A stretch of DNA of 64,000 nt from Prochlorococcus sp. MIT 1307. GTDB lineage: Bacteria; Cyanobacteriota; Cyanobacteriia; PCC-6307; Cyanobiaceae. Shown here piece by piece: positions 1-64,000 of this stretch. The stretch is taken from the NCBI RefSeq assembly GCF_034092395.1, contig NZ_CP139301.1, positions 1,178,001-1,242,000 of the forward strand, read 5' to 3'. The notes under the pieces are model-generated. The model saw only the letters and a program-made list of their open reading frames with translations. It had not been told where the DNA came from and searched no databases. The position numbers and the translations under genes are program-made. Each line of letters opens with the position of its first letter. Position 1 is the first letter of the stretch.

Positions 1-41
1 GTCGCAAGCGTTATAAATAGTCTTGTTTAGGTAATAGCAAA

Positions 42-974
42 GTGGGATTTCGTTTAAGACGTAAAGCACGGTTTCTTCTTACAAGTTTGTGGCGTGCCTA
101 TGAACGTTGGGCACATTGTGATTGTGTTGACCTAAGTGCAGCATTTGCTTATTACACGCTTCAATCCTTCTTCCCAATTTTATTAATATCTCTTTCAGTA
201 GCCTCCTGGTTTCTAGGTAGGCAAAATGGACTTGACCAACAAATCATAAATTTTGCAGCCCAAATTCTTCCTCCGTCAGTAGTTGGGCTAGTCGATACAA
301 CCTTAGTCAAACTAGTCAATCAAGGTTTTGGTGCGGGAATACTTGGCGCAATGTTCCTTATGGTTACTGCTGGGAATGCTTACCTAACTTTACAAAGAGG
401 TACCGATCGACTTTGGGATGATGTTTTACCTCCGCAAAAATTCCCAACAACATTCCAAGTGCAAGCCTTAAAGTTTATTCGCAGCAGAATAGAAGCTTTT
501 GTTGTTGTACTTCTAGTAGGAATACTAGTTGTGATTGATCAAATCAGTGCAAATGTTCGAATGATCCCTGGAGCTGTATTAGAAGACTTAAGCAGAACAG
601 TTCCTTTGCTTGCAAAGTCATTATCAAGTTTTCCAGTCATACAAGTTGGTCAATTTATTATTCCCTTAATGGGGCTCTCAATAATGGCCTTATTGCTACA
701 GGCATTACTTCCAAGTAGAAGAGTTCCTATTAAACCTCTAGTACCAGGCGCATTCATGATTGGAACTTTGTTAACTATCCTGAATTTAACTGTAAGTCGA
801 AGTATTCTTTCATTAGGCGCACGTTTTCAAGCATATGGATTTATTGGTGGAGTTTTAGTATTAACACTTTGGGTATGGATGATAGGTGTAATTATTTATT
901 TTGGACAATGTTGGAGCGTTGTTCTAGCCAGTACGCCTCGCAAGCGCCTTCCATTGAATTCCTATTATCCTTAA
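42..974 (+). CDS. YihY/BrkB-family inner-membrane protein
   Basis: This 310-residue protein has the YihY/BrkB pattern: an N-terminal cytoplasmic stretch with an AFAYYTLQSFFPILL segment, then about six hydrophobic helices ending in LWVWMIGVIIYFGQCWSVVL. The family was once called RNase BN, but that assignment belongs to another protein; its real function is unknown, possibly transport. The start is GTG at 42. A short reading frame ending before it (bases 1-30) may be the tail of the preceding gene but is too short to identify. Length and motifs fit the family, so the family call is firm and the function is not. Confidence 0.85.
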   Translation: MGFRLRRKARFLLTSLWRAYERWAHCDCVDLSAAFAYYTLQSFFPILLISLSVASWFLGRQNGLDQQIINFAAQILPPSVVGLVDTTLVKLVNQGFGAGILGAMFLMVTAGNAYLTLQRGTDRLWDDVLPPQKFPTTFQVQALKFIRSRIEAFVVVLLVGILVVIDQISANVRMIPGAVLEDLSRTVPLLAKSLSSFPVIQVGQFIIPLMGLSIMALLLQALLPSRRVPIKPLVPGAFMIGTLLTILNLTVSRSILSLGARFQAYGFIGGVLVLTLWVWMIGVIIYFGQCWSVVLASTPRKRLPLNSYYP

Positions 975-1022
975 TGTATGCACTAGACTAAATTCAAACG
1001 CAATAATTTATTCAGTGTCGAG

Positions 1023-1379
1023 ATGACCAGGCTGCCTCCTTTGCTCTGGTTTGCTCTTATAGTTTTAATACTATTGCCCTCTACAGCTGGAAGATTCTTA
1101 CTAGATCTGGCAGGTGGGTTAATACTTACTTTATTAGCACTCCCACTATTACTAACTGGCGCTGGTTGGCTTGGCTGGCGTTTCCTTCAATCAAAACTTA
1201 TACAGTGCGAGTTTTGTGGTGCAAGCATAATTAAAGATTCAATACTTTGCCCTGCATGTGGAGAAGAATTATCTAAAGGAAATCAAGGTAATAAAAAAAT
1301 ATTTAGCGTAGACAACTCTATCCCTGCGAGTTCAGCAACTATAGATATAACAGCACAAGATGCCGACAATACAAATTAA
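1023..1379 (+). CDS. Small membrane protein with C-terminal zinc ribbon
   Basis: A 118-residue protein. Residues 1-55 hold two hydrophobic helices (LLWFALIVLILLPS and the LILTLLALPLLLTGAGWLGW region). They are followed by a four-cysteine ribbon, CEFCGAS...LCPACGEEL, which should bind zinc, and then by a polar tail with low similarity to anything I recognise. It follows the BrkB-type gene by 48 bases on the same strand, so the two may be co-transcribed. It is convergent with xseB, whose stop lies 30 bases further on. The function is unknown. Confidence 0.7.
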   Translation: MTRLPPLLWFALIVLILLPSTAGRFLLDLAGGLILTLLALPLLLTGAGWLGWRFLQSKLIQCEFCGASIIKDSILCPACGEELSKGNQGNKKIFSVDNSIPASSATIDITAQDADNTN

Positions 1380-1409
1380 ATAGTTATTTATTTTTCAAGT
1401 AAGTCATGA

Positions 1410-1730
1410 TTATTCCAAATACTCCTTCATGTTTTCTGCTTTCAATTCCACAACTTCTTGCTCAACATCTTTCAACAAATTCTCACAATGCTCGAGATAC
1501 ATTTTACCTTTTAAATAAAATTTTTGCAGGTCTTCCACAGGTACTCTATCATCCTGCAAACACTCTAAAAGTCTATCTAGCTCTATTAATGATTCCTCAT
1601 AAGATAACAAGCTAATCTCATTATTCCATTTCTGAATTTTGCTCGTAAGTGAAGATGATTCAATTGAATTATCATATATTTGATTGCTAAAGTTAGAAGC
1701 GCTTTGATAAGATGAGTTATTTTGTTTCAT
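1410..1730 (-). CDS. xseB: Exodeoxyribonuclease VII small subunit
   Basis: This 106-residue protein carries the XseB fold signature in its C-terminal two thirds (SYEESLIELDRLLECLQDDRVPVEDL ... YLEHCENLLKDVEQEVVEL), a helical hairpin. The N-terminal 35 residues are a serine- and asparagine-rich extension. XseB subunits bind XseA to form exonuclease VII, which degrades single-stranded DNA in both directions. The gene starts 11 bases downstream of the xseA stop on the same strand, the usual xseA-xseB order, which supports both calls. Confidence 0.9.
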   Translation of the reverse strand: MKQNNSSYQSASNFSNQIYDNSIESSSLTSKIQKWNNEISLLSYEESLIELDRLLECLQDDRVPVEDLQKFYLKGKMYLEHCENLLKDVEQEVVELKAENMKEYLE

Positions 1731-1741
1731 TGTAAAGCTAG

Positions 1742-2884
1742 CTATAAATAAATTTTATCTACAATTGAAGCAACATGTCCATCACTAAGTTCAATCATTA
1801 ATCTTTCACCCTTAGAAAGCTCCTGAATACTGTTAACAGGTCTTCCAAGACGGTTACGCACAATGGCAAAACCACGCATCAATACTCGGTCGGGTGAAAG
1901 AGCATTTAATAATTGAGACTTGTTTTGGAGATCTTCCTTCTTCCTTTGAATTAAAAGTAAAGGTTCTTTAGTTTTCCATAACTTCTTTCTGTCTAATAAT
2001 CGTTGCCGTTCACGTCTTATAAGCCAAACAAATTGATCGTTTAATCGTTTTCGCCTCTGTAAACAATACTCTTGTGCAATGACAAAACTTGGCAATAAAT
2101 CAACCATCGCAGCAGTAGGGGTGGCCGCCCGATGGTCTGCTACAAGATCTGCCACAGTCAAGTCATCCTCATGACCAAGGCCAGTGACAACAGGCAAGGG
2201 GAAGCTAGCTAATGTTCGCCCTAATTCTTCATCATCAAAAACCATTAAATCTTCTCTACTCCCACCACCCCGAGCAAGAACAATCGCTTCAATTTCTAAT
2301 TCTTCTGCGCAAATGGCAACCTTATGCAAGGCAGATTGAATTTCCCTACTAACAGAGCCCTGTACAGGAATAGGAATCACAAACAATCTTGTTAAAGGCC
2401 AACGTTCTTTTGCAGTACGAATCATGTCCGCATGTGCAGAACTTGGCACACTAGTAAGAATCGCTATTGATCTTGGATATTTTGGCAATACTCTTCGTCT
2501 TCCTGCCTCAAGCAAACCTTCTTTCAAAAATAAGGCTTTCACAACCTCAAACTTACGCAGCACTGTTGAAAGACTTGGACGGATGTCCAACACCTGAACT
2601 GCAAGACTTGCTCGAACGGCCCAGAAGTTCAATTTTCCAACAATTACAACCCCATCTCCTTCATTAGGCATGAAATCAATCTTTTGAAGTTGCGAGGCCC
2701 AAATCACTGCTGAAATACTTGATGTGCCATCACTAAGAGTGAGCCACAAATGACCCTTCTTTAACTGAGATTTGGAGATAAAAGCCTTGACTACGAAGCG
2801 AGGTGCAAAACCACGTTCTAATAATCGTGCGATAGCCTCATTAAGCTCACGAACCGAATAATTTGGAAGAGTATCAAGAGTCAA
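1742..2884 (-). CDS. xseA: Exodeoxyribonuclease VII large subunit
   Basis: A 380-residue XseA. The N-terminal OB fold (about residues 8-105) includes FVVKAFISKSQLKKGHLWLTLSDG. The catalytic domain shows ARGGGSREDLMVFDDEEL and TGLGHEDDLTVADLVADHRAATPTAA, the family's conserved metal-site and core motifs. A helical region follows, and the C-terminal domain has the LMRGFAIVRN-type motif. It acts with XseB in single-stranded DNA degradation during repair. The start is TTG at 2884 (MTLDTLPNYSVRELN), inside the last codons of the upstream small ORF, which implies translational coupling. It is somewhat shorter than the E. coli enzyme, as is common in small genomes. Confidence 0.93.
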   Translation of the reverse strand: MTLDTLPNYSVRELNEAIARLLERGFAPRFVVKAFISKSQLKKGHLWLTLSDGTSSISAVIWASQLQKIDFMPNEGDGVVIVGKLNFWAVRASLAVQVLDIRPSLSTVLRKFEVVKALFLKEGLLEAGRRRVLPKYPRSIAILTSVPSSAHADMIRTAKERWPLTRLFVIPIPVQGSVSREIQSALHKVAICAEELEIEAIVLARGGGSREDLMVFDDEELGRTLASFPLPVVTGLGHEDDLTVADLVADHRAATPTAAMVDLLPSFVIAQEYCLQRRKRLNDQFVWLIRRERQRLLDRKKLWKTKEPLLLIQRKKEDLQNKSQLLNALSPDRVLMRGFAIVRNRLGRPVNSIQELSKGERLMIELSDGHVASIVDKIYL

Positions 2885-3050
2885 GACGCTGATAAGCCAA
2901 AGCCCAGTAAATGCATACAGTCATGCTGAAAACACCTAATAATTGTCCCCACAAATGATTTAGTTGAGTAAAAGCAATTGTCAAAATCAATAGAGCACTG
3001 CTAATCAGTCGGGCTCCATCTCTTCGGTTGTTTGCAAAAAACCGAGGCAA
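2874..3050 (-). CDS. Small hydrophobic protein overlapping xseA start
   Basis: An open frame of about 58 codons encodes a basic N-terminus (PRFFANNRRDGARL) and two hydrophobic stretches (SSALLILTIAFTQL and LLGVFSMTVCIYWALAY). It reads like a genuine small two-helix membrane protein. There is no ATG or GTG start; TTG at 3050 is the best candidate, and the frame stays open a little further upstream, so the N-terminus is uncertain. Its TGA stop lies 11 bases inside the xseA frame, which suggests coupled translation. I do not recognise the family. Confidence 0.5.
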   Translation of the reverse strand: MPRFFANNRRDGARLISSALLILTIAFTQLNHLWGQLLGVFSMTVCIYWALAYQRLDS

Positions 3051-3179
3051 GGCTATAGACCAAATAATTAATCTACTCTCGCTGAATATCTAAGCAATAG
3101 ATATGGCTAATTAAATTTCTCAACAAATATATTCACAAGTTGAAGAAGAAGCCTTATATAACAAAACTGATGCTGCAAT

Positions 3180-3326
3180 TTATCCAAAGCCCATTTGACC
3201 AAGAATGCCTTGTCCAGTGAGCAACTCTGTACTTAATCCGATCACAAGACCTATCATCGCCAGGCGGCCGTTCCAAGTCTCTGCAAAATTCACAAAGCCA
3301 AAACGAGGCTGATTGGTCTCAGGCAT
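3180..3326 (-). CDS. hli: High-light-inducible (Hli/Scp) protein
   Basis: A 48-residue protein beginning MPETNQPRFGFVNFAETWNG and continuing RLAMIGLVIGL. The FAExWNGRLAMIG stretch is the chlorophyll-binding helix of the Hli (small CAB-like) family. It has one transmembrane helix and a short tail (LGQMGFG). Hli proteins bind chlorophyll and carotenoid and protect photosystem II assembly under light or nutrient stress. Picocyanobacteria carry many copies. The gene has a clear ATG start and its own flanking spacers. Confidence 0.92.
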   Translation of the reverse strand: MPETNQPRFGFVNFAETWNGRLAMIGLVIGLSTELLTGQGILGQMGFG

Positions 3327-3529
3327 AAAATTTTATCTTTCTCACTAATTCTAACAAAGTAAAAAAGCTTCTATCAAAATTGCCAGGGAACTCAATATTT
3401 TGTCTTTGAATCGACCAGATTTATTAATTAAACCTCTAGCCAGCCATTTTTTATACTTACTTCTAAATCATACATCAACAATATATAAAAGAAGGACAAA
3501 AAAGATTAGGTCCTATCTAACTATCAACT

Positions 3530-3913
3530 TCAACGAACATGTCTTGCTCCATCTACTGGACAATATTCTTCCCCAGTAAGCTCTTCATAGATAATTGCAG
3601 GTAATCCTGTTTCAAACATCGTTTGCAAAGCTTCTTTCAATAAAGGATTCCAACCCCCTGTACTGACGTCTCCGTGACGTACTGTCCAGTCCCATGTACC
3701 TTGTAAATCCCTAGGTATCCGGCCCTCTCGATCTCTTCTCGCAACCAAATCAAGAGACTCAACCAAACCAACTTGAACTGGTTCTTTACCGTATGACGGG
3801 GTCAAACTTAGTTCCAGTCTGACAGGATCTTCTTTAAGTAGTCGCAAGCGAAACCTTGGCGGCAACTTCACAGTCTTGAGGACTGCAACAACAATACGAG
3901 TTCTTTGATCCAA
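3530..3913 (-). CDS. Conserved cyanobacterial hypothetical protein
   Basis: A soluble 127-residue protein with no membrane helix or signal peptide. It opens with MDQRTRIVVAVLKTVKLPPR and has an alternating beta-like first half. A tryptophan-rich middle (GTWDWTVRHGDVSTGGWNPL) is followed by an acidic end with one cysteine (EEYCPVDGARH). It looks like a conserved single-domain protein, but I cannot name the family or a function. A 55-base gap separates it from the DUF2973 gene, with both genes on the minus strand. Confidence 0.6.
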   Translation of the reverse strand: MDQRTRIVVAVLKTVKLPPRFRLRLLKEDPVRLELSLTPSYGKEPVQVGLVESLDLVARRDREGRIPRDLQGTWDWTVRHGDVSTGGWNPLLKEALQTMFETGLPAIIYEELTGEEYCPVDGARHVR

Positions 3914-3968
3914 GATTTACTCCTCTTACGAGTCATATGAAGTGCCCCATGGACACAAAGCACCTAAT

Positions 3969-4244
3969 TTATTCAGCAGAGGTTTCTGCCGACTTAGGTG
4001 GGTCAATATCTCCAGAAAAACGCACAGTCAATAACTCTTCATCCGTAATTTTGCCATCTTGATCCAAAAGCTCTGGATGAATAGTCAGTCGACCAGTGCG
4101 GTCTTCCTTTAAATTGCTCTTTTGTAATGAGCTATTTGATAGTCGTTGATCAGCCCAAAAAACCCTCCTCATCACTCTAAAAGCTTGCCATAGCAGTAAT
4201 AGCACGGCAGCAAGGTACAAAAAGATAAAAAGGAAGTTCAGCAT
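3969..4244 (-). CDS. DUF2973-type membrane protein
   Basis: A 91-residue protein with one N-terminal transmembrane helix (LNFLFIFLYLAAVLLLLWQAF) followed by an RVMRRVFW turn. A polar tail contains DRTGRLTIHPELLDQDGKITDEELLTVRF. The TGRLTIHPELLDxxGxIT stretch matches what I know of the cyanobacterial DUF2973 family, whose members are near this length. The function is unknown. Its ATG lies next to a gene-free 320-base spacer shared with the divergent HtrA gene. Confidence 0.75.
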   Translation of the reverse strand: MLNFLFIFLYLAAVLLLLWQAFRVMRRVFWADQRLSNSSLQKSNLKEDRTGRLTIHPELLDQDGKITDEELLTVRFSGDIDPPKSAETSAE

Positions 4245-4564
4245 GTCAGCTAGTCAATAACAAAAAAGCGATGGTTGGGATCAACAGTAGTTTTGAGGAT
4301 TAATGGACTTGCTTATATGCTGCCATTAGTGCGCCTTAATTGCTCTAGTTAAAGGGCGTGAAAAAGCAGGAAAACAAAAAAACAAGTCATTATCTGTCAC
4401 ATTATTTTATATAGCCCTAACGCCTAAGCGACAGGCAAATGAACGTTTTGACCTAATCCCAAAGTTATCAAGCATTTAGACATCCTCGAATCAAATAACA
4501 AGTAGGTTTCAAAAAGGCAAGCTCTTTCTAAGCTCAATGAGAGTAATGGTTTATCGTAGAAGAA
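4245..4564. other. Intergenic spacer between divergent DUF2973 and HtrA genes
   Basis: This 320-base stretch separates two divergent genes and must hold both promoters. I found no open frame with coding character, no RNA gene and no strong hairpin. It is A-rich around 4365-4400. Confidence 0.5.
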
Positions 4565-5755
4565 ATGAGAAATGAATGGAGCAAAGGGTTTAACTTAAAA
4601 ACTGACTGGATTACAAAGAACAAAAAAGCCCTCCTTTCGCCTATTGGCTTATTTATTGGAACTCTTGGAATTTGTTGCATTCCAATAACGCAATCCCTAA
4701 TTTCATACCCAATAAAAGCCCAGCCAACAGAAACATTTACTAAAAAATCATTTGTAGCGGAAGCTCTAGCTCGCAGTGGCCCTGCTGTAGTCACATTAGA
4801 AACTCAGCGCAGAGTAATCCAGGGCAATTCAGCATTACCACCAGGGTTATTGATGGACCCTTATTTACAACGTTTTTTTGGCTTACAAGGTATGCGGCGG
4901 CCTCGTTCTCGAATTGAAAGGGGACAAGGGAGTGGTGTGATTTTTTCTAGTGATGGGTTTGTTCTAACCAATGCCCATGTCGTGGAAAAGACTGATCGTT
5001 TGATGATAGGTATGTCAGATAATCGAAGAGTCCCTGGGCGGGTAGTAGGCCAAGACTCTCTAACAGATCTAGCTGTTATTCAACTCGAAGGTTCAGGTCC
5101 TTGGCCATCTGCCCCATTAGGTAATTCTGATCAATTAACCGTAGGGGATTGGGCGATCGCAGTTGGTAATCCATTTGGACTAGAGAACACAGTCACACTT
5201 GGAATTATTAGCAACCTGAACCGCAATGTTTCCCAATTGGGAATATCAGGCAAACGTTTTGAACTAATTCAAACTGATGCAGCTATTAATCCAGGAAACT
5301 CAGGCGGCCCTTTGCTAAATGCAAAGGGAGAAGTAATAGGTATTAATACATTAGTACGTTCAGGACCAGGAGCAGGCTTGGGGTTTGCTATTCCAATCAA
5401 CCGAGCAAGAGCAATTGCAAAACAACTTGTAGAGAAAGGCAGAGCAAGTCACCCAATGATTGGAGTCAGTCTCTCTTCTTTACCTAGCAATAATTCTAAT
5501 GACTTCAACTTTAACGAAGCTGGAGCCATGATTCGTTATGTAATGCCAGGTAGTCCTGCCGATATTGGTGGACTACAAGTTGGTGATGTAATAATTTCAG
5601 TAGGCGGAAAAGAAATAAATAGTCCTAGAGATGTAATTACTGCTATCAACAGACATGGAGAAGGTAGTCCTCTCATGTTCGAGATCCGAAGAAGTATTCA
5701 AACACTAAATTTGGCAATTACTCCAATAGATATGAATAGTATTAGCAATTTCTGA
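4565..5755 (+). CDS. HtrA/Deg-family serine protease
   Basis: A 396-residue trypsin-like protease with one PDZ domain. A hydrophobic N-terminal segment (LSPIGLFIGTLGICCIPI) acts as a signal or anchor, placing the protein in the periplasm or thylakoid lumen. The catalytic triad is visible: His138 (TNAHVVEK), Asp168 (SLTDLAVIQLE) and Ser246 (INPGNSGGPL). The PDZ domain follows from about residue 300 (VMPGSPADIGGLQVGDVIISVGGKEI). Cyanobacteria have three such proteins (HtrA, HhoA, HhoB), which remove damaged envelope and photosystem proteins. Which paralogue this is cannot be decided here. Confidence 0.92.
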   Translation: MRNEWSKGFNLKTDWITKNKKALLSPIGLFIGTLGICCIPITQSLISYPIKAQPTETFTKKSFVAEALARSGPAVVTLETQRRVIQGNSALPPGLLMDPYLQRFFGLQGMRRPRSRIERGQGSGVIFSSDGFVLTNAHVVEKTDRLMIGMSDNRRVPGRVVGQDSLTDLAVIQLEGSGPWPSAPLGNSDQLTVGDWAIAVGNPFGLENTVTLGIISNLNRNVSQLGISGKRFELIQTDAAINPGNSGGPLLNAKGEVIGINTLVRSGPGAGLGFAIPINRARAIAKQLVEKGRASHPMIGVSLSSLPSNNSNDFNFNEAGAMIRYVMPGSPADIGGLQVGDVIISVGGKEINSPRDVITAINRHGEGSPLMFEIRRSIQTLNLAITPIDMNSISNF

Positions 5756-6076
5756 TTGAACATTAAAAAGGAAATGCATATCTAGTCCATGCGTACTATC
5801 CTCAATAGGGCATCTCATAAAACTAATAAAGACAAGGTCTAATCCTCTCTTTATCGTGAAGGGAAAAAGTAGTAATTTATTCCAATGATGTTTCGACTAT
5901 ATCACAAATATTAGAAAGAGTCTGGCAAAGATTCCCAGATTGTGGGCAGAATATATTTTCATTCACTTTGTGAAGGCTTTTGAGCTCATCTGAAATGATC
6001 TAATCGTTAAAGCAATAAGCCTTACAGCTTAATCGAATATGAAGTGTTAGGGCTAATGAAAAACTATTCTTTGGGA
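5756..6076. other. Intergenic region with a possible gene relic
   Basis: This 321-base spacer lies between convergent genes (HtrA and ABC-F). On the plus strand a frame ending near 5972 translates as VVIYSNDVSTISQILERVWQ followed by RFPDCGQNIFSFTL. That is protein-like, but it has no ATG, GTG or TTG start and is preceded by a stop. It may be the tail of a decayed gene or a chance frame. No terminator-quality hairpin was seen. Confidence 0.3.
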
Positions 6077-7801
6077 TTAATTACCTTTCGTCTTTTTTGC
6101 ATTTCTCTTCCGCTGTCGATCTCGCTTTAATAAGCGCTTTGCTTCTCTTTCCGCAAGACGCAATGCCCTTTCTTCAGTATCCTTTTCTTCAGCTTTTTTT
6201 TCTATGTAATAAGAATAATCTCCTCGATAAAGAACTAACTCACCATCTCTTATTTCCACAATACGATTAGCAACTTGTGAAATAAAATATCTATCATGAG
6301 AAACAATCAAGGCAGCACCCTGATATTCTCTTAGTGCTTCCTCTAGCATTTCTTTAGATGGTATATCTAGGTGATTAGTTGGCTCATCAAGAACCAATAA
6401 ATTACATGGCTGAATTAGCATCAAAGCAAGGGCAAGTCTTGCCTTCTCACCTCCACTAAGTTGACCTACCTCTTTAAAAACAGCGTCATTGCTAAGACAA
6501 AAGCTACCCAATAATGAGCGAACTTGAGTCTGGGTCCAATTTGGAACTTGTTCAAACAGAGTATCAATTACTATTTTTTTTAGATCCAGTGCCTCTGCTT
6601 GATTTTGCTCAAAGTAACCTGCAATCACATTATGTTCTCCTAATTTAGCTTTTCCATCATCAGGAGTTTCTAGTCCCATAATTAACCTCAGTAATGTAGA
6701 TTTACCTGATCCATTAGGCCCAATAAATGCAATTCTATCGCCTTTTTCAACTTCTAAGTTAGCCCCAAGAAAGAGTATTTTATCTCCATAGCTATGCGTT
6801 AGATCATCTATTATTGCTACCTGAGCTCCAGATCGAGGAGAAGTTGGAAATCTAAAAATAGGACTATTTTCTCTAACTATAGGAACCTCTACTCTTTCTA
6901 CTTTATCCAATAATTTTTCTCGACTCTTTGCTTGAGTACTACGGGTAGCACTGGCTCGAAATCTATCTATATAAGCTTGCTGTGAAGCGAGGTCTTTTTG
7001 TTGGCGTTCAAATGCAGCTTGAATATTTTCCTGTTCTAGGTTCTTTTGCTCAATGTAAGCTGAATAATTTCCAGCATAAGTCCTTGAAACACCTCTTTCA
7101 GTAGAAACTATTTGTGTACAGATTTTATCTAAGAATGTTCTATCATGGCTTATTACTACCATTGCAGATGTCTGATCAAGAAGATAATTTTCTAACCATT
7201 TGATTGTTTCTAAATCAAGATGATTAGTAGGTTCATCTAATAAAAGAAGATCTGGATCTTGCAAAAGAATCTTTCCTAAAGCAATGCGCATCTGCCAACC
7301 ACCTGAATAATCTCCAACCAGTTGTTCGGCTTCTGTCTGAGAGAATCCAATTTTAGGTAACAATTTTTCAACTTGAGCCTCCAATTCATATCCATGAATT
7401 GCTTCAAATCGAGTTTGAAGTACCCCTAGCTCCTTAATCAAACTATCTAGATAGTCAGGGCTCTCCGCAGCACGAAGAGACTCCATATCCTGTTCAACTG
7501 ATCGAAGTTTCTTTAAGACTTTTGCTGCTTCATCAAAAGCTTGAAAGAGCTCCTCTCTAACAGTACGTTTTAAATCAACATCAAATTCTTGCTGTAAATA
7601 AGCAATTCTTGGCTCGCCCTGTCGAAGAACGTTTCCACTAGTAACATCTTCTAATCCAGCAATGATTTTCATTTGAGTGGATTTGCCAGCACCATTCACC
7701 CCAACAAGACCTATGCGATCTCCAGGCTTAACCTCCCAGGTGACCTCTTTGAGAACTTCACCTGTGGGATAGATCTTGTTAACCCGCTCAAGTCGCAGCA
7801 C
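6077..7801 (-). CDS. ABC-F family ATPase (ribosome-associated type)
   Basis: A 574-residue protein with two ATP-binding cassettes and no membrane segment. Walker A motifs are GVNGAGKST and [11 protein letters not shown], the signatures are YSGGWQMRIALGKIL and LSGGEKARLALAL, and both Walker B sites read LLLLDEPTNHLD or similar. The linker (RQQKDLASQQAYIDRFRASATRSTQAKSREK) and the basic C-terminal coiled tail (EREAKRLLKRDRQRKRNAKK) are typical of Uup/ABCF3-like proteins. ABC-F proteins act on ribosomes rather than in transport. The exact subfamily is uncertain. Confidence 0.9.
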   Translation of the reverse strand: MLRLERVNKIYPTGEVLKEVTWEVKPGDRIGLVGVNGAGKSTQMKIIAGLEDVTSGNVLRQGEPRIAYLQQEFDVDLKRTVREELFQAFDEAAKVLKKLRSVEQDMESLRAAESPDYLDSLIKELGVLQTRFEAIHGYELEAQVEKLLPKIGFSQTEAEQLVGDYSGGWQMRIALGKILLQDPDLLLLDEPTNHLDLETIKWLENYLLDQTSAMVVISHDRTFLDKICTQIVSTERGVSRTYAGNYSAYIEQKNLEQENIQAAFERQQKDLASQQAYIDRFRASATRSTQAKSREKLLDKVERVEVPIVRENSPIFRFPTSPRSGAQVAIIDDLTHSYGDKILFLGANLEVEKGDRIAFIGPNGSGKSTLLRLIMGLETPDDGKAKLGEHNVIAGYFEQNQAEALDLKKIVIDTLFEQVPNWTQTQVRSLLGSFCLSNDAVFKEVGQLSGGEKARLALALMLIQPCNLLVLDEPTNHLDIPSKEMLEEALREYQGAALIVSHDRYFISQVANRIVEIRDGELVLYRGDYSYYIEKKAEEKDTEERALRLAEREAKRLLKRDRQRKRNAKKTKGN

Positions 7802-7883
7802 TAGTACACAAAATCCGAAGGGAAATCATCTCGATTGGATAAATTGAGAATGCTAATTACCTATTGCCTACCGATATCAAACC

Positions 7884-8081
7884 ATGGCGAGACTGGAACA
7901 AATTACTGCTCTGGTTTTAGCCGCAGGCTTAGCTATTCCAAGCTATTGGTTTTTCTGGACTATGGCAGGTGGGGGCGGCTATGACCGACGTCGTAGTACC
8001 GAAGAAATTCCTTTAATTGAGGAAAGGAGGAGCCCAAACGAATTACCACAAAACCCATCTATAAACCTCCACGAGCTTTAA
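7884..8081 (+). CDS. Small single-helix membrane protein
   Basis: A 65-residue protein with a hydrophobic N-terminal helix (ITALVLAAGLAIPSYWFFWTMAGGGG) and an acidic, proline-containing soluble tail (YDRRRSTEEIPLIEERRSPNELP). The ATG start follows the divergent ABC-F gene by about 80 bases. Its 3' end overlaps the convergent Nif11-like gene by 23 bases. It looks like a conserved picocyanobacterial hypothetical; no function can be assigned. Confidence 0.6.
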   Translation: MARLEQITALVLAAGLAIPSYWFFWTMAGGGGYDRRRSTEEIPLIEERRSPNELPQNPSINLHEL

Positions 8082-8289
8082 CTAACCATTGCTTTGTATC
8101 TCCATCGTCAATTCCTTCCAAATAAGCTTTTACCTCATCAGAAGTAACTGGTAATCCAAGACTTTCACCTAACTGACAAATAGCAGTCAAAGCACCTTGA
8201 GGATCCTGAAGTGCTTGACGAAACAAAACCTGCGTATGCTCAGGGTCTGCCTTAATGCGTTGATATAGCTCCGCAGCATTGTTGGTCAT
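8059..8289 (-). CDS. Nif11-like domain protein
   Basis: A 76-residue protein from ATG at 8289 (MTNNAAELYQRIKADPEHTQ). An upstream TTG at 8313 in the same frame is less likely. The pattern of a helix, DPEHTQVLFRQALQDPQGALTAICQLGESLGLPVTSDEV, resembles the Nif11 leader-like domain found in nitrogen-fixation neighbourhoods and as the leader of prochlorosin-type peptides. It ends KARGGL, a Gly-Gly with no core peptide behind it, and no maturation enzyme is nearby. It is therefore more likely a stand-alone Nif11-like protein than a peptide precursor. The call is tentative. Confidence 0.5.
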   Translation of the reverse strand: MTNNAAELYQRIKADPEHTQVLFRQALQDPQGALTAICQLGESLGLPVTSDEVKAYLEGIDDGDTKQWLVKARGGL

Positions 8290-8323
8290 AACAAAATCAA
8301 ATAACTGGATCAACCTAATTCAA

Positions 8324-8686
8324 TTAGGCAACTTTCGAGCCAAGCCTGGCATCATCGAACTGATCCAAGCCACTCTCTCTAATGCCTTTTGCAGAAGCAT
8401 CTTTCATGCTTCTGGCATCCATACACAACACCTTCCGCAATTGAGCAAAATTTGCAGCTTGAGAAACTTTGCCTTCCTTGACTGCACCATATTCAGCATT
8501 TTGAAGAACATGATGCAAATGGGAGAGAAGGTATGTACTAATAACCGCGGATATCAAGACATCGCTATTTTCAACACTTCTTGAAGACCGCCTACGTAAA
8601 GGTTGAGATGCTCCTGAACGTCTTTTGACATTCACTTTGCGTGATCTCTGTGAGCTGGTTGCAGAGGGGAGAGTGGGTTTAGTCAT
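8324..8686 (-). CDS. Basic hypothetical protein, marine picocyanobacterial type
   Basis: About 120 residues from ATG at 8686, chosen because AAAGGAGT lies seven bases upstream on the coding strand. The frame could open at 8740 (MKNKHFAF). The N-terminal 40 residues are rich in Ser, Arg and Lys (QRSRKVNVKRRSGASQPLRRRSSRS) and probably disordered. The rest is a helical domain (DVLISAVISTYLLSHLHHVLQNAEYG). I do not recognise the family. The basic tail suggests nucleic-acid binding, but that is inference only. Confidence 0.55.
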   Translation of the reverse strand: MTKPTLPSATSSQRSRKVNVKRRSGASQPLRRRSSRSVENSDVLISAVISTYLLSHLHHVLQNAEYGAVKEGKVSQAANFAQLRKVLCMDARSMKDASAKGIRESGLDQFDDARLGSKVA

Positions 8687-8882
8687 TGAATACTCCTTTT
8701 GACTAACTGGATCAACGAATGCAAAATGCTTGTTCTTCATTCATGAAATGTCATGCACAAATGAACTTTCATACAATTAATGACCACAAAGGGCCAATCA
8801 CAAGCCTAAAACAATCATAGTAGGGGATACTATCCTTGCACACCTCTGTACACTTATTAATAACCAATACTCTTAGTGAGTC

Positions 8883-9182
8883 GTGGCAACCAGACAAAAC
8901 TCAGCAAATGGGAGGCCAAAGTCTCCAAGAGTTCAGGTAGTCTTGCCTGAAAATCTATGTGATCGCCTGTCTGCTTTAGCCCAACGAGAATCGAGAACAG
9001 TCAGCAATATGGCCAAAGTGCTTATTCAAGAAGGAGTTAATAATTACGAACAAGGGTCAATATCCAAAAATCATGCATCTTCGCCTATTACAAGTACAGA
9101 AGGGTTTAGATCAGCCCTTGAGGCTCAAGAATCAAGGCGTTTAAGAGGAGCACCAAGACGACTAAAACTGCATAGACCTTAG
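8883..9182 (+). CDS. Ribbon-helix-helix (CopG-like) DNA-binding protein
   Basis: A 99-residue protein beginning with GTG. Residues 14-55 read SPRVQVVLPENLCDRLSALA then QRESRTVSNMAKVLIQEGVN, the beta strand and two helices of a ribbon-helix-helix domain. The C-terminal half is polar with a basic end (RLRGAPRRLKLHRP). RHH proteins are usually small repressors or antitoxins, but no toxin gene is adjacent, so a stand-alone regulator is more likely. Its promoter must lie in the 140-base spacer shared with the divergent basic hypothetical gene. Confidence 0.7.
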   Translation: MATRQNSANGRPKSPRVQVVLPENLCDRLSALAQRESRTVSNMAKVLIQEGVNNYEQGSISKNHASSPITSTEGFRSALEAQESRRLRGAPRRLKLHRP

Positions 9183-9222
9183 TCAAACATTTTCTTTTAA
9201 AGCGCAAAATACTTTCTTTTCC

Positions 9223-10362
9223 CTATACAGGGTTCACTCTCACCCCAAGCACAACTTGCCTCTTCGCCCCAGTAACGGCTGGAGAATTTCCTGGGTAATG
9301 CAAAATGTGCCACCAAGCCATCAAAGCAAAGGCCAAAGCCTCTCTAGCCTCTATAGGGATCCCAAGATCTTCGACTGTCAACACCCTAACTTCGCGACAT
9401 CTCTTCATTAGTTGATTCAACATCATTGGATTTCGACAACCACCACCAGCAACCAACAATTGAATTGGACGAATATTATTTTTCAAATAAAATTTATCTA
9501 GATCATTTGCCACTACTGCTGCACTAAAAGCTGTCAAAGTAGCAATCAGATTTTCTTCGGAAATTGGTGAAATTTCCTTTAATCGACTTTCTAAGTCAGC
9601 AAGTCCAAATTGTTCTCTGCCAGTCGATTTAGGTGGAGGTTTTTGGAAAAATGGTTCCTTCAGCCAACTTGCAATAATTTCTTCTTGAGGAGACCCATTA
9701 GCTGCAATTAATCCATCTTGATCAAAAGCAAGTACTCCATTAGTAATTTTTTGGACTGCAAGATCAACAAGAGAATTAGCCGGGCCGCAATCCCACCCCA
9801 ACACAGCCTTAAATCGATCTGGCCCGCTTGTAGGGGGTATCAATGTGAGGTTAGAAATGCCCCCTAGATTCAGTATTGCTCTCCAACCAGATAATCCTCC
9901 AAAGATTGCAGCATCAGCATTAGGAACCAAAGGTGCACCCTCGCCACCTAACGCAAGATCTGCCGCCCTAAAATCAAAAACAACAGAGCGATTGAGCAAC
10001 TGAGACAGTAACGGAGCTTGTAATAACTGCATGCTGGCCCCGCGCTTTGATTGACACGGCGGGCGATGACAAACAGTTTGACCATGACATCCAACTATCT
10101 GAGATTGATTTTTAGGGTCACAAGCCCTACCAGCTTCTGCATGTACCTCGGTGATAGCTTCAACCAAATCAAGCCATTCATTACTACTTAATTTCAAGCC
10201 CTGACCTGTATCTACAATTCTCTGTCTCAAATCCCCTGGATAAGGAACGGAAAGAGAATTAATCAAATTCCATTTAGGCTGCTTTGGATTGCCTTCAAAC
10301 TCTGCTAATACTGCATCTACACCATCTGCACTGGTGCCGCTCATAAGCCCCAGAACACGCAC
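9223..10362 (-). CDS. anmK: Anhydro-N-acetylmuramic acid kinase
   Basis: A 379-residue sugar kinase of the ASKHA fold. It begins MRVLGLMSGTSADGVDAVLAEF, the AnmK phosphate-binding motif, and continues with IVGCHGQTVCHRP, the conserved GCHGQT. Later come VFDFRAADLALGGEGAPLVP, AILNLGGISNLTLI, GWDCGPANSLVDL and LLVAGGGCRNPMMLNQL. AnmK phosphorylates and hydrolyses 1,6-anhydro-MurNAc from cell-wall turnover to MurNAc-6-phosphate. It is the last gene of the minus-strand run from NDH-2, five bases after the KtrA-like gene. Confidence 0.95.
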   Translation of the reverse strand: MRVLGLMSGTSADGVDAVLAEFEGNPKQPKWNLINSLSVPYPGDLRQRIVDTGQGLKLSSNEWLDLVEAITEVHAEAGRACDPKNQSQIVGCHGQTVCHRPPCQSKRGASMQLLQAPLLSQLLNRSVVFDFRAADLALGGEGAPLVPNADAAIFGGLSGWRAILNLGGISNLTLIPPTSGPDRFKAVLGWDCGPANSLVDLAVQKITNGVLAFDQDGLIAANGSPQEEIIASWLKEPFFQKPPPKSTGREQFGLADLESRLKEISPISEENLIATLTAFSAAVVANDLDKFYLKNNIRPIQLLVAGGGCRNPMMLNQLMKRCREVRVLTVEDLGIPIEAREALAFALMAWWHILHYPGNSPAVTGAKRQVVLGVRVNPV

Positions 10363-10367
10363 AAGAG

Positions 10368-11072
10368 TCAGGTTTGAGGAAGTTTCTGAAGGTCTTGCAT
10401 GGAGCCCATAACTACTAGAACATGACTTTTTTTCAAGACAAATGAGGCAGGTGGATTAACAGTCAAACCTTTAGTAGGTCCTGCAGCGAGAACATTAACT
10501 AAATAGTTTTTGCGCAAATTAAGATCACGTAAAGAGCGCCCCACAAATACTGCAGGAACTTTGATCTCATCAATGCCCGTTTGATCATCCAATTCTAATC
10601 GTTCAATCAAATTGGGACGCACTAACTCCAATCCCAATCTTTCCCCTTGCATTCTTGATGGAAAAACAACTCGATCAGCACCAACTCTTTTCAACATTTT
10701 TTCATGCAAATCACTAGTGGCACGAGCAATTACCTGCTGTACCCTGCTCCCATCAGTATCTTTTGCGATCAAAGTAGTTGTAATACTTGCTTCAATAGGT
10801 TCACTAATTCCAACAACAACTGTCCCCATATCAAGAACACCTGCTGCCCTCATGGATTCCTCATCGGTTGAATCAACTACTCTTGCTTCAATTGAAGGTT
10901 CCAGCTGACGCAATTCATCAATAGCTCTTTCTGAAGAATCAACAGCCAACACATCTGAACCATTACGAATAAGCTCCCTACAGACAGCACTTCCAAAGCG
11001 ACCTACACCCACAACTGCAAATCCAAGCTGGTCTGTGCCCTTTTTTGGCGCCCACTGCCACCAGTCACTCAT
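10368..11072 (-). CDS. TrkA/KtrA-type potassium-uptake regulatory subunit
   Basis: A 234-residue soluble protein. An RCK N-terminal Rossmann domain (LGFAVVGVGRFGSAVCRELI ... VLAVDSSERAIDEL) is followed by VVGISEPIEASITTTLIAKDT and the FPSRMQGERLGLELV turn. A C-terminal TrkA_C domain starts near residue 160. Such subunits form an octameric ring on the cytoplasmic face of a KtrB/TrkH channel and gate it by NAD(H) or ATP. The KtrB-like membrane partner lies directly upstream (23-base gap), which makes this a KtrAB pair. Confidence 0.9.
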   Translation of the reverse strand: MSDWWQWAPKKGTDQLGFAVVGVGRFGSAVCRELIRNGSDVLAVDSSERAIDELRQLEPSIEARVVDSTDEESMRAAGVLDMGTVVVGISEPIEASITTTLIAKDTDGSRVQQVIARATSDLHEKMLKRVGADRVVFPSRMQGERLGLELVRPNLIERLELDDQTGIDEIKVPAVFVGRSLRDLNLRKNYLVNVLAAGPTKGLTVNPPASFVLKKSHVLVVMGSMQDLQKLPQT

Positions 11073-11095
11073 TGTTCTCCCTCCACAAAAACAAT

Positions 11096-12499
11096 CTAGA
11101 CATAAATATCCTCTCGTGGATAACCAATACGATTCTGGTTTTGACGCCTATCGGTATTCAAAGCTTCCCAAATAGCACTTAGCAATAGCAAGATGCCTAG
11201 CCTCCCAACAAACATTCCAACGACAAGAACCATTTGACCAAAATGGCCAAGTTGCTGTGTCACACCCAAGTCAAATCCAACTGTTGCAAAAGCAGATATA
11301 CATGTAAACAGCATTTCTAAAAATGAAAAAGGCATCTCGACCGCGAAGTTGCTCGAAAGACTTAGCAACAAAGCCATCAACAATACAAAAAGGAATGACG
11401 CAACTGTGATCCCAACGGCTTTTAAGACGACCTTGTCAGAAATTTGACGATTGCGAATAACAACATCTTGCTGCCCTCTTAAGGTAGAGCGCGTAGCTGC
11501 CATCAGGGCAGCCAGGGTTGTAGTTTTTATCCCCCCACCAGTTCCTCCAGGACTAGCACCGATAAACATCAATGCCATTAAGAGCAATAGACCTGAATCA
11601 GAAACACTTTGCACAGTCAAAGGCATATTTGAGAAACCAGCCGTCCTCGCACTAACTGATTCAAATATTGCGGTCGTAAAACGTTCTGACCAACTTAAAT
11701 CAGCAAAATAATTTCCTTGGCCTAATGACTCTGTAATTAGCAATCCAATTGTGCCAAGGCAAAACAAAAAGAAAGATGTCCGAAGAACTAAGCGGGTATG
11801 CAGACTCAATCTGCGACGGTGGAAAAATTTGCGATTACTCCAAAGATCACTTGTTACTCTCCAACCCAATCCGCCTAGAACAATTAATAGGATTATTACA
11901 AGATTTACTACCCAATTAAGCCGGTATCTCTGCATACTGTCTGACCACAAACCAAAGCCAGCATTGTTATATGCAGAGATGCTGTGAAAAAGAGAAGCCC
12001 ACATCCTTTCACCTGTATTCGAAATATCATTAAAACCAAAGCAATAAAGAACAACTGCTCCTAACAGAATTAAGACAGCAGCAGTAAAAGCAATACCTCG
12101 AAAAGTTCTACCCACACCACCAACTCCAAATTCATCAAGAGTCTTGCCTCTATCAAGTCGACACCTGAGTTCAGTACCACTCACAACAAAACCTTGCAAG
12201 AAAGTAGTAATAGCCATCAACCCAAGGCCTCCTACAAGAAGCATTCCTGCAAGAACGATCTGACCAAATATTGTTAAGTCTTCTCCAATATCAATGATGG
12301 TCAAACCAGTGACTGTTAGAGCAGATGTAGCCGTAAAAAGAGCCTCCCACAAACCAACCCTCGCACTGGAACACAGTGGAGTAGCAAGGATAAATGTGCC
12401 AAGAATAATCATTAAGAAGCCCGTTACCACAGTGAACTGAGGTACCGTCAAACGCCTGGACCAGCCTCGAGTGCGATATATAGCTTCAGAGAAAAGCAC
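11096..12499 (-). CDS. KtrB/TrkH-type potassium (sodium-coupled) transporter
   Basis: A 467-residue integral membrane protein with the four repeated membrane-pore-membrane units of the Trk/Ktr superfamily. Selectivity-filter regions can be seen around LFTATSALTVTGLTIIDIGE, LFHSISAYNNAGFGLWSD, FESVSARTAGFSNMPL and LFTCISAFATVGFDLGVT. It imports K+ in complex with the RCK protein encoded just downstream. In cyanobacteria KtrB activity depends on Na+. The 87-base gap to the SLC13-type gene suggests the same transcript. Confidence 0.92.
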   Translation of the reverse strand: MLFSEAIYRTRGWSRRLTVPQFTVVTGFLMIILGTFILATPLCSSARVGLWEALFTATSALTVTGLTIIDIGEDLTIFGQIVLAGMLLVGGLGLMAITTFLQGFVVSGTELRCRLDRGKTLDEFGVGGVGRTFRGIAFTAAVLILLGAVVLYCFGFNDISNTGERMWASLFHSISAYNNAGFGLWSDSMQRYRLNWVVNLVIILLIVLGGLGWRVTSDLWSNRKFFHRRRLSLHTRLVLRTSFFLFCLGTIGLLITESLGQGNYFADLSWSERFTTAIFESVSARTAGFSNMPLTVQSVSDSGLLLLMALMFIGASPGGTGGGIKTTTLAALMAATRSTLRGQQDVVIRNRQISDKVVLKAVGITVASFLFVLLMALLLSLSSNFAVEMPFSFLEMLFTCISAFATVGFDLGVTQQLGHFGQMVLVVGMFVGRLGILLLLSAIWEALNTDRRQNQNRIGYPREDIYV

Positions 12500-12586
12500 C
12501 GATTAATTCTCAATCACTGTCGTAGACCTCGAAAAGCTCCAAGTACAAAATCATTACTAGTGCATGCTTGCACAATTTCTTTTAAT

Positions 12587-14407
12587 TCAAGAGCCTCCGT
12601 ATTGCCAAAGAATTAAAGCAGGAATCATGAAAGTCATTAAAACAGTTAAACCTATACCGTATCTAGTCACATCAAAAAAGCGATAACGACCTGGCCCAAA
12701 AACCATCAGATTTGTTTGATAGCCCATAGGAGTCAAAAAGGACTGGCTTGCACCAAATAAAACAGTAATAAGAAGAGCTGTAGGTGGCAAGTTCATAGTT
12801 GACGAGAGCTGTATTGCAACTGGTGCGAAAAGAGCTACAGATGCTGCATTACTAATGACCTGAGTCAATATTGTTGTGGCAAGAAAGACCATGAGCAAAG
12901 AAGAATAAGTTGGCAATCCTTGCAAGCAAGATTCAAGAATTCTTGCCAAGGCATCTGCTAGACCGGTGTCCTGTATTGCCACACTGAAACTCGAAAGTGA
13001 GCCCAATAAGAGGATTACATCTAGACGAATAGACCGCAGAGCCTCAGTTGGTCGAATGCACCCACCTACCACCATTGCGATTACGGCAAGGAGAACAGCT
13101 GCCACGAGAGGCAATGGCGTAATTGTTGGCACTAAAAGCATTAATAAAGCTATGCCAATAGCAATTGGTTTTCGTCGCAATGTCGGTAAATCATCCTCAA
13201 GTTGATCAAGCACAAGTAAGTTATTGCTGGCTTGGAGCCCACGAATAGAGTCCAAAGGAGCCTGAAGTAATAACACATCCCCTTCTCGTAAAACTGCTTG
13301 ACCTAATCTTTCTTGTACAGTCTGCTGACCACGCCTTAAGGCTAAAACAGTTGCATTATGTCGTTGGCGAAATCTCAGTTCACGCAAACTCGCGCCAGCC
13401 AATGTAGAGCCTGCAGGAAGCAGGACTTCTACAGTTTTTTGTCCTCCACTAGCGAATGGTTTAAATAGTTGAGACTCATCTTTCAAGTCCCTCTGTGCTA
13501 ATTGCACAGTATTTTCCTGCTGCAATCGCAACAGATCTGTGCGAGTGACTCGAAGTAACAATCGATCGCCAGGCTCAATCGTACGATCCGCTAAAGGAGG
13601 TAGAAATCTCTCTTGTCCCCTCTGAAGCTCAAGGACATCGACATCAAAACGACGTTGAAGTCGACTGTTGTGTAGCGATTGTCCAACCAAATTCGAATCA
13701 GAAGGAATCGTAACCTCAGTACAGTAACCAGTTTGATCAATACTCCCTAAAAGTTGCTCATCATCTCTTCCTCGATCTGGCAAAAGCCCTTTAGGGGCTA
13801 ACAACATGTAAGCCGTTCCTACCAACCAAATCGGAACTCCAATTGCCGTAAAGCTAAACAACTCCAAAGAGCCATAACCTAATTGCTCGCTGATATCACT
13901 TACAAGGAGATTTACCGAGCTCCCTAAGAGGGTTAATGTTCCACCTAATACAGTTGCAAATGAAAGAGGTAATAACACTCTTGATGGAGAGAGTCTGCGA
14001 CGGATACACCACGCTTCAATAACAGGAAGTAATGAAGCCACAACAGGTGTGTTGGGAACAACCCCAGAGATTGGAGCGACCACTAATCCCAATAAAGCAA
14101 TTAAACGGCGTGGAGTTCTAATACGTTCAGAAGCTATCAATTCTCGAAGACGATCTAATGCACCACTCCTAAACAAAGCAGCTGACACTGCAAACAGGCC
14201 CATCAAAGTAATTAAAGCAGGGCTACCAAAGCCCGCTAAAGCTTTTTGAGGTGTCAGCACACCTGTAGCCATTAATAACGCCAAGCTCAACAAACCAGTA
14301 AGTTCTGGTACCAAAGCATTGCTTATAAAAAGGATTACAGCTAACAGCAGAACTCCAAGCGTTATAAGTGCTTGCGGGCTTTGAAGAACAACACTTAATT
14401 CATTCAT
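12587..14407 (-). CDS. SLC13/DASS-type anion permease with two TrkA-C domains
   Basis: A 606-residue transporter. The first half is membrane (LGVLLLAVILFISNALVPEL ... PISGVVPNTPVVASLLPVI, then LSFATVLGGTLTLLGSSVNL). Residues about 225-390 hold two soluble RCK_C domains (VTIPSDSNLVGQSLHNSRLQ and VEVLLPAGSTLAGASLRELR). The second membrane half has a repeated NAASVALFAPVAIQL motif. This layout is that of the SAC1/SLC13-like proteins, often sulphate or carboxylate/Na+ symporters; the substrate here is not proven. The start overlaps the hflX stop by eight bases. Confidence 0.85.
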   Translation of the reverse strand: MNELSVVLQSPQALITLGVLLLAVILFISNALVPELTGLLSLALLMATGVLTPQKALAGFGSPALITLMGLFAVSAALFRSGALDRLRELIASERIRTPRRLIALLGLVVAPISGVVPNTPVVASLLPVIEAWCIRRRLSPSRVLLPLSFATVLGGTLTLLGSSVNLLVSDISEQLGYGSLELFSFTAIGVPIWLVGTAYMLLAPKGLLPDRGRDDEQLLGSIDQTGYCTEVTIPSDSNLVGQSLHNSRLQRRFDVDVLELQRGQERFLPPLADRTIEPGDRLLLRVTRTDLLRLQQENTVQLAQRDLKDESQLFKPFASGGQKTVEVLLPAGSTLAGASLRELRFRQRHNATVLALRRGQQTVQERLGQAVLREGDVLLLQAPLDSIRGLQASNNLLVLDQLEDDLPTLRRKPIAIGIALLMLLVPTITPLPLVAAVLLAVIAMVVGGCIRPTEALRSIRLDVILLLGSLSSFSVAIQDTGLADALARILESCLQGLPTYSSLLMVFLATTILTQVISNAASVALFAPVAIQLSSTMNLPPTALLITVLFGASQSFLTPMGYQTNLMVFGPGRYRFFDVTRYGIGLTVLMTFMIPALILWQYGGS

Positions 14408-16115
14408 GCTTACTATTTTCTTGTTGCCCTAAGGTCAAATTTGGAGAAGCTCCCCAAAAGTAATCTTGAAGCCATAGCCTTAGCCCTTGCAAACCTGCGC
14501 CAGAAGTGGCTGATACATAAATCACTGTTTGGTCCATACTGCGAATTGCTTCAAGTGCACTTCTTTCACAACAATCAATCTTATTAGCAATGATTTTACG
14601 ATTGGAATTGACACCAAGTGAGTCAAGCAGCTCATTCACGGCATTCAATTGAAATTCCCAATCAGGATTTGCAAGATCTACCAAAAGAAGTAATAAATCT
14701 GCCTCGAGGGTTTCCTCAAGAGTTGCCCGAAAAGCCTCCATCAACGGCGAAGGTAAATCACGAATAAATCCCACTGTGTCTGTTATTAATAACTCATTGG
14801 GAGAACCACCCGATTTAGACAAAATCAACCTCCTTGTAGTGGGGTCCAAAGTCGCAAAAAGTTTGTTTTCAGCTAGAACCTGACTCTTCACACTCAGGCC
14901 ACAAAGAGCATTTAGAAGTGAGGATTTACCTGCATTGGTATATCCAACTAATGCTGCACGTGGTAGTCCCTTCCTTCTATACCGCAATTGCGAACGATGT
15001 TTCTTTAATTGGTTCAAATCTCTTCCTAAACGTTCTATACGACTCACAATCGCTCGACGATCTTTCTCTAGCTGGGTTTCACCAGGTCCACGTGTACCTA
15101 TACCACCACCTTGTCTAGAAAAGCTCTTACCCCTTCCTAATAGCCTTGATTTCCGATAACGAAGTTGTGCAAGTTCAACCTGAAGCCGACCAGAAGCACT
15201 CAAAGCTCTTTGAGCAAAAATGTCAAGAATCAATTCACTTCTATCCAGAACAGGGCAAGCTAAAAAGCGTTCTAAATTTCTTGCTTGAGAGGGCGTAAGT
15301 TCCCTATCTGTAATCACCAGAGAAGCTTCTTCTTGTCGAACAGTTAACGCAACTTCCTGCAATTTACCTATACCCCAAATTGTTTGTGGGTTAAATGCAC
15401 CTTGCTTTTGACGTGCAACTGCAACTGGACAAGCTCCTGCACTTCGTACTAAGCCCTCCAACTCGGCCAAATCTCGTTCACTTCTAACTAAGTCTTTACA
15501 AGTAAGAGTTAAAAGCAATACGCGCTCTTTTGAATCAGCAAAAGAAATAAATCGACTATCTTGATTAGCATTAATTTCTTGAAGTCCTTTTATTGGAAGT
15601 TCTTTGCAAAGATTCAATAAATTATTTTCTTCACAAAGATGCCAGCCTTTCTGAGCACTGCGATCAATAGTCCATATTGATGCTGGTCTCGATCCACTTG
15701 GACCTGGGTTAGAAGCAAATAGCAACCAAAACACAGGTGCAAGGTCTAGGGCAACAATGGAATCTTGTTGACCAGGACGAAGATCTTTTTGATGATGAGT
15801 AAAAATACAACTAATCAAGCGCCAATCTCTTTTCTTGCGTTTTCTAAAGTCTGGTAGATGATGGAAAAGTTGAACAGAATGATCCAAAGGTCCAACACAA
15901 AGCAGACGACATACCCCCCGACTATCAAGAACCATATGCAAGGGCTGTTGTAAGTCAAACGCCTCTTCTGCAAGTTTTTCTAGAGTTGATTGATCTAACT
16001 CCTCATTTGCTGGGTGTCTTCGATGAAGAAGCTTCTCAAGTCGACGCTGCTGAGAAGGCCTTAACCCTTGCAGTCTTCCAGTGAGATGAGCCTGTTTCAA
16101 TTGCCTAAAAGCCAA
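14400..16115 (-). CDS. hflX: HflX-like ribosome-associated GTPase
   Basis: A 571-residue GTPase. The HflX-specific domain precedes the G domain (KQGAFNPQTIWGIGKLQEVA, TPSQARNLERFLACPVLDR, GGGIGTRGPGETQLEKDRR). The G motifs are GYTNAGKSSLLNAL, DTVGFIRDLP, NKID and VSATSGAG. HflX splits stalled 70S ribosomes under stress. The N-terminal extension of about 180 residues (LLHRRHPANEELDQ ... FDLQQPLHMVLD) makes it longer than the E. coli protein. The start overlaps the NDH-2 gene by 19 bases, so translation is likely coupled. Confidence 0.93.
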   Translation of the reverse strand: MAFRQLKQAHLTGRLQGLRPSQQRRLEKLLHRRHPANEELDQSTLEKLAEEAFDLQQPLHMVLDSRGVCRLLCVGPLDHSVQLFHHLPDFRKRKKRDWRLISCIFTHHQKDLRPGQQDSIVALDLAPVFWLLFASNPGPSGSRPASIWTIDRSAQKGWHLCEENNLLNLCKELPIKGLQEINANQDSRFISFADSKERVLLLTLTCKDLVRSERDLAELEGLVRSAGACPVAVARQKQGAFNPQTIWGIGKLQEVALTVRQEEASLVITDRELTPSQARNLERFLACPVLDRSELILDIFAQRALSASGRLQVELAQLRYRKSRLLGRGKSFSRQGGGIGTRGPGETQLEKDRRAIVSRIERLGRDLNQLKKHRSQLRYRRKGLPRAALVGYTNAGKSSLLNALCGLSVKSQVLAENKLFATLDPTTRRLILSKSGGSPNELLITDTVGFIRDLPSPLMEAFRATLEETLEADLLLLLVDLANPDWEFQLNAVNELLDSLGVNSNRKIIANKIDCCERSALEAIRSMDQTVIYVSATSGAGLQGLRLWLQDYFWGASPNLTLGQQENSKHE

Positions 16116-17266
16116 GCTCCTGTTAATCGAAAAGCGAAGTCAAACCTTGGCATTCTCATCAAGTAAGTAATTCTACGAATTTGAAATGCAAGAGGTCCCG
16201 AAATAGTCAATCCCAATCCTGTAATCGTGGCATTACCTACACCGAGACTAAGCATTTCACCAAAATCAAAAAACTTAAATGCTGTTGGGGGTTTCCCTGC
16301 TTTAATGTCCATCAGAACTTGTGCAGCAGCTTTGCCTTGTTGAATAGCTACCTGAGCATTACTTGGCCAGGGTTCATGTGTATGAGATGCAATATCACCT
16401 ATAGCTAATACATCCTGAAACCCTATAACTTGCATACATTCATCAACAGGTAATTTGCCCTCATGTAATTGGCATGCTGGATTCAGTTTTGGAATACAAG
16501 GTCTAGCACCACCTGTCCACACAACACCATTATGAGGCAAAGAAAAATTCTGCTGCTTTCCACCCTGCAAACTTTCAAGAAAAATTTCATCAGAACTAAT
16601 TGCTAATACACGAGTTTTGAGATGAACCTTCACCGCACGCTTTCCTAAGGCAGATTCCGCTTGTTCCTGATTAAAAGACTTTCCTTGAGATAAAACTCTC
16701 TCACCTAATTCAATTAAGTAAATTTCACAATAATCTTTTAAAAGATCAGCAAGCTTACACGAAAGTTCAACGCCAGTTAATCCAGCACCAACAATTACCA
16801 AAGATTTTGGGGAATGACATGATTTCTTGATGTCATTGATTAAATCTCTCAATCTACTGACATCTTCTAAAGAATTAAATGTAATTGTATATTTGCTAAA
16901 ACCTTTGATACCGCAATCCTTAGGAACTGATCCAGTACTCAGCACAAGCTGCGAATATTTAAGTGATAACCCTGAAGAAGTAAAAATTTCTTTTGAATTA
17001 ATATCGATCTTCTCTGCAGACTCTTGAAGAAAAGAAATGCCTCTCTCAGCTAATAAATATTTATAAGGTGGGGCTACCTCCCAATACTGAATCTCACCAC
17101 TTAGAAGCTCAAAAAGCAAAGGAAGAAAAACAAACCTTGGATGAGGGTCTATCAAGACAATCTCAGGTCTAAGCTCGTATTGACTTAAAGCAACAACAGT
17201 ATTCAAGCCTGCAAACCCACCACCAACCACAACCACTGGATCTAATTTTGAAGAGTTAAAAGCCAT
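16097..17266 (-). CDS. Type 2 NAD(P)H dehydrogenase (NDH-2)
   Basis: A 389-residue flavoprotein of the two-dinucleotide-binding fold. The FAD site is DPVVVVGGGFAGLNTVVALS near the N-terminus, the NAD(P)H site is SLVIVGAGLTGVELSCKLAD, and the third flavin motif is DVLAIGDIASH. Ending GAWLLGN, it lacks the extra C-terminal EF-hand of plant forms. NDH-2 enzymes oxidise NAD(P)H and reduce quinone without proton pumping. Cyanobacterial homologues (Ndb) may act as redox sensors. This is the first gene of the run ending in anmK. Confidence 0.88.
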   Translation of the reverse strand: MAFNSSKLDPVVVVGGGFAGLNTVVALSQYELRPEIVLIDPHPRFVFLPLLFELLSGEIQYWEVAPPYKYLLAERGISFLQESAEKIDINSKEIFTSSGLSLKYSQLVLSTGSVPKDCGIKGFSKYTITFNSLEDVSRLRDLINDIKKSCHSPKSLVIVGAGLTGVELSCKLADLLKDYCEIYLIELGERVLSQGKSFNQEQAESALGKRAVKVHLKTRVLAISSDEIFLESLQGGKQQNFSLPHNGVVWTGGARPCIPKLNPACQLHEGKLPVDECMQVIGFQDVLAIGDIASHTHEPWPSNAQVAIQQGKAAAQVLMDIKAGKPPTAFKFFDFGEMLSLGVGNATITGLGLTISGPLAFQIRRITYLMRMPRFDFAFRLTGAWLLGN

Positions 17267-17338
17267 AGTTGGATAGCCTCAGATTATTTTGGAGGCTTAA
17301 ACAAGCTCTAAAACGCTGAAACATTGGATGATTGATAC

Positions 17339-18124
17339 ATGACTAACGGATCCCAACAGCAACCTACTGAAACCAGCTCCACTGAAGGAGCTGATATTTC
17401 CGGAATGCTTGATATCCCTCTTCAAGAAGCCAGGAGACAATTAAGTAGTCTTCGACCTGAGGAAAGACTTGCCTGGGCCTACGCGAAATTTGGTTCAAAC
17501 TTTGCCCTCACAACAAGCTTCGGCATTCAATCAGCTGTATTACTGCATATGCTCCACGCCATGAAAGGTGGATCAGAGATACCAGTGATATGGATTGATA
17601 CAGGGTACTTGCCTAACGAAACTTATTGCTATGCGGAAGAACTCACCAAGCTGTTTGAATTAAACATAAAAGTCATTCAAAGTCCAATTTCACCCGCAAG
17701 AATGGAGGCTTTATATGGAAAACTTTGGGAGACTAATTCAATTGATGATATAGAAAAATATCATCTTATACGTAAGGTAAAGCCACTTGAGAAAGCTTTA
17801 TTAGATAACAACGTTCAGTGTTGGGCTAGTGGAGTGAGAGGTGGACAAACTAAACATCGTCGTTCAATGACTTTGCTAGACCCTATTCGTGAACGCCTTT
17901 CATTAAGGCCTCTTCTCGAATTGAGTCAAAAAGATATTTTTTATTATATGCAAGAAAATTCTTTACCTCAACATCCTCTATTTGAAAAGGGTTACTCCAC
18001 TGTTGGAGACTGGCACTCTAGTAGTCCCGAAGGAAACAAAACACAAGGAAGGGATACTCGATTTGGAGGTTTAAAACAAGAATGTGGAATACACGTTCAA
18101 GGCATTATGGGAGAAGGGATTTGA
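17339..18124 (+). CDS. cysH: Phosphoadenosine phosphosulphate (PAPS) reductase
   Basis: A 261-residue protein of the adenine-nucleotide alpha-hydrolase fold. It has the FALTTSFGIQSAVLLHML phosphate-binding region, VIWIDTGYLPNETY, and WASGVRGGQTKHRR. The redox cysteine is Cys249 in the C-terminal ECGIH motif. The paired CC motifs of iron-sulphur APS reductases are absent, so this is the PAPS type that feeds sulphite to sulphite reductase for cysteine synthesis. Thioredoxin is the expected reductant. The end overlaps the coaX start as TTGA. Confidence 0.93.
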   Translation: MTNGSQQQPTETSSTEGADISGMLDIPLQEARRQLSSLRPEERLAWAYAKFGSNFALTTSFGIQSAVLLHMLHAMKGGSEIPVIWIDTGYLPNETYCYAEELTKLFELNIKVIQSPISPARMEALYGKLWETNSIDDIEKYHLIRKVKPLEKALLDNNVQCWASGVRGGQTKHRRSMTLLDPIRERLSLRPLLELSQKDIFYYMQENSLPQHPLFEKGYSTVGDWHSSSPEGNKTQGRDTRFGGLKQECGIHVQGIMGEGI

Positions 18125-18846
18125 CAGGAAAAGATATAAGATGTTGTCTTTTAATTGGGAATAGTCGATGGCATTGGGCCATAGAAAGAAGTGACAGGTG
18201 GCATTTCTTACATACAAGACCTGAACCAGAAAAAATCGTATCTCTTGAGACCCCACTAATAAAATGGGCTTCAGTTGGACATCTTCCGAAAGAAATTCAA
18301 TTAAATCCTGCCAACCGTCTAGAGCTCAAAGATATTCCCTTAAAAAAATTACCTTCTTGGTTGGGAATTGATAGAGCACTAGCTGGTTGGGGAGCTTTCA
18401 AAAAAACACAATTAACAGGCATCAATTCTTCAGGTCTACTAGTTGCTGATGCAGGAACCGTATTAAGCCTGACTCGGATAACTTCAAAAGGTGAATTTGC
18501 AGGGGGACAGTTAATTGCTGGGTTAAATCTGCAACTAGCTGCTATGGCAGTTGGAACCAAAAACCTGAATAATCCAGGTCCAGGATTAACTCGGATTCCA
18601 TTATTTCCTTTCACAACAGCTGAAGCTATGCAAAGAGGAAGCCTTCAATCATTAATAGGCGCTATTCTCGAAGCAATAAACGCAACAGAAGAAAATATTC
18701 CCCTATGGTTATGTGGAGGTGATTCACCTTTACTTATAGAAGAACTACAGAAAAGGAACACAAATGTAATCCACCAGCCTGATCTTGTACTGGAGGGGAT
18801 GGTGGATTTGCAAAAAGAAGTTAAGCCAAATCCAAATCTTGAATAA
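18121..18846 (+). CDS. coaX: Type III pantothenate kinase, unusual motif 1
   Basis: About 241 residues from TTG at 18121. TTGA overlaps the cysH stop, and no ATG or GTG lies in the correct frame nearby. Motifs of type III pantothenate kinase are GIDRALAGWGAF, VADAGTVLSLT, AGGQLIAGLNL and GGDSPLL. CoaX phosphorylates pantothenate to start coenzyme A synthesis. The first motif, normally D-x-G-N-(S/T), reads CCLLIGNSRWHW, so its catalytic aspartate is replaced by leucine (residue 11). The remaining motifs look intact. The 3' end overlaps the convergent PrxQ gene by 26 bases. Confidence 0.85.
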   Translation: MTGKDIRCCLLIGNSRWHWAIERSDRWHFLHTRPEPEKIVSLETPLIKWASVGHLPKEIQLNPANRLELKDIPLKKLPSWLGIDRALAGWGAFKKTQLTGINSSGLLVADAGTVLSLTRITSKGEFAGGQLIAGLNLQLAAMAVGTKNLNNPGPGLTRIPLFPFTTAEAMQRGSLQSLIGAILEAINATEENIPLWLCGGDSPLLIEELQKRNTNVIHQPDLVLEGMVDLQKEVKPNPNLE

Positions 18847-19288
18847 TCTGATTTGCCATACTAGCTGCTTTCACTTTGAAGTAAATTAGTTCTATTTTAC
18901 CTGTTGAATCAATGACAAAAGTATGTCTTTTCATGCCCATATACTCTCGCCCCATGAACTTTTTAAGTCCATAACTTTCATAGGAAGTTGCCACAGGGCA
19001 AGGCTCTGGATCTGTTAATAGAGAAAAAGGAAGATGATATTTGCTAATAAACTTTTGATGGGATAAAGAATTGTCTTTGCTAATACCTAGCACTGTTATT
19101 TGATTGGCCTCAAAGAGTCCCCAACAATCACGGAAATTACAAGCCTCCTTTGTGCATCCAGGAGTCTGGTCTTTGGGGTAAAAGTAAATCACAACTCTTT
19201 GACCTTTCAGCTTTGAAAGGCTTACTGAAATACCATCCTGGTTAGGCAGAGTGAAGTCTGGTGCAGGATCCCCAATTTGTAGCGTCAT
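18821..19288 (-). CDS. Peroxiredoxin Q/BCP-type
   Basis: About 155 residues from ATG at 19288 (MTLQIGDPAPDFTLPNQDG). Further upstream codons are open but look like leader. The peroxidatic and resolving cysteines are in DQTPGCTKEACNFRD, five residues apart, as in PrxQ/BCP. Other motifs are VIYFYPKD and VLGISKDN. The enzyme reduces hydrogen and organic peroxides using thioredoxin. In cyanobacteria it protects photosynthetic membranes. The adjacent divergent gene starts only 32 bases away. Confidence 0.9.
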   Translation of the reverse strand: MTLQIGDPAPDFTLPNQDGISVSLSKLKGQRVVIYFYPKDQTPGCTKEACNFRDCWGLFEANQITVLGISKDNSLSHQKFISKYHLPFSLLTDPEPCPVATSYESYGLKKFMGREYMGMKRHTFVIDSTGKIELIYFKVKAASMANQIIQDLDLA

Positions 19289-19320
19289 TACCAACAATTG
19301 CAGCAAGTAAGCCAAGCGTA

Positions 19321-19956
19321 ATGGCGCTTTGGTTCTTTCCAATGGCAGCTACTCTAAAACCAATCACAAAGACAGAAACAGAATGGGCCTATCAACTACC
19401 TGCAAAGCGTTCTAAGCAATACCAACATTCCAGAGGCTACGTTCGCGAAGCACTTTCCCAAATATGGAACGTACCAGCATTAAAAATTCCCTTACATGCA
19501 CCTCCCGGAGATGTTCCAGTGCTTGACGAAGGCTGGGGAAATGTAAGTTTCAGTCATTGTTGCGATGGACTTTTTATTGGTTGGTCTCTATACAGAATTG
19601 GAGTAGACATAGAAAGAGCAGACAGAAATTTCAAAGCTGATTTAATAACAAAGCGGTATTTTTCTGCGAAAGACAATGAAAGCCTAAAAAATCTTCATGG
19701 AAACAGTTTTCGTGCTGCTGTCCTCAAACAATGGCTAATCAAAGAAGCAGCTATCAAATGGCAAAGAGGGCGACTTTCTGCAGATATAGCAGAATGGAAT
19801 TTCTGCAAACTTTCACATGAGGCAACTCATCAATCTAAAGGTTATAAGTTGGGAGTACACTTTATTAAGCATAGGTTATGGAATATGGCAGTAGCCTTTG
19901 AGAAGAGATACCAGAAAATCCCTCCAATTATTTGTACTGAATACAGCCAGACTTAA
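19321..19956 (+). CDS. 4'-phosphopantetheinyl transferase (Sfp/HetI family)
   Basis: About 211 residues from ATG at 19321 (MALWFFPMAATLKP). An upstream GTG is open but overlaps the PrxQ start. The Sfp signature is complete: GVDIERADR (Mg/CoA-binding Asp) and LKQWLIKEAAIKWQRG (the WxxKEA motif), with NVSFSHCCDG before them. It converts apo carrier proteins such as the acyl carrier protein to holo form. A typical marine picocyanobacterium has one such enzyme, so it probably serves fatty-acid ACP. Confidence 0.9.
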   Translation: MALWFFPMAATLKPITKTETEWAYQLPAKRSKQYQHSRGYVREALSQIWNVPALKIPLHAPPGDVPVLDEGWGNVSFSHCCDGLFIGWSLYRIGVDIERADRNFKADLITKRYFSAKDNESLKNLHGNSFRAAVLKQWLIKEAAIKWQRGRLSADIAEWNFCKLSHEATHQSKGYKLGVHFIKHRLWNMAVAFEKRYQKIPPIICTEYSQT

Positions 19957-19960
19957 TCAA

Positions 19961-22165
19961 TCAAGATATACATAATCTTCCAATTATTCTTTGATGAATT
20001 ACATTTTGAGGGACCTCACATCCTTTCAACTTTTTCATAATTTCATGCAAAAGATTTATATCATTTTCTGCTATTTCCTTACCCAAAAAATTCCTATATT
20101 TACTCCCCTTTGAAAACCAACGCAATTCAATTACTTCATCAAGCTTCAATTTCAAAGATTCCTCCCATTCCTCTCTTTCTAAAGTCCAGCCCATGATTTC
20201 TAGTTTTGAAAATATAAAGGAATGATTCTGCTGTGAAGTCAACCATCCTTTCTCTAAATTAATTAATTTTTTAAAGAGGTCTATTTCTAAAGTAGTCATT
20301 TCACTAATATTAAGAACAGCGCGAAGAGACTCTGCTGGTCCCATCATTGGATAACTCACTAACAATCTTAAACCCGTATTATGGGTACATTTTCTTGTAA
20401 TCGCTTCCCAAAAATCATCAAAATATTCCTCTATCACATCAGAACTATGCAGCCTTCCTCCAACCCATTCAAAGTGCAAATCACTAGGTAATTTGTAAAG
20501 CGATTTACAATTACTTTCCATTAAGTGTGGTCGTTGAATTGGGTCCAAAAGATTCAATTCTGCAGATAATCGAGATAAATCTTTTGCAGCACCACCCAAC
20601 ACACTCACTCCGCCTTCTGGCACAGCTCTAAGAGGCGTCAGTGCCCACAAAATCGATCGGGCAATCACCAAAACACGGTCATTACGCTGCCAAATAACTC
20701 CCGCCCACAATCTGTCTAAAAGTTGCTTCAGGCGATTCCCTTCCTGAGAGAGTTGACGCTTTAACCATCTTTCTAACTGCGGGGTCTCAGGTCCACTGCT
20801 TACTAATAAAGAATTTTCCTCATCAACTTCAAGAGCTACAGCTAATTGAACAGCTCTTCGCTCCATCATTACTTCTCGACGTTTCCCTTCCCATCCTTCT
20901 TTGCTGGGCTTCCAAAACACTTCTCCCTGAAGTTCTTTCGGTAAATATTGTTGTGCTACCCAATGTTCAGCAAACGCATGAGGATAGCGATAGCCAAAAC
21001 CATCGCCAAAAGCATCTCTATCTCTATGAGCATCGCGAAGATGGCTTGGAACTTCCTGGCGTTGGGCAGCACGAACTGTTTTTTGAGCTTCAAAAAAGCC
21101 CAGAACACTATTACTTTTTGTTGTGGAAGCTAAATACAGAGCTGCCTCTGCTAATGGATAAAGCCCTTCAGGTAAACCAATTCTTTCAAAAGCCGCTGCA
21201 CAAGCTTCAACAACAACAATTGCTTGAGGATCTGCTAAACCAATATCTTCTCCTGCTGCAATCAACATTCTACGAAAGATAAACCTGGGATTTTCACCAG
21301 CTTCAACCATCCGAGCCAACCAAAATAAGGCAGCATCAGGATCTGAACCTCGCAAAGATTTAATAAAAGCAGAGATCGTATCGAAATGAGCATCTCCTTG
21401 TTTGTCATAAAGAACTGCCCGCTCTTGAATCGATTCCTCCGCAATAGACAAATCGATTTGAATACATCCTTTTAAATCTTTTGGCGTGCTCTCTACTGCC
21501 AATTCAAGAGCATTAAGCAAGCTACGTGCATCCCCATTAGCTACATCTACTAAATGACTTGCAGCATCATCAGTAATTGTGACTTTTCGATCGCCATACC
21601 CATGATCTCTATCTCTTAAGGCACGTTCAATTAGCTTATGAAGATCCTCTGTCTCAAGATGTTGTAGCCGAAATAACCTAGAGCGACTAACTAATGCTTT
21701 ATTAACCTCAAAATATGGATTTTCTGTAGTTGCACCTATCAGGGTGACCGTACCATTCTCTACCCAAGGTAAAAGAGCATCCTGCTGAGCACTATTAAAA
21801 CGATGAACCTCATCAATAAAAAGAATAGTACGAAGATTATGCCGTTCTAGCCTCTGCTTGGCTGCATCAATCTCATAACGCAATTCCTTTACTCCGGATA
21901 ACACAGCATTGAGAATAGTGAAATGAGAACGAGTATTTACTGCAATAATTTTGGCCAAAGTAGTTTTACCAACACCAGGCGGCCCATGTAAAAGCAAATT
22001 ACCCACTCGATCAGCCGCTATGGCTCTGCGCAAAAGACGCCCTTCAGCCAAGATCGCTTTCTGGCCAAGAAATTCATCTAAGCTTTTAGGACGCAAACGT
22101 TCGGCCAGGGGTGCATGCCGCTGAAGTACCTGGTCACCCTGATAATTGAAAAGATCTTTTGCCAA
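19961..22165 (-). CDS. rarA: RarA/MgsA-type AAA+ ATPase with long C-terminal extension
   Basis: A 734-residue protein. Residues 1-440 are a canonical RarA: the clamp-loader-like AAA+ domain with Walker A (GPPGVGKTT, 61-69), Walker B ([11 protein letters not shown]), sensor 1 ([12 protein letters not shown]) and the C-terminal helical domain ending near [10 protein letters not shown]. RarA acts at stalled replication forks. From about residue 450 to the end is an extra region ([20 protein letters not shown] ... [13 protein letters not shown]) found in the cyanobacterial form of this protein. It reminds me of a methyltransferase-like fold, but I cannot confirm that. Confidence 0.85.
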
Positions 22166-22304
22166 TATTATTAAAATTGCATTTTATTCTCTCTAAAATA
22201 GATATTCATAAAGAAAAAATCTAAACATCGATACTAGCCTTATCAAATAATCATCATTAACAGATACAAACCATCCAATGCACTTATCTCTAAAATTTTC
22301 AATA

Positions 22305-23966
22305 TCAAGTAATCACAGTTGGTTTATTCATACCTGTACGTTTAGTAATTTCTGCCAAAGAATCGATTTCTCTTATTAAATCAGAAAGTGCATTTTGAGG
22401 GTTTTGCTTAAGATTCCCATCAGGTGAAACATATCGCTCTAAATACACTCTCAAGGTTGCTCCTTGTGTACCAGTTCCTGAAAGTCGAAGTATAACTCTG
22501 CTGCCATCGTTCAAAAGTATCCTCAACCCTTGTCCCTCAGTTACCGAGGAGTCGACTGGATCCTTGTAGCTAAAATTATCTGCATGACTAACGACAGTAT
22601 TAGAAAAGGGTTTGCCAATCAATTTATGAAGATTCAACTCCAGCCGTTGATAGAGTTCATAAGCAACATCACTAGAGATTGATTCATAGTCGTGTCGAGA
22701 ATAATAATGACGTCCATATCTTTTCCAATGTAATGACATTAACTCAGCAACTGAGCATTGCTTATCTGAAAGTATTTGCAACCAGAAAAGAACTGCCCAA
22801 AGTCCATCTTTTTCACGAACATGGTTACTACCAGTTCCAAAACTTTCCTCACCACATAGTGTGATTTGGCCAGAATCCAGCAAATTTCCGAAAAATTTCC
22901 ACCCTGTTGGAGTTTCAAAGCAACTTATTCCTAAGTCTTGAGCTACTACATCAACAGCTGCACTAGTAGGCATTGAACGTGCTACCCCAGCCAAACTTCC
23001 AGCGTAAGCAGGAGCAGAATTAGCATTAGCAGTTAGTACTGCCAAACTATCACTGGGGTTAACAAAGCATCCTCTACCCAAAATCATATTTCTGTCTCCA
23101 TCACCATCACAAGCAGCACCAAAAGAGTATTCATTTCCATTAAGCAACAAGTTCGCCAATTCTTTTGCATAAGTCAGATTAGGATCAGGATGGCAACCTC
23201 CAAAATCTGATAACGGTACGCCATTTCTAACAGTTCCTATAGGAGCATGAAGCAGTTCTTCTAGCAAACGCTTTGCATAGGGTCCTGTAACCGCATTAAG
23301 TGCATCAAAAGCAATCAAAAAATCTTGACTTATAAAAGACTTAATTCGATCAAAATCAAAGAGTTTTTGCATTAAAGATATATAGTCTTCAATCCCATCA
23401 ACTACATCTACTTCCATGGCAGAAATCGAATACTTTCCTATCGAATCAAGAGATATTGGAGAATGATCAAGAATCTTATATTCCTGCAAAGACTTACTGC
23501 ATTTGTAAATATTATCCGTCAACGACTCAGGCGTAGGACCACCATTAGCACCATTAACCTTTACCCCAAAATCACCATCTGGCCCACCTGAATTATGACT
23601 AGCGGAAAGAATAATGCCTCCAATTGCATTATTTTTTCTGATCAGGTGGGAAGCGGCTGGTGTAGAAAGTATCCCGTCAACAGTTGTGATCACCTTACTC
23701 AATCCATGAGCTGCTCCCATGCGAAGGATTACATCGATAGCTCTAGTATTCCCATAACGACCATCTCCACCTAGCACTAATACTCCACCTTCAACTCCTG
23801 GAAGAGTTTGAAAAATGGCCTCTATAAAGCTTTCCAAATAATTAGGAACTTCAAATTGTTTACTACTCTTTCGCAAACCAGAAGTACCCGGTTTCTGATC
23901 CGTGAATGACGTGCTGATGGGCACATTGTATACACTGTTATTCGAAGGGAAAGCTAGGCTCTGCAT
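22305..23966 (-). CDS. pgm: Phosphoglucomutase (alpha-D-glucose type)
   Basis: A 553-residue phosphohexomutase of the larger PGM1-like class. The phosphoserine loop is IILSASHNSGGPDGDFGVKV, the metal loop is ACDGDGDRNMILG, the sugar-binding loop is LCGEESFGTGSNH, and the phosphate-binding loop is LSGTGTQGATLRVY. It interconverts glucose-1-phosphate and glucose-6-phosphate for glycogen and nucleotide-sugar synthesis. The nearby DUF4912 and small membrane genes follow on the same strand. Length fits the family. Confidence 0.95.
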   Translation of the reverse strand: MQSLAFPSNNSVYNVPISTSFTDQKPGTSGLRKSSKQFEVPNYLESFIEAIFQTLPGVEGGVLVLGGDGRYGNTRAIDVILRMGAAHGLSKVITTVDGILSTPAASHLIRKNNAIGGIILSASHNSGGPDGDFGVKVNGANGGPTPESLTDNIYKCSKSLQEYKILDHSPISLDSIGKYSISAMEVDVVDGIEDYISLMQKLFDFDRIKSFISQDFLIAFDALNAVTGPYAKRLLEELLHAPIGTVRNGVPLSDFGGCHPDPNLTYAKELANLLLNGNEYSFGAACDGDGDRNMILGRGCFVNPSDSLAVLTANANSAPAYAGSLAGVARSMPTSAAVDVVAQDLGISCFETPTGWKFFGNLLDSGQITLCGEESFGTGSNHVREKDGLWAVLFWLQILSDKQCSVAELMSLHWKRYGRHYYSRHDYESISSDVAYELYQRLELNLHKLIGKPFSNTVVSHADNFSYKDPVDSSVTEGQGLRILLNDGSRVILRLSGTGTQGATLRVYLERYVSPDGNLKQNPQNALSDLIREIDSLAEITKRTGMNKPTVIT

Positions 23967-24021
23967 TAGTTAATTTTTTTTAGAGGTAGTTATACATAGA
24001 AAATAGAATAGATACGAAGTT

Positions 24022-24192
24022 TCAATGAGGCATCTCTGATGTACGCAACATGATAATGAACCAAAGTGTCGATAGAACCAAAGCAGTTAAAATTCCAGGA
24101 GCAATACCAAACCAAGAAATCACGAATGGAATAATTAATGGCAAAAAAATTACCCCTAAAACTGGCGTTATAGCTATAAATAAACGCAACAT
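24022..24192 (-). CDS. Small hydrophobic protein (56 residues)
   Basis: A short ATG-started frame, MLRLFIAITPVLGVIFLPLI followed by IPFVISWFGIAPGILTALVL and STLWFIIMLRTSEMPH. It is two adjoining transmembrane helices with a short polar end. It lies between pgm and the DUF4912 gene on the same strand, 26 bases after the DUF4912 stop. Composition strongly suggests a real small membrane protein, but I know no family. Confidence 0.6.
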   Translation of the reverse strand: MLRLFIAITPVLGVIFLPLIIPFVISWFGIAPGILTALVLSTLWFIIMLRTSEMPH

Positions 24193-24218
24193 TTATTTAT
24201 AGATAATTAGGTATTGAA

Positions 24219-25343
24219 TCAAAACCACTCATCTTGATTCGTATCATTTGGATTAGTGTTATCCTCAGGGGTAGTTCGTTCGAATTTCATAGTTATATTT
24301 CTCATTTGCTGTCCACTTGAATCTTTTGCTTCAATCAAATATTCCTGATTACCGTCACGAAAAGGAACCTGTAATCTAAAAGTACCTGAACTTGAAAGTT
24401 GAACAACTTCACCTCCTATCGTCACTGTTGCTGATGGGTCAGTGGAGCCATAAACAACAAGTTCAGCATCAGCAACTAGCCAAAATGAACGCTTATTGTT
24501 TCTGGGTTTAACACCTCCTAAACCTGACTCATTGCGCCCACTAGCCCACAAACCTACCCCTGAATCATTAAGACCTTGATTCTGGCCACTCATAAAACCT
24601 TGGAATTGCTCAGAGCCAACTCGACTATTTTGAAAATTGGTTGTAGCAGTTTGATAGAGACGTTCATGTAATCCTCTATCTCTTTCGTCATTAGCTAATA
24701 AAGAATTAGAAGATTTAGTGTCATTTGCAAAACTAATTACAGGAGCTTCCAAACTAAAAGGAACAAACTGGTCAAGGATCTGGTCACTGGGATACAGAGA
24801 AGGCACTCTTGCCTCTGATGAAAATGCTAGAGAAATCCAACGAGAACCAGAACGATAGCCAAGTTCTACTCGGTAATCTCTATCACTCATTGGAATCGGT
24901 AAATACCACTCGGTGCTATGGCTATCAACAGGAACTTCCTGCAGAGTTTGACGATGAGCTGTGCCATCGCAAATACCAGTCAAATCGGACAAGCGCAGGC
25001 ATAATCTACTCGCACCATGAGATTGCGCCCTCTTGCGATCTGAGTCTGATATCTCCCAAAAGACATATGCCCATTCAGGATCTCTAGGTAGAAAAACAAC
25101 ACGTGTCGTGATGCCTGACTTGGATTGAGAGGAATCATTACCTCTAGAAGACTTATCAGGAACCCGCCAAAATTGCTGAGCTGCTTTCTCCTCTTGCTCC
25201 TGAAGTTTTCGTTGATAGGCAGCTATCTGCTTAATAAGCAAAGCCTTACTTTTGCGGCTATATAACGGGACTCCCAAATCACTTGCCTTATTTCGAAGCT
25301 GACGGAGTGTTTGGCGTGCCAGGGAATCTTGCTCTTGGGTCAC
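24219..25343 (-). CDS. DUF4912-type protein with SAP/Rho-N-like helix
   Basis: A 374-residue protein. Residues 8-45 (TLRQLRNKASDLGVPLYSRK) form a SAP- or Rho-N-terminal-like helical motif. Residues about 80-200 are a DUF4912 domain (RVVFLPRDPEWAYVFWEISD ... YRVELGYRSGSRWISLAFSS). A region of low complexity follows. A C-terminal immunoglobulin-like beta domain (VVYGSTDPSATVTIGGEVVQ) ends with EDNTNPNDTNQDEWF. The function is unknown. Confidence 0.75.
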   Translation of the reverse strand: MTQEQDSLARQTLRQLRNKASDLGVPLYSRKSKALLIKQIAAYQRKLQEQEEKAAQQFWRVPDKSSRGNDSSQSKSGITTRVVFLPRDPEWAYVFWEISDSDRKRAQSHGASRLCLRLSDLTGICDGTAHRQTLQEVPVDSHSTEWYLPIPMSDRDYRVELGYRSGSRWISLAFSSEARVPSLYPSDQILDQFVPFSLEAPVISFANDTKSSNSLLANDERDRGLHERLYQTATTNFQNSRVGSEQFQGFMSGQNQGLNDSGVGLWASGRNESGLGGVKPRNNKRSFWLVADAELVVYGSTDPSATVTIGGEVVQLSSSGTFRLQVPFRDGNQEYLIEAKDSSGQQMRNITMKFERTTPEDNTNPNDTNQDEWF

Positions 25344-25504
25344 GACTTCAAAAATTCCGTTTTTGTTCGGGATCAGTATCTTATGTATTTCTTATTTCCG
25401 TTGCTTCATAGAGGCTGTGGTCAGCATCTACTGACTCCACAACGAGATTAGGCCATCTAAGAAAACAGGCTTAATCGATTGGAAGTAAAGGCTTCTGGGG
25501 GTAT

Positions 25505-25642
25505 TCAGCACATAGTCTGCAAATCAGCTTTTTTAAGCCAAATTCTCGCAGGGAAAGAAGGAAAACCAGCAACTCGAATCAAATTTCCTTCACTTTGCTG
25601 AAACTGGTAGCAAGTAATTTTGGAATAATCAATCGCGACCAT
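25505..25642 (-). CDS. Small hypothetical ORF overlapping the 124-residue gene's end
   Basis: A 45-codon frame with ATG at 25642 reads MVAIDYSKITCYQFQQSEGN then LIRVAGFPSFPARIWLKKAD and LQTMC. It looks genuinely coding, and it overlaps the stop of the upstream 124-residue gene by 14 bases, so it would be translated by coupling. It is short and has no family I recognise. A truncated remnant of a longer gene is also possible, because the frame stops abruptly. Confidence 0.45.
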   Translation of the reverse strand: MVAIDYSKITCYQFQQSEGNLIRVAGFPSFPARIWLKKADLQTMC

Positions 25643-26003
25643 GCTGCCTAGTTCGAAGACTCGAATTAATTAACTCATCAAGTGTTAGCTCCAAAGGAGA
25701 CAGCCTGTATTCATTCGCTAATTGCTCCAAAATCCTAGCTGCAACTTCAAACTGCTCAAGTAAGTCATTAGCAAAAGCACTTTCATCAACCAAGACTGGC
25801 TGAGCCAAAAGCCAATGCAATCTTTCCTGCTCTGAAGGAAGAGCACCTCGTGAGGACTCATGAGCCATTGCTTTGAAGCATGCAAGACAATGAGCAAGCA
25901 AACGCAAATAATGGCGTTCACGCATTGGAAGATCTGTTGCATCTATTTTCCTTATTTCTTCCAAACTCAATGGACTATCAGCCAAAATTTTTTTATTCAG
26001 CAT
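25629..26003 (-). CDS. Hypothetical protein encoded with sufR
   Basis: A 124-residue all-helical soluble protein (EIRKIDATDLPMRERHYLRL LAHCLACF... then ERLHWLLAQPVLVDESAFAN ...). It starts inside the end of sufR (11-base overlap), so the two are translationally coupled. I know it as a conserved neighbour of sufR in marine cyanobacteria but not as a family with a function. The HCLACF stretch has two cysteines three residues apart. A role in iron-sulphur control is inference only. Confidence 0.65.
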   Translation of the reverse strand: MLNKKILADSPLSLEEIRKIDATDLPMRERHYLRLLAHCLACFKAMAHESSRGALPSEQERLHWLLAQPVLVDESAFANDLLEQFEVAARILEQLANEYRLSPLELTLDELINSSLRTRQHGRD

Positions 26004-26649
26004 CAGGTTGCAAAGAAGTCACTTGAAATCCACAAGACTGACCACTTTCTAGTCTCCACTGCACACGTTGAACGTCACAATCAGGAAAAATATTGCGAAT
26101 CATATGTAATTCTTGATCACAAACAATAGGGTATTGTTCTGCAATAGTTCTTACAGAGCAATGAAATGCATTCAGAAACCAGCTAGATCCATCATTAGAT
26201 AAATGTAAATCAGCCAAATATCCCTCTTGCTGACGTAATTCAATCAATTTCTTTAAGCGATCTTTTAAGGGTCCATAGCCAATCTTATCTCGATATTTAA
26301 CTGCTCTATCTATTGCCTGTTCATAGAGTATTTCTGTCATGCCTTCCTTAGAAGTTTTGGCTTCGATTGAGGCCAATAAATCAAGTGCAAATAGCTCACT
26401 ACCATTGCCATTTTTAAAGCAATTATCTCCTTGTGCTGTTAGTTTCCATAAATTAGAAGGTCGTCCAGGGCCCTCTGAAATCGCAGTAAATTCCACAAAA
26501 CCATCACTTTCAAGGCTGCGCAGATGACGCCGCATAGCCTGAACAGAAATCCCTAGACATTCAGCCAAATTGCCTGCACTTGCTTTCCCCTGCCTCAAAA
26601 GCAAGGATAAAGTGCCTTCACGAGTACTCCTTTGGGCTTCTGCGGTCAT
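25993..26649 (-). CDS. sufR: Iron-sulphur-binding repressor of the suf operon
   Basis: A 218-residue regulator. Residues 8-60 form a winged helix-turn-helix of DeoR type (SLLLRQGKASAGNLAECLGI SVQAMRRHL). The C-terminal domain carries four cysteines, Cys164, Cys177, Cys191 and Cys206, in the arrangement expected for the SufR [4Fe-4S] cluster. It senses cellular Fe-S status and represses the divergent sufBCDS operon when clusters are sufficient. Location and motifs agree, so the call is strong. Confidence 0.93.
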   Translation of the reverse strand: MTAEAQRSTREGTLSLLLRQGKASAGNLAECLGISVQAMRRHLRSLESDGFVEFTAISEGPGRPSNLWKLTAQGDNCFKNGNGSELFALDLLASIEAKTSKEGMTEILYEQAIDRAVKYRDKIGYGPLKDRLKKLIELRQQEGYLADLHLSNDGSSWFLNAFHCSVRTIAEQYPIVCDQELHMIRNIFPDCDVQRVQWRLESGQSCGFQVTSLQPDAE

Positions 26650-27091
26650 GAGATGTAATGAGCCTGCAAAACCATGAAAACCTGCTAAATAAATTGAATC
26701 TTAGGCGCCAACTGAATTTACATCTGATTTATGAGACAGACCAATACGAACTTGTTCCTCAATCTTAAACAAGCAACGTTAAAAGCCCTAAGCATGTAGA
26801 GGCTGTGGACTAGGCTATCCAATACGAAACGAACCTGTTTCGTATTGGATAGCAGTACAAGCTTCATACTGTTTATTCATGCAAGGATGTCCTTTTTCTA
26901 GACGTCTATGCCAGAAGTTAATTCACAAAAAATGTTCCACTCCTAAAATTCTGACCTTGAAACGAATTTCAAAGCTGACACTAAGCAAAAGCGATCATGA
27001 CCATCCCTTTGGAGATAGTGATTGTAAGACTATATCTAGAGCTCCTAAACACCGCCAAAATCTCTCGATTGAAATTTAATTGGTTAATATC
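26650..27091. promoter_or_regulatory. Divergent sufR / sufB control region
   Basis: This 442-base region separates the sufR and sufB starts and must contain both promoters and the SufR operators. A perfect inverted repeat lies at 26814-26853. I looked for the CAAC-N6-GTTG pattern described for Synechocystis SufR and did not find an exact copy. A 66-codon frame at 26879-27079 ends just before sufB but has the composition of a chance frame, so I do not call a gene there. Confidence 0.6.
26814..26853. repeat. Perfect 17-bp inverted repeat with a 6-base loop
   Basis: The left arm GCTATCCAATACGAAAC (26814-26830) and right arm GTTTCGTATTGGATAGC (26837-26853) are exact reverse complements around GAACCT. 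No T-run follows on either strand, so it is not a typical terminator. It lies about 165 bases from the sufR start and 240 from sufB. An operator, a cruciform or a small-RNA hairpin are all possible. Confidence 0.9.
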
Positions 27092-28534
27092 ATGAAAAGT
27101 CCAAACCAAGTTGATGAAATCATTTCACAACCATATAAGTATGGATTTATTACTGATATAGAAACAGAAAAAATATCTAAAGGGTTAGATGAAAATGTTA
27201 TTCGCCTAATATCAAAGAAAAAGCAAGAGCCTCAATTTCTTCTTGATTTTCGTCTAAAGGCATATAAGAACTGGCTTAAAATGGAAGAGCCAAACTGGGC
27301 AGATCTAGGGTACAAGCCTATTAATTATCAAGAGATAATTTATTACGCTGCTCCTAAAAATAATAAGAAGAAAACAAGTCTTGACGAAGTTGATCCAAAA
27401 CTGTTAGAAACTTTCGATAAACTAGGGATTCCCTTAAGCGAGCAAAAACGTTTATCTAATGTTGCCGTAGATGCTGTATTTGATAGTGTCTCTATAGCAA
27501 CAACTTATAAAGAAAAGCTTGCAGAGCATGGAGTTATTTTTTGCTCAATCAGTGAAGCAGTTAATGAATACCCAGACTTAATTAAATCTTATATAGGAAC
27601 CGTAGTGCCAAGCAATGATAATTACTTTGCAGCGCTAAACTCAGCGGTATTTAGTGATGGTTCTTTTGTATTTATTCCTAAAGGTGTTAATTGTCCAATG
27701 GAGTTATCTTCTTATTTTAGGATAAATTCAGGCGACACAGGTCAATTTGAGCGCACATTAATCATTGCAGAAGAACATTCCTCGGTAAGTTATTTGGAAG
27801 GCTGTACTGCGCCTATGTTTGATACAAATACTCTACATGCTGCCGTAGTGGAGTTAATCACATTGGACAACGCTTCCATTAAATATTCAACAGTTCAAAA
27901 TTGGTACTCAGGCAATGAAAAAGGAGTTGGTGGAATTTATAATTTCGTAACCAAGCGAGGTCACTGTAGAGGAAGAAATAGCAAAATTAGTTGGTCTCAA
28001 GTAGAAACAGGGTCAGCAATTACATGGAAATATCCAAGCTGTATTCTTCAAGGTGAAGGTTCAATTGGAGAGTTTTATTCTGTAGCCTTAACCAACAATC
28101 TGCAAAAGGCCGATACTGGAACCAAGATGATTCATGTAGGTGCAAATACTAAATCAACTATTGTGAGTAAAGGAATAAGTGCTGGTCACTCTAGTAATAG
28201 TTATCGTGGATTAGTTCAAATTGGTCCAAAAGCTAGTGGCGCGAAAAATTATAGTCAATGCGATTCCATGTTAATTGGCGATAAAGCGGCCGCAAACACG
28301 TATCCATACATTCGATCTCAACAACCACTAGCCAATATTGAACATGAGGCAAGTACATGCAGAATCTCAGAGGATCAATTGTTCTACCTACAGAGTAGAG
28401 GTATTGGTTTTGAAGAAGCAATTTCAATGATGGTTAGCGGTTTTTGTAGAGATGTCTTCAATCAACTTCCCATGGAATTTGCTGCCGAAGCTGACAAACT
28501 TCTGGCCTTAAAGCTGGAGGGTTCTGTTGGTTGA
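27092..28534 (+). CDS. sufB: Fe-S cluster assembly scaffold SufB
   Basis: A SufB of about 480 residues from ATG at 27092 ([20 protein letters not shown]). The frame is open four codons further upstream, but that is less likely. Conserved stretches include [40 protein letters not shown] and [20 protein letters not shown], the last holding a conserved cysteine. SufB, with SufC and SufD, forms the SufBC2D scaffold on which [4Fe-4S] clusters are built. It is the first gene of sufBCDS and is divergent from sufR. Confidence 0.97.
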
Positions 28535-28597
28535 TCTGTATAGATCCAATTAATTCCTCAACATTTGTTCTATTTCTCCTAGATTTTTTCCCCTTAA

Positions 28598-29392
28598 GTG
28601 AAACGCAAAGACGCCAAGCTAATTCTTGAAATTTCTGATCTGCATGCAAATGTAGAAGATCAGCCAATCCTAAAAGGAGTCAACCTAAAAATTCATGCTG
28701 GTGAAATTCACGCCATAATGGGACGAAATGGGAGCGGGAAAAGCACTCTCTCAAAAGTAATAGCTGGCCATCCTGCTTATGAAGTGACTTCAGGGTTAAT
28801 CAAGTTTGAAGGGCAAAACCTACTCGTAATGGACCCTGAAGAAAGAGCTCGAATAGGCATTTTTCTTGGTTTTCAATATCCAATCGAAATTCCAGGCGTG
28901 AGCAATCTAGAGTTCCTACGAGTAGCAACTAATATTCGCCGACAAAGTCGTGGCGAAGAAGAACTCGACACTTTTGAGTTCGAAGATCTTGTTAAAGAGC
29001 GGCTCAAAGTAGTCCAAATGGATGAAGTTTTTTTAGAGCGTTGTGTAAATGAAGGGTTTTCTGGAGGAGAAAAAAAACGCAATGAAATCCTTCAAATGGC
29101 CTTGCTAGAGCCAACAATGGCCATTCTCGATGAAACCGATTCAGGTCTGGACATCGATGCTCTACGAATAGTTGCTTCAGGAGTAAATCAACTTGCAACT
29201 CCTGATACATCTACACTCCTTATTACCCACTATCAACGACTACTCAATGAAATAACCCCTGACTTTGTTCATGTGATGTCAGCAGGAAAGATTCTGAAAA
29301 CTGGTGGAAGAGAACTAGCCATTGAATTGGAACAAGCCGGTTATGACTGGATAGATAGTCCTATAACCGAACAGAGTATGGAGAGCAATTAA
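28598..29392 (+). CDS. sufC: Fe-S assembly ATPase SufC
   Basis: A 264-residue ABC ATPase starting with GTG. Walker A is [12 protein letters not shown], the signature is [19 protein letters not shown], and Walker B is [16 protein letters not shown], all matching the SufC family. It is soluble and gives energy for conformational change in the SufBC2D complex. It lies 63 bases after sufB and two bases before sufD. Confidence 0.97.
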
Positions 29393-29394
29393 TA

Positions 29395-30627
29395 ATGGTG
29401 TTAACTAATCAATGGGTCAATGGACTTCCCTCTCCAAAGGGTATCCTCAAAAATATACAAAGATGTGGGAGAGAATCGCTCTTCAAAAAAAATCTACCTA
29501 CAAGAGATCTTGAAGCCTGGCGATTAACCGATCTAAAACGTCTAGAAAACCTTCTAACTCTTCCACTTTCGCCAGAGAAACAATTCAAATCAACCACCAA
29601 ATCTGACTCATGGCCTGAACAAACCAATGGAAGTATTCGCATAGTTTTAGGCCCACAACAAAGCTATGAGTCAATAAAACTCCCGCTTGGAGTAAGAAGT
29701 TTAACTAGTAAAGAAATTGAAGAACATCTAGTAAGTACCCTGAACAAAAATTCTAGGAACCAAAACTGGCTAATAGACATTAACCAGGCCACTACAAATC
29801 AAGTACTAGCAATAAAAGTGGGCAGCGAAAACCCTATCTCTCTTGAGTTAGTAATGCCATCGGAAAAAAATACATTTACGCCTACCAGAGTGATAATCAT
29901 CATGGAAGAGTCAGCAAGTCTGCAATTACTGCAAGTTGCTCTTGGTTCAGAAAACTCAGCTCATAGCCATATTCTAGAAATTCATCTGGCTAAAAATGCA
30001 GAACTGAATCACGGTTTTCTTGCTCTAGGAGGTGGCGATGCAAGTTGTTTAGCACATCTTTCAGTAAAGCAAGAGGCTGGCAGCAAATATTCATTAACTT
30101 CAATCCAGCAGGGATGGTTCTTAAGTAGATTAGAGCCAGAAATAATCCAATTAAAAGGTCAAGGAAAAACAAAATTACAAGGTCTACAAGTATCAACTGG
30201 TGAGCAACAAATAGCTACTCACTCTTTAGTTCGTTTTGAGGGGCCTAACGGATACCTTTCTCAATTACATAAGGCTGCTGCAAGTCAAAACTCACATTCG
30301 ATTTTTAATGGTGCAATTAAGGTCCCACAAATTGCCCAACAAACAAATGCCTCTCAATTAAGTCGCAATCTATTGTTGTCCAAGCATGCTCGAATCGATA
30401 CAAAGCCTGAATTAGAAATCGTAGCTGATGATGTTAAATGTTCTCATGGTGCAACTATCAGTCAACTTCAAGAAGATGAACTGTTTTACCTTCAGAGTAG
30501 AGGAATTGATTCCAGGCAAGCCACTTCGTTACTTCTAAAAGGCTATTGCCAAGAAATTGTTGATGCCCTTCCAATGAATGCTAATCGCTGGAACATCCTA
30601 AAAAAGATTTTAGAAAGTATAAATTAA
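29395..30627 (+). CDS. sufD: Fe-S assembly protein SufD
   Basis: A 410-residue beta-helix protein homologous to SufB. The N-terminal region is LPTRDLEAWRLTDLKRLENL. The C-terminal region is conserved ([27 protein letters not shown]) with the Cys and His residues needed for the SufBC2D interface and iron entry. Sequence is more divergent than SufB, as usual in this group. The start is two bases after sufC, and the stop overlaps sufS by one base (TAATG). Confidence 0.93.
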   Translation: MVLTNQWVNGLPSPKGILKNIQRCGRESLFKKNLPTRDLEAWRLTDLKRLENLLTLPLSPEKQFKSTTKSDSWPEQTNGSIRIVLGPQQSYESIKLPLGVRSLTSKEIEEHLVSTLNKNSRNQNWLIDINQATTNQVLAIKVGSENPISLELVMPSEKNTFTPTRVIIIMEESASLQLLQVALGSENSAHSHILEIHLAKNAELNHGFLALGGGDASCLAHLSVKQEAGSKYSLTSIQQGWFLSRLEPEIIQLKGQGKTKLQGLQVSTGEQQIATHSLVRFEGPNGYLSQLHKAAASQNSHSIFNGAIKVPQIAQQTNASQLSRNLLLSKHARIDTKPELEIVADDVKCSHGATISQLQEDELFYLQSRGIDSRQATSLLLKGYCQEIVDALPMNANRWNILKKILESIN

Positions 30628-31883
30628 TGGCGAACAAACAACAAACACTTGCAGAAATAACCCGCAGGGATTTTCCACTTTTTCGCAATGGCTCTAATAA
30701 TCAAAAAAAGCTTATCTATTTAGATCATGCTGCAACCAGTCAAAAACCTTCTCAAGTAATTGAAGCCTTAAAAAATTACTACAGCTATAACAATGCAAAT
30801 GTTCATAGAGGTGCACACCAATTAAGTGCAAGAGCTACAGAAGCATTTGAAGAAGCTAGAGAAATCACAGCCAGCTTTATAGGTGCATCATTACCCAAAG
30901 AGATCTTATTTACTCGCAACGCAACAGAAGCAATCAATATTGTTGCTCGATCTTGGGGAGATAAAGAACTTCAAGAAGGGGATGAAATCTTACTTTCATT
31001 GATGGAGCATCACAGCAACCTTGTACCTTGGCAACAGTTATCTCAGAGGACAGGTTGCATACTCCGTCATGTTGGTATTACCCAGTCTGGAGAATTAGAC
31101 CTTGCAGATCTCCAGAGGAAGCTAAGCCCTCGAACCCGCTTAGTAAGTCTTGTTCATATCAGTAATACACTGGGATGTTGTAATCCAATATCCGAAATCA
31201 CAGAAATGGTTCATTCTTATGGAGCAATGATATTAATCGATGCATGCCAAAGCCTTGCTCATACACCAATTAATGTGCAAGCACTAAATATTGATTTTCT
31301 GGCTGGTTCTTCTCATAAATTGTGTGGTCCTACTGGTGCAGGATTCCTATGGGCTCGCGAAGAAATTCTAGAAAATATGCCTCCATTTCTAGGAGGAGGT
31401 GAAATGATTCAAGAAGTATTTCTTGATAAAAGTACTTGGGCTGAATTACCACATAAATTTGAAGCTGGTACACCAGCAGTTGGAGAAGCGATTGGAATGG
31501 GTGAAGCACTAAAATATTTAAAAAAAATTGGCCTAGAAAATATTCATTCATGGGAAAAAAATATTACTGAATACCTCTTTGAAAACCTAAATTCTATTAA
31601 CGGAGTGCGGATCTTTGGACCTAAGCCAGAGAGACAACCCAAGCGAGGTTCTCTTGCCACGTTTAGTGTAGAAGGTATCCATGCCAATGATATAGCTGAA
31701 CTGTTAGATGCAAATGGTATATGCATACGAAGTGGTCATCATTGTTGTCAACCTCTTCACCGTTATTACAAGATAAATGCTACTGCTCGAGCAAGTATTA
31801 GTTTTACATCAACAATTAATGAAATTGATTTCTTTATAGAAGAACTTACCTCTGCTATTAATTTTCTTAAAAACAATAGTTAA
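30627..31883 (+). CDS. sufS: Group II cysteine desulphurase SufS
   Basis: A 418-residue PLP-dependent enzyme. Conserved blocks are YLDHAATSQKPSQVIEAL, NVHRGAHQLSARAT, the cofactor lysine in GSSHKLCGPTGAGFLW, and the catalytic cysteine in RSGHHCCQPLHRYY. It draws sulphur from cysteine and passes it to the SufBCD scaffold. It completes the sufBCDS operon. No sufE was seen in this window. Confidence 0.96.
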   Translation: MANKQQTLAEITRRDFPLFRNGSNNQKKLIYLDHAATSQKPSQVIEALKNYYSYNNANVHRGAHQLSARATEAFEEAREITASFIGASLPKEILFTRNATEAINIVARSWGDKELQEGDEILLSLMEHHSNLVPWQQLSQRTGCILRHVGITQSGELDLADLQRKLSPRTRLVSLVHISNTLGCCNPISEITEMVHSYGAMILIDACQSLAHTPINVQALNIDFLAGSSHKLCGPTGAGFLWAREEILENMPPFLGGGEMIQEVFLDKSTWAELPHKFEAGTPAVGEAIGMGEALKYLKKIGLENIHSWEKNITEYLFENLNSINGVRIFGPKPERQPKRGSLATFSVEGIHANDIAELLDANGICIRSGHHCCQPLHRYYKINATARASISFTSTINEIDFFIEELTSAINFLKNNS

Positions 31884-33841
31884 ATCCCTAAATGTTTCCT
31901 AAAGAACTTCTCAGTAGCTTCAAGTACATGGATCTTAACCCTACTATCTCGAAAACCATGACCTTCTTCAGCGAAAGTATGCATTTCAACGGGTATGTTT
32001 CTATTTCTGAGGACATCTACAATCCTTACCGTCTGATCAGGAAGCACCACTTGATCTTTCATGCCCTGAAAGAAAATAACAGGACAATTGATTTTCTCCG
32101 CATGCTGCAAAGGTGATCGATCTAAATAAGTTGCACGTTCATCGGGCCATTGTCCTAAAAGATAGTCAAGATAGCCTGCCTCAAAACGATGCGTTTCTTG
32201 ATTCATAGATATGAGATCACTTACTGCATAACGACACGCAGCCACTCTGAAAACATCTGTAAAACATAAACATGCCAGCGTCGTGTAGCCACCTGCACTC
32301 CCTCCTTCAATTGCTAACAATTGACTATCTGCCTTCCCTGCAGATACCAAAGCCCTTGCTGCTGCTGCACAGTCAAAGACATCCACTTTCCCCCAACCTC
32401 CCTTTAATCGTTCACGATATGCCCTTCCAAAACCAGTAGAACCACCGTAATTGACATCAACCACTCCCCAACCTCTTGAAGTCCAGAATTGAATTCCAAG
32501 GTTTAAACCTTTGCCTGCCATCCCAGTCGGGCCACTATGAATTTTCACTAAAAGTGGCGGTAACAACCTATCCGAATTAAGGGGAGGGTAATACCAAGCA
32601 TGCGTTAAATGGCCCTGAAAACCCTCAAAACAAAAAGGCTCTGGAATACTAATTTGAGATTCTTCCAAAACCGGATCTCTTACGGTTGTATGCAGCCAAC
32701 TGCCAACACTTAAATGAACTTCCAGTAGACCCGATTCTTTTTTGGAATTACTAGCAATAGCGACTAATCTTTCTTCCTCAGCATGTATCCCAGATATATC
32801 ATCAAAAGGTTGCTCACACGTCCTGATTAGGCCATCACGGCTCAACACATAAATTTGCCAACTCCCATTAACACAACTAGCACTAACAATATTTTTTCCA
32901 GCTGCTGCTGCAGTTGACATTCCATACACCCATTGAGGCATAGCACTTTCAGATTCCATGCTCCAACAACGTTCCCATGAAGGGGCAACTCCAGAGTCCT
33001 TCTTTAGGTCAAGCATCATCAAGTTCCACCACCCACTGCTATCTTCTGCAACTACAAGCTCACCAGATGGCAACCATATAGGTTGAAAAACTGATTTTGA
33101 CTTTAAATTCTCTGAAGTACTTCCAGCTAGCAATTGTCGTTCAATAATTTCACCTGCATCATTGAAACGACCCACCCACAGCTGACTAACATCCCAAGGC
33201 ATTGAAGGTGCTTGCCATTCAATCCACGCCAACTGATCTCCATCAGGGCTCAATACTGCATAACCTACAAAATCTTTAGGGCGATAAATAACCTGGGGTT
33301 GTTGATGTTCTTTATCTAACGCAAAGCTAACTAAAAAATCTCTACCATTTTTTTCCATTACACCTATCCACCTTCTTCTCAAAGAATCAATCAAGCCATC
33401 TGCAAGAAAATAATCCTGATGACAAGTAAGACTTAAGGGCGAATGCAATGAACCCCACCAAACCCCTTGCTTTTGTTTTGATTGGGCAAGAACTTTCCAA
33501 GTCTGAACATAAAGAGAGCAATCCGTATCATTTATCCAAGCCAGCAACAACTTATTACCTTCGCAAAAAGAGGCCAAAGCACCTCCTCCATAACTATGAA
33601 CTCTGCTTCGCAGATTCATCGGGACAGGAGTTAACTCCTGTCCCGATGAATCTGAAGCGCCCCAAGGCCTAATCAAAGCCGTTGTACGTCCTCCCTCATT
33701 AGGTCTTTGCTCTAACCAAAGCACCCAGTCACCAATTACACGAGGCTCCCTAAGCGTTGATATTTGGCTAAGAACTTGTTCTGCACTGAGAGGTGTAAAT
33801 GCTTCTGAGAAGTGCTGAAGCTTATTTGCGTTCTTTTTCAT
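31880..33841 (-). CDS. S9 prolyl oligopeptidase-family peptidase
   Basis: A 653-residue protein. The N-terminal part is a beta-propeller with repeated motifs (LSPDGDQLAWIEW, PIWLPSGELVVAEDSSGW). The C-terminal alpha/beta-hydrolase domain has the triad: serine in AIEGGSAGGYTTLACL, aspartate in MKDQVVLPDQT, and histidine in EEGHGFRD. Family members are dipeptidyl- or acylaminoacyl-peptidases acting on short peptides. The gene contains the 44-bp palindrome at 33611-33654, coding for residues 64-77. Its stop overlaps sufS by four bases. Confidence 0.92.
   Translation of the reverse strand: MKKNANKLQHFSEAFTPLSAEQVLSQISTLREPRVIGDWVLWLEQRPNEGGRTTALIRPWGASDSSGQELTPVPMNLRSRVHSYGGGALASFCEGNKLLLAWINDTDCSLYVQTWKVLAQSKQKQGVWWGSLHSPLSLTCHQDYFLADGLIDSLRRRWIGVMEKNGRDFLVSFALDKEHQQPQVIYRPKDFVGYAVLSPDGDQLAWIEWQAPSMPWDVSQLWVGRFNDAGEIIERQLLAGSTSENLKSKSVFQPIWLPSGELVVAEDSSGWWNLMMLDLKKDSGVAPSWERCWSMESESAMPQWVYGMSTAAAAGKNIVSASCVNGSWQIYVLSRDGLIRTCEQPFDDISGIHAEEERLVAIASNSKKESGLLEVHLSVGSWLHTTVRDPVLEESQISIPEPFCFEGFQGHLTHAWYYPPLNSDRLLPPLLVKIHSGPTGMAGKGLNLGIQFWTSRGWGVVDVNYGGSTGFGRAYRERLKGGWGKVDVFDCAAAARALVSAGKADSQLLAIEGGSAGGYTTLACLCFTDVFRVAACRYAVSDLISMNQETHRFEAGYLDYLLGQWPDERATYLDRSPLQHAEKINCPVIFFQGMKDQVVLPDQTVRIVDVLRNRNIPVEMHTFAEEGHGFRDSRVKIHVLEATEKFFRKHLGI
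33611..33654. repeat. Perfect 44-bp palindrome inside the S9 peptidase gene
   Basis: Arms 33611-33632 and 33633-33654 are exact reverse complements with no loop, centred on GTTAAC. The gene strand encodes DSSGQELTPVPMNL (residues 64-77), and the plus strand, read in its own frame, spells the same peptide. The peptide fits its position in the protein, so the gene is not disrupted. Such a long loop-free palindrome is rare in bacterial coding DNA. Confidence 0.95.
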
Positions 33842-33906
33842 CGATCAAATACGAAACTGCTAGCACACATGCTTAGACTCATAGTGCTAATAAATGAGAA
33901 AACTCC

Positions 33907-34509
33907 TTGGCTCGAAGCTTTGCTGGATTGGCAAGAAATGCCGAAAACAAAAAGGCTTCAATAGCCGTTTCTAAGGAGCCACTTGCAACACCTCCGCTAA
34001 CAATCCATACGCTTGGAAATAGAGTTTTACGGAAGCCAGCACGTCGTATTAGCAAAGTAGATGAATCCATCAGGGAATTAATAAAAGATATGTTAAGAAG
34101 CATGTACTCCGCCAAAGGGATTGGACTCGCTGCTCCACAGGTAGGCATTGACAAACAACTATTGGTTATTGATCTCGATCTCGAGGACCCCACAAATCCA
34201 CCACTAATACTGATTAATCCAGAAATCATTTCATCTAGTGGAACGCTAGAAACATACGAAGAAGGATGCTTAAGTATCCCTGAGGTTTATATGGATGTTA
34301 TTAGGCCTGCATCTATCAAAGTGAGTTTCCGAGATGAAATGGGAAGACCGAAAAAAATGAATGCTGATGGTTTGATGGGAAGATGTATACAACATGAAAT
34401 TGATCACCTTAATGGTGTTCTTTTTGTGGACAGAGTCTCGAACCATGAAGAACTAGATCTTGAATTAAAAGAACATGGCTTTAAAAGTGAAGACGTCAGA
34501 TCTATTTAA
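33907..34509 (+). CDS. def: Peptide deformylase
   Basis: A 200-residue enzyme with all three metal-site motifs: GIGLAAPQVG, EEGCLSIPEV (Cys ligand) and QHEIDHLNGVLF (His-Glu-His). The start is TTG at 33907, chosen because the frame reads as family N-terminus from there (MARSFAGLARNAENKK); a later in-frame start is possible. It removes the formyl group from nascent proteins. It is divergent from the S9 peptidase gene by 65 bases. Confidence 0.94.
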   Translation: MARSFAGLARNAENKKASIAVSKEPLATPPLTIHTLGNRVLRKPARRISKVDESIRELIKDMLRSMYSAKGIGLAAPQVGIDKQLLVIDLDLEDPTNPPLILINPEIISSSGTLETYEEGCLSIPEVYMDVIRPASIKVSFRDEMGRPKKMNADGLMGRCIQHEIDHLNGVLFVDRVSNHEELDLELKEHGFKSEDVRSI

Positions 34510-34790
34510 GATTTCGAATTATCTTATTAATAGATTAAAAATTCGTCTTTTGAGTTTCTGAATAGATTCTTCATCCAGATATGAGCAAATAGATAATAAA
34601 AAAGTCTGATCTTTTAGAGCTCAGTATGAAAAGTTTCAGCAAGCAACTAATACATTAGCTTTCAATATGTTTAGAAAAGTCAATTTAAATTAAATTGAAA
34701 CGATCAATACTTTTGACAAAAGAAATCTTCCTACATCTCAAACTTGATAAAATTAAGGCAAAATAATATTTAAACCAACCACAAGTTTTT
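34510..34790. other. Intergenic spacer upstream of the HIT gene
   Basis: This AT-rich 281-base stretch shows no open frame with coding character, no strong hairpin and no RNA gene. It must contain the promoter of the HIT-protein gene and the 3' end of the def transcript. Confidence 0.4.
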
Positions 34791-35132
34791 ATGGCGGAAG
34801 AAACAGTTTTTAGCAAGATCCTCAAAGGAGATATTCCTTGTGAAGAGGTTTACAGAGATAACGAATGCCTAGCATTTCGCGATGTCCAACCTCAAGCACC
34901 CGTCCACATCCTCGTAATTCCGCAAAAAAGTATTCCTAGTCTTCGCGAAGCCGAAACAAAAGACAAAAAACTTCTAGGACATTTGCTACTTGTAGCGTCC
35001 ACCATTGCCAATAAAGAAGGACTAGACAGCTGGCGGACAGTTATCAATACAGGAGCCAGTGCAGGCCAAACTGTGTTTCATTTGCATGTGCATATAATCG
35101 GGGGACGATCTCTAAGTTGGCCCCCTGGGTGA
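34791..35132 (+). CDS. HIT-family (HINT-like) nucleotide-binding protein
   Basis: A 113-residue protein with the histidine triad VFHLHVHIIGGRSLSWPPG at the C-terminus and the FRDVQPQAPVHILVIPQKS strand region. The family hydrolyses purine-nucleotide phosphoramidates (HINT/Hit1). The ATG start is clear and the length is typical. Confidence 0.95.
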   Translation: MAEETVFSKILKGDIPCEEVYRDNECLAFRDVQPQAPVHILVIPQKSIPSLREAETKDKKLLGHLLLVASTIANKEGLDSWRTVINTGASAGQTVFHLHVHIIGGRSLSWPPG

Positions 35133-35167
35133 ATCATGCAATCTTGCACTGCTGAGAATCACCCTGG
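35125..35167 (+). terminator. Possible terminator hairpin at the end of the HIT gene
   Basis: GGGTGA (35127-35132) pairs with TCACCC (35159-35164), with one T-T mismatch and two further pairs outside it. The stem overlaps the HIT stop codon. The loop contains a small TGCA...TGCA hairpin. The following AAAAATTTT is a weak T-tract, so this is only a moderate candidate. Confidence 0.3.
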
Positions 35168-35276
35168 AAAAATTTTATATAATGCAAAAGTCTATATAGA
35201 GCCAGATTTAACCATAAAATAATTGATTTTTTGCTAAACACTTGCTTATTGAATTTCAAGAGGGATGCTTTAGGCA

Positions 35277-35585
35277 ATGATCAGAAATATGAAGATGCAA
35301 CATGTACAGCAGTCAAATGGCAAAAATTCGATTGAAGCTAATTTGACATCCTGGTTCTCAACTAGTGAGCTCCTTGAATATTTAGGTATTTCCAAATCTG
35401 AACTGGATGCACAATCAAATCTTTTTTCTGAAGGAGTGCACTACAAAAAAGAACGACCAAGTCAAGCAAATAGTCAAATGCTATGGCGAATTGATCTTAT
35501 CGATGAGTTGTTATGTTTACCCATTGCACCACTTGAAAAAGAAGCGATGGCAAAGGCCATCAATAATGAAATCACTTGCAATTAA
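35277..35585 (+). CDS. Hypothetical protein with a possible helix-turn-helix
   Basis: A 102-residue soluble protein. Residues 25-60 (WFSTSELLEYLGISKSELDA) resemble the DNA-binding segment of a MerR/excisionase-like or a short winged-helix domain. The next part is EGVHYKKERPSQANSQMLWR. The first 20 residues are polar. No family name; a DNA-binding function is inference only. Confidence 0.5.
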   Translation: MIRNMKMQHVQQSNGKNSIEANLTSWFSTSELLEYLGISKSELDAQSNLFSEGVHYKKERPSQANSQMLWRIDLIDELLCLPIAPLEKEAMAKAINNEITCN

Positions 35586-35707
35586 AGAATGCATTAAGAA
35601 GACAAGGATAATTTGATTAAGCTAGTTCGAAAAATTGGCTATTGAAATCAATCAAGCAATTATTACCTATTACATTCTAGGATCATGGTGCAAGGCTAAA
35701 AAATTAC

Positions 35708-35917
35708 ATGACACAAGCTGATAAAGTAAATTTCTACAATCAGCATAAGCTCACAATTCATCCTGAAATAAAAACTCAATCTGCAACAAAGTCGCTTTGG
35801 AGAAGACTATTCTGGAGTACTGCAAGAGATTCAGACATATATAAAGCTGGGTGTGTCGATATTTTTGTAGGCAATTTCCCTGAGCAATTTTCTAACTTAA
35901 TTAATAGGAACAAATAA
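35708..35917 (+). CDS. Small hypothetical protein (69 residues)
   Basis: A 69-residue polar protein, MTQADKVNFYNQHKLTIHPE ... SLWRRLFWSTARDSDIYKAG CVDIFVGNFPEQFSNLINRN. There is one cysteine, no membrane helix and no known motif. It lies 38 bases before the ABC transporter gene on the same strand and may be in its transcript. It could be real or spurious. Confidence 0.4.
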   Translation: MTQADKVNFYNQHKLTIHPEIKTQSATKSLWRRLFWSTARDSDIYKAGCVDIFVGNFPEQFSNLINRNK

Positions 35918-35955
35918 AAGAATACATCTTTTATTTCAATGGATATGATCTACCT

Positions 35956-37944
35956 ATGAGAAATGCGAGCACTCAATCCAGCAATGGACTCAAGAGTCAA
36001 CTAGAAAAGCTTAGGCGCTTAGCCCAACCTTTCTTTTTGCCGCTGGATACAGGCAATGGGTGGCAATTCATATGGCTTCTCATTTCATTGATTTTCTGTG
36101 TTGGTGGACTGGTTCTGATATCGCTGACTGGCCTTCTACAAATACTAGAAAATTTACAACCAATCCTTGTAGAAAAGTATTTTGGAGGAGTTGTAAATAC
36201 AACTGAATCTATATGGAATAGTTGGTGGGGTTGGCTCTTTTCCGGACTATTTCTTCTTGGTTCAGTAAGCTTCTTTAGTTTACGCCAACAATTAAGAGGC
36301 AAGCGTTGGATTCCTTGGCTTTTGCTAGGCGTAATTGTGCTAATGCTTCTAGCAGTAAATGGTATAAATGCAGGAATAGGATTTATTGCAAGAGATTTAA
36401 CAAATGCTCTTGTAGCTAAAGAAGAAAGCAACTTCTACAAAATCCTTATTATCTATGCTTGTTGTTTTGTTGTTGCACTACCAATTCGAGTCTCTCAAAT
36501 ATTTTTTACATTAAAGTTAGGAATTATTTGGCGAGAATGGCTTTCTAAAAGTCTTATTGCCGATTACATGAAAAATAAAGCTTATTATGTGCTAAATCCA
36601 AATGATGAGCAAGCCACAGATGTAGACAACCCAGACCAACGTATTACTGATGACACAAAAGCATTCACAATTCAAAGTTTGAATTTCACGGTTGGTGTAT
36701 TTGATGCCCTTTTAACTTTCTCATTGAATATATTAATTTTATGGAGTATTAGTACTAGGCTTACTTTTTCACTTTTTGGATATGCCACATTTGCTACTGC
36801 GATTTTACTTATAGCTTTAAAAAAGCTTATACGAATTAATTTCGATCAATTACGTTTTGAAGCAGACTTTCGATATGGTTTAGTTCATATTCGAGATAAT
36901 GCAGAATCAATAGCCTTCTATGCTGGTGAAAAACCTGAAAAAGTAGAGAGTCAAAGACGATTGGGTGAAGTGGTTCGTAATTTCAATTTACTGATTATCT
37001 GGCAAGTAATTATTGATGTAATGAGACGATCTATAGGATATGCAGGAAATTTCTTTCCATATTTAGTTTTAGCGGCACCTTATTTCTCTGGAGATATGGA
37101 CTATGGAAGCTTTGTTCAGGCTGCTTTTGCATTTAATATGGTTGAAGGATCATTATTCTTTATTGTTAACCAAATTGAAGAGCTCGCAAAATTTACCGCT
37201 GGGATTAATCGTCTAGAGGGATTTCAGTCTAAAGTAGAGAATGTAAGCAAAGAATTACCAGATAATAAATCTATTGTTCATACATCGACTAAATCTATAA
37301 TCATAAATAAGGCTAATCTATACCCGCCAGGATCTAAAAAACCTATCATATCTGATTTAAATATCAGTATTAATGAAACAGATAAGGTTCTTGTAGTTGG
37401 CCCCTCGGGATGTGGAAAAACATCACTTTTAAGAATGATTAGTGGGTTATGGAAACCATCCAATGGAGTTATTCAAAGACCAGAAAATGGTGAATTATTA
37501 TTTATACCACAGAAGCCTTATATGTTACTTGGCTCTCTAAGGGAGCAACTCACTTATCCTACAGAAGAAGATAAATTTAGTGATGAACAACTACAATCTG
37601 TACTTCGTGAGGTGAAGCTTCAACAACTTTTAAATCGTTATCCTGATCTTGATGTTAAACAAGATTGGCCAAGAATTTTATCTCTTGGGGAGCAACAAAG
37701 ACTTGCTTTTGGCCGATTACTCTTAAATGCTCCAAGATTTGCAGTACTTGATGAAGCTACAAGTGCTTTAGATGTCAAAACCGAAGAACATTTATATGAA
37801 CTTCTCAAAAAACGTGATCTAGCAGTTATTAGTGTTGGACATCGACCAACCCTTATAGAATTCCACTCAACTGTTCTCGAACTATTTGGAGATGGAGGCT
37901 GGCAACTTGTTCCTACAACTAGCTATGACTTTAATAAAGCTTGA
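35956..37944 (+). CDS. SbmA/ABCD-type ABC transporter (permease-ATPase fusion)
   Basis: A 662-residue half-transporter. The N-terminal domain has about six helices (FIWLLISLIFCVGGLVLISL, GWLFSGLFLLGSVSFFSLRQ) with NLTxALVAKEE and the long coupling loop QATDVDNPDQRITDDTKAF characteristic of the SbmA/BacA/ABCD family. The C-terminal ATPase has Walker A GPSGCGKTSLLRM, signature LSLGEQQRLAFGRLL, and Walker B FAVLDEATSALDV. Family members import peptides or very-long-chain acyl compounds; the substrate here is unknown. An Hli-type gene abuts its stop. Confidence 0.88.
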   Translation: MRNASTQSSNGLKSQLEKLRRLAQPFFLPLDTGNGWQFIWLLISLIFCVGGLVLISLTGLLQILENLQPILVEKYFGGVVNTTESIWNSWWGWLFSGLFLLGSVSFFSLRQQLRGKRWIPWLLLGVIVLMLLAVNGINAGIGFIARDLTNALVAKEESNFYKILIIYACCFVVALPIRVSQIFFTLKLGIIWREWLSKSLIADYMKNKAYYVLNPNDEQATDVDNPDQRITDDTKAFTIQSLNFTVGVFDALLTFSLNILILWSISTRLTFSLFGYATFATAILLIALKKLIRINFDQLRFEADFRYGLVHIRDNAESIAFYAGEKPEKVESQRRLGEVVRNFNLLIIWQVIIDVMRRSIGYAGNFFPYLVLAAPYFSGDMDYGSFVQAAFAFNMVEGSLFFIVNQIEELAKFTAGINRLEGFQSKVENVSKELPDNKSIVHTSTKSIIINKANLYPPGSKKPIISDLNISINETDKVLVVGPSGCGKTSLLRMISGLWKPSNGVIQRPENGELLFIPQKPYMLLGSLREQLTYPTEEDKFSDEQLQSVLREVKLQQLLNRYPDLDVKQDWPRILSLGEQQRLAFGRLLLNAPRFAVLDEATSALDVKTEEHLYELLKKRDLAVISVGHRPTLIEFHSTVLELFGDGGWQLVPTTSYDFNKA

Positions 37945-37953
37945 GTGCGTTCA

Positions 37954-38202
37954 ATGACCTCAAATAACCAAGCAAGTCCCGAGCAAAAAGAAGGACTGGA
38001 ATCTTCTACAGATTCTTCAAGCTCTCCTGAGAGTGCATCTCCCCTAACCAGCGCAACAACTCAAGACGAACCTTCTTTTGGCTGGAGTGCCTATGCAGAA
38101 CGAGTAAATGGACGTTTTGCCATGGTGGGGTTCATAGCAATTTTGTTAGTAGAGGCCCTCAGTAATGACAGCTTCCTTCATTGGGCAGGCCTAATACAAT
38201 GA
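37954..38202 (+). CDS. hli: Hli-like (high-light-inducible) protein with extended N-terminus
   Basis: About 82 residues from ATG at 37954 (MTSNNQASPEQKEG); a GTG at 37945 next to the ABC-transporter stop would add three residues. The C-terminal half is FGWSAYAERVNGRFAMVGFI with the AERxNGRFAMxGF chlorophyll-binding helix, followed by AILLVEALSN. The N-terminal half is polar, Ser- and Glu-rich and likely disordered. It probably protects photosystem assembly as other Hli proteins do. Confidence 0.85.
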   Translation: MTSNNQASPEQKEGLESSTDSSSSPESASPLTSATTQDEPSFGWSAYAERVNGRFAMVGFIAILLVEALSNDSFLHWAGLIQ

Positions 38203-38216
38203 TTTTTCTTGGCTGA

Positions 38217-38723
38217 TCAACTCTTTAAGCGAATAACTTCAATATCCCATTTACCTTCTCTACTTACTTGAACAGCTAATACTCTGCCAGTATTATCCAA
38301 GCTAACTCTGCGAGGAATCCCTTTAGGAGTCAATTCAATCCTCTGCAATGTTCCTAAGCTTCTACGATAAATCAATAACTCAGTTTTATCTTCTCTCTGT
38401 CTTACAAGTGCTAATCGAGACCCGTTAGCACTGACGCTGACACTAATAGGTTGTGAATCAGCCCTATTTAGTCCTGGCAGAGCAACTCTTCTGCGACTCC
38501 TAACATCAATCATCTCTATCTTTTCTTTACCCTGATAACTGACCAGAGAAACTAACCATTGCCTTGCAAGGGAAGGCTCTCTATAACTATTAGAGGGTTT
38601 AAACAAAGCATCATTTAACCCATACATAGGTCGAATATCAGTCCTCAGACAACCACCTAACCCAAGGGGTACAAATAACAAATATAACCATAATTGTTTA
38701 TGGAAAAAAGAATTTAATTTCAT
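38217..38723 (-). CDS. Beta-propeller-like lipoprotein, TolB-type (second of pair)
   Basis: A 168-residue protein with a signal-anchor ending in a lipobox, LFVPLGLGGCLRTD (Cys likely lipidated). The rest holds TolB-like propeller blades (ISVSVSANGSRLALVRQRED, RVSLDNTGRVLAVQVSREGK). It starts within the end of the gene for its neighbour (ATGA overlap at 38720-38723), so the two are coupled. Function is unknown; two short propellers could together form one. Confidence 0.6.
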   Translation of the reverse strand: MKLNSFFHKQLWLYLLFVPLGLGGCLRTDIRPMYGLNDALFKPSNSYREPSLARQWLVSLVSYQGKEKIEMIDVRSRRRVALPGLNRADSQPISVSVSANGSRLALVRQREDKTELLIYRRSLGTLQRIELTPKGIPRRVSLDNTGRVLAVQVSREGKWDIEVIRLKS

Positions 38724-39262
38724 GGGCTTATTCCTACTGAACTAATTGGTAAGTTTCTGCCGTTTGGTTGATCAGGTTCAATTTTTTGACTCAAATCAAA
38801 TAACTCAACACGCCATTGTCCTTTCTCTGCAACTTGAAGAGCTAATTGGCTTCCATCAGGGGCCAAACTTAATCTTATTGGAATTTTTTCGCCTGGAATT
38901 GGTAATTGATGACTGCGTCCAGTCAAACGATCTTCAATAATCGCCAATCGTTTATTGCCGCGTTGCCCTATTACTGCGACATATCTTGCATTCCAGCTTA
39001 AAGAAGGAGAACTATGAGGCTGATTACGTGAAAGATGACGCAATGGAAGAATATTGCCATTGCGCAGATCCCTTAACTGGACTGAAGGTCTTCCGTTGTA
39101 ATCAACTATAAAAGCTAACTTTTCACCATTGCCACTTAAAGCTGGGTCCTGCTGATTTCGCTGTTCAAATTGACCCTGAATACGTTGAACTCTTCCAGTG
39201 CAACTACAAAGAAATATGCAGCCAATGAGAAGTGCAACTTTTTTCAAATTGTTTATACCCAA
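38720..39262 (-). CDS. Beta-propeller-like lipoprotein, TolB-type (first of pair)
   Basis: A 180-residue protein with an N-terminal signal and lipobox (LIGCIFLCSCTGRVQRIQG). The body has three to four TolB-like repeats (DPALSGNGEKLAFIVDYNGR, SLSWNARYVAVIGQRGNK, SLAPDGSQLALQVAEKGQWR). It resembles its downstream neighbour, suggesting a duplication. It lies three bases after Ycf66's gene stop on the same strand. Confidence 0.6.
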   Translation of the reverse strand: MGINNLKKVALLIGCIFLCSCTGRVQRIQGQFEQRNQQDPALSGNGEKLAFIVDYNGRPSVQLRDLRNGNILPLRHLSRNQPHSSPSLSWNARYVAVIGQRGNKRLAIIEDRLTGRSHQLPIPGEKIPIRLSLAPDGSQLALQVAEKGQWRVELFDLSQKIEPDQPNGRNLPISSVGISP

Positions 39263-39265
39263 AAT

Positions 39266-40234
39266 TTAGTCATCAAAACGGGAGCTATTGTCACGCCTTC
39301 TTTGATTTGGGGAAGTAGAGCGACCAGATTGAGATTTCGAGGAGTATCTAGAGCTAGAAGTCCCTTCTTTTGATGTTCTTTCAATACCTTTAGACCTAGA
39401 GGCCGCTTGCCTGGATGGAGAGAAAGCCGCATCCTCAGCTTTTTCTCTAATAGGTGTCCCTTGAGGCACACCAGATCGTCCTGTAGACGAGTAACTCCCT
39501 CTACTTGTTGAACGCCTTATTTGATCATCAACATTCCTTCTTCGACTTGCAGTCTCTTGATTTGGCAAAGGTCGAGAACCACGTCGTTGTTCCTGCCGCA
39601 TGTTTCTCCTCTTGCCAAAAGAGGGATTCCTATCATCATCAGCATCCTTGCTACCAAACCTCTCCATACGCCTATCCGTATCTGATCCCTCCTTCCAGGA
39701 CTCTGAAGTAGTTGCTCTATTTCGAACATTCCTACTTGCTGCTTGCTCAGGTATTGCAGCTCTTGATGTCCGTCTAGGTCGATAAAAATCCTGCTGAGAA
39801 ACATCTAGATCTTGTTCATCTCTTCCTGAAAATCTCCTGGTGAATCGAGGCGATTCCTCAAATTGTTCATACGATTCATCCCAACCATCTCGCAAGCCTC
39901 TACCTCCTCCAGGCATTTGTGCAGGGTCAGGTTCTTCATCGAAATATGATGAACGACGTGCCTGATCAGTGGCGACACCTCGCAATCTGACACTTTCATA
40001 AGCAAAGAAGACTGTAGTTCCCGCTAGCAGAAACTGACCGAATTGAAGTATCGGATCAAGACGCCAACCCTGGAAAAAAAGAATCCCTCCACAAAGCAGG
40101 CCTATAGCTGCAAAAAAGACGTCGTAGTCTCGTGCAAGGGCTGGTTTAAAAGACCGTAAGAAATAGAGACCTGCACCGCATACGGCGAGGACAATTCCCA
40201 CAATGCTGGCCCAATTAAGACTGGCATTGACCAA
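39266..40234 (-). CDS. Ycf66-family protein
   Basis: A 322-residue protein. The first 90 residues contain three helices in the Ycf66 arrangement (WASIVGIVLAVCGAGLYFLR, DVFFAAIGLLCGGILFFQGW, FGQFLLAGTTVFFAYESVRL). The following 230 residues are a very basic, Arg/Ser-rich disordered tail. Ycf66 is found in cyanobacteria and some plastids; its function is not known. psbX lies just upstream, which is a typical arrangement in this group. Confidence 0.9.
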   Translation of the reverse strand: MVNASLNWASIVGIVLAVCGAGLYFLRSFKPALARDYDVFFAAIGLLCGGILFFQGWRLDPILQFGQFLLAGTTVFFAYESVRLRGVATDQARRSSYFDEEPDPAQMPGGGRGLRDGWDESYEQFEESPRFTRRFSGRDEQDLDVSQQDFYRPRRTSRAAIPEQAASRNVRNRATTSESWKEGSDTDRRMERFGSKDADDDRNPSFGKRRNMRQEQRRGSRPLPNQETASRRRNVDDQIRRSTSRGSYSSTGRSGVPQGTPIREKAEDAAFSPSRQAASRSKGIERTSKEGTSSSRYSSKSQSGRSTSPNQRRRDNSSRFDD

Positions 40235-40316
40235 AGTTGCGCCCCCTGAAAATGACCGAAAGTGAGATTAGAAATCAACCTCTATGGTCTCAGTCTACGA
40301 AGTACGCCTCTCTTGA

Positions 40317-40439
40317 CTAGCGACTGCGTTCTAAAGCATCTTTTTGGCTAACCCAAAGCAAGAAAGATGCTGCTGGAATCACAACCAGCAGAGCAGCTCC
40401 GACAATGCTATAGAGAAGATTTGCGGCAGAAGGTGTCAT
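40317..40439 (-). CDS. psbX: Photosystem II protein PsbX
   Basis: A 40-residue protein reading MTPSAANLLYSIVGAALLVV IPAASFLLWVSQKDALERSR. The MTPSxANxL start, a single helix and an SQKD-type end match PsbX of picocyanobacteria. PsbX stabilises the QB region of photosystem II. It precedes the Ycf66-family gene on the minus strand. Confidence 0.8.
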   Translation of the reverse strand: MTPSAANLLYSIVGAALLVVIPAASFLLWVSQKDALERSR

Positions 40440-40517
40440 AGCAGCTACTTTTTGAGGGCAAAACAATAATAATCTTACGGATTAACAGCGGCTTTATACG
40501 ATGTCTCTATAGATGCT

Positions 40518-40847
40518 TTGAGGTTTGTGACGTCCGCATTAATTCGATACTTGCCAACTTTTCATCTATTACTGGGTTTATTGCTCTCAAGCCTGACCTT
40601 GGCATTTTTAATACGAATAATCCTCACCTGGTATCCACAGGTAAATCTCAAGAAAGGTTTGTGGATTGTATTAGTCTTTGTGACAGAACCAATATTGTCA
40701 GTTACCAGAAAAGTTGTCTCGCCAATTGGAGGTGTTGATGTTACTCCAGTGATTTGGGTTGGATTTATCAGCCTTATACGTGAACTCCTTGTTGGCCAGC
40801 AAGGAGTGCTATCGCAAATATTACTAAAAACCCAAGCATTAACTTAG
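40518..40847 (+). CDS. YggT-family membrane protein
   Basis: A 109-residue protein with the YggT pattern: LLLSSLTLAFLIRIILTWYP, EPILSVTRKVVSPIGGVDVT PVIWVG and a final short helix. The start is TTG at 40518, with GTG at 40527 an alternative. YggT proteins are associated with cell division and thylakoid or plastid organisation (Ycf19/CCB3 relatives) but lack a firm function. The gene is convergent with accC. Confidence 0.85.
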   Translation: MRFVTSALIRYLPTFHLLLGLLLSSLTLAFLIRIILTWYPQVNLKKGLWIVLVFVTEPILSVTRKVVSPIGGVDVTPVIWVGFISLIRELLVGQQGVLSQILLKTQALT

Positions 40848-40875
40848 ATCTAGACATTCAATGCTTCTAAGGGCA

Positions 40876-42222
40876 TCAACCAAGCATTTCCTGCTCAACA
40901 AATTTCGTATGCACATCTCCTCTTAAAAATTCATCACGGTTCAGTAAGTGCAGATGAAAGTCAATCGTTGTTGGTATTCCAGTTACAGCACATTCATTTA
41001 GAGCTCGTTCCATCCTTTTTAAGGCGGCATTACGATCATGGCCCCAAACAATCAACTTCCCAATAAGAGAATCATAAAAAGGCGGGATGTCATATCCAGT
41101 GTAAACATGACTATCTACGCGTACACCAGGCCCCCCAGGTGGAAGCCACCCAGTAATTCTTCCAGGAGCAGGGCGGAAATTATGTGTGGAGTCTTCAGCA
41201 TTGATTCGACATTCAATTGCATGACCTCGAAGACTAATTTCTTCTTGTTGAACGCTGATCGCTTCTCCTCCGGCAATTCGCAATTGCTCTGCAATTAAAT
41301 CAATACCAGTAACCATTTCAGTAACTGGATGTTCAACCTGAATACGAGTATTCATTTCCATGAAATAGAAATTCCCCGTGCGATCAAGAAGAAATTCAAC
41401 GGTTCCAGCACCTTCATAATTAATGCTTTTAGCAGCTGCGATCGCAGCCTCGCCCATCCGAATTCTCAAAGCAGGGTCCAATGCTGGACTAGGAGATTCT
41501 TCTAACAACTTTTGATGTCGTCGTTGAATTGAACAATCCCTTTCTCCAAGATGCACCACATTCCCATGCCTATCGGCTAAGACCTGAACCTCTACATGAC
41601 GTGGTCGATCAATAAATTTCTCCATATACAGTCCTGGATTGCCAAATGCTGCCTCAGCTTCCCCCTGTGCTGCTTTAAATAAATTTTCTAATTGATCTGC
41701 GGTATTTACCAATCTCATTCCTCTACCACCTCCGCCAGCAGTGGCTTTTATCATTACTGGATATCCCATACCTTGAGCCAATTCAGCCGCTTCCTCAGGA
41801 CCACTAAGCAACCCCTCGCTTCCTGGAACTGTGGGCACACCAACCTGAACCATTGTTGACTTTGCAGTCGACTTGTCGCCCATCGAACGAATAGCATCGG
41901 GTGAAGGGCCAACAAAAACAATTCCATGGTCTCGACAGATTTCAGCAAATCTGTCGTTTTCCGCCAAGAAACCATATCCAGGGTGAATAGCATCAACCCC
42001 CCTGGAAGTAGCAGCAGCAAGAATATTTGGAACATTCAAATAACTTTTACTGCTTGGCGCATCTCCGACACAAACTGCCTCATCTGCAAGCTGAACATGC
42101 AATGCATTGCGATCAACAGTGCTATATACAGCAACTGTTGCTATTCCCAATTCTCTGCAACTGCGGAGAATACGGAGAGCAATCTCACCACGATTAGCAA
42201 TTAGGACTTTGCCTATAGGCAT
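40876..42222 (-). CDS. accC: Biotin carboxylase subunit of acetyl-CoA carboxylase
   Basis: A 448-residue ATP-grasp enzyme. It opens [20 protein letters not shown], with the glycine-rich ATP loop [16 protein letters not shown], the biotin- and bicarbonate-site [10 protein letters not shown] and [20 protein letters not shown], and [20 protein letters not shown]. It carboxylates biotin on AccB, the first committed step of fatty-acid synthesis. The sequence shows no anomalies. Confidence 0.97.
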
Positions 42223-42345
42223 TGAGCCTTATCAAGATATTTAGCCGGATCGTATCAGCGCTCATACCCTTAATCGTTTTAGAAGATACGTAAGGTTGAC
42301 CGTTATGATCAATTTCGACTCAGTCAGAGTGGCTGCGTTTCCTAA

Positions 42346-42427
42346 GCGGATGTGGTGGAATTGGTAGACACGCACGTTTGAGGGGCGTGTGGCTTCGGCC
42401 TTGCGAGTTCAAGTCTCGCCATCCGCA
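42346..42427 (+). tRNA. tRNA-Leu (anticodon GAG)
   Basis: An 82-base type II tRNA with acceptor stem GCGGATG/CATCCGC and discriminator A. The D loop (GTGGAATTGGTAGAC), a CACGT/GCGTG anticodon stem, the loop TTGAGGG with anticodon GAG at 42380-42382, a variable arm and the TψC arm (GCGAG TTCAAGT CTCGC) are complete. CCA is not encoded. Confidence 0.98.
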
Positions 42428-42464
42428 TGCATTTTAAAACTTGACTTCAATCCCACCAAAAGCA

Positions 42465-43742
42465 ATGAAGGAAGCTTCGTTAGTGGTGGTTTTTATATCC
42501 AATGGACCAGGAGAACTTGCAACGTGGGTAAAACCACTTGCAGAAAAATTACACACAAAACTTTTAATGCAACCAAAGGCTAAGTACTCACCTGTAAGCC
42601 TGAGACTTGTCTTGGTTCCCTGTCCAAATGCCACTGGCAATGAAACTAAAGCTGCAAGGAAATGGGGAGATTTTGAACAAATCACCCCTCCTACTAACTT
42701 CTGGAAACTATTACTCTGCCCACAAAAATATGGAATTTGGCCTAATAAAGGTCTTGTGGTCTTTCTTGGTGGAGATCAATTTTGGAGTGTATTGCTATCA
42801 GCAAGACTTGGCTACCGCCATTTGACTTATGCAGAGTGGGTAGCGAGATGGCCGCAGTGGAACGACAAAATTGCTGCAATGTCAACCAAAGTAATGAAAC
42901 GTTTGCCTAAGAGGTATAGAAGCCGATGCACAGTTGTTGGTGATCTCATGGCAGATCTAAATAATCATGCAAAAGAAGAACAGCCACTCTCAAAGGGTAC
43001 CTGGGTAGCTCTTATGCCAGGGTCTAAGAAAGCAAAGCTCTCCGTTGGAGTCCCTTTTTTTCTTGAAGTAGCAGACATTCTTTCAACAATAATTCCTGAG
43101 TGTAATTTTTTACTTCCTATTGCGCCAACAACAAATATCATCGAAATTCAAAAGTTTGTCAGTTCTAACAACCCAATTGCCTCCCAGTACAATACAAGTA
43201 TTAAAACAATTGCCCCACAAGATAAAAGCAATAATTTGCGGAAATTAATTACCAAGCAAGGCACAGAAATATATTTACATGAAGATCCACCAGCACACAA
43301 TCCATTAAGTCAATGTCATCTAGCTCTGACAACTGTAGGAGCAAATACAGCTGAACTAGGTGCACTTGCGGTACCTATGATAGTGATCGTACCAACCCAA
43401 CATTTATACGTTATGCAAGCATGGGATGGTGTTTTAGGTTTAATCGGCAGAATCCCAGGTTTAAGAAGATGCATAGGTCTTTTAATTAGTATTTGGAGAA
43501 TGCGAAAAAAAGGCTTCCTTGCATGGCCAAATATATCTGCAGGACGTACAATTGTTCCAGAAAGAGTTGGCATAATCACTCCTAAAGAAATTGCCACAGA
43601 AGCTGCGCAATGGCTTCAATCTCCTGAAAGACTAAAAGGGCAAAAAGAAGACTTACAAAATCTGCGAGGAAAGCCTGGTGCAGTTGAAGCCATGTCTCAA
43701 GAAGTCATCAAATTACTGCCAAAATCTTTGATAAAATTGTAG
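42465..43742 (+). CDS. Lipid-A-disaccharide-synthase-related protein
   Basis: About 425 residues from ATG at 42465 (MKEASLVVVFISNGPGELAT); a TTG at 42441 in frame is less likely. Conserved stretches are FISNGPGELATWVKPLAEKL, VALMPGSKKAKLSVGVPFFL and ALTTVGANTAELGALAVPMI. The pattern is that of the LpxB-related GT-B family conserved in cyanobacteria, with no demonstrated activity known to me. It follows the tRNA-Leu gene by 37 bases. Confidence 0.8.
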   Translation: MKEASLVVVFISNGPGELATWVKPLAEKLHTKLLMQPKAKYSPVSLRLVLVPCPNATGNETKAARKWGDFEQITPPTNFWKLLLCPQKYGIWPNKGLVVFLGGDQFWSVLLSARLGYRHLTYAEWVARWPQWNDKIAAMSTKVMKRLPKRYRSRCTVVGDLMADLNNHAKEEQPLSKGTWVALMPGSKKAKLSVGVPFFLEVADILSTIIPECNFLLPIAPTTNIIEIQKFVSSNNPIASQYNTSIKTIAPQDKSNNLRKLITKQGTEIYLHEDPPAHNPLSQCHLALTTVGANTAELGALAVPMIVIVPTQHLYVMQAWDGVLGLIGRIPGLRRCIGLLISIWRMRKKGFLAWPNISAGRTIVPERVGIITPKEIATEAAQWLQSPERLKGQKEDLQNLRGKPGAVEAMSQEVIKLLPKSLIKL

Positions 43743-43787
43743 GATATGAAGCATTAAAACCTTCTGAGAAGAATTCAGGATTCAGCC

Positions 43788-44228
43788 ATGCAAAAAACAA
43801 ATTCATTACATGATGAATCAATAGATTGGAAAGAAGTTACTTCTGAAGAATGGGAGCAAAGGCTAACAAGTAATCAATATAAAATAACACGTAAAGGGGA
43901 AACTGAGAGGGCATTTACAGGCGAATATTGGAACCATAAAGAGTCAGGAAAGTATAAATGTATCTGTTGTGGAGCTTCACTTTTTTCCTCAAAAAATAAA
44001 TTTGATTCAGGAAGTGGCTGGCCTAGTTTCTGGGATTCGACCTCTAAAACTGCAATATCAACACATGTCGACACTAGTCATGGAATGATACGGAATGAAA
44101 TTAAGTGTTCAGCGTGTAACGCTCATTTAGGGCATTTATTCAATGACGGCCCTAATCCAACTGGCAATCGATATTGCGTAAACAGTGCATCACTAAGTTT
44201 TAGTTTTGATGCTGAAAAATCAACTTAA
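43788..44228 (+). CDS. msrB: Peptide-methionine (R)-S-oxide reductase
   Basis: A 146-residue MsrB. The zinc-binding pairs are CICCG and CSACNAHLGH, the active-site stretch is FDSGSGWPSFWDSTSK, and the catalytic cysteine is in NRYCVNSASLSF. It reduces methionine sulphoxide in oxidised proteins. Length and motifs are standard. Confidence 0.95.
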   Translation: MQKTNSLHDESIDWKEVTSEEWEQRLTSNQYKITRKGETERAFTGEYWNHKESGKYKCICCGASLFSSKNKFDSGSGWPSFWDSTSKTAISTHVDTSHGMIRNEIKCSACNAHLGHLFNDGPNPTGNRYCVNSASLSFSFDAEKST

Positions 44229-44240
44229 TACTTCATCTTT

Positions 44241-45311
44241 TTACCATGGATCCTCTAGCTCATTATCATCATATGGAGAAAGTTGATCATTAAACTTCCT
44301 CTCTTTATTAGGAGAAGTATCTAATGGTTCAACATCTAAAGGATCCTCAGGCTTTTGATTAGGTCTACGGGAAGTAGATCTTGAAGGGATTACACCCTTA
44401 TTAAATGCCTGGCTTTTTTCATATTCTTCATTATCCCTAAAGGCAGGTTGATCTTCAATAGACTTACCTGAGTCAGAAAAAGTGGATATTGATGGTTCAT
44501 CTAAATAGCGACGCTTTTGTTTTATTTCCTCTCTTTCTTGATCTATTTCAACATATTCTAATTCTTCTTCTTCTTGGAAAATTTCCTGAGTTGACGCCTG
44601 TAGTGACCTTTGAGGTTCTTCAATGCTATCTCCAGAAATCAATTGATTCTCAACTGGTACAAGATTAACTCTATAACGGTCCCTTTCTTGGTCTTCCCAA
44701 CTAGAGCCTCCTACACCAAGTTTTTCTAGGAAGCCACTATTTAACTGCTTGAGTTTTTCCTCAGCTCCTTCATAAACAATGATTCTATCTGCACCGCTAC
44801 TAACTATTTCTTCTACAGGTATCTCCCAAGTACTTAATACTCCCTCACCAAGAATTGGAACCCCCAATGCACCCATAACTAAAGTCGTAAGTTCACCAGT
44901 CTCAATATCAAATGAAAAGCCAAGAACTCTTCCTAACTGATCGCCTGATTCAGTAATAACCTGACAATTGATAACTCGACTGTATCTATCTGGGGTAAAG
45001 CCTTCACTCAAGGAATCAACAGAGTCAACAAGAATTACATCTCCAACCTGTCGGATCCGATCCAGTGGCATCCAACGCGGAAGTCCAGGAAGGAACCTAG
45101 TCAGAGGATTATCCCGTAATCCAAGAGCTACAACTTCTCGGCGATCTATATCCACAACAACTTCACCAACAACACCAAGTCTGCGTCCAGTATCACGAGT
45201 GATAACTTGGGTGCCCATTAATTCAGAACGCAACCAAAGGCGATCACTGGGGATACCATCTAGTGGATCATTTTGGGATTGACTATTGGTCAAACGAAAA
45301 CCTTCAGACAT
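44241..45311 (-). CDS. PRC-barrel domain protein
   Basis: A 356-residue protein. Residues about 25-95 (LRSELMGTQVITRDTGRRLG VVGEVVVD) and 100-175 (SRVINCQVITESGDQLGRVL) are two PRC-barrel repeats. The second half is acidic and disordered, rich in Glu and Pro. PRC-barrel proteins in cyanobacteria are thought to bind RNA or photosynthetic complexes. No function is known for this one. Confidence 0.8.
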   Translation of the reverse strand: MSEGFRLTNSQSQNDPLDGIPSDRLWLRSELMGTQVITRDTGRRLGVVGEVVVDIDRREVVALGLRDNPLTRFLPGLPRWMPLDRIRQVGDVILVDSVDSLSEGFTPDRYSRVINCQVITESGDQLGRVLGFSFDIETGELTTLVMGALGVPILGEGVLSTWEIPVEEIVSSGADRIIVYEGAEEKLKQLNSGFLEKLGVGGSSWEDQERDRYRVNLVPVENQLISGDSIEEPQRSLQASTQEIFQEEEELEYVEIDQEREEIKQKRRYLDEPSISTFSDSGKSIEDQPAFRDNEEYEKSQAFNKGVIPSRSTSRRPNQKPEDPLDVEPLDTSPNKERKFNDQLSPYDDNELEDPW

Positions 45312-45355
45312 GAACTAATTGACTCATTTTGACGCAATGCAAGACCAGGAACATC

Positions 45356-48300
45356 TCAAGCTGCATCGGGCAAGCCAACAACCTGAGTATGTGCACCTCT
45401 TGCCTGTGTCACTCCAATGGTGCGATTAGATGCACCTATCATCGGTCTTCGATGACTCACAACCAAAAACTGAGCTTGTTCAGCCTGTCTAGCAATCAAT
45501 GCGGATAATCTTTCAACATTGACACCATCTAAAAAGCTATCAACCTCATCTAACGCATAAAAAGGCGAAGGACGAAACCTTTGTAAAGCGAAGAGAAAAC
45601 TCAATGCAGTTAACGACTTTTCTCCTCCAGACATTGCAGCCAGCCTTCTTACTGCTTTTCCCTTGGGGTGGGCAACTAAAGTCAACCCACCTTCTAAAGG
45701 ATCCTCTTTATTATCTAATTGGAGATGACCATCACCTTCTGAAAGACTCGCAAAAATTTCTCGAAAATGAGAATCCACTGCTTCGAAAGCTTCCATGAAG
45801 GCTTCCTGTCGCAACGTAGCTACTGTCTCAATTCGCAGCAAAAGCTCTGACCTCTCTTCACTCAGAGTGCCAAGTCTCTCTGCCAAATCACTTAAACGCT
45901 TATTTAATTCTTCTAATTCCTCAAGTGCAAGCATATTGACTGGTTCCAAAGCTTCCATACGATTTTGTATCGATTGCAAGTCAGCTTGCAGTTTCTCCAA
46001 GCCACCAATCCTTAGCTCATCAGAAATCACAGGAAGCGGTTCTGGAAGAGATTGTGCCAACTCTTGAAGACGAACTATCGAACTGCGTTTCTCTTCTTCT
46101 AATCCGTTTATCTCTTCTCTAAGACGTTCAAGCTTCCACTTTCCCTCTTGAAAAAGTTGCCTCTGATTAGTCAGAGCCGTTTCAGCCGCATCTCTTGCAA
46201 GTCTCTGCTTCCCAAAATTATTTTGTAATTCTTTTTGTTTATCTTCTAAAATATTACGAGATTCTTGCAATTCTTTTTGCTTATTCCTCCACTCTTGATG
46301 AGACAAAGCCAAAGATTGCACTGCTTGTTGCAATCTTTTTTCTTCAGCAATAAGTCCCTTCTTCTGGTCTTCAAGTCTTTCTAATTCTAACTGTCTTTCC
46401 CGCTGCTGATTAAGCAAAGAATCTCTATCTCCTCTGGCAGTTCTCAAAGCTAGATCAGCAGATTCTAAATCAGCTTCTAATTGCTTCCAACTCTGATCCT
46501 CTCCCTGACCATTTAAAAGTTTTTCAGTATCTTCTAAGTCATCCAACTTCAAAAGTAAAGGCTTAATTTCTTTATCAATGATCTCTAATCGCGCTTGATA
46601 TTCTGCTTTAGTCTCTTTTAATGAATTGATACGATCAATTCGTTCTTTACAACGCAGCAAAAGAGGTTTATTAGAACTTTTAGCAGCCATACTTGCTGCC
46701 TCCAAGGCAACTTTACGTTGCTCAAGTGTTGTCAATTCAGATGAAGCCTGCTCTAAAGATTTGCGTTCAAGAACTTCCTCTTCACGACATTGAGCAAGAG
46801 TTTCTCCAAGCTCTAATAGCCTTAATCGGATTGGTTCAAACTCATCACTTTCATTACTTCTCCCAAAACTAAGTCCAATACCTCTATTCGAAAAACTACC
46901 TCCTGTCATTGCTCCACTTTTTTCAATCAACTCACCATCTATAGTCACTGCCCTATTTCGGCCAAGTTGACTGCGAGCCGCGCTGAGATCACTAAAGACC
47001 AAAGTTTCTCCAAAAACATATGCAAAGACATCCCTATAGATAGGGTCAAAATTGATAAGATCAATTGCTCTACCAATTAGGCCTTCACTATGTTTTCTGT
47101 TTTGTAAAGGCCTGCCTCTTTTCAGCACATTATTATTAGAAAGGCCTTGTGACTGCATTTTGTTCAGAGGAAGGAATGTCAAGCGCCCCGCCTTTCGTCT
47201 CTTCAGTAAATCAATCGCTTTAGCGGCTATTCGGTCATCATCAACAACAATCTGCCCTAGTCGTACACCTGCGGCAACCTCTAGTGCAAGGCGATAGCAA
47301 TCATCGACTTCTCCTAATTGCGCCACTGGACCATGTATGCCATCTATGCCCGATTGAAGAAGAAGCCTTAGCGCTCCTGTTCCCCTACTTTCCTGCAAAG
47401 CTTCTTTGCGACTCTCCAAACGTGCAATTTCCTTTTCTAGTCTTCCTTGTTCTTGCTCAAGTCGACTACGGGTTCTTTGCTTAACAGCTAAGGATTCAAC
47501 TAATTCCTTTATCTGATTTTTTTGATGAGAAATAGACTTCAACAGAGAATCCCCTTCCGCTTCAAGTTGCTCTAGTTGCTTAATCACTTGTTTATTCTGA
47601 GCTGAATCTCTCTCTGCATCTAATGTAAATTCCTTGTCTCTGGTATCAATTTGCAGCAACCTTTCCTCCAAAGTTTGTTGCTCATTTTGCAGAGGTTTAA
47701 CTTTAATTTGAAGTTTTTGACGTAGAGCACTTCTCTCTCTCTGGTCTTCAATTAAAACACCAGACCGCCCTGCAACTTCACCAAGTCTTCTTCGGGACAC
47801 CTCAACAGCAGCTTCAGCATTTTTACAAACTTGTTCAGCGGCTTCAAGAAGTTGATTTTTTGAATCATCAATCTTGCTTTTTGTTTTCACTTGTATTGCT
47901 TGACGTTGACTAATCAGAGCTTGACGTTCTACCTGCAACCTTTCTCCTTCTTGCTTGTGAGTTGTAGCTTGGCGTTCTAGTTCACGAGTTTGAGTATCTA
48001 AACCGGCAATTTCTGCTTGAACAGCCAGCAATTTATCTTCGCCTAAAGCCTTCACATTTTGTTGAAGTAATTTTAATTCTTCGGCAGATTGCAAAAGTTT
48101 TTTATCTGCTTCTATAAGTGAAGCCTGATCTCTAGTTTCTTTTTCTTCTAATTTCTTCTGTCGAGCTTTTAAATCACTTAAAGCTTTTTTTGCCTCCTCA
48201 TAACCCAAAACTAATTCCTGTTTCCTCCCCAATTGCAATTGCTCACGCAACTCTTTATAGGTACGAGCTTTGGCACAATCTCTCTCTAAGCGGTTTTTGG

Positions 48301-48964
48301 AAGAAATCAGCTCCTGTTCAACAATCCGACAACGCTCTTGTCTCTCTTGAACATCATCAAGCTTGGTACGAGATTGCTGAATTCGATGGTCAAAAAGTGC
48401 AACACCTGCAAGTTCATCTATCAATCCTCGACGATCCCGATTACTCATGGAAACAATTCGAGTGACATCCCCTTGCATTACGACATTGCTACCTTCTGGA
48501 TCAATTCTGAGACGTCGTAATTGAGTTTGAAGTTGTTGAAGGTTGCATGGCTCGCCATCTGCCGCATAACTGGAGCTATAAGAACCGCCAGGCATAATCC
48601 TGAGGCGTCGAGTAACTGTCCACTCCTTTTGATCTGATTTGATCCAAGGGCCATCTTCAGGCGGCTCTAAGCCTTCCTCAGCTGAATCTGGATGCCAATC
48701 ACTCAGGTCAAACCTCACACTAACTTCAGTTTCTGCAGATTTACCTGCTCGTAAAACGCCACTATTGACAAGGTCTGGCAAGCGATCTGCCCGCATTCCT
48801 CGACTAGTTGCCAACCCTAGGCAAAACAAAACACCATCCAAGATATTACTTTTTCCTGAACCATTAGGCCCAGTAACTACTGTGAATCCCTCCTCAAGTG
48901 GGATTGTCATCGCCCCACCGAAGGACTTGAAATGCGCTAGCTCGACCTGATTGATATGAACCAA
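45356..48964 (-). CDS. smc: Chromosome segregation ATPase SMC
   Basis: A 1202-residue protein with Walker A GPNGSGKSN (residues 32-40), two long coiled-coil halves and a central hinge (around GTGALRLLLQSGIDGIHGPV to VAAGVRLGQIVVDDDRIAAK). The C-terminal signature is LAAMSGGEKSLTALSFLFAL and Walker B is PFYALDEVDSFLDGVNVERL. It is the SMC core of condensin-like complexes organising chromosomes. ScpA and ScpB were not seen in this window. Confidence 0.97.
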   Translation of the reverse strand: MVHINQVELAHFKSFGGAMTIPLEEGFTVVTGPNGSGKSNILDGVLFCLGLATSRGMRADRLPDLVNSGVLRAGKSAETEVSVRFDLSDWHPDSAEEGLEPPEDGPWIKSDQKEWTVTRRLRIMPGGSYSSSYAADGEPCNLQQLQTQLRRLRIDPEGSNVVMQGDVTRIVSMSNRDRRGLIDELAGVALFDHRIQQSRTKLDDVQERQERCRIVEQELISSKNRLERDCAKARTYKELREQLQLGRKQELVLGYEEAKKALSDLKARQKKLEEKETRDQASLIEADKKLLQSAEELKLLQQNVKALGEDKLLAVQAEIAGLDTQTRELERQATTHKQEGERLQVERQALISQRQAIQVKTKSKIDDSKNQLLEAAEQVCKNAEAAVEVSRRRLGEVAGRSGVLIEDQRERSALRQKLQIKVKPLQNEQQTLEERLLQIDTRDKEFTLDAERDSAQNKQVIKQLEQLEAEGDSLLKSISHQKNQIKELVESLAVKQRTRSRLEQEQGRLEKEIARLESRKEALQESRGTGALRLLLQSGIDGIHGPVAQLGEVDDCYRLALEVAAGVRLGQIVVDDDRIAAKAIDLLKRRKAGRLTFLPLNKMQSQGLSNNNVLKRGRPLQNRKHSEGLIGRAIDLINFDPIYRDVFAYVFGETLVFSDLSAARSQLGRNRAVTIDGELIEKSGAMTGGSFSNRGIGLSFGRSNESDEFEPIRLRLLELGETLAQCREEEVLERKSLEQASSELTTLEQRKVALEAASMAAKSSNKPLLLRCKERIDRINSLKETKAEYQARLEIIDKEIKPLLLKLDDLEDTEKLLNGQGEDQSWKQLEADLESADLALRTARGDRDSLLNQQRERQLELERLEDQKKGLIAEEKRLQQAVQSLALSHQEWRNKQKELQESRNILEDKQKELQNNFGKQRLARDAAETALTNQRQLFQEGKWKLERLREEINGLEEEKRSSIVRLQELAQSLPEPLPVISDELRIGGLEKLQADLQSIQNRMEALEPVNMLALEELEELNKRLSDLAERLGTLSEERSELLLRIETVATLRQEAFMEAFEAVDSHFREIFASLSEGDGHLQLDNKEDPLEGGLTLVAHPKGKAVRRLAAMSGGEKSLTALSFLFALQRFRPSPFYALDEVDSFLDGVNVERLSALIARQAEQAQFLVVSHRRPMIGASNRTIGVTQARGAHTQVVGLPDAA

Positions 48965-49029
48965 CAGGAATCAGGTCAAAAGCGAACTGACGTTAGCGAA
49001 ACATTCGAGAAGCTCAAGTAGATCTTTAC

Positions 49030-49416
49030 CTAATCGAAGTCAGATTCTGATAAGGAGAACAGTTGGCAAAGAGAATTCTTGATTTCCAAAGTGCCCACGA
49101 TCTCATTGCTATGGAGTCGTATTCGGATCGGATGAATATCATCATCTGGTAATTCGCCCAAATAAATACCGCCTATTAATCTTCGAACCTTTCCTCTCCC
49201 TTTAGTCAGGTCAGCTTCTTGAATTTCTAACCAGGCAAGCCGATGAGGAGGAAGAGCAACAACTTTCTGTGCAGGGAGACCTAAAGCTGGAAAAGTTAAT
49301 AGACGCCAACTTCTACAAAAACCTTTATCTTCTAACAACAAATCAAAATGAACTCCTAAAGGATCATCTGGAGCGCAAGTGTGCTCAAGCAAGACCCAAT
49401 GGTTTTGCTTATCCAT
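49030..49416 (-). CDS. Small protein resembling a LigD-type phosphoesterase fold
   Basis: A 128-residue protein, MDKQNHWVLLEHTCAPDDPL GVHFDLLLEDKGFCRSWRLL, with a basic middle (HRLAWLEIQEADLTKGRGKV). The spacing of His, Glu-His and HFDLLLE resembles the core of the DNA ligase D 3'-phosphoesterase domain (QEHxAxxLHxDLRLE), though the family's conserved R of DLRLE is absent. I offer this only as a possibility; it is otherwise a conserved hypothetical protein. Confidence 0.5.
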   Translation of the reverse strand: MDKQNHWVLLEHTCAPDDPLGVHFDLLLEDKGFCRSWRLLTFPALGLPAQKVVALPPHRLAWLEIQEADLTKGRGKVRRLIGGIYLGELPDDDIHPIRIRLHSNEIVGTLEIKNSLCQLFSLSESDFD

Positions 49417-49545
49417 AAAAAAACTCAGGCAAGTCTATTGCTCTCGTGACGAAGTTGGCTGAACAAAACCTCGTCTTGAGAGATAGAAGCCATTACCTCA
49501 AAGAATCAGGCTCAAGCTAGTCCAACATTAAATTTGGACTTTCTC

Positions 49546-49768
49546 TTAGTCTTGAGGAACAAATCTCAAGGCAATCAAAAGCAGGCTTCCAGCACCTGCT
49601 ATGGCTGCGGCAATCATTCCGAGAGAAGTAGGAAGAGTACTCGAAGCAAAAAGCATTCCGGACAGGCCCACGTACATGACCAATAATAAGCATCAAAAGA
49701 TCTTTAGCACTAGAACCAATTATTAGGCAATAAATGTAAGCAAAGACGACGCGAAGATTTTCTTTCAT
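49546..49768 (-). pseudogene. Possible frameshifted small membrane protein gene
   Basis: A frame from ATG at 49768 reads MKENLRVVFAYIYCLIIGSS then AKDLLMLIIGHVRGP. A different frame continues with VMYVGLSGMLFASSTLPTSL then GMIAAAIAGAGSLLLIALRF and VPQD before the TAA at 49546-49548. Both halves look like membrane protein. The length from first start to final stop is 223 bases, not a multiple of three. A single-base change near 49675-49700 would join them into a protein of about 74 residues. It may be a sequencing error, a real lesion, or programmed shifting. Confidence 0.45.
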
Positions 49769-49899
49769 TTTCACGCTCCAAAGCAGCGCAAAAACGTGAC
49801 ACCGGTGTTGCTGCCTTGTTTGAAAATGAAAAACCGATGCCAAGAAGGGTTTCCCTAAAGCAAAAGCTTCTCTAGGCTTTGCACAATTGTCAGGGTTTT

Positions 49900-50364
49900 A
49901 TGGAATCCAAGAATTCCGCATCCTGCGAGCCGCAAAACGTGGTTGAGACTGCTCCAAATAATGATCAAAATCTCTCAGATCAATGGTTCAGTGATCGTTT
50001 TGAAAGCTTGCTACCTAGAATTCAAGAGCATTGGCCAGACTTGGCCAAACAAACTCTAGAGGCAACTCGTGGCAGTCTTGATGAAGTAGTTCGGGTGATT
50101 TCGCAACACTCAGGGAAAAACACCCAAGGCGTCCAGGAGCAATTAGAAGATTTATTCCATTCTGCAACTGATAAAACAAAAGATATTGCAGAAAGCTTGG
50201 AACCTTTAGAAAAACAACTAGAAGAACTTCTTGATGAATTAAACAGCACCCTCAGGCCAAGAATAGAAAGTCCAGTCAGAGAACGTCCCTTACTGGCCAT
50301 TGGCATAGCAGCAGGAATAGGAATAGTGCTAGGAGTCCTAATGTCTGGAGGCAGAAGATCCTAA
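49900..50364 (+). CDS. DUF883/YqjD-like membrane-tethered protein
   Basis: About 154 residues from ATG at 49900 (MESKNSASCEPQNVVET). The body is a long amphipathic helix (EQLEDLFHSATDKTKDIAES LEPLEKQLEELLDEL). The C-terminus is RERPLLAIGIAAGIGIVLGV, one transmembrane helix. This layout recalls DUF883/ElaB/YqjD ribosome-membrane-tethering proteins. The stop overlaps the next gene as TAATG. Confidence 0.6.
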   Translation: MESKNSASCEPQNVVETAPNNDQNLSDQWFSDRFESLLPRIQEHWPDLAKQTLEATRGSLDEVVRVISQHSGKNTQGVQEQLEDLFHSATDKTKDIAESLEPLEKQLEELLDELNSTLRPRIESPVRERPLLAIGIAAGIGIVLGVLMSGGRRS

Positions 50365-50750
50365 TGAGCGAATCGCAACGCCCTCGTGGACTAGGAGCGG
50401 CTGCACGTGTGACTGCTTTGGCAAGTTCAGTGATGGACCTTCATGTGCGTATCGCCTTGCAAGAAATGGATAGAGAGAAACGCCGTTTGATTAGTGGCGG
50501 CATTTTTCTCGCAATGGGAGCCATTTTCATGCTCTTTGCATTGTTGGCATTGGAAATAATGCTGGTTATTTGGATGAAAAACACATTGAATTGGCAACTT
50601 GAATGGATTTTGCTTGGTTTAGGGCTAATTGATTTAGCACTAGCTGGTCTCAGTTTGAGAATCGGAGGATATCTTGCTAAAGGTCCATATTTACCAGAAA
50701 CTCTGGAAGGCCTTTCCCGAACAACTAAAGCAGTCTTAGGAAAATCCTAA
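50364..50750 (+). CDS. Phage-holin-family (holin-X-like) membrane protein
   Basis: A 128-residue protein with two central helices (FLAMGAIFMLFALLALEIML and WILLGLGLIDLALAGLSLRI). The N-terminus is RGLGAAARVTALASSVMDLH. The arrangement matches the DUF1469/holin-X family often encoded with a DUF883-like partner. A role in envelope stability is likely, not holin lysis. It starts on the last base of the preceding gene. Confidence 0.7.
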   Translation: MSESQRPRGLGAAARVTALASSVMDLHVRIALQEMDREKRRLISGGIFLAMGAIFMLFALLALEIMLVIWMKNTLNWQLEWILLGLGLIDLALAGLSLRIGGYLAKGPYLPETLEGLSRTTKAVLGKS

Positions 50751-50752
50751 AT

Positions 50753-51877
50753 TTAGTGAATTAAATATTTCAACCACCGACAATCAATTCCTCCATTATT
50801 CACAGAAAAACGACGACTAGATTTCATTCGTATCGAACTGCTTAATTCTGGATTCCCATTTAGCAACCAAAATTGCCAACCCGATGCATTTTTTTTAAGA
50901 AAAATCCCAAGTGCTTCATAAAGCAATTTCAAATCTTCATCAGCTCCAAGTCTCTTCCCATAAGGCGGATTACATACAATGAACCCATGTTGCTTAGGTA
51001 AAGAAAGTTTTGCGAAAGGAATATTTTGTATCCGGATAAATTTATCAAGCCCTGCTGCTTCAACATTGTCCTTCGCTTGCTTAGCTACCTGAGCATCTTT
51101 CTCACAACCAAGAATCAATGGCAGTTTTCTGTCTAGAACTTCCAATCGCCTGATTTGATTTTTTTCCTTTTGCCAAAGACTTGGATCAAAATCAGCCCAG
51201 CCTTCCAAAAGATAAGAACGGTGTAACCCTGGAGATAACCCCAAAGCAAGGCTAACTGCTTCTATAAGTAAGGTTCCAGATCCGCATAATGGATCTACTA
51301 ATGGAACACTTCCATCCCAAGCACTTAAACGCATAAGGCCTGCAGCAAGATTTTCTTTTAACGGCGCAACTCCCATTGCAGCCCTATAACCTCGCTTATG
51401 AAGACTTCCTGCTGATCCATCCAAGCTCAAAATTCCACCAAATTGATTTAAATGCAAATGCAAACAAATATCTGGTTTGTCAAGAGCTATATCAGAGCGT
51501 TTTCCAAAACAACTTCTTTGCCAGTCAACCACTGCATTCTTTACTTGCAACGCCGAGTAATGACTATGCCTTAAGCCATCAGATCTGCCTGAAACATCAA
51601 CTCTAAAAGACATTGATGTGGGTAGCCACCGTTCCCAATCCAAACAGTTTTGAACGGCAGAATAAAGAGTGTTAGGGCTATCACAAGGAAATCGAGCCAT
51701 CTCGCGCAAAAGACGAAAAGGCAATCGCGCTTGCAAATGCAACCGATAAAAACAGGACATATCTCCTTCAAAAGAAACACTCCTCCTATGAGCTTTTACA
51801 GACTTCGCTCCTAGCGAGATCAACTCTCGAACCCCCTCTTCTTCTAACCCTTCAGGAAGGACAGCAATACCTTGCAT
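50753..51877 (-). CDS. THUMP-domain RNA methyltransferase (RlmKL N-terminal-like)
   Basis: A 374-residue protein. Residues 1-150 are an N-terminal RNA-binding region (LPEGLEEEGVRELISLGAKS VKAHRRSV). The methyltransferase has the DPLCGSGTLLIEAVSLALGL motif and the IVCNPPYGKRLG catalytic motif (NPPY) typical of N-methyltransfer. It probably methylates a 23S rRNA guanine, as E. coli RlmL does. It is convergent with the holin-X-like gene and three bases away from its stop. Confidence 0.85.
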   Translation of the reverse strand: MQGIAVLPEGLEEEGVRELISLGAKSVKAHRRSVSFEGDMSCFYRLHLQARLPFRLLREMARFPCDSPNTLYSAVQNCLDWERWLPTSMSFRVDVSGRSDGLRHSHYSALQVKNAVVDWQRSCFGKRSDIALDKPDICLHLHLNQFGGILSLDGSAGSLHKRGYRAAMGVAPLKENLAAGLMRLSAWDGSVPLVDPLCGSGTLLIEAVSLALGLSPGLHRSYLLEGWADFDPSLWQKEKNQIRRLEVLDRKLPLILGCEKDAQVAKQAKDNVEAAGLDKFIRIQNIPFAKLSLPKQHGFIVCNPPYGKRLGADEDLKLLYEALGIFLKKNASGWQFWLLNGNPELSSSIRMKSSRRFSVNNGGIDCRWLKYLIH

Positions 51878-51956
51878 TGATCGCTCAAATTAGCTTGTAA
51901 AAATTCTGTTCAATTTAGATATTGAAAACAAATCAAAAAACCTGCAAGAATAAATA

Positions 51957-52209
51957 TGTCCATCTTTTTTGGACTAGGTGATCCACACCAGTGTCTCGGA
52001 CAGCGGTTCGATTCCGCTCAGCTCCATTAACTTTGTGGGGCTGCAATGGTTTCGACGGGGTATGAGGAGGGTAACTGAAACCTGCTCGGTTAGAGCAAAC
52101 CCATAAACGCTAACAACATCGTTAGTTTCTCCCGTCAGACAGCCCCTGTCGCTGCTTGACCTTTTAAAGGAGATGGGGTGAGGTCAGCCTTATCACCCAA
52201 TTGATCCAT
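51957..52209 (+). ncRNA. ssrA: Permuted two-piece tmRNA (ssrA)
   Basis: The acceptor piece comes first: a GTCCA/TGGAC hairpin start, TψC arm AGCGG TTCGATT CCGCT (52002-52018), acceptor strand CAGCTCC and discriminator A at 52026. Ten bases later the coding piece begins at 52037 with GGGGCTG, which pairs with that acceptor strand. The resume codon is GCT at 52109 and the tag reads ANNIVSFSRQTAPVAA with TGA at 52157. The gene order is circularly permuted, as in other marine picocyanobacteria. tmRNA rescues stalled ribosomes and tags peptides for proteolysis. Outer boundaries are approximate. Confidence 0.95.
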
Positions 52210-52233
52210 GGGGGCTGGAAGGCCCCCTCTTTG
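52210..52233 (+). terminator. Terminator hairpin after tmRNA
   Basis: GGGGGC (52210-52215) pairs with GCCCCC (52222-52227) around TGGAAG and is followed by TCTTTG. It sits at the end of the tmRNA coding piece and may double as its last structural stem. Confidence 0.65.
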
Positions 52234-52359
52234 ATTGCAAAAATAGACTTCAGTTCTGATGACCAGCCCTGAGAATTCTTTGAAGACCTGAACCTAGATG
52301 AATAAAATATTAAATAAATAGCTATAATTGAAAAATTTCTAATTAAGAATACAGAAAAG

Positions 52360-53904
52360 TCAATTCAAACAATCAATCATTTCATTATCAATTGCTGTTT
52401 GGTCATCATTATGAATAGATATGAACAAAGAATTTGATATCGATTGCCTAGGCTGAAGGCATAGAGCCTCTTCTCTTTTTCTAACTGTTTGACTTGTATG
52501 ATCTGAGGGATTACCATAGTACAAAATTATTTTATTGTTAAGTTCTGAATTATTCTTTAATTCATCAACAACCTTGTTTCTAGCTACAGGGGTTAAATTA
52601 TCTAAATCACCAAAGTAATATTCAGGCAAATCAATAGCTAAACAGCCTTTATTACAAATATTTGATTCGCGAAGATATTCTGCAAAGCTCTTAAAATTAA
52701 TCAAAGGCATAGTCTTATTTTTTACTTTTGCATAAGATATAGCAATGTTTCCAATTAACATTAAGCTAAAGATGAGAGTCAGCAAGCGTTTAAAAAAAGA
52801 TCTATTTTCACTAACACTTAATATATAAGCAAAGAAATTCGAAATTAAAATTGTCGTAGCAGGAAGTAATACTATATAATTTCTGGGAGTAGATAGTGAA
52901 ACACGTAAATCAATCACTGCAAGAGCAGCCAAAAAAAGAAGAATTAGTGTCAATATAAAAATTGATTCATACTTTTGAATTCTAACCTTAGAGTTTGGAA
53001 TAACTTTTACATGCTTACGCTTAAAGTATAAAATAATACTAAAGGCTACAATGCTACAAGAAACAATCCATATAAATATCGATGTTTGGTCACGGTAAGC
53101 GAGCAGTGGTATGCATCCAATTAAATATTCATTTATTGTCCCCACAATAGGCAAAATAGTAATCCAACCTATCCTATTTAAATTACTATTGCCAACGTTA
53201 TGCAAGACAGGCCAAATAGAAATCAAGCATATTAAACATATGATCTTCCAACGTTTTGGCTCAACCTTGTTATCAAAATAATTTAGAATAGCCATAAGGT
53301 ATGCATATATCAAACCAAAATAATGCGTAAGAGATAATAAAATTGTTGATAGATAATAAAAAGCATTTAACCTATTTAATGCTGCTTTGTTATGTTCTAG
53401 TTTATGTGAAAATACATTTTCTCTAAGCCTTAAGAAAAAAATTGTTGTTGTTGAAGCCAAAAGAAGAAGTAGGCTATAATTACGAGATTCTTGGGAATAA
53501 TAAATAAAGCTAGGTGCTGTTAAAACTAATAGGAAGTTAAAAAACCTACGTAATGATCTAGTTCTTAAAGCTTCATGAATAAAGATACCTAATGTGCATG
53601 ATGAAAAAATAAGGCTAAGAGTTCTAGTGCTGCTTTCGAAGTTTCCAAATTGATCAATCCAAATTTTCAATAAAATTTGATATAATGGAGGGTGTGTATC
53701 TGGAAGGATCCAATTAATAAATAAATTCACCCAATTATCACTCGATGCACTTATTGAAAAAATTTCATCTCCCCAGTAGGAGTAGCCACTGAATATGCAA
53801 ATAAGAGATACACATATAAAGGCCGAACTTAAGAAAAATGTTAATAATATTATGTTATTTCTTGGATTTAAGTTCAGTATTTTCATTCTAGTATATTTAG
53901 ACAA
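52360..53904 (-). CDS. GT39-like integral membrane glycosyltransferase (GT-C)
   Basis: A 514-residue protein with about ten transmembrane helices. The first loop carries YSYWGDEIFS (Asp46-Glu47) and later DTHPPLYQILLKIW (Asp69, His71), the DE...HPPLY pattern of PMT/ArnT-type GT-C enzymes. These use polyprenyl-phosphate sugars on the outer face. Substrate and acceptor are unknown. It is the first gene of the AT-rich region downstream of tmRNA, about 125 bases from the terminator. Confidence 0.8.
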   Translation of the reverse strand: MSKYTRMKILNLNPRNNIILLTFFLSSAFICVSLICIFSGYSYWGDEIFSISASSDNWVNLFINWILPDTHPPLYQILLKIWIDQFGNFESSTRTLSLIFSSCTLGIFIHEALRTRSLRRFFNFLLVLTAPSFIYYSQESRNYSLLLLLASTTTIFFLRLRENVFSHKLEHNKAALNRLNAFYYLSTILLSLTHYFGLIYAYLMAILNYFDNKVEPKRWKIICLICLISIWPVLHNVGNSNLNRIGWITILPIVGTINEYLIGCIPLLAYRDQTSIFIWIVSCSIVAFSIILYFKRKHVKVIPNSKVRIQKYESIFILTLILLFLAALAVIDLRVSLSTPRNYIVLLPATTILISNFFAYILSVSENRSFFKRLLTLIFSLMLIGNIAISYAKVKNKTMPLINFKSFAEYLRESNICNKGCLAIDLPEYYFGDLDNLTPVARNKVVDELKNNSELNNKIILYYGNPSDHTSQTVRKREEALCLQPRQSISNSLFISIHNDDQTAIDNEMIDCLN

Positions 53905-54087
53905 TGCAAATATTATATAATTGCGTGCTTTTTTTCTAGATGCCTTTAGATAATTTATTTATAATCAGTTTTATCTTTAAATCATTTTAATTATGAAGGG
54001 CATAGTGGTGGGTAGGGCCTCAAACAGCTATTTAATAGAAATAAAGAGGCAACGGAGCAATCAAATCAAATAGGCTTAAATTAGTCT

Positions 54088-55374
54088 ATGATTAAATCTA
54101 TGAAGATAATGATAAAAGGTTGGCGATACACTGCTGTTGGGTTTTCCTCAGCAATTGTCTTTGCATCGGTTCAATTACTACTCGGATTAATTTTTCCACT
54201 ATGGATTAGCAACGTATGCGGATTTTTGGCTGGGTCAATAATTAGCTATTTCGGACACGCACTTTACACATTTCGTGATGAAACAGCTGGATCAATATTT
54301 GCTCGAAGATGGCTGCTCATACAGTTCATAACCAATTTAATAATTTGCGCCGTTCTACCTTTTTTACTCAAACCAATAGGAGAAGGTTTACTCACACGAT
54401 TAATTTTAATATTTACTCCTTCAGTCCTAAATCTTTTAATATGGTCTCGTGCCGCAACATTTAGTCATAAGAGAGTCATAAATAAAAAATCATTTCCAAT
54501 AATTCATGCTGATGATCTTGGGTTAACTACTGGTATTAACAACGCAATTTTTGAACTGTATAGCATAGGGAAACTAGATAGTGCTAGCCTCATCGTAAAT
54601 GGTAAATGTGTTCTAGATGCAATCAAGCAATGGGAGAAAAATTCACATTTTCCACTATGCCTTCATCTCTGCTTAAGTGAAGGACGTGCTATTTCACCTA
54701 AAGAAAAGGTAAAAACATTGATCAATAAAGATGGTCTTCTGAAGCAAACATTTTTTAAATTATTTCTTTCTTCCTTCCTACCTAAAAGCAACAATTATCG
54801 AAAAAGGCTAGAGCAAGATCTTTATTGTGAAATAAAGGCACAGGTTAAACTATTCAAAGATTTAACCAAGCTTGATCAAGTTTCATTAGATGGACATCAG
54901 CATATACATTTGGTTCCAATCGTACTACAAGTGATTATAAAGGTCGCTAAAGAGAGTAATATAAATTGGATAAGAACAACTAAAGAGGCAATCCCAATAG
55001 GCTTAAAATTACGCCAATGGAAAGTGATTTTTAATCAAAATCGTTGGTTGAAATGGCTAATACTTCAAATATTAAGTCTAGTCAGCCAGTCTGCTATTAG
55101 GAATGCTGCATTAAAGACAAATCATAAATTTGCAGGAGTTTTATTTACAGGAAGAATGGTTGGTTATTCACTATTAAAATCTATAGATGAGCTTGAAAGT
55201 TGTGCAAGCAGTACAATATATAATAAGCCTATATTGCTTGCACATCCTTCAACTAATGCAAGTGAGGAAACATCACTTGTTGAATTATTGGATTTTCCAT
55301 TGTCAACAAAATTTGTGACATCATATTGGAGAAAAAAAGAATTCAATGAACTCAAATCTCTATACGAAAAATAA
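54088..55374 (+). CDS. GtrA-like membrane domain fused to YdjC/ChbG-type deacetylase
   Basis: A 428-residue fusion. Residues 8-125 form a GtrA-like four-helix domain (FSSAIVFASVQLLLGLIF, GFLAGSIISYFGHALYTFRD). Residues about 137-428 form a YdjC/ChbG-type carbohydrate deacetylase with the metal sites HADDLG (140-145) and DGHQHIHL (about 268-275). GtrA proteins flip polyprenyl-linked sugars; YdjC-type proteins remove acetyl groups from N-acetyl sugars. The fusion places deacetylation next to flipping. It is divergent from the GT39-like gene and adjacent to a GtrB-like gene. Confidence 0.85.
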   Translation: MIKSMKIMIKGWRYTAVGFSSAIVFASVQLLLGLIFPLWISNVCGFLAGSIISYFGHALYTFRDETAGSIFARRWLLIQFITNLIICAVLPFLLKPIGEGLLTRLILIFTPSVLNLLIWSRAATFSHKRVINKKSFPIIHADDLGLTTGINNAIFELYSIGKLDSASLIVNGKCVLDAIKQWEKNSHFPLCLHLCLSEGRAISPKEKVKTLINKDGLLKQTFFKLFLSSFLPKSNNYRKRLEQDLYCEIKAQVKLFKDLTKLDQVSLDGHQHIHLVPIVLQVIIKVAKESNINWIRTTKEAIPIGLKLRQWKVIFNQNRWLKWLILQILSLVSQSAIRNAALKTNHKFAGVLFTGRMVGYSLLKSIDELESCASSTIYNKPILLAHPSTNASEETSLVELLDFPLSTKFVTSYWRKKEFNELKSLYEK

Positions 55375-55383
55375 TATTCAAGA

Positions 55384-56382
55384 TTATTTATCTAATAAGT
55401 TTAGAAGATCTAATGTACTTTTTTCTACAATATATCGTGGCCTGCCTAAGACCTGACGATATGTCTTCCCTAAATACTCACCAAGAATCCCAAGAATAAG
55501 AAAATTAATTCCGAACAATAAATATATCGAAACGACAATAGTCGTCCATCCAGGAATTGCTTGTCCATTAAGCCAGGTTGATAAAATATTTATAATCATA
55601 AAGAAACAAACCATCAAAAGAAATATCGATAAGAGGAAAGTTATTCGAAGAGGTATTATTGAAGTACTAGTAATACCTTGCAATGCTAATCTAAACATCC
55701 TTCGCAGGCTATATTTACTAGTGCCAGCTATTCTCCTCCCTACCCTATATTTAATCGTCTCTTGATTAAAGCCTAAATTAGCTACTAACCCTCTGGCAAA
55801 GAATTCGAAATCATTATGTGAAATAAGTGCTGATGCTGCTTTAGAGGACATTAGGCGAAAGTCCCCTACTCGTGATTGAATTTTGACTCCAAAAGTATTT
55901 AATAGCTTATAAAATGTAACTGAGGAAATACGCTTAAACCATCCTACATTTCCTGACGATTCTGCATATTGTTGAGCATTTATAATTGATCTTGGATGTT
56001 CAATAACCTTTTCAATCATTAATCTGACTATTTCAGGGGGATGTTGCAAATCTGCATCCATAGTTAAAATATAATCAGAAAATGGTATTGCATGCTCAAT
56101 TCCTGCAAGCAGTGCAATCTGGTGTCCAAAATTATTGGAAAGTTTTAAGCCATGTACTTTTTTAGAAAAATCGGAAGAAGATTTGATATTACACCAAGTT
56201 CTATCTTGCGAACCATCATCTACAAATAGATAAAGTATATTAACTGTAGAAGTTAGCCCTTCTAGATTTTTGTCTAGTTCTCTTATTATTTGTGGAATAG
56301 AACCTTGTTCATTATGACAAGGAAGTATTATAGTAACAGTAAGCATGTTTGATGTTTTCTTCATTTCATTTTTCAGAATCAC
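55384..56382 (-). CDS. GtrB/DPM1-like polyprenyl-phosphate glycosyltransferase
   Basis: A 332-residue GT2 enzyme. The catalytic domain has ILPCHNEQGSIPQIIRELDK, FVDDGSQDRTW and LTMDADLQHPPEIV. Two C-terminal helices (FLLSIFLLMVCFFMIINI, IVVSIYLLFGINFLILGILG) and a GRPRYIVEKS tail match GtrB-type proteins. They load a sugar onto polyprenyl phosphate in the cytosol. It ends nine bases from the stop of the GtrA fusion, convergently, as expected of a functional pair. Confidence 0.9.
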   Translation of the reverse strand: MILKNEMKKTSNMLTVTIILPCHNEQGSIPQIIRELDKNLEGLTSTVNILYLFVDDGSQDRTWCNIKSSSDFSKKVHGLKLSNNFGHQIALLAGIEHAIPFSDYILTMDADLQHPPEIVRLMIEKVIEHPRSIINAQQYAESSGNVGWFKRISSVTFYKLLNTFGVKIQSRVGDFRLMSSKAASALISHNDFEFFARGLVANLGFNQETIKYRVGRRIAGTSKYSLRRMFRLALQGITSTSIIPLRITFLLSIFLLMVCFFMIINILSTWLNGQAIPGWTTIVVSIYLLFGINFLILGILGEYLGKTYRQVLGRPRYIVEKSTLDLLNLLDK

Positions 56383-56527
56383 ATATAAAGAGTACAGAGA
56401 AAAAGGAAGTAAGTCTGCTCAATGATTGAGAATAACAAATGATTGGATTTTACAAATCATATCAAATATGAGGCGTAAAGTGATTGAAACTTAAAGCTTG
56501 AGTATTATTGTAATAAACGAATTTAGA

Positions 56528-57892
56528 TTAAGTTAGAAGCTTTGCATTACCGAAATCTATGAAATGCTTGATTAAAAATATTGATGATATTAAAACTGTT
56601 ATTCCATAGAAAATTTTAGGATTATACAAAATATTCCTTTGGGATTTACTTATAAACAATGAAAGAGCCACATAAAAATAAGGCTGACCGAAAACATATC
56701 TTGCCAAGCCATTCAAATAGTATGGCTGTGTAAAAAAGACAATTAAAGAATGGCTTAAAGCAAAAAATGACGTGTACCAAAATAAATAGTCTAATTGTTG
56801 TGAATTAATAATTTCATTTTGATGACTCTTTATATTTTTCTGGCTTGGTAAAAAGTTAATTCTTCGATTATTCTTTTGAGAAAATAGAGCGTACAAAATT
56901 CCTATTGGTGGATATACAAGTGTTAATGGAAGATTCTTTGAAAAACACTTCTTTAAAAGTTCAAATCTATTATGAAAAATTGAATATTCAGCTAAGTTAT
57001 TAAATATCAATAAAAAAGGATAGTAAAGTGCCCAATAGTCAATCAGGGGTGATCTAGAAGTAAAAAAATAGATCGGTCGTATACCAAATTCCTTACCCCA
57101 ACCTTTTTGAGCTAAAAATGGCTCCAAAAAACTATGTCCTTCACTTAAGCATAAGAAGCCATAAATGATATAGCCAAAGCAAGTGCCTAGCATGATTACT
57201 ATTGATAATAGAAGGTATTTATTAACAACATTTATATTGATTTGTTTATCAATAATTAATATTATTAAGAAAGATCCAACACAAGAAAAAATTGTTTGTG
57301 CAATTGTCGATCTTGTAAGGCCTATAAGTATACAAGTCACAAAGATTTGAAAATATTTAATCTTTATGGAGCTTTTCTCTTTGTTATTGGTATGAAGTAT
57401 GTCAATCATAAAACCAATTAATATCCAACTTTCTAATGAAAATAATGCCTCACTATATCCAACAAAAAAGAATATAGTCATTGGACTTAATGTATAAATC
57501 CATGTGGAAATTGATGCATATGATTGTTGCAATGCTATTCTAGAAAAAACATTCTTACTGAAATAAATAGACATTAATCCTAAAAAAGTTGATAGCAAGA
57601 TTGCAATCCTATATATGTCCGCTTGAAAGAAGCTATTGGCAAGCCTAATGCAAAATGGCCATAGAGGGTAAAATGCTGTGAGCCATTTAGTTTGATACCC
57701 ATTATTTGCAATTGATATATAGTGCTCTAGATCTAAATAACCAAATTCGGTTGTTATAGGTGAATTACCTAAGTATCGTGGAACAATTCCAGGGTTAATA
57801 AAAACAGCAAGAGGTATAATTATTAAAAACAAAGTTAGTAGTGGAAATAAAGAAGTTCCATTTAATAGGAAGCTGATTGCTTTTTTTTTCAC
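56528..57892 (-). CDS. PIG-V-like mannosyltransferase-family membrane protein
   Basis: A 454-residue protein with about ten transmembrane helices. Near the N-terminus is DLEHYISIANNGYQTKW (Asp54, His57) then AFYPLWPFCIRL, the pattern of PIG-V family GT-C enzymes (DxxHYxxIAxxGY...FYPL). Sugar and acceptor are unknown. It is on the same strand as the GtrB-like gene upstream of it, with a 145-base gap. Confidence 0.75.
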   Translation of the reverse strand: MKKKAISFLLNGTSLFPLLTLFLIIIPLAVFINPGIVPRYLGNSPITTEFGYLDLEHYISIANNGYQTKWLTAFYPLWPFCIRLANSFFQADIYRIAILLSTFLGLMSIYFSKNVFSRIALQQSYASISTWIYTLSPMTIFFFVGYSEALFSLESWILIGFMIDILHTNNKEKSSIKIKYFQIFVTCILIGLTRSTIAQTIFSCVGSFLIILIIDKQININVVNKYLLLSIVIMLGTCFGYIIYGFLCLSEGHSFLEPFLAQKGWGKEFGIRPIYFFTSRSPLIDYWALYYPFLLIFNNLAEYSIFHNRFELLKKCFSKNLPLTLVYPPIGILYALFSQKNNRRINFLPSQKNIKSHQNEIINSQQLDYLFWYTSFFALSHSLIVFFTQPYYLNGLARYVFGQPYFYVALSLFISKSQRNILYNPKIFYGITVLISSIFLIKHFIDFGNAKLLT

Positions 57893-58302
57893 TGAAGAAA
57901 GCCTTGTTCTCTCAATTATATTTGATAATAATATTTTATTGAAAAATCATATATAAAAGAGAATTTTCTTTTGTAAAAGTTTGAAAGGTTACTCAAGCCA
58001 GTATCAGATATGCTTTTGTCTTTTGTATCTTATCTTTCGATGTTGTAAAGAGTATTAGAAATATGCATATGATTGAATTAATATACTAATTCTGATTTAT
58101 CTAAAGATCCTAATACTAGAAAGCTTATTGTCAAACAATAGGCTTCAAGTCCCTTCTAAATTTAATCTTAAAAAAGCTTATGGACTATAGGAAGACAGCT
58201 GATTTATAAGCCAAATATTGCACTGGACTATTTATGGCGATGTTTTGTTGCAAAATAACTATTTTTTATTAAGGTTTCTAATAGGTATTAAAGGTTGAAT
58301 CT
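57893..58302. other. Gene-free AT-rich spacer
   Basis: This 410-base gap between divergent genes contains no frame with coding character and no RNA gene. A weak TATTG/CAATA hairpin near 58120 lacks a T-tract. Both neighbouring promoters should lie here. Confidence 0.5.
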
Positions 58303-59727
58303 GTGAGTATTCCTTGGCTATTTTTTTTTATTGGTACTTTTGTTTATAGTGGGGCAGTCAGCCTGAGGCATTATTGGTTTCAAACTAGTGCTTGGGATTT
58401 AGGAATATTTGATCAGGCAATTTATCTGATTTCAAAAGGGTTAACACCAGAAAGCTCTTTACTTGGGTTCCATATATTAGGCGACCACGGTGCTCTAGTT
58501 TTATATCCCTTGGGATGGCTTTATTCACTTTTCCCGTCGGTATTTTTACTCTTCGTAGTGCAAGGTTCAGTCCTTGCAAGTTCTGTGTTTCCATTGGCTA
58601 AATTAGCAAAGCTAAAGAGATTATCTGAATCATCACTGATTGCTAGCTTATCTGCTCTGATGCTATACCCAGTGGTATTTAATACTGCAATATTTGACTT
58701 TCATCCTGAGGTCCTAGCTTTTCCGTTAATTTTAGAGTCCTTAGTATTAATACAAAGTCGAAAGTCAAAACATAATTTCAAGATAATAATTTATATGCTA
58801 CTTTCTCTAACATGCAAAATCAATATATCCTTTCTTGTCTTAGGAATTGGAGGTTGGCTTTTAATTAAAAGACGAAAAAAATTAGGTTTGATATTATCCT
58901 TTCTTAGCTGTATTTGGTTTTTGCTAATTGGCGGGCTTTTAATTCCTTCGTTTGGTGGAGATAATGCAAATATTGCACGTCAAGCTGGAAAGTTTGGACT
59001 TGATCGTAACTCTATATTTAATATCGAACAAATACCCTCAATAATAATTCAATTGCTTAAACAAACCCTATCTATGCAGAATTTAATATACATATGCTTG
59101 TTAGTACTACCAGTCATATATTTACTTTTACATAAACATAGAATTAGATTATTAGCAAGTATGACACCATTCGTACCTTTATTAATACTTAATTTATGTG
59201 CTACGGCTCCAACGATGAAAGATCTTGTTCATCATTATTCACTTTTTATTGTACCTTTTATAGCTGTACAAGTAGTAAGTAGCCTGTCCGAAAGTGATGA
59301 GGGAATATATGCTTACCCTAATTGGATGAGTCGAAAAACTTCAAAGATTATCCTCGGATGGTCAGTGCTGACATTTATAATTTTCTCACGTTTAACATTT
59401 TATGTGGGTCCATTCCAAGAAAGGCTAGATACTGCTCATAATAGAAGAGAAGCCTTGAATTTAATAAATAAAGAGGCAAGCGTACTAACAACTAACGACT
59501 TAGTCCCACATTTATCAGCCCGTAGAGTTATAGTTTCTACAGGTCAAGATATAAAAAACTTTGAAAGATTTGATCAAGTACTATTAGATTTAAAATATCC
59601 AGGATGGAATTCAACAACTAAACAACTCAAAAATATTTCAAAGCAACTTAATCTTAGTAGCAACTGGTCTACTAAATATAATAAAGGTTCTGTTCGTCTA
59701 TATGACAACTTAAGTGCTTCACAATGA
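58303..59727 (+). CDS. DUF2079-family membrane protein (putative GT-C)
   Basis: A 474-residue protein with many transmembrane helices, starting with GTG at 58303. The N-terminal third reads LRHYWFQTSAWDLGIFDQAI and LLGFHILGDHGALVLYPLGW, matching DUF2079, a family related to membrane glycosyltransferases. Like the other two membrane proteins here it has acidic residues (WDLGIFDQ) near the first loop. It probably acts on the same carrier-lipid pathway; this is inference. Confidence 0.75.
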   Translation: MSIPWLFFFIGTFVYSGAVSLRHYWFQTSAWDLGIFDQAIYLISKGLTPESSLLGFHILGDHGALVLYPLGWLYSLFPSVFLLFVVQGSVLASSVFPLAKLAKLKRLSESSLIASLSALMLYPVVFNTAIFDFHPEVLAFPLILESLVLIQSRKSKHNFKIIIYMLLSLTCKINISFLVLGIGGWLLIKRRKKLGLILSFLSCIWFLLIGGLLIPSFGGDNANIARQAGKFGLDRNSIFNIEQIPSIIIQLLKQTLSMQNLIYICLLVLPVIYLLLHKHRIRLLASMTPFVPLLILNLCATAPTMKDLVHHYSLFIVPFIAVQVVSSLSESDEGIYAYPNWMSRKTSKIILGWSVLTFIIFSRLTFYVGPFQERLDTAHNRREALNLINKEASVLTTNDLVPHLSARRVIVSTGQDIKNFERFDQVLLDLKYPGWNSTTKQLKNISKQLNLSSNWSTKYNKGSVRLYDNLSASQ

Positions 59728-59885
59728 TCAGAGAAAATAAGTTATAGATAATGAAATTAAAATTGTAGCAAGTAGTGCTTATAATTTTCTCAAATTGGAT
59801 GCAATATCATCACTACTAGTGAGTATTTTATATGGAATTATCTAGCATCATCGAAACTAATATGAAAGACTAATCAAGCTTAAGC

Positions 59886-61427
59886 TTATTTATTTTGTTT
59901 GAAGTGTTCAATTATTCTTTGAGAAATTCCTGGAGAAGCTATTCTTGTTCCGTCTTTCATAATTCCATGTAAAACACTCATTTCATCTGTAGGGACATAG
60001 TATTTATATTCTGGCCCATAACAAGTAATCCAAGCCCCATAAATATATGATTCAGCTGGGTCAGGTGGTAGTTTCCAGGAAGGGTTTGAAAAATACTCCA
60101 AAAGATCCTCCTCATTTTGACAAAGTCTAACTGAAGGAATAATTGAATCATAAAAACTATTGGCAATAACTAAAGATGGCCTTCTTAAGTAAATGGCTTC
60201 TATTCCAACAGTAGAACCAGCAGAAAGTACCAATGAAGAATTCTGAATGAGTTTATAAGTTGATTCGGGATCATTTTGATCTATCCAATAAAAACCCATA
60301 TCCCTGATATCTATGGAAAGATTATTCCACCTTTTCTGTTCGTAGAGATCTTTATTCTTTAAATTTGGATGAACTCGAACAATAAAATAATATCCTAAAG
60401 ATTTTACAATTTCGCTTATTTTTTTTATGGCTAATTTTTGATCTGTAAAATATGGGTATCTTTCAGGTGCTCCATCAATTGACTGATATTCGTCATCTGA
60501 GGAACTAAAATAAGATATTATTGGGATATTACTTTTTTGTTTCTGACGTATTATTGATCCTAAAGAGTAAGAAAATTCTTCTAATTGTCCTTTTGTATAT
60601 GATTGCTCCAGAACACCTTGACCCCTTACTTTTCTATAGAAAAAGTTATGCCCTAGCCTTTTGATCATCTGTTCTGATAACTCATCCTTCATCTGTTGCA
60701 TTTCATGCTTTCTCTTTGCGAAATCATGGGGCATATAGCCCTCGAAGAAATATCTTGTGTTTCCCTTATTAGATCTCTCATGAAAATACATCTTTATTTT
60801 TAATGAAGATGCAACTTGCTTAAAGGCATGTTCAGAAGCCATTCGCCCATTAAAAAGAACAAGTGTGTCAAAATCACTTTCTGTTAGTAATAACTTTGCA
60901 AATATTTGAGATTTAATAGATGTATGAATCAGCTGAAAGCATTCTTTTTGAGCTGCTGAAGACAAAGGGAAAGGTTCTGGTGTCCCTAACTCAGTAATAA
61001 GTGTACTTGCGACTCCAATACCTATATTATATTGATCATAAGAGAGATTCTGTAATTCTTTTAAACTTCTGAATTGCCATTTATGTCTTCTAATACGATT
61101 TTTACTATATATTTCCAACATTTTTTTTGCTATAGGCCTTGTATTGATCCAGTGGATTATATTCTTTTCATTATTATATTTTTCTAGATAATTTTTTGCC
61201 CTATTGACACGAATAGGTAATTGAAGTTTCTTCTTAAGAATATTTTTTGAATAAAATGTAGCACGCGTTACATACTTCCCTAGATGAGCATAAGATATCT
61301 CATTAGATGCCGACAATCTTCGACATATCTCTAGACTTGCTTCTAAGTGTGGGGTGGTCCCACAGAAACTTACAACAAGTATTTTTTTATCTGCTAAAGT
61401 ATCTATAGTGCTTCTGGTGAATTCCAA
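59886..61427 (-). CDS. Unassigned cytosolic protein, GT-B or capsule-biosynthesis-like
   Basis: A 513-residue soluble protein without membrane helices. The first half includes KKILVVSFCGTTPHLEASLE and LFNGRMASEHAFKQVASSLK. The second half has YYFIVRVHPNLKNKDLYEQK and SLVLSAGSTVGIEAIYLRRP, a UDP-sugar/CMP-binding-like GxxxxxE pattern seen in capsule or glycerophosphotransferase proteins. I do not recognise a precise family. Its place in the island supports a glycan role. Confidence 0.6.
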   Translation of the reverse strand: MEFTRSTIDTLADKKILVVSFCGTTPHLEASLEICRRLSASNEISYAHLGKYVTRATFYSKNILKKKLQLPIRVNRAKNYLEKYNNEKNIIHWINTRPIAKKMLEIYSKNRIRRHKWQFRSLKELQNLSYDQYNIGIGVASTLITELGTPEPFPLSSAAQKECFQLIHTSIKSQIFAKLLLTESDFDTLVLFNGRMASEHAFKQVASSLKIKMYFHERSNKGNTRYFFEGYMPHDFAKRKHEMQQMKDELSEQMIKRLGHNFFYRKVRGQGVLEQSYTKGQLEEFSYSLGSIIRQKQKSNIPIISYFSSSDDEYQSIDGAPERYPYFTDQKLAIKKISEIVKSLGYYFIVRVHPNLKNKDLYEQKRWNNLSIDIRDMGFYWIDQNDPESTYKLIQNSSLVLSAGSTVGIEAIYLRRPSLVIANSFYDSIIPSVRLCQNEEDLLEYFSNPSWKLPPDPAESYIYGAWITCYGPEYKYYVPTDEMSVLHGIMKDGTRIASPGISQRIIEHFKQNK

Positions 61428-61786
61428 AAATTTATAAACCTATCATGATTAATATTATACTATAGCATAGTAAATATATATCGGCCAAATCGAGATGAAT
61501 TTTATCTGGTATTTTCTAACAAGAATTGAGAGAAGTTGAAAGTTTCAAGGTGCTATTGCAAATTTATTAATTCGAGGGCTTTTCTCTCCAATTTTAACTA
61601 TTGAATGTAATCCAAATTTCTTAGACTGAAATCTGAACATCATTAATTAACAGTAGTGTTACCTTAGTTAATGCATATAGATTTATAGGGTGAATTGATC
61701 AGAACAATCAAAGAAAAGCAAGAGGAGGGCTTAAAGATTAAAATGGAAGTATAATTAAGCTATAATCAAAAAAATCTGAACCAAGT
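61428..61786. other. Gene-free AT-rich spacer
   Basis: This 359-base gap between divergent genes has no coding frame or RNA gene that I can support. It should contain the promoter of the NeuB-type gene; TATAATTAAGCTATAATC at about 61750-61767 is a possible -10 region. Confidence 0.45.
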
Positions 61787-64000
61787 ATGGAAGATATTTC
61801 CTACAAGAAAATATTAAAAGTAGACAAGTCTATAATGAATTTCTGCATCGAAAAAAATAAAACTGTTGCAGATGCAATTCAGGCATTTTTTGCTAGCAAG
61901 GGGCTACCTCTAATAGTAATAAACGCAAGTTACGAATTGATAGGGTCCTTGAGCAATGGAGATATAAGAAAATTTCTTAGTGATCCAAAATCAAAAATAA
62001 CTGATCCCATATCGAAGGCTTTAAATAGAAGTCCACATTACGCATTTGATACAGATGATATTAGTGTCGTAAAGCATGAGCTTTCTACAGAAAAAACTCG
62101 TCTTGTTCCAATTATAACTAAGAATAGAAAAGTAATATCAATAGCATATCTTACAGATATAAGCTTAAATATTAACCAGAAAGATATAACATATCAGAAT
62201 AATTTGATCTACCTAATAGCTGAAATAGGTGTTAATCATAATGGCAATCTCAAAGAAGCCTATGAATTAGTCGATGCTGCTGTGGAAGCTAATTTTGATG
62301 CTGTGAAATTACAATTTAGATCTAATTCTACCTACTCCAATGTCAAAGAGACAGGTAATATTGATCTTGGAACAGAATATATTCTAGAAGAGCTTAAAAG
62401 GACATCATTAAATAGTGAGGAAGAAAAGAAACTATGTAGATATATACGTTCTAAGCAAATAGACTTTATTGGTACTCCTTTTGATGATGATGCTTTGGAG
62501 CGTTTATATAGCTATCAACCTGATGCGATAAAAATTGCATCTTGTGATTTAACTAACCATTCACTTCTCAAAAACTGTGCCAATAAAAATCTTCCTTTAA
62601 TAATAAGTACAGGCATGTCCAATGAGACAGAAATTATTCAAACAAAACAATATCTTACAGAACTGGAAGTTGATCACGCGTTTCTACATTGTAATTCAAC
62701 CTACCCTTCTCCAGTAGAGGATGCACGTTTAAAATATATAGGTCGCCTCGCTTATATAACTAATGCTATTTCAGGTTACTCATCACATGATGGGAACAAG
62801 TATATACCTCTTGCAGCAATCGGTGCTGGTGCAAAAATAATAGAATTGCACATAACAAAAGATAAAAAGGCTAAAGGAACTGACCATGCTGCTTCTTTAG
62901 TCATAGACGAACTAAAAAGCTTTGTGAAGTCAGCCAGGTTGATAGCAAAAGCACTAGGAAGTAGTAATCCTCGAGTACCTACACAGGGAGAGTTAATCAA
63001 CAAAGTATCTCTAGGTAAAAGTCTATGCTACAAAAGAAACCTTAAGAAAGGTACGATAATAAATACTGAGAAAGATTTCATTCTTAGATCCCCTGGTGAT
63101 GGCATAACATCAACCAGATTAAATGAGTTTATAAATAAGAAGTTAACTAAGGATGTAAATTATCTAGATAAAGTTGATTTTACAGACTTTGAAAATCTAG
63201 TAAATCTTTCTACTAACATTAGAAAAGAGCTTCAAGATGATCAAAGGAAGTCTCTGTCACAGTTCGAATGGGGAGTACCAGTAAGATACCGTGATATGGA
63301 AGAGATGATCAGCTTATTTAAGCCACCATTAATTGAAATTCATTTAAGCTCCAAAGACCTAGGCTTCCCCTTAGAGAACCTGAACCATAAATATATGAAA
63401 AATAAATCGATTATATTACATGCAATAGAACAATATCATGATGGTTTTATTCTAGATCTTGCCTCTAATCGTCAAGATATTATAGACGAAAGTTTTCTTC
63501 GCATCAATGAATTAAATGAACATGCTAAGAAGATCAATACTCTTTTCCAACCTAAACAGAAAATTAAGATTGTAATGAATTGCGGAGGATTTAGTAGAAC
63601 TAATTTTTTAAATAAAGAGGAAGTTCAACAAAGAGAAGTGTTGCTAATTGATAATTTAATCTTAGCTAAGAATAAACTCTCTGAATTTGAAATATTACCT
63701 CAATCTATGCCTCCTTTTCCATGGCATCAAGGAGGACGTTCTTACCACAACCTGCTCCGGTCAACAGAGTCTCTCATAAGCCTCAATCAACAAACTGGGC
63801 TAAACATATGCCTTGATTTTTCACATACATACATGGATTGCTTATATACCAAATGCGACTTTTATCAAGCATTAGAAAGTTTAATGCCAATAACATCACA
63901 TCTACATATTTCAGATAGTAATTCCTCATCCAATGAGGGATTGAATATAGATGAAGGAAGTATCGATTTTGAAAATGTTTTTAACATCATTCTGAATAAA
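61787..64000 (+). CDS. Multidomain NeuB-type synthase: CBS pair, NeuB, SAF, TIM barrel (3' partial)
   Basis: A continuous frame of 738 codons from ATG at 61787 runs off the window. Residues 1-130 form a CBS pair of the type linked with sugar-nucleotide enzymes (ELIGSLSNGDIRKFL). Residues about 140-390 are a NeuB synthase (LIAEIGVNHNGNLKEAYELV from residue 143, IISTGMSN, FLHCNSTYPSP at 299-309). Residues about 408-450 look like the SAF domain (GKSLCYKRNLKKGT). From residue 493 a TIM barrel like sugar-phosphate isomerases (FEWGVPVRYRDMEEMI ... HLHISDSN) follows. NeuB-type enzymes condense a hexosamine with phosphoenolpyruvate to make nonulosonic acids. Confidence 0.85.
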   Translation, partial: MEDISYKKILKVDKSIMNFCIEKNKTVADAIQAFFASKGLPLIVINASYELIGSLSNGDIRKFLSDPKSKITDPISKALNRSPHYAFDTDDISVVKHELSTEKTRLVPIITKNRKVISIAYLTDISLNINQKDITYQNNLIYLIAEIGVNHNGNLKEAYELVDAAVEANFDAVKLQFRSNSTYSNVKETGNIDLGTEYILEELKRTSLNSEEEKKLCRYIRSKQIDFIGTPFDDDALERLYSYQPDAIKIASCDLTNHSLLKNCANKNLPLIISTGMSNETEIIQTKQYLTELEVDHAFLHCNSTYPSPVEDARLKYIGRLAYITNAISGYSSHDGNKYIPLAAIGAGAKIIELHITKDKKAKGTDHAASLVIDELKSFVKSARLIAKALGSSNPRVPTQGELINKVSLGKSLCYKRNLKKGTIINTEKDFILRSPGDGITSTRLNEFINKKLTKDVNYLDKVDFTDFENLVNLSTNIRKELQDDQRKSLSQFEWGVPVRYRDMEEMISLFKPPLIEIHLSSKDLGFPLENLNHKYMKNKSIILHAIEQYHDGFILDLASNRQDIIDESFLRINELNEHAKKINTLFQPKQKIKIVMNCGGFSRTNFLNKEEVQQREVLLIDNLILAKNKLSEFEILPQSMPPFPWHQGGRSYHNLLRSTESLISLNQQTGLNICLDFSHTYMDCLYTKCDFYQALESLMPITSHLHISDSNSSSNEGLNIDEGSIDFENVFNIILNK

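Follow-up and report, generated by a model that had tools for sequence, protein, structure and literature searches.

A GtrA–YdjC fusion protein of picocyanobacteria as a candidate step in a carrier-lipid amino-sugar pathway

Introduction

What would a protein do that joins a GtrA domain and a YdjC/ChbG-type deacetylase in one chain, and what sugar would pass through it? Such a protein is encoded by Prochlorococcus sp. MIT 1307 in a 64,000-nucleotide stretch of contig NZ_CP139301.1 (hereafter the window, by which we mean that whole stretch), next to a gene for a GtrB-like enzyme. Here we describe the architecture, predicted active site, distribution and gene neighbourhood of the fusion, weigh several readings of its function and propose a place for it in the assembly of a surface glycan.

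Results

The fusion (54088..55374, plus strand) is a protein of 428 amino acids in which a GtrA half with four transmembrane helices (residues 2–131; 54088..54480, plus strand) is followed by a YdjC/ChbG-type deacetylase half (residues 133–428; 54484..55371, plus strand). Both families are matched within the single open reading frame: PF04138 (GtrA) over residues 13–94 (E 2.7e-07, 31.2 bits against a cut-off of 26.1) and PF04794 (YdjC) over residues 138–424 (E 1.7e-40, 140 bits against 29.7, profile positions 3–257 of 266). The AlphaFold model (mean pLDDT 92.3, pTM 0.85) places long helices at residues 2–33, 38–65, 73–93 and 101–131 and a barrel from residue 138 onwards, and so shows all four GtrA helices, to residue 131, where PF04138 covers 13–94 only. 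Comparison of the YdjC half with solved folds using VIA-align gave Z scores of 23.8 to 2i5i (EF3048) and 23.5 to ChbG (7vi8), and the barrel scored about 21.5 against CmCBDA, which has been solved with Mn or Ni. No sequence relative of the GtrA part was found in the PDB; from its membership of the GtrA family, this half is a predicted lipid-sugar flippase. These data confirm that the protein is a ChbG/HpnK-type (YdjC) deacetylase behind a four-helix GtrA domain. The even number of helices, the basic N-terminus and the basic linker suggest that the barrel is cytoplasmic.

The earlier note on this DNA had proposed looking for the same fusion in other genomes, and it is indeed there: a full-length fusion occurs in 44 of 201 genomes of the family, the window's own counted, with homologues at 35–50% identity, which rules out a frame artefact as its source. 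Carriers include Synechococcus WH7803, RCC307, UW140 and MU1642, several Prochlorococcus single-cell genomes, an ETNP Prochlorococcaceae MAG, Cyanobium and Vulcanococcus. Contig searches for relatives needed an alignment as query, the window protein used as a single sequence giving no match. Across 386 searched genomes of the phylum, the matches listed outside the family had essentially the YdjC part alone, mostly in frames of about 300 amino acids. Within cyanobacteria, the fusion thus appears to be limited to picocyanobacteria, as far as they have been sampled. In a phylogenetic tree, fusions are kept across two deep clades, and that of the window nests inside the Prochlorococcus fusion clade.

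Five residues of the deacetylase half are invariant: D142 and D143 (54511..54516, plus strand), the predicted catalytic base and a predicted metal ligand; H193 (54664..54666, plus strand), a predicted ligand that aligns with a histidine of ChbG; H270 in the motif DGHQHxH (54895..54897, plus strand), a predicted ligand that aligns with SHHHVH of ChbG; and H386 of the HP motif (55243..55245, plus strand). All five are unchanged in 43 of 43 fusion proteins, including that of the window, and in 33 of 33 members of a sequence set that includes Proteobacteria. By this alignment, D143, H193 and H270 would form an Asp/His/His metal site like that of ChbG. Loss of these ligands, which the earlier note had named as grounds for giving up its idea, is therefore not what we see.

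The GtrB-like gene of the window (55384..56382, minus strand) encodes a predicted polyprenyl-phosphate sugar synthase, with a GT2 domain (PF00535) and C-terminal transmembrane helices; it is convergent with the fusion, and 9 bp separate the ends of the two genes. Among solved structures, Synechocystis GtrB, sll0501 (5EKP), comes closest, matching nearly the full length at E 5e-47, with ArnC next; the protein carries a DxD motif (DADLQHPPE). A GtrB lies tail to tail with the fusion in 67 of 68 loci (some genomes are counted twice, being read from two collections), the two ends either abutting or, more usually, overlapping by anything from a few bases to some tens. The co-occurrence with GtrB on which the earlier note had staked its proposal is thus close to universal. 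Most genomes carry the pair at one usual site, between icd and either the heme-oxygenase/bilin block or sugar-transferase genes, all identified from sequence, so that the two genes behave as a unit.

This setting bears on two readings in which the deacetylase would act outside the assembly of a carrier-linked sugar. The first is that the fusion serves the catabolism of chitin oligosaccharides, as ChbG does; the solved folds closest to the barrel include ChbG, and use of chitin or chitosan has been predicted for some picocyanobacteria (PMC11851481). This reading is very improbable, given that the protein is fused to four membrane helices, lies almost always beside GtrB, sits in a glycan island or beside icd, and reaches 76 bits with the NCBIfam model for chitin disaccharide deacetylase, whose cut-off is 227. 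The second is that the YdjC half deacetylates another glycosylated lipid in the manner of HpnK, which is its best NCBIfam match (E 5e-34) and which acts on N-acetylglucosaminyl bacteriohopanetetrol, BHT-GlcNAc (PMC12583986). HpnK belongs to the same YdjC superfamily and deacetylates a lipid-linked GlcNAc, but its substrate is a hopanoid; the match reaches 117.9 bits against a cut-off of 232.6, no squalene-hopene cyclase match was found in the window's genome, and the constant partner of the fusion is GtrB rather than HpnI or HpnJ. We regard this reading, too, as highly unlikely.

The pair in the window turned out to be an atypical one. Fusion-partner GtrBs form a single clade (support 100/100) to which the GtrB of the window does not belong: it is 31–35% identical to them, where identity within the clade is 60–70%; its placement inside the clade is rejected (AU p 6.6e-5); and its nearest relatives are GtrBs from loci without YdjC. 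We considered that it might be a fast-evolving orthologue or a mosaic of the usual partner, and rejected this on the AU result and because most of its segments are nearer to other types, with the proviso that its very long branch may mislead; the tail-to-tail position, which is kept, leaves open the reading of a diverged partner. No copy of the usual GtrB type was found elsewhere in the genome, and neither the fusion nor a GtrB occupies the usual place between icd and ho1 there, so the fusion has been relocated into a glycan island, beside a GtrB of another type or a partner diverged beyond recognition.

The GtrA half of the window's protein also has features of its own. GtrA residues H25 and L29, kept in 42 of 43 relatives, are F and Q here, and the half groups with a stand-alone GtrA of a genome of the same genus, G006 (support 96/87), where GtrA and GtrB occur with the PIG-V-like gene known from the window and no deacetylase. 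The GC content, 0.38–0.46 upstream, falls to 0.29–0.35 from 52 kb of the window on, right after a gene for an rRNA methyltransferase-like protein, consistent with the low-GC stretch being a variable surface-glycan island. G006 carries a different glycan gene set beside the same rRNA methyltransferase-like gene. The same low-GC island includes an open reading frame of CBS, NeuB and TIM-barrel type (61787–64000, plus strand, running off the end of the window) for a nonulosonic (sialic-like) acid synthase. Elsewhere in the genome (L032:8263–12581; contig C1 about 1145262–1149580), a GT2–GtrA fusion of DPMS–GtrA type (368 aa) lies between two multi-spanning GT-C candidates and is a second carrier-sugar system.

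Three genomes bear on whether deacetylation is a fixed step: G006 and G157 have the GtrA half only, and G147 has stop codons within the YdjC part, while all three retain GtrB. Because GtrA and GtrB are kept there without a working deacetylase, deacetylation looks like an optional, tailoring step. The same genomes favour a reading in which GtrA and GtrB simply handle a neutral sugar, for instance glucose, with a YdjC half that is accessory or decaying and has little role in the window's strain. The nearest relatives of the window's GtrB, which are not associated with YdjC, lend this reading further weight and make the sugar less certain here than for the family as a whole; it may be something other than a HexNAc. 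Decay, however, would not keep five active-site residues intact in every fusion protein, the window's among them, nor are fusions conserved over two deep clades what it would lead one to expect. We think a neutral-sugar system with a little-used deacetylase rather unlikely, though possible, most of all for the window's strain.

A GT-C transferase beside the pair, a neighbour that the earlier note had proposed to check for, is found in only some genomes. Among fusion genomes, a PMT/PMT_2 gene beside the YdjC and GtrB pair was seen in G110 only; elsewhere there are other multi-spanning candidates, three of them in the window: firstly, a protein with a DE...HPPLY motif (52360..53904, minus strand), with no Pfam match, whose HPPLY region aligned with a PMT_2 set (hhalign 72%); secondly, a PIG-V-like protein (56528..57892, minus strand; PF04188 E 3e-4, below the cut-off), a gene that also adjoins GtrA and GtrB in G006; thirdly, a DUF2079 membrane protein (58303..59727, plus strand; PF09852 E 2e-71). 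DUF2079 adjoins the pair in RCC307 and in Vulcanococcus-type loci, and of the 44 fusion genomes 42 have the family, compared with 63 of the other 157 (Fisher 4e-12, uncorrected for kinship). Profile comparison of DUF2079 with PMT_2 gave 43%, structure prediction from four sequences a pLDDT of 40, and a literature search no paper on the family. At four loci in genomes without the fusion (L175, L178, L179 and L180), another type of GtrB lies beside DUF2079, a hint that GtrB in picocyanobacteria commonly has DUF2079 as its transferase partner.

With respect to the acceptor, no match to LpxK was found in 19 of 20 fusion genomes tested, the window's included, which makes a lipid A phosphate an improbable acceptor. 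Marine Synechococcus lipid A has been reported as phosphate-free; the LPS data of the same paper include no free amino sugar beyond minor glucosamine, a point against an amino-sugar pathway (PMC4515613). LpxK is present in one tested fusion genome, G110; DUF2079 is missing there, and at its locus (L079:8322–13064) a PMT-type GT-C gene overlaps the fusion on the same strand. This pattern fits a transferase that changes with the acceptor, a hint from one genome. The same locus also encodes a second PMT-type protein and a GT2–GtrA fusion.

In bacteria other than picocyanobacteria, 38 of 57 YdjC relatives lie no more than 1 kb from a GtrB. Herminiimonas and Psychrobacter have PMT_2, gtrB, gtrA and ydjC together and unfused; in Francisella noatunensis, YdjC is accompanied by an ArnT-like gene (E 1e-66) and a fragment of GtrB; and a locus of a Bordetella MAG (L154) has GtrB, YdjC and PMT_2. 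An uncultured bacterium (L119:7034–9242) encodes a fusion in reverse order, with YdjC (residues 3–280) before GtrA (298–412), directly downstream of GtrB; it arose independently of the picocyanobacterial one. With the domains fused twice independently and the gene sets recurring, the best reading is that deacetylase, flippase and loader are functionally coupled. Two deltaproteobacterial loci (L116:1649–3445 and L124:7227–8843) encode GT2–YdjC fusions, perhaps a loader and a deacetylase in one chain.

Discussion

Several known systems resemble the one encoded by the fusion and its neighbours. In the ArnC–ArnD–ArnEF–ArnT pathway for Ara4N, the sugar loses its formyl group while on the carrier, ahead of flipping and transfer, much as we propose for the acetyl group here; ArnD comes from another deacylase family, and the Arn flippase from another family than that of the fusion. 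The FlmF2–NaxD–FlmK system of Francisella, whose NaxD is also found in Acinetobacter, shares with the proposed pathway a GT2 loader, a GT-C enzyme and a YdjC-family deacetylase for a HexNAc on undecaprenyl phosphate, and the Francisella noatunensis locus described above is of this kind. The substrate of NaxD is undecaprenyl phosphate carrying N-acetylgalactosamine (PMC10927774). Francisella NaxD, however, is unfused to GtrA and its acceptor is lipid A, whereas the picocyanobacterial fusion genomes mostly lack LpxK. In Bordetella, the addition of glucosamine to lipid A phosphates requires lgmA, lgmB and lgmC (PMC4993483); the Bordetella MAG locus with YdjC, GtrB and PMT_2 is of this LgmA–D kind, which differs from the fusion in having separate genes and a lipid A phosphate as acceptor. 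GtrA/GtrB/Gtr O-antigen glucosylation and GtrA-dependent extracellular glycosylation share the GtrB-type synthase, the GtrA flippase and the GT-C enzyme (PMC13390465) but, unlike the fusion, have no deacetylase step. A literature search found no paper that names GtrA together with YdjC. The earlier note's view that no such pathway has been described in picocyanobacteria therefore needs dividing: what is new is the fusion and the group of hosts, and the logic of the pathway has precedents in Francisella, Acinetobacter and Bordetella.

Taken together, we think it probable, if well short of certain, that the fusion supplies the middle step in a carrier-lipid amino-sugar pathway. GtrB would load a HexNAc, most likely GlcNAc, onto undecaprenyl phosphate at the cytoplasmic face of the membrane; the YdjC barrel, tethered at that face by the four GtrA helices, would deacetylate it by means of a metal site, to judge from its family and its intact ligands; the attached GtrA half, like others of its family, would flip the free-amine lipid; and on the outer side a GT-C enzyme would attach the amino sugar to a glycan of the cell surface. 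The best candidate for this transferase in most picocyanobacteria would be DUF2079, with the PIG-V-like and HPPLY-type proteins also adjacent in the window, and in the window's genome the pathway would run through a relocated pair with a different GtrB type. That a carrier-linked N-acetyl sugar is deacetylated before transfer, as the earlier note had allowed, is what the relatives NaxD and LgmC do. For the fusion itself, our analysis shows the architecture, how well it is conserved, the pairing with GtrB and the intact site; the chemistry, the sugar and the acceptor we infer. More tentatively, and at rather less than even odds, deacetylation and flipping may be coupled in the one polypeptide such that mainly deacetylated lipid is exported, to a new glycan acceptor, in cells whose lipid A lacks the usual phosphate. 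The YdjC systems characterised so far modify lipid A, in Bordetella its phosphates, which are reportedly missing in marine Synechococcus, implying a different acceptor here.

A free amine would place a positive charge on the surface of Prochlorococcus and Synechococcus, which rank with the most abundant phototrophs, and surface charge may in turn bear on phage adsorption, grazing and metal binding. The fusion is, moreover, a convenient single protein with which to ask whether a GtrA flippase picks its cargo by amine state.
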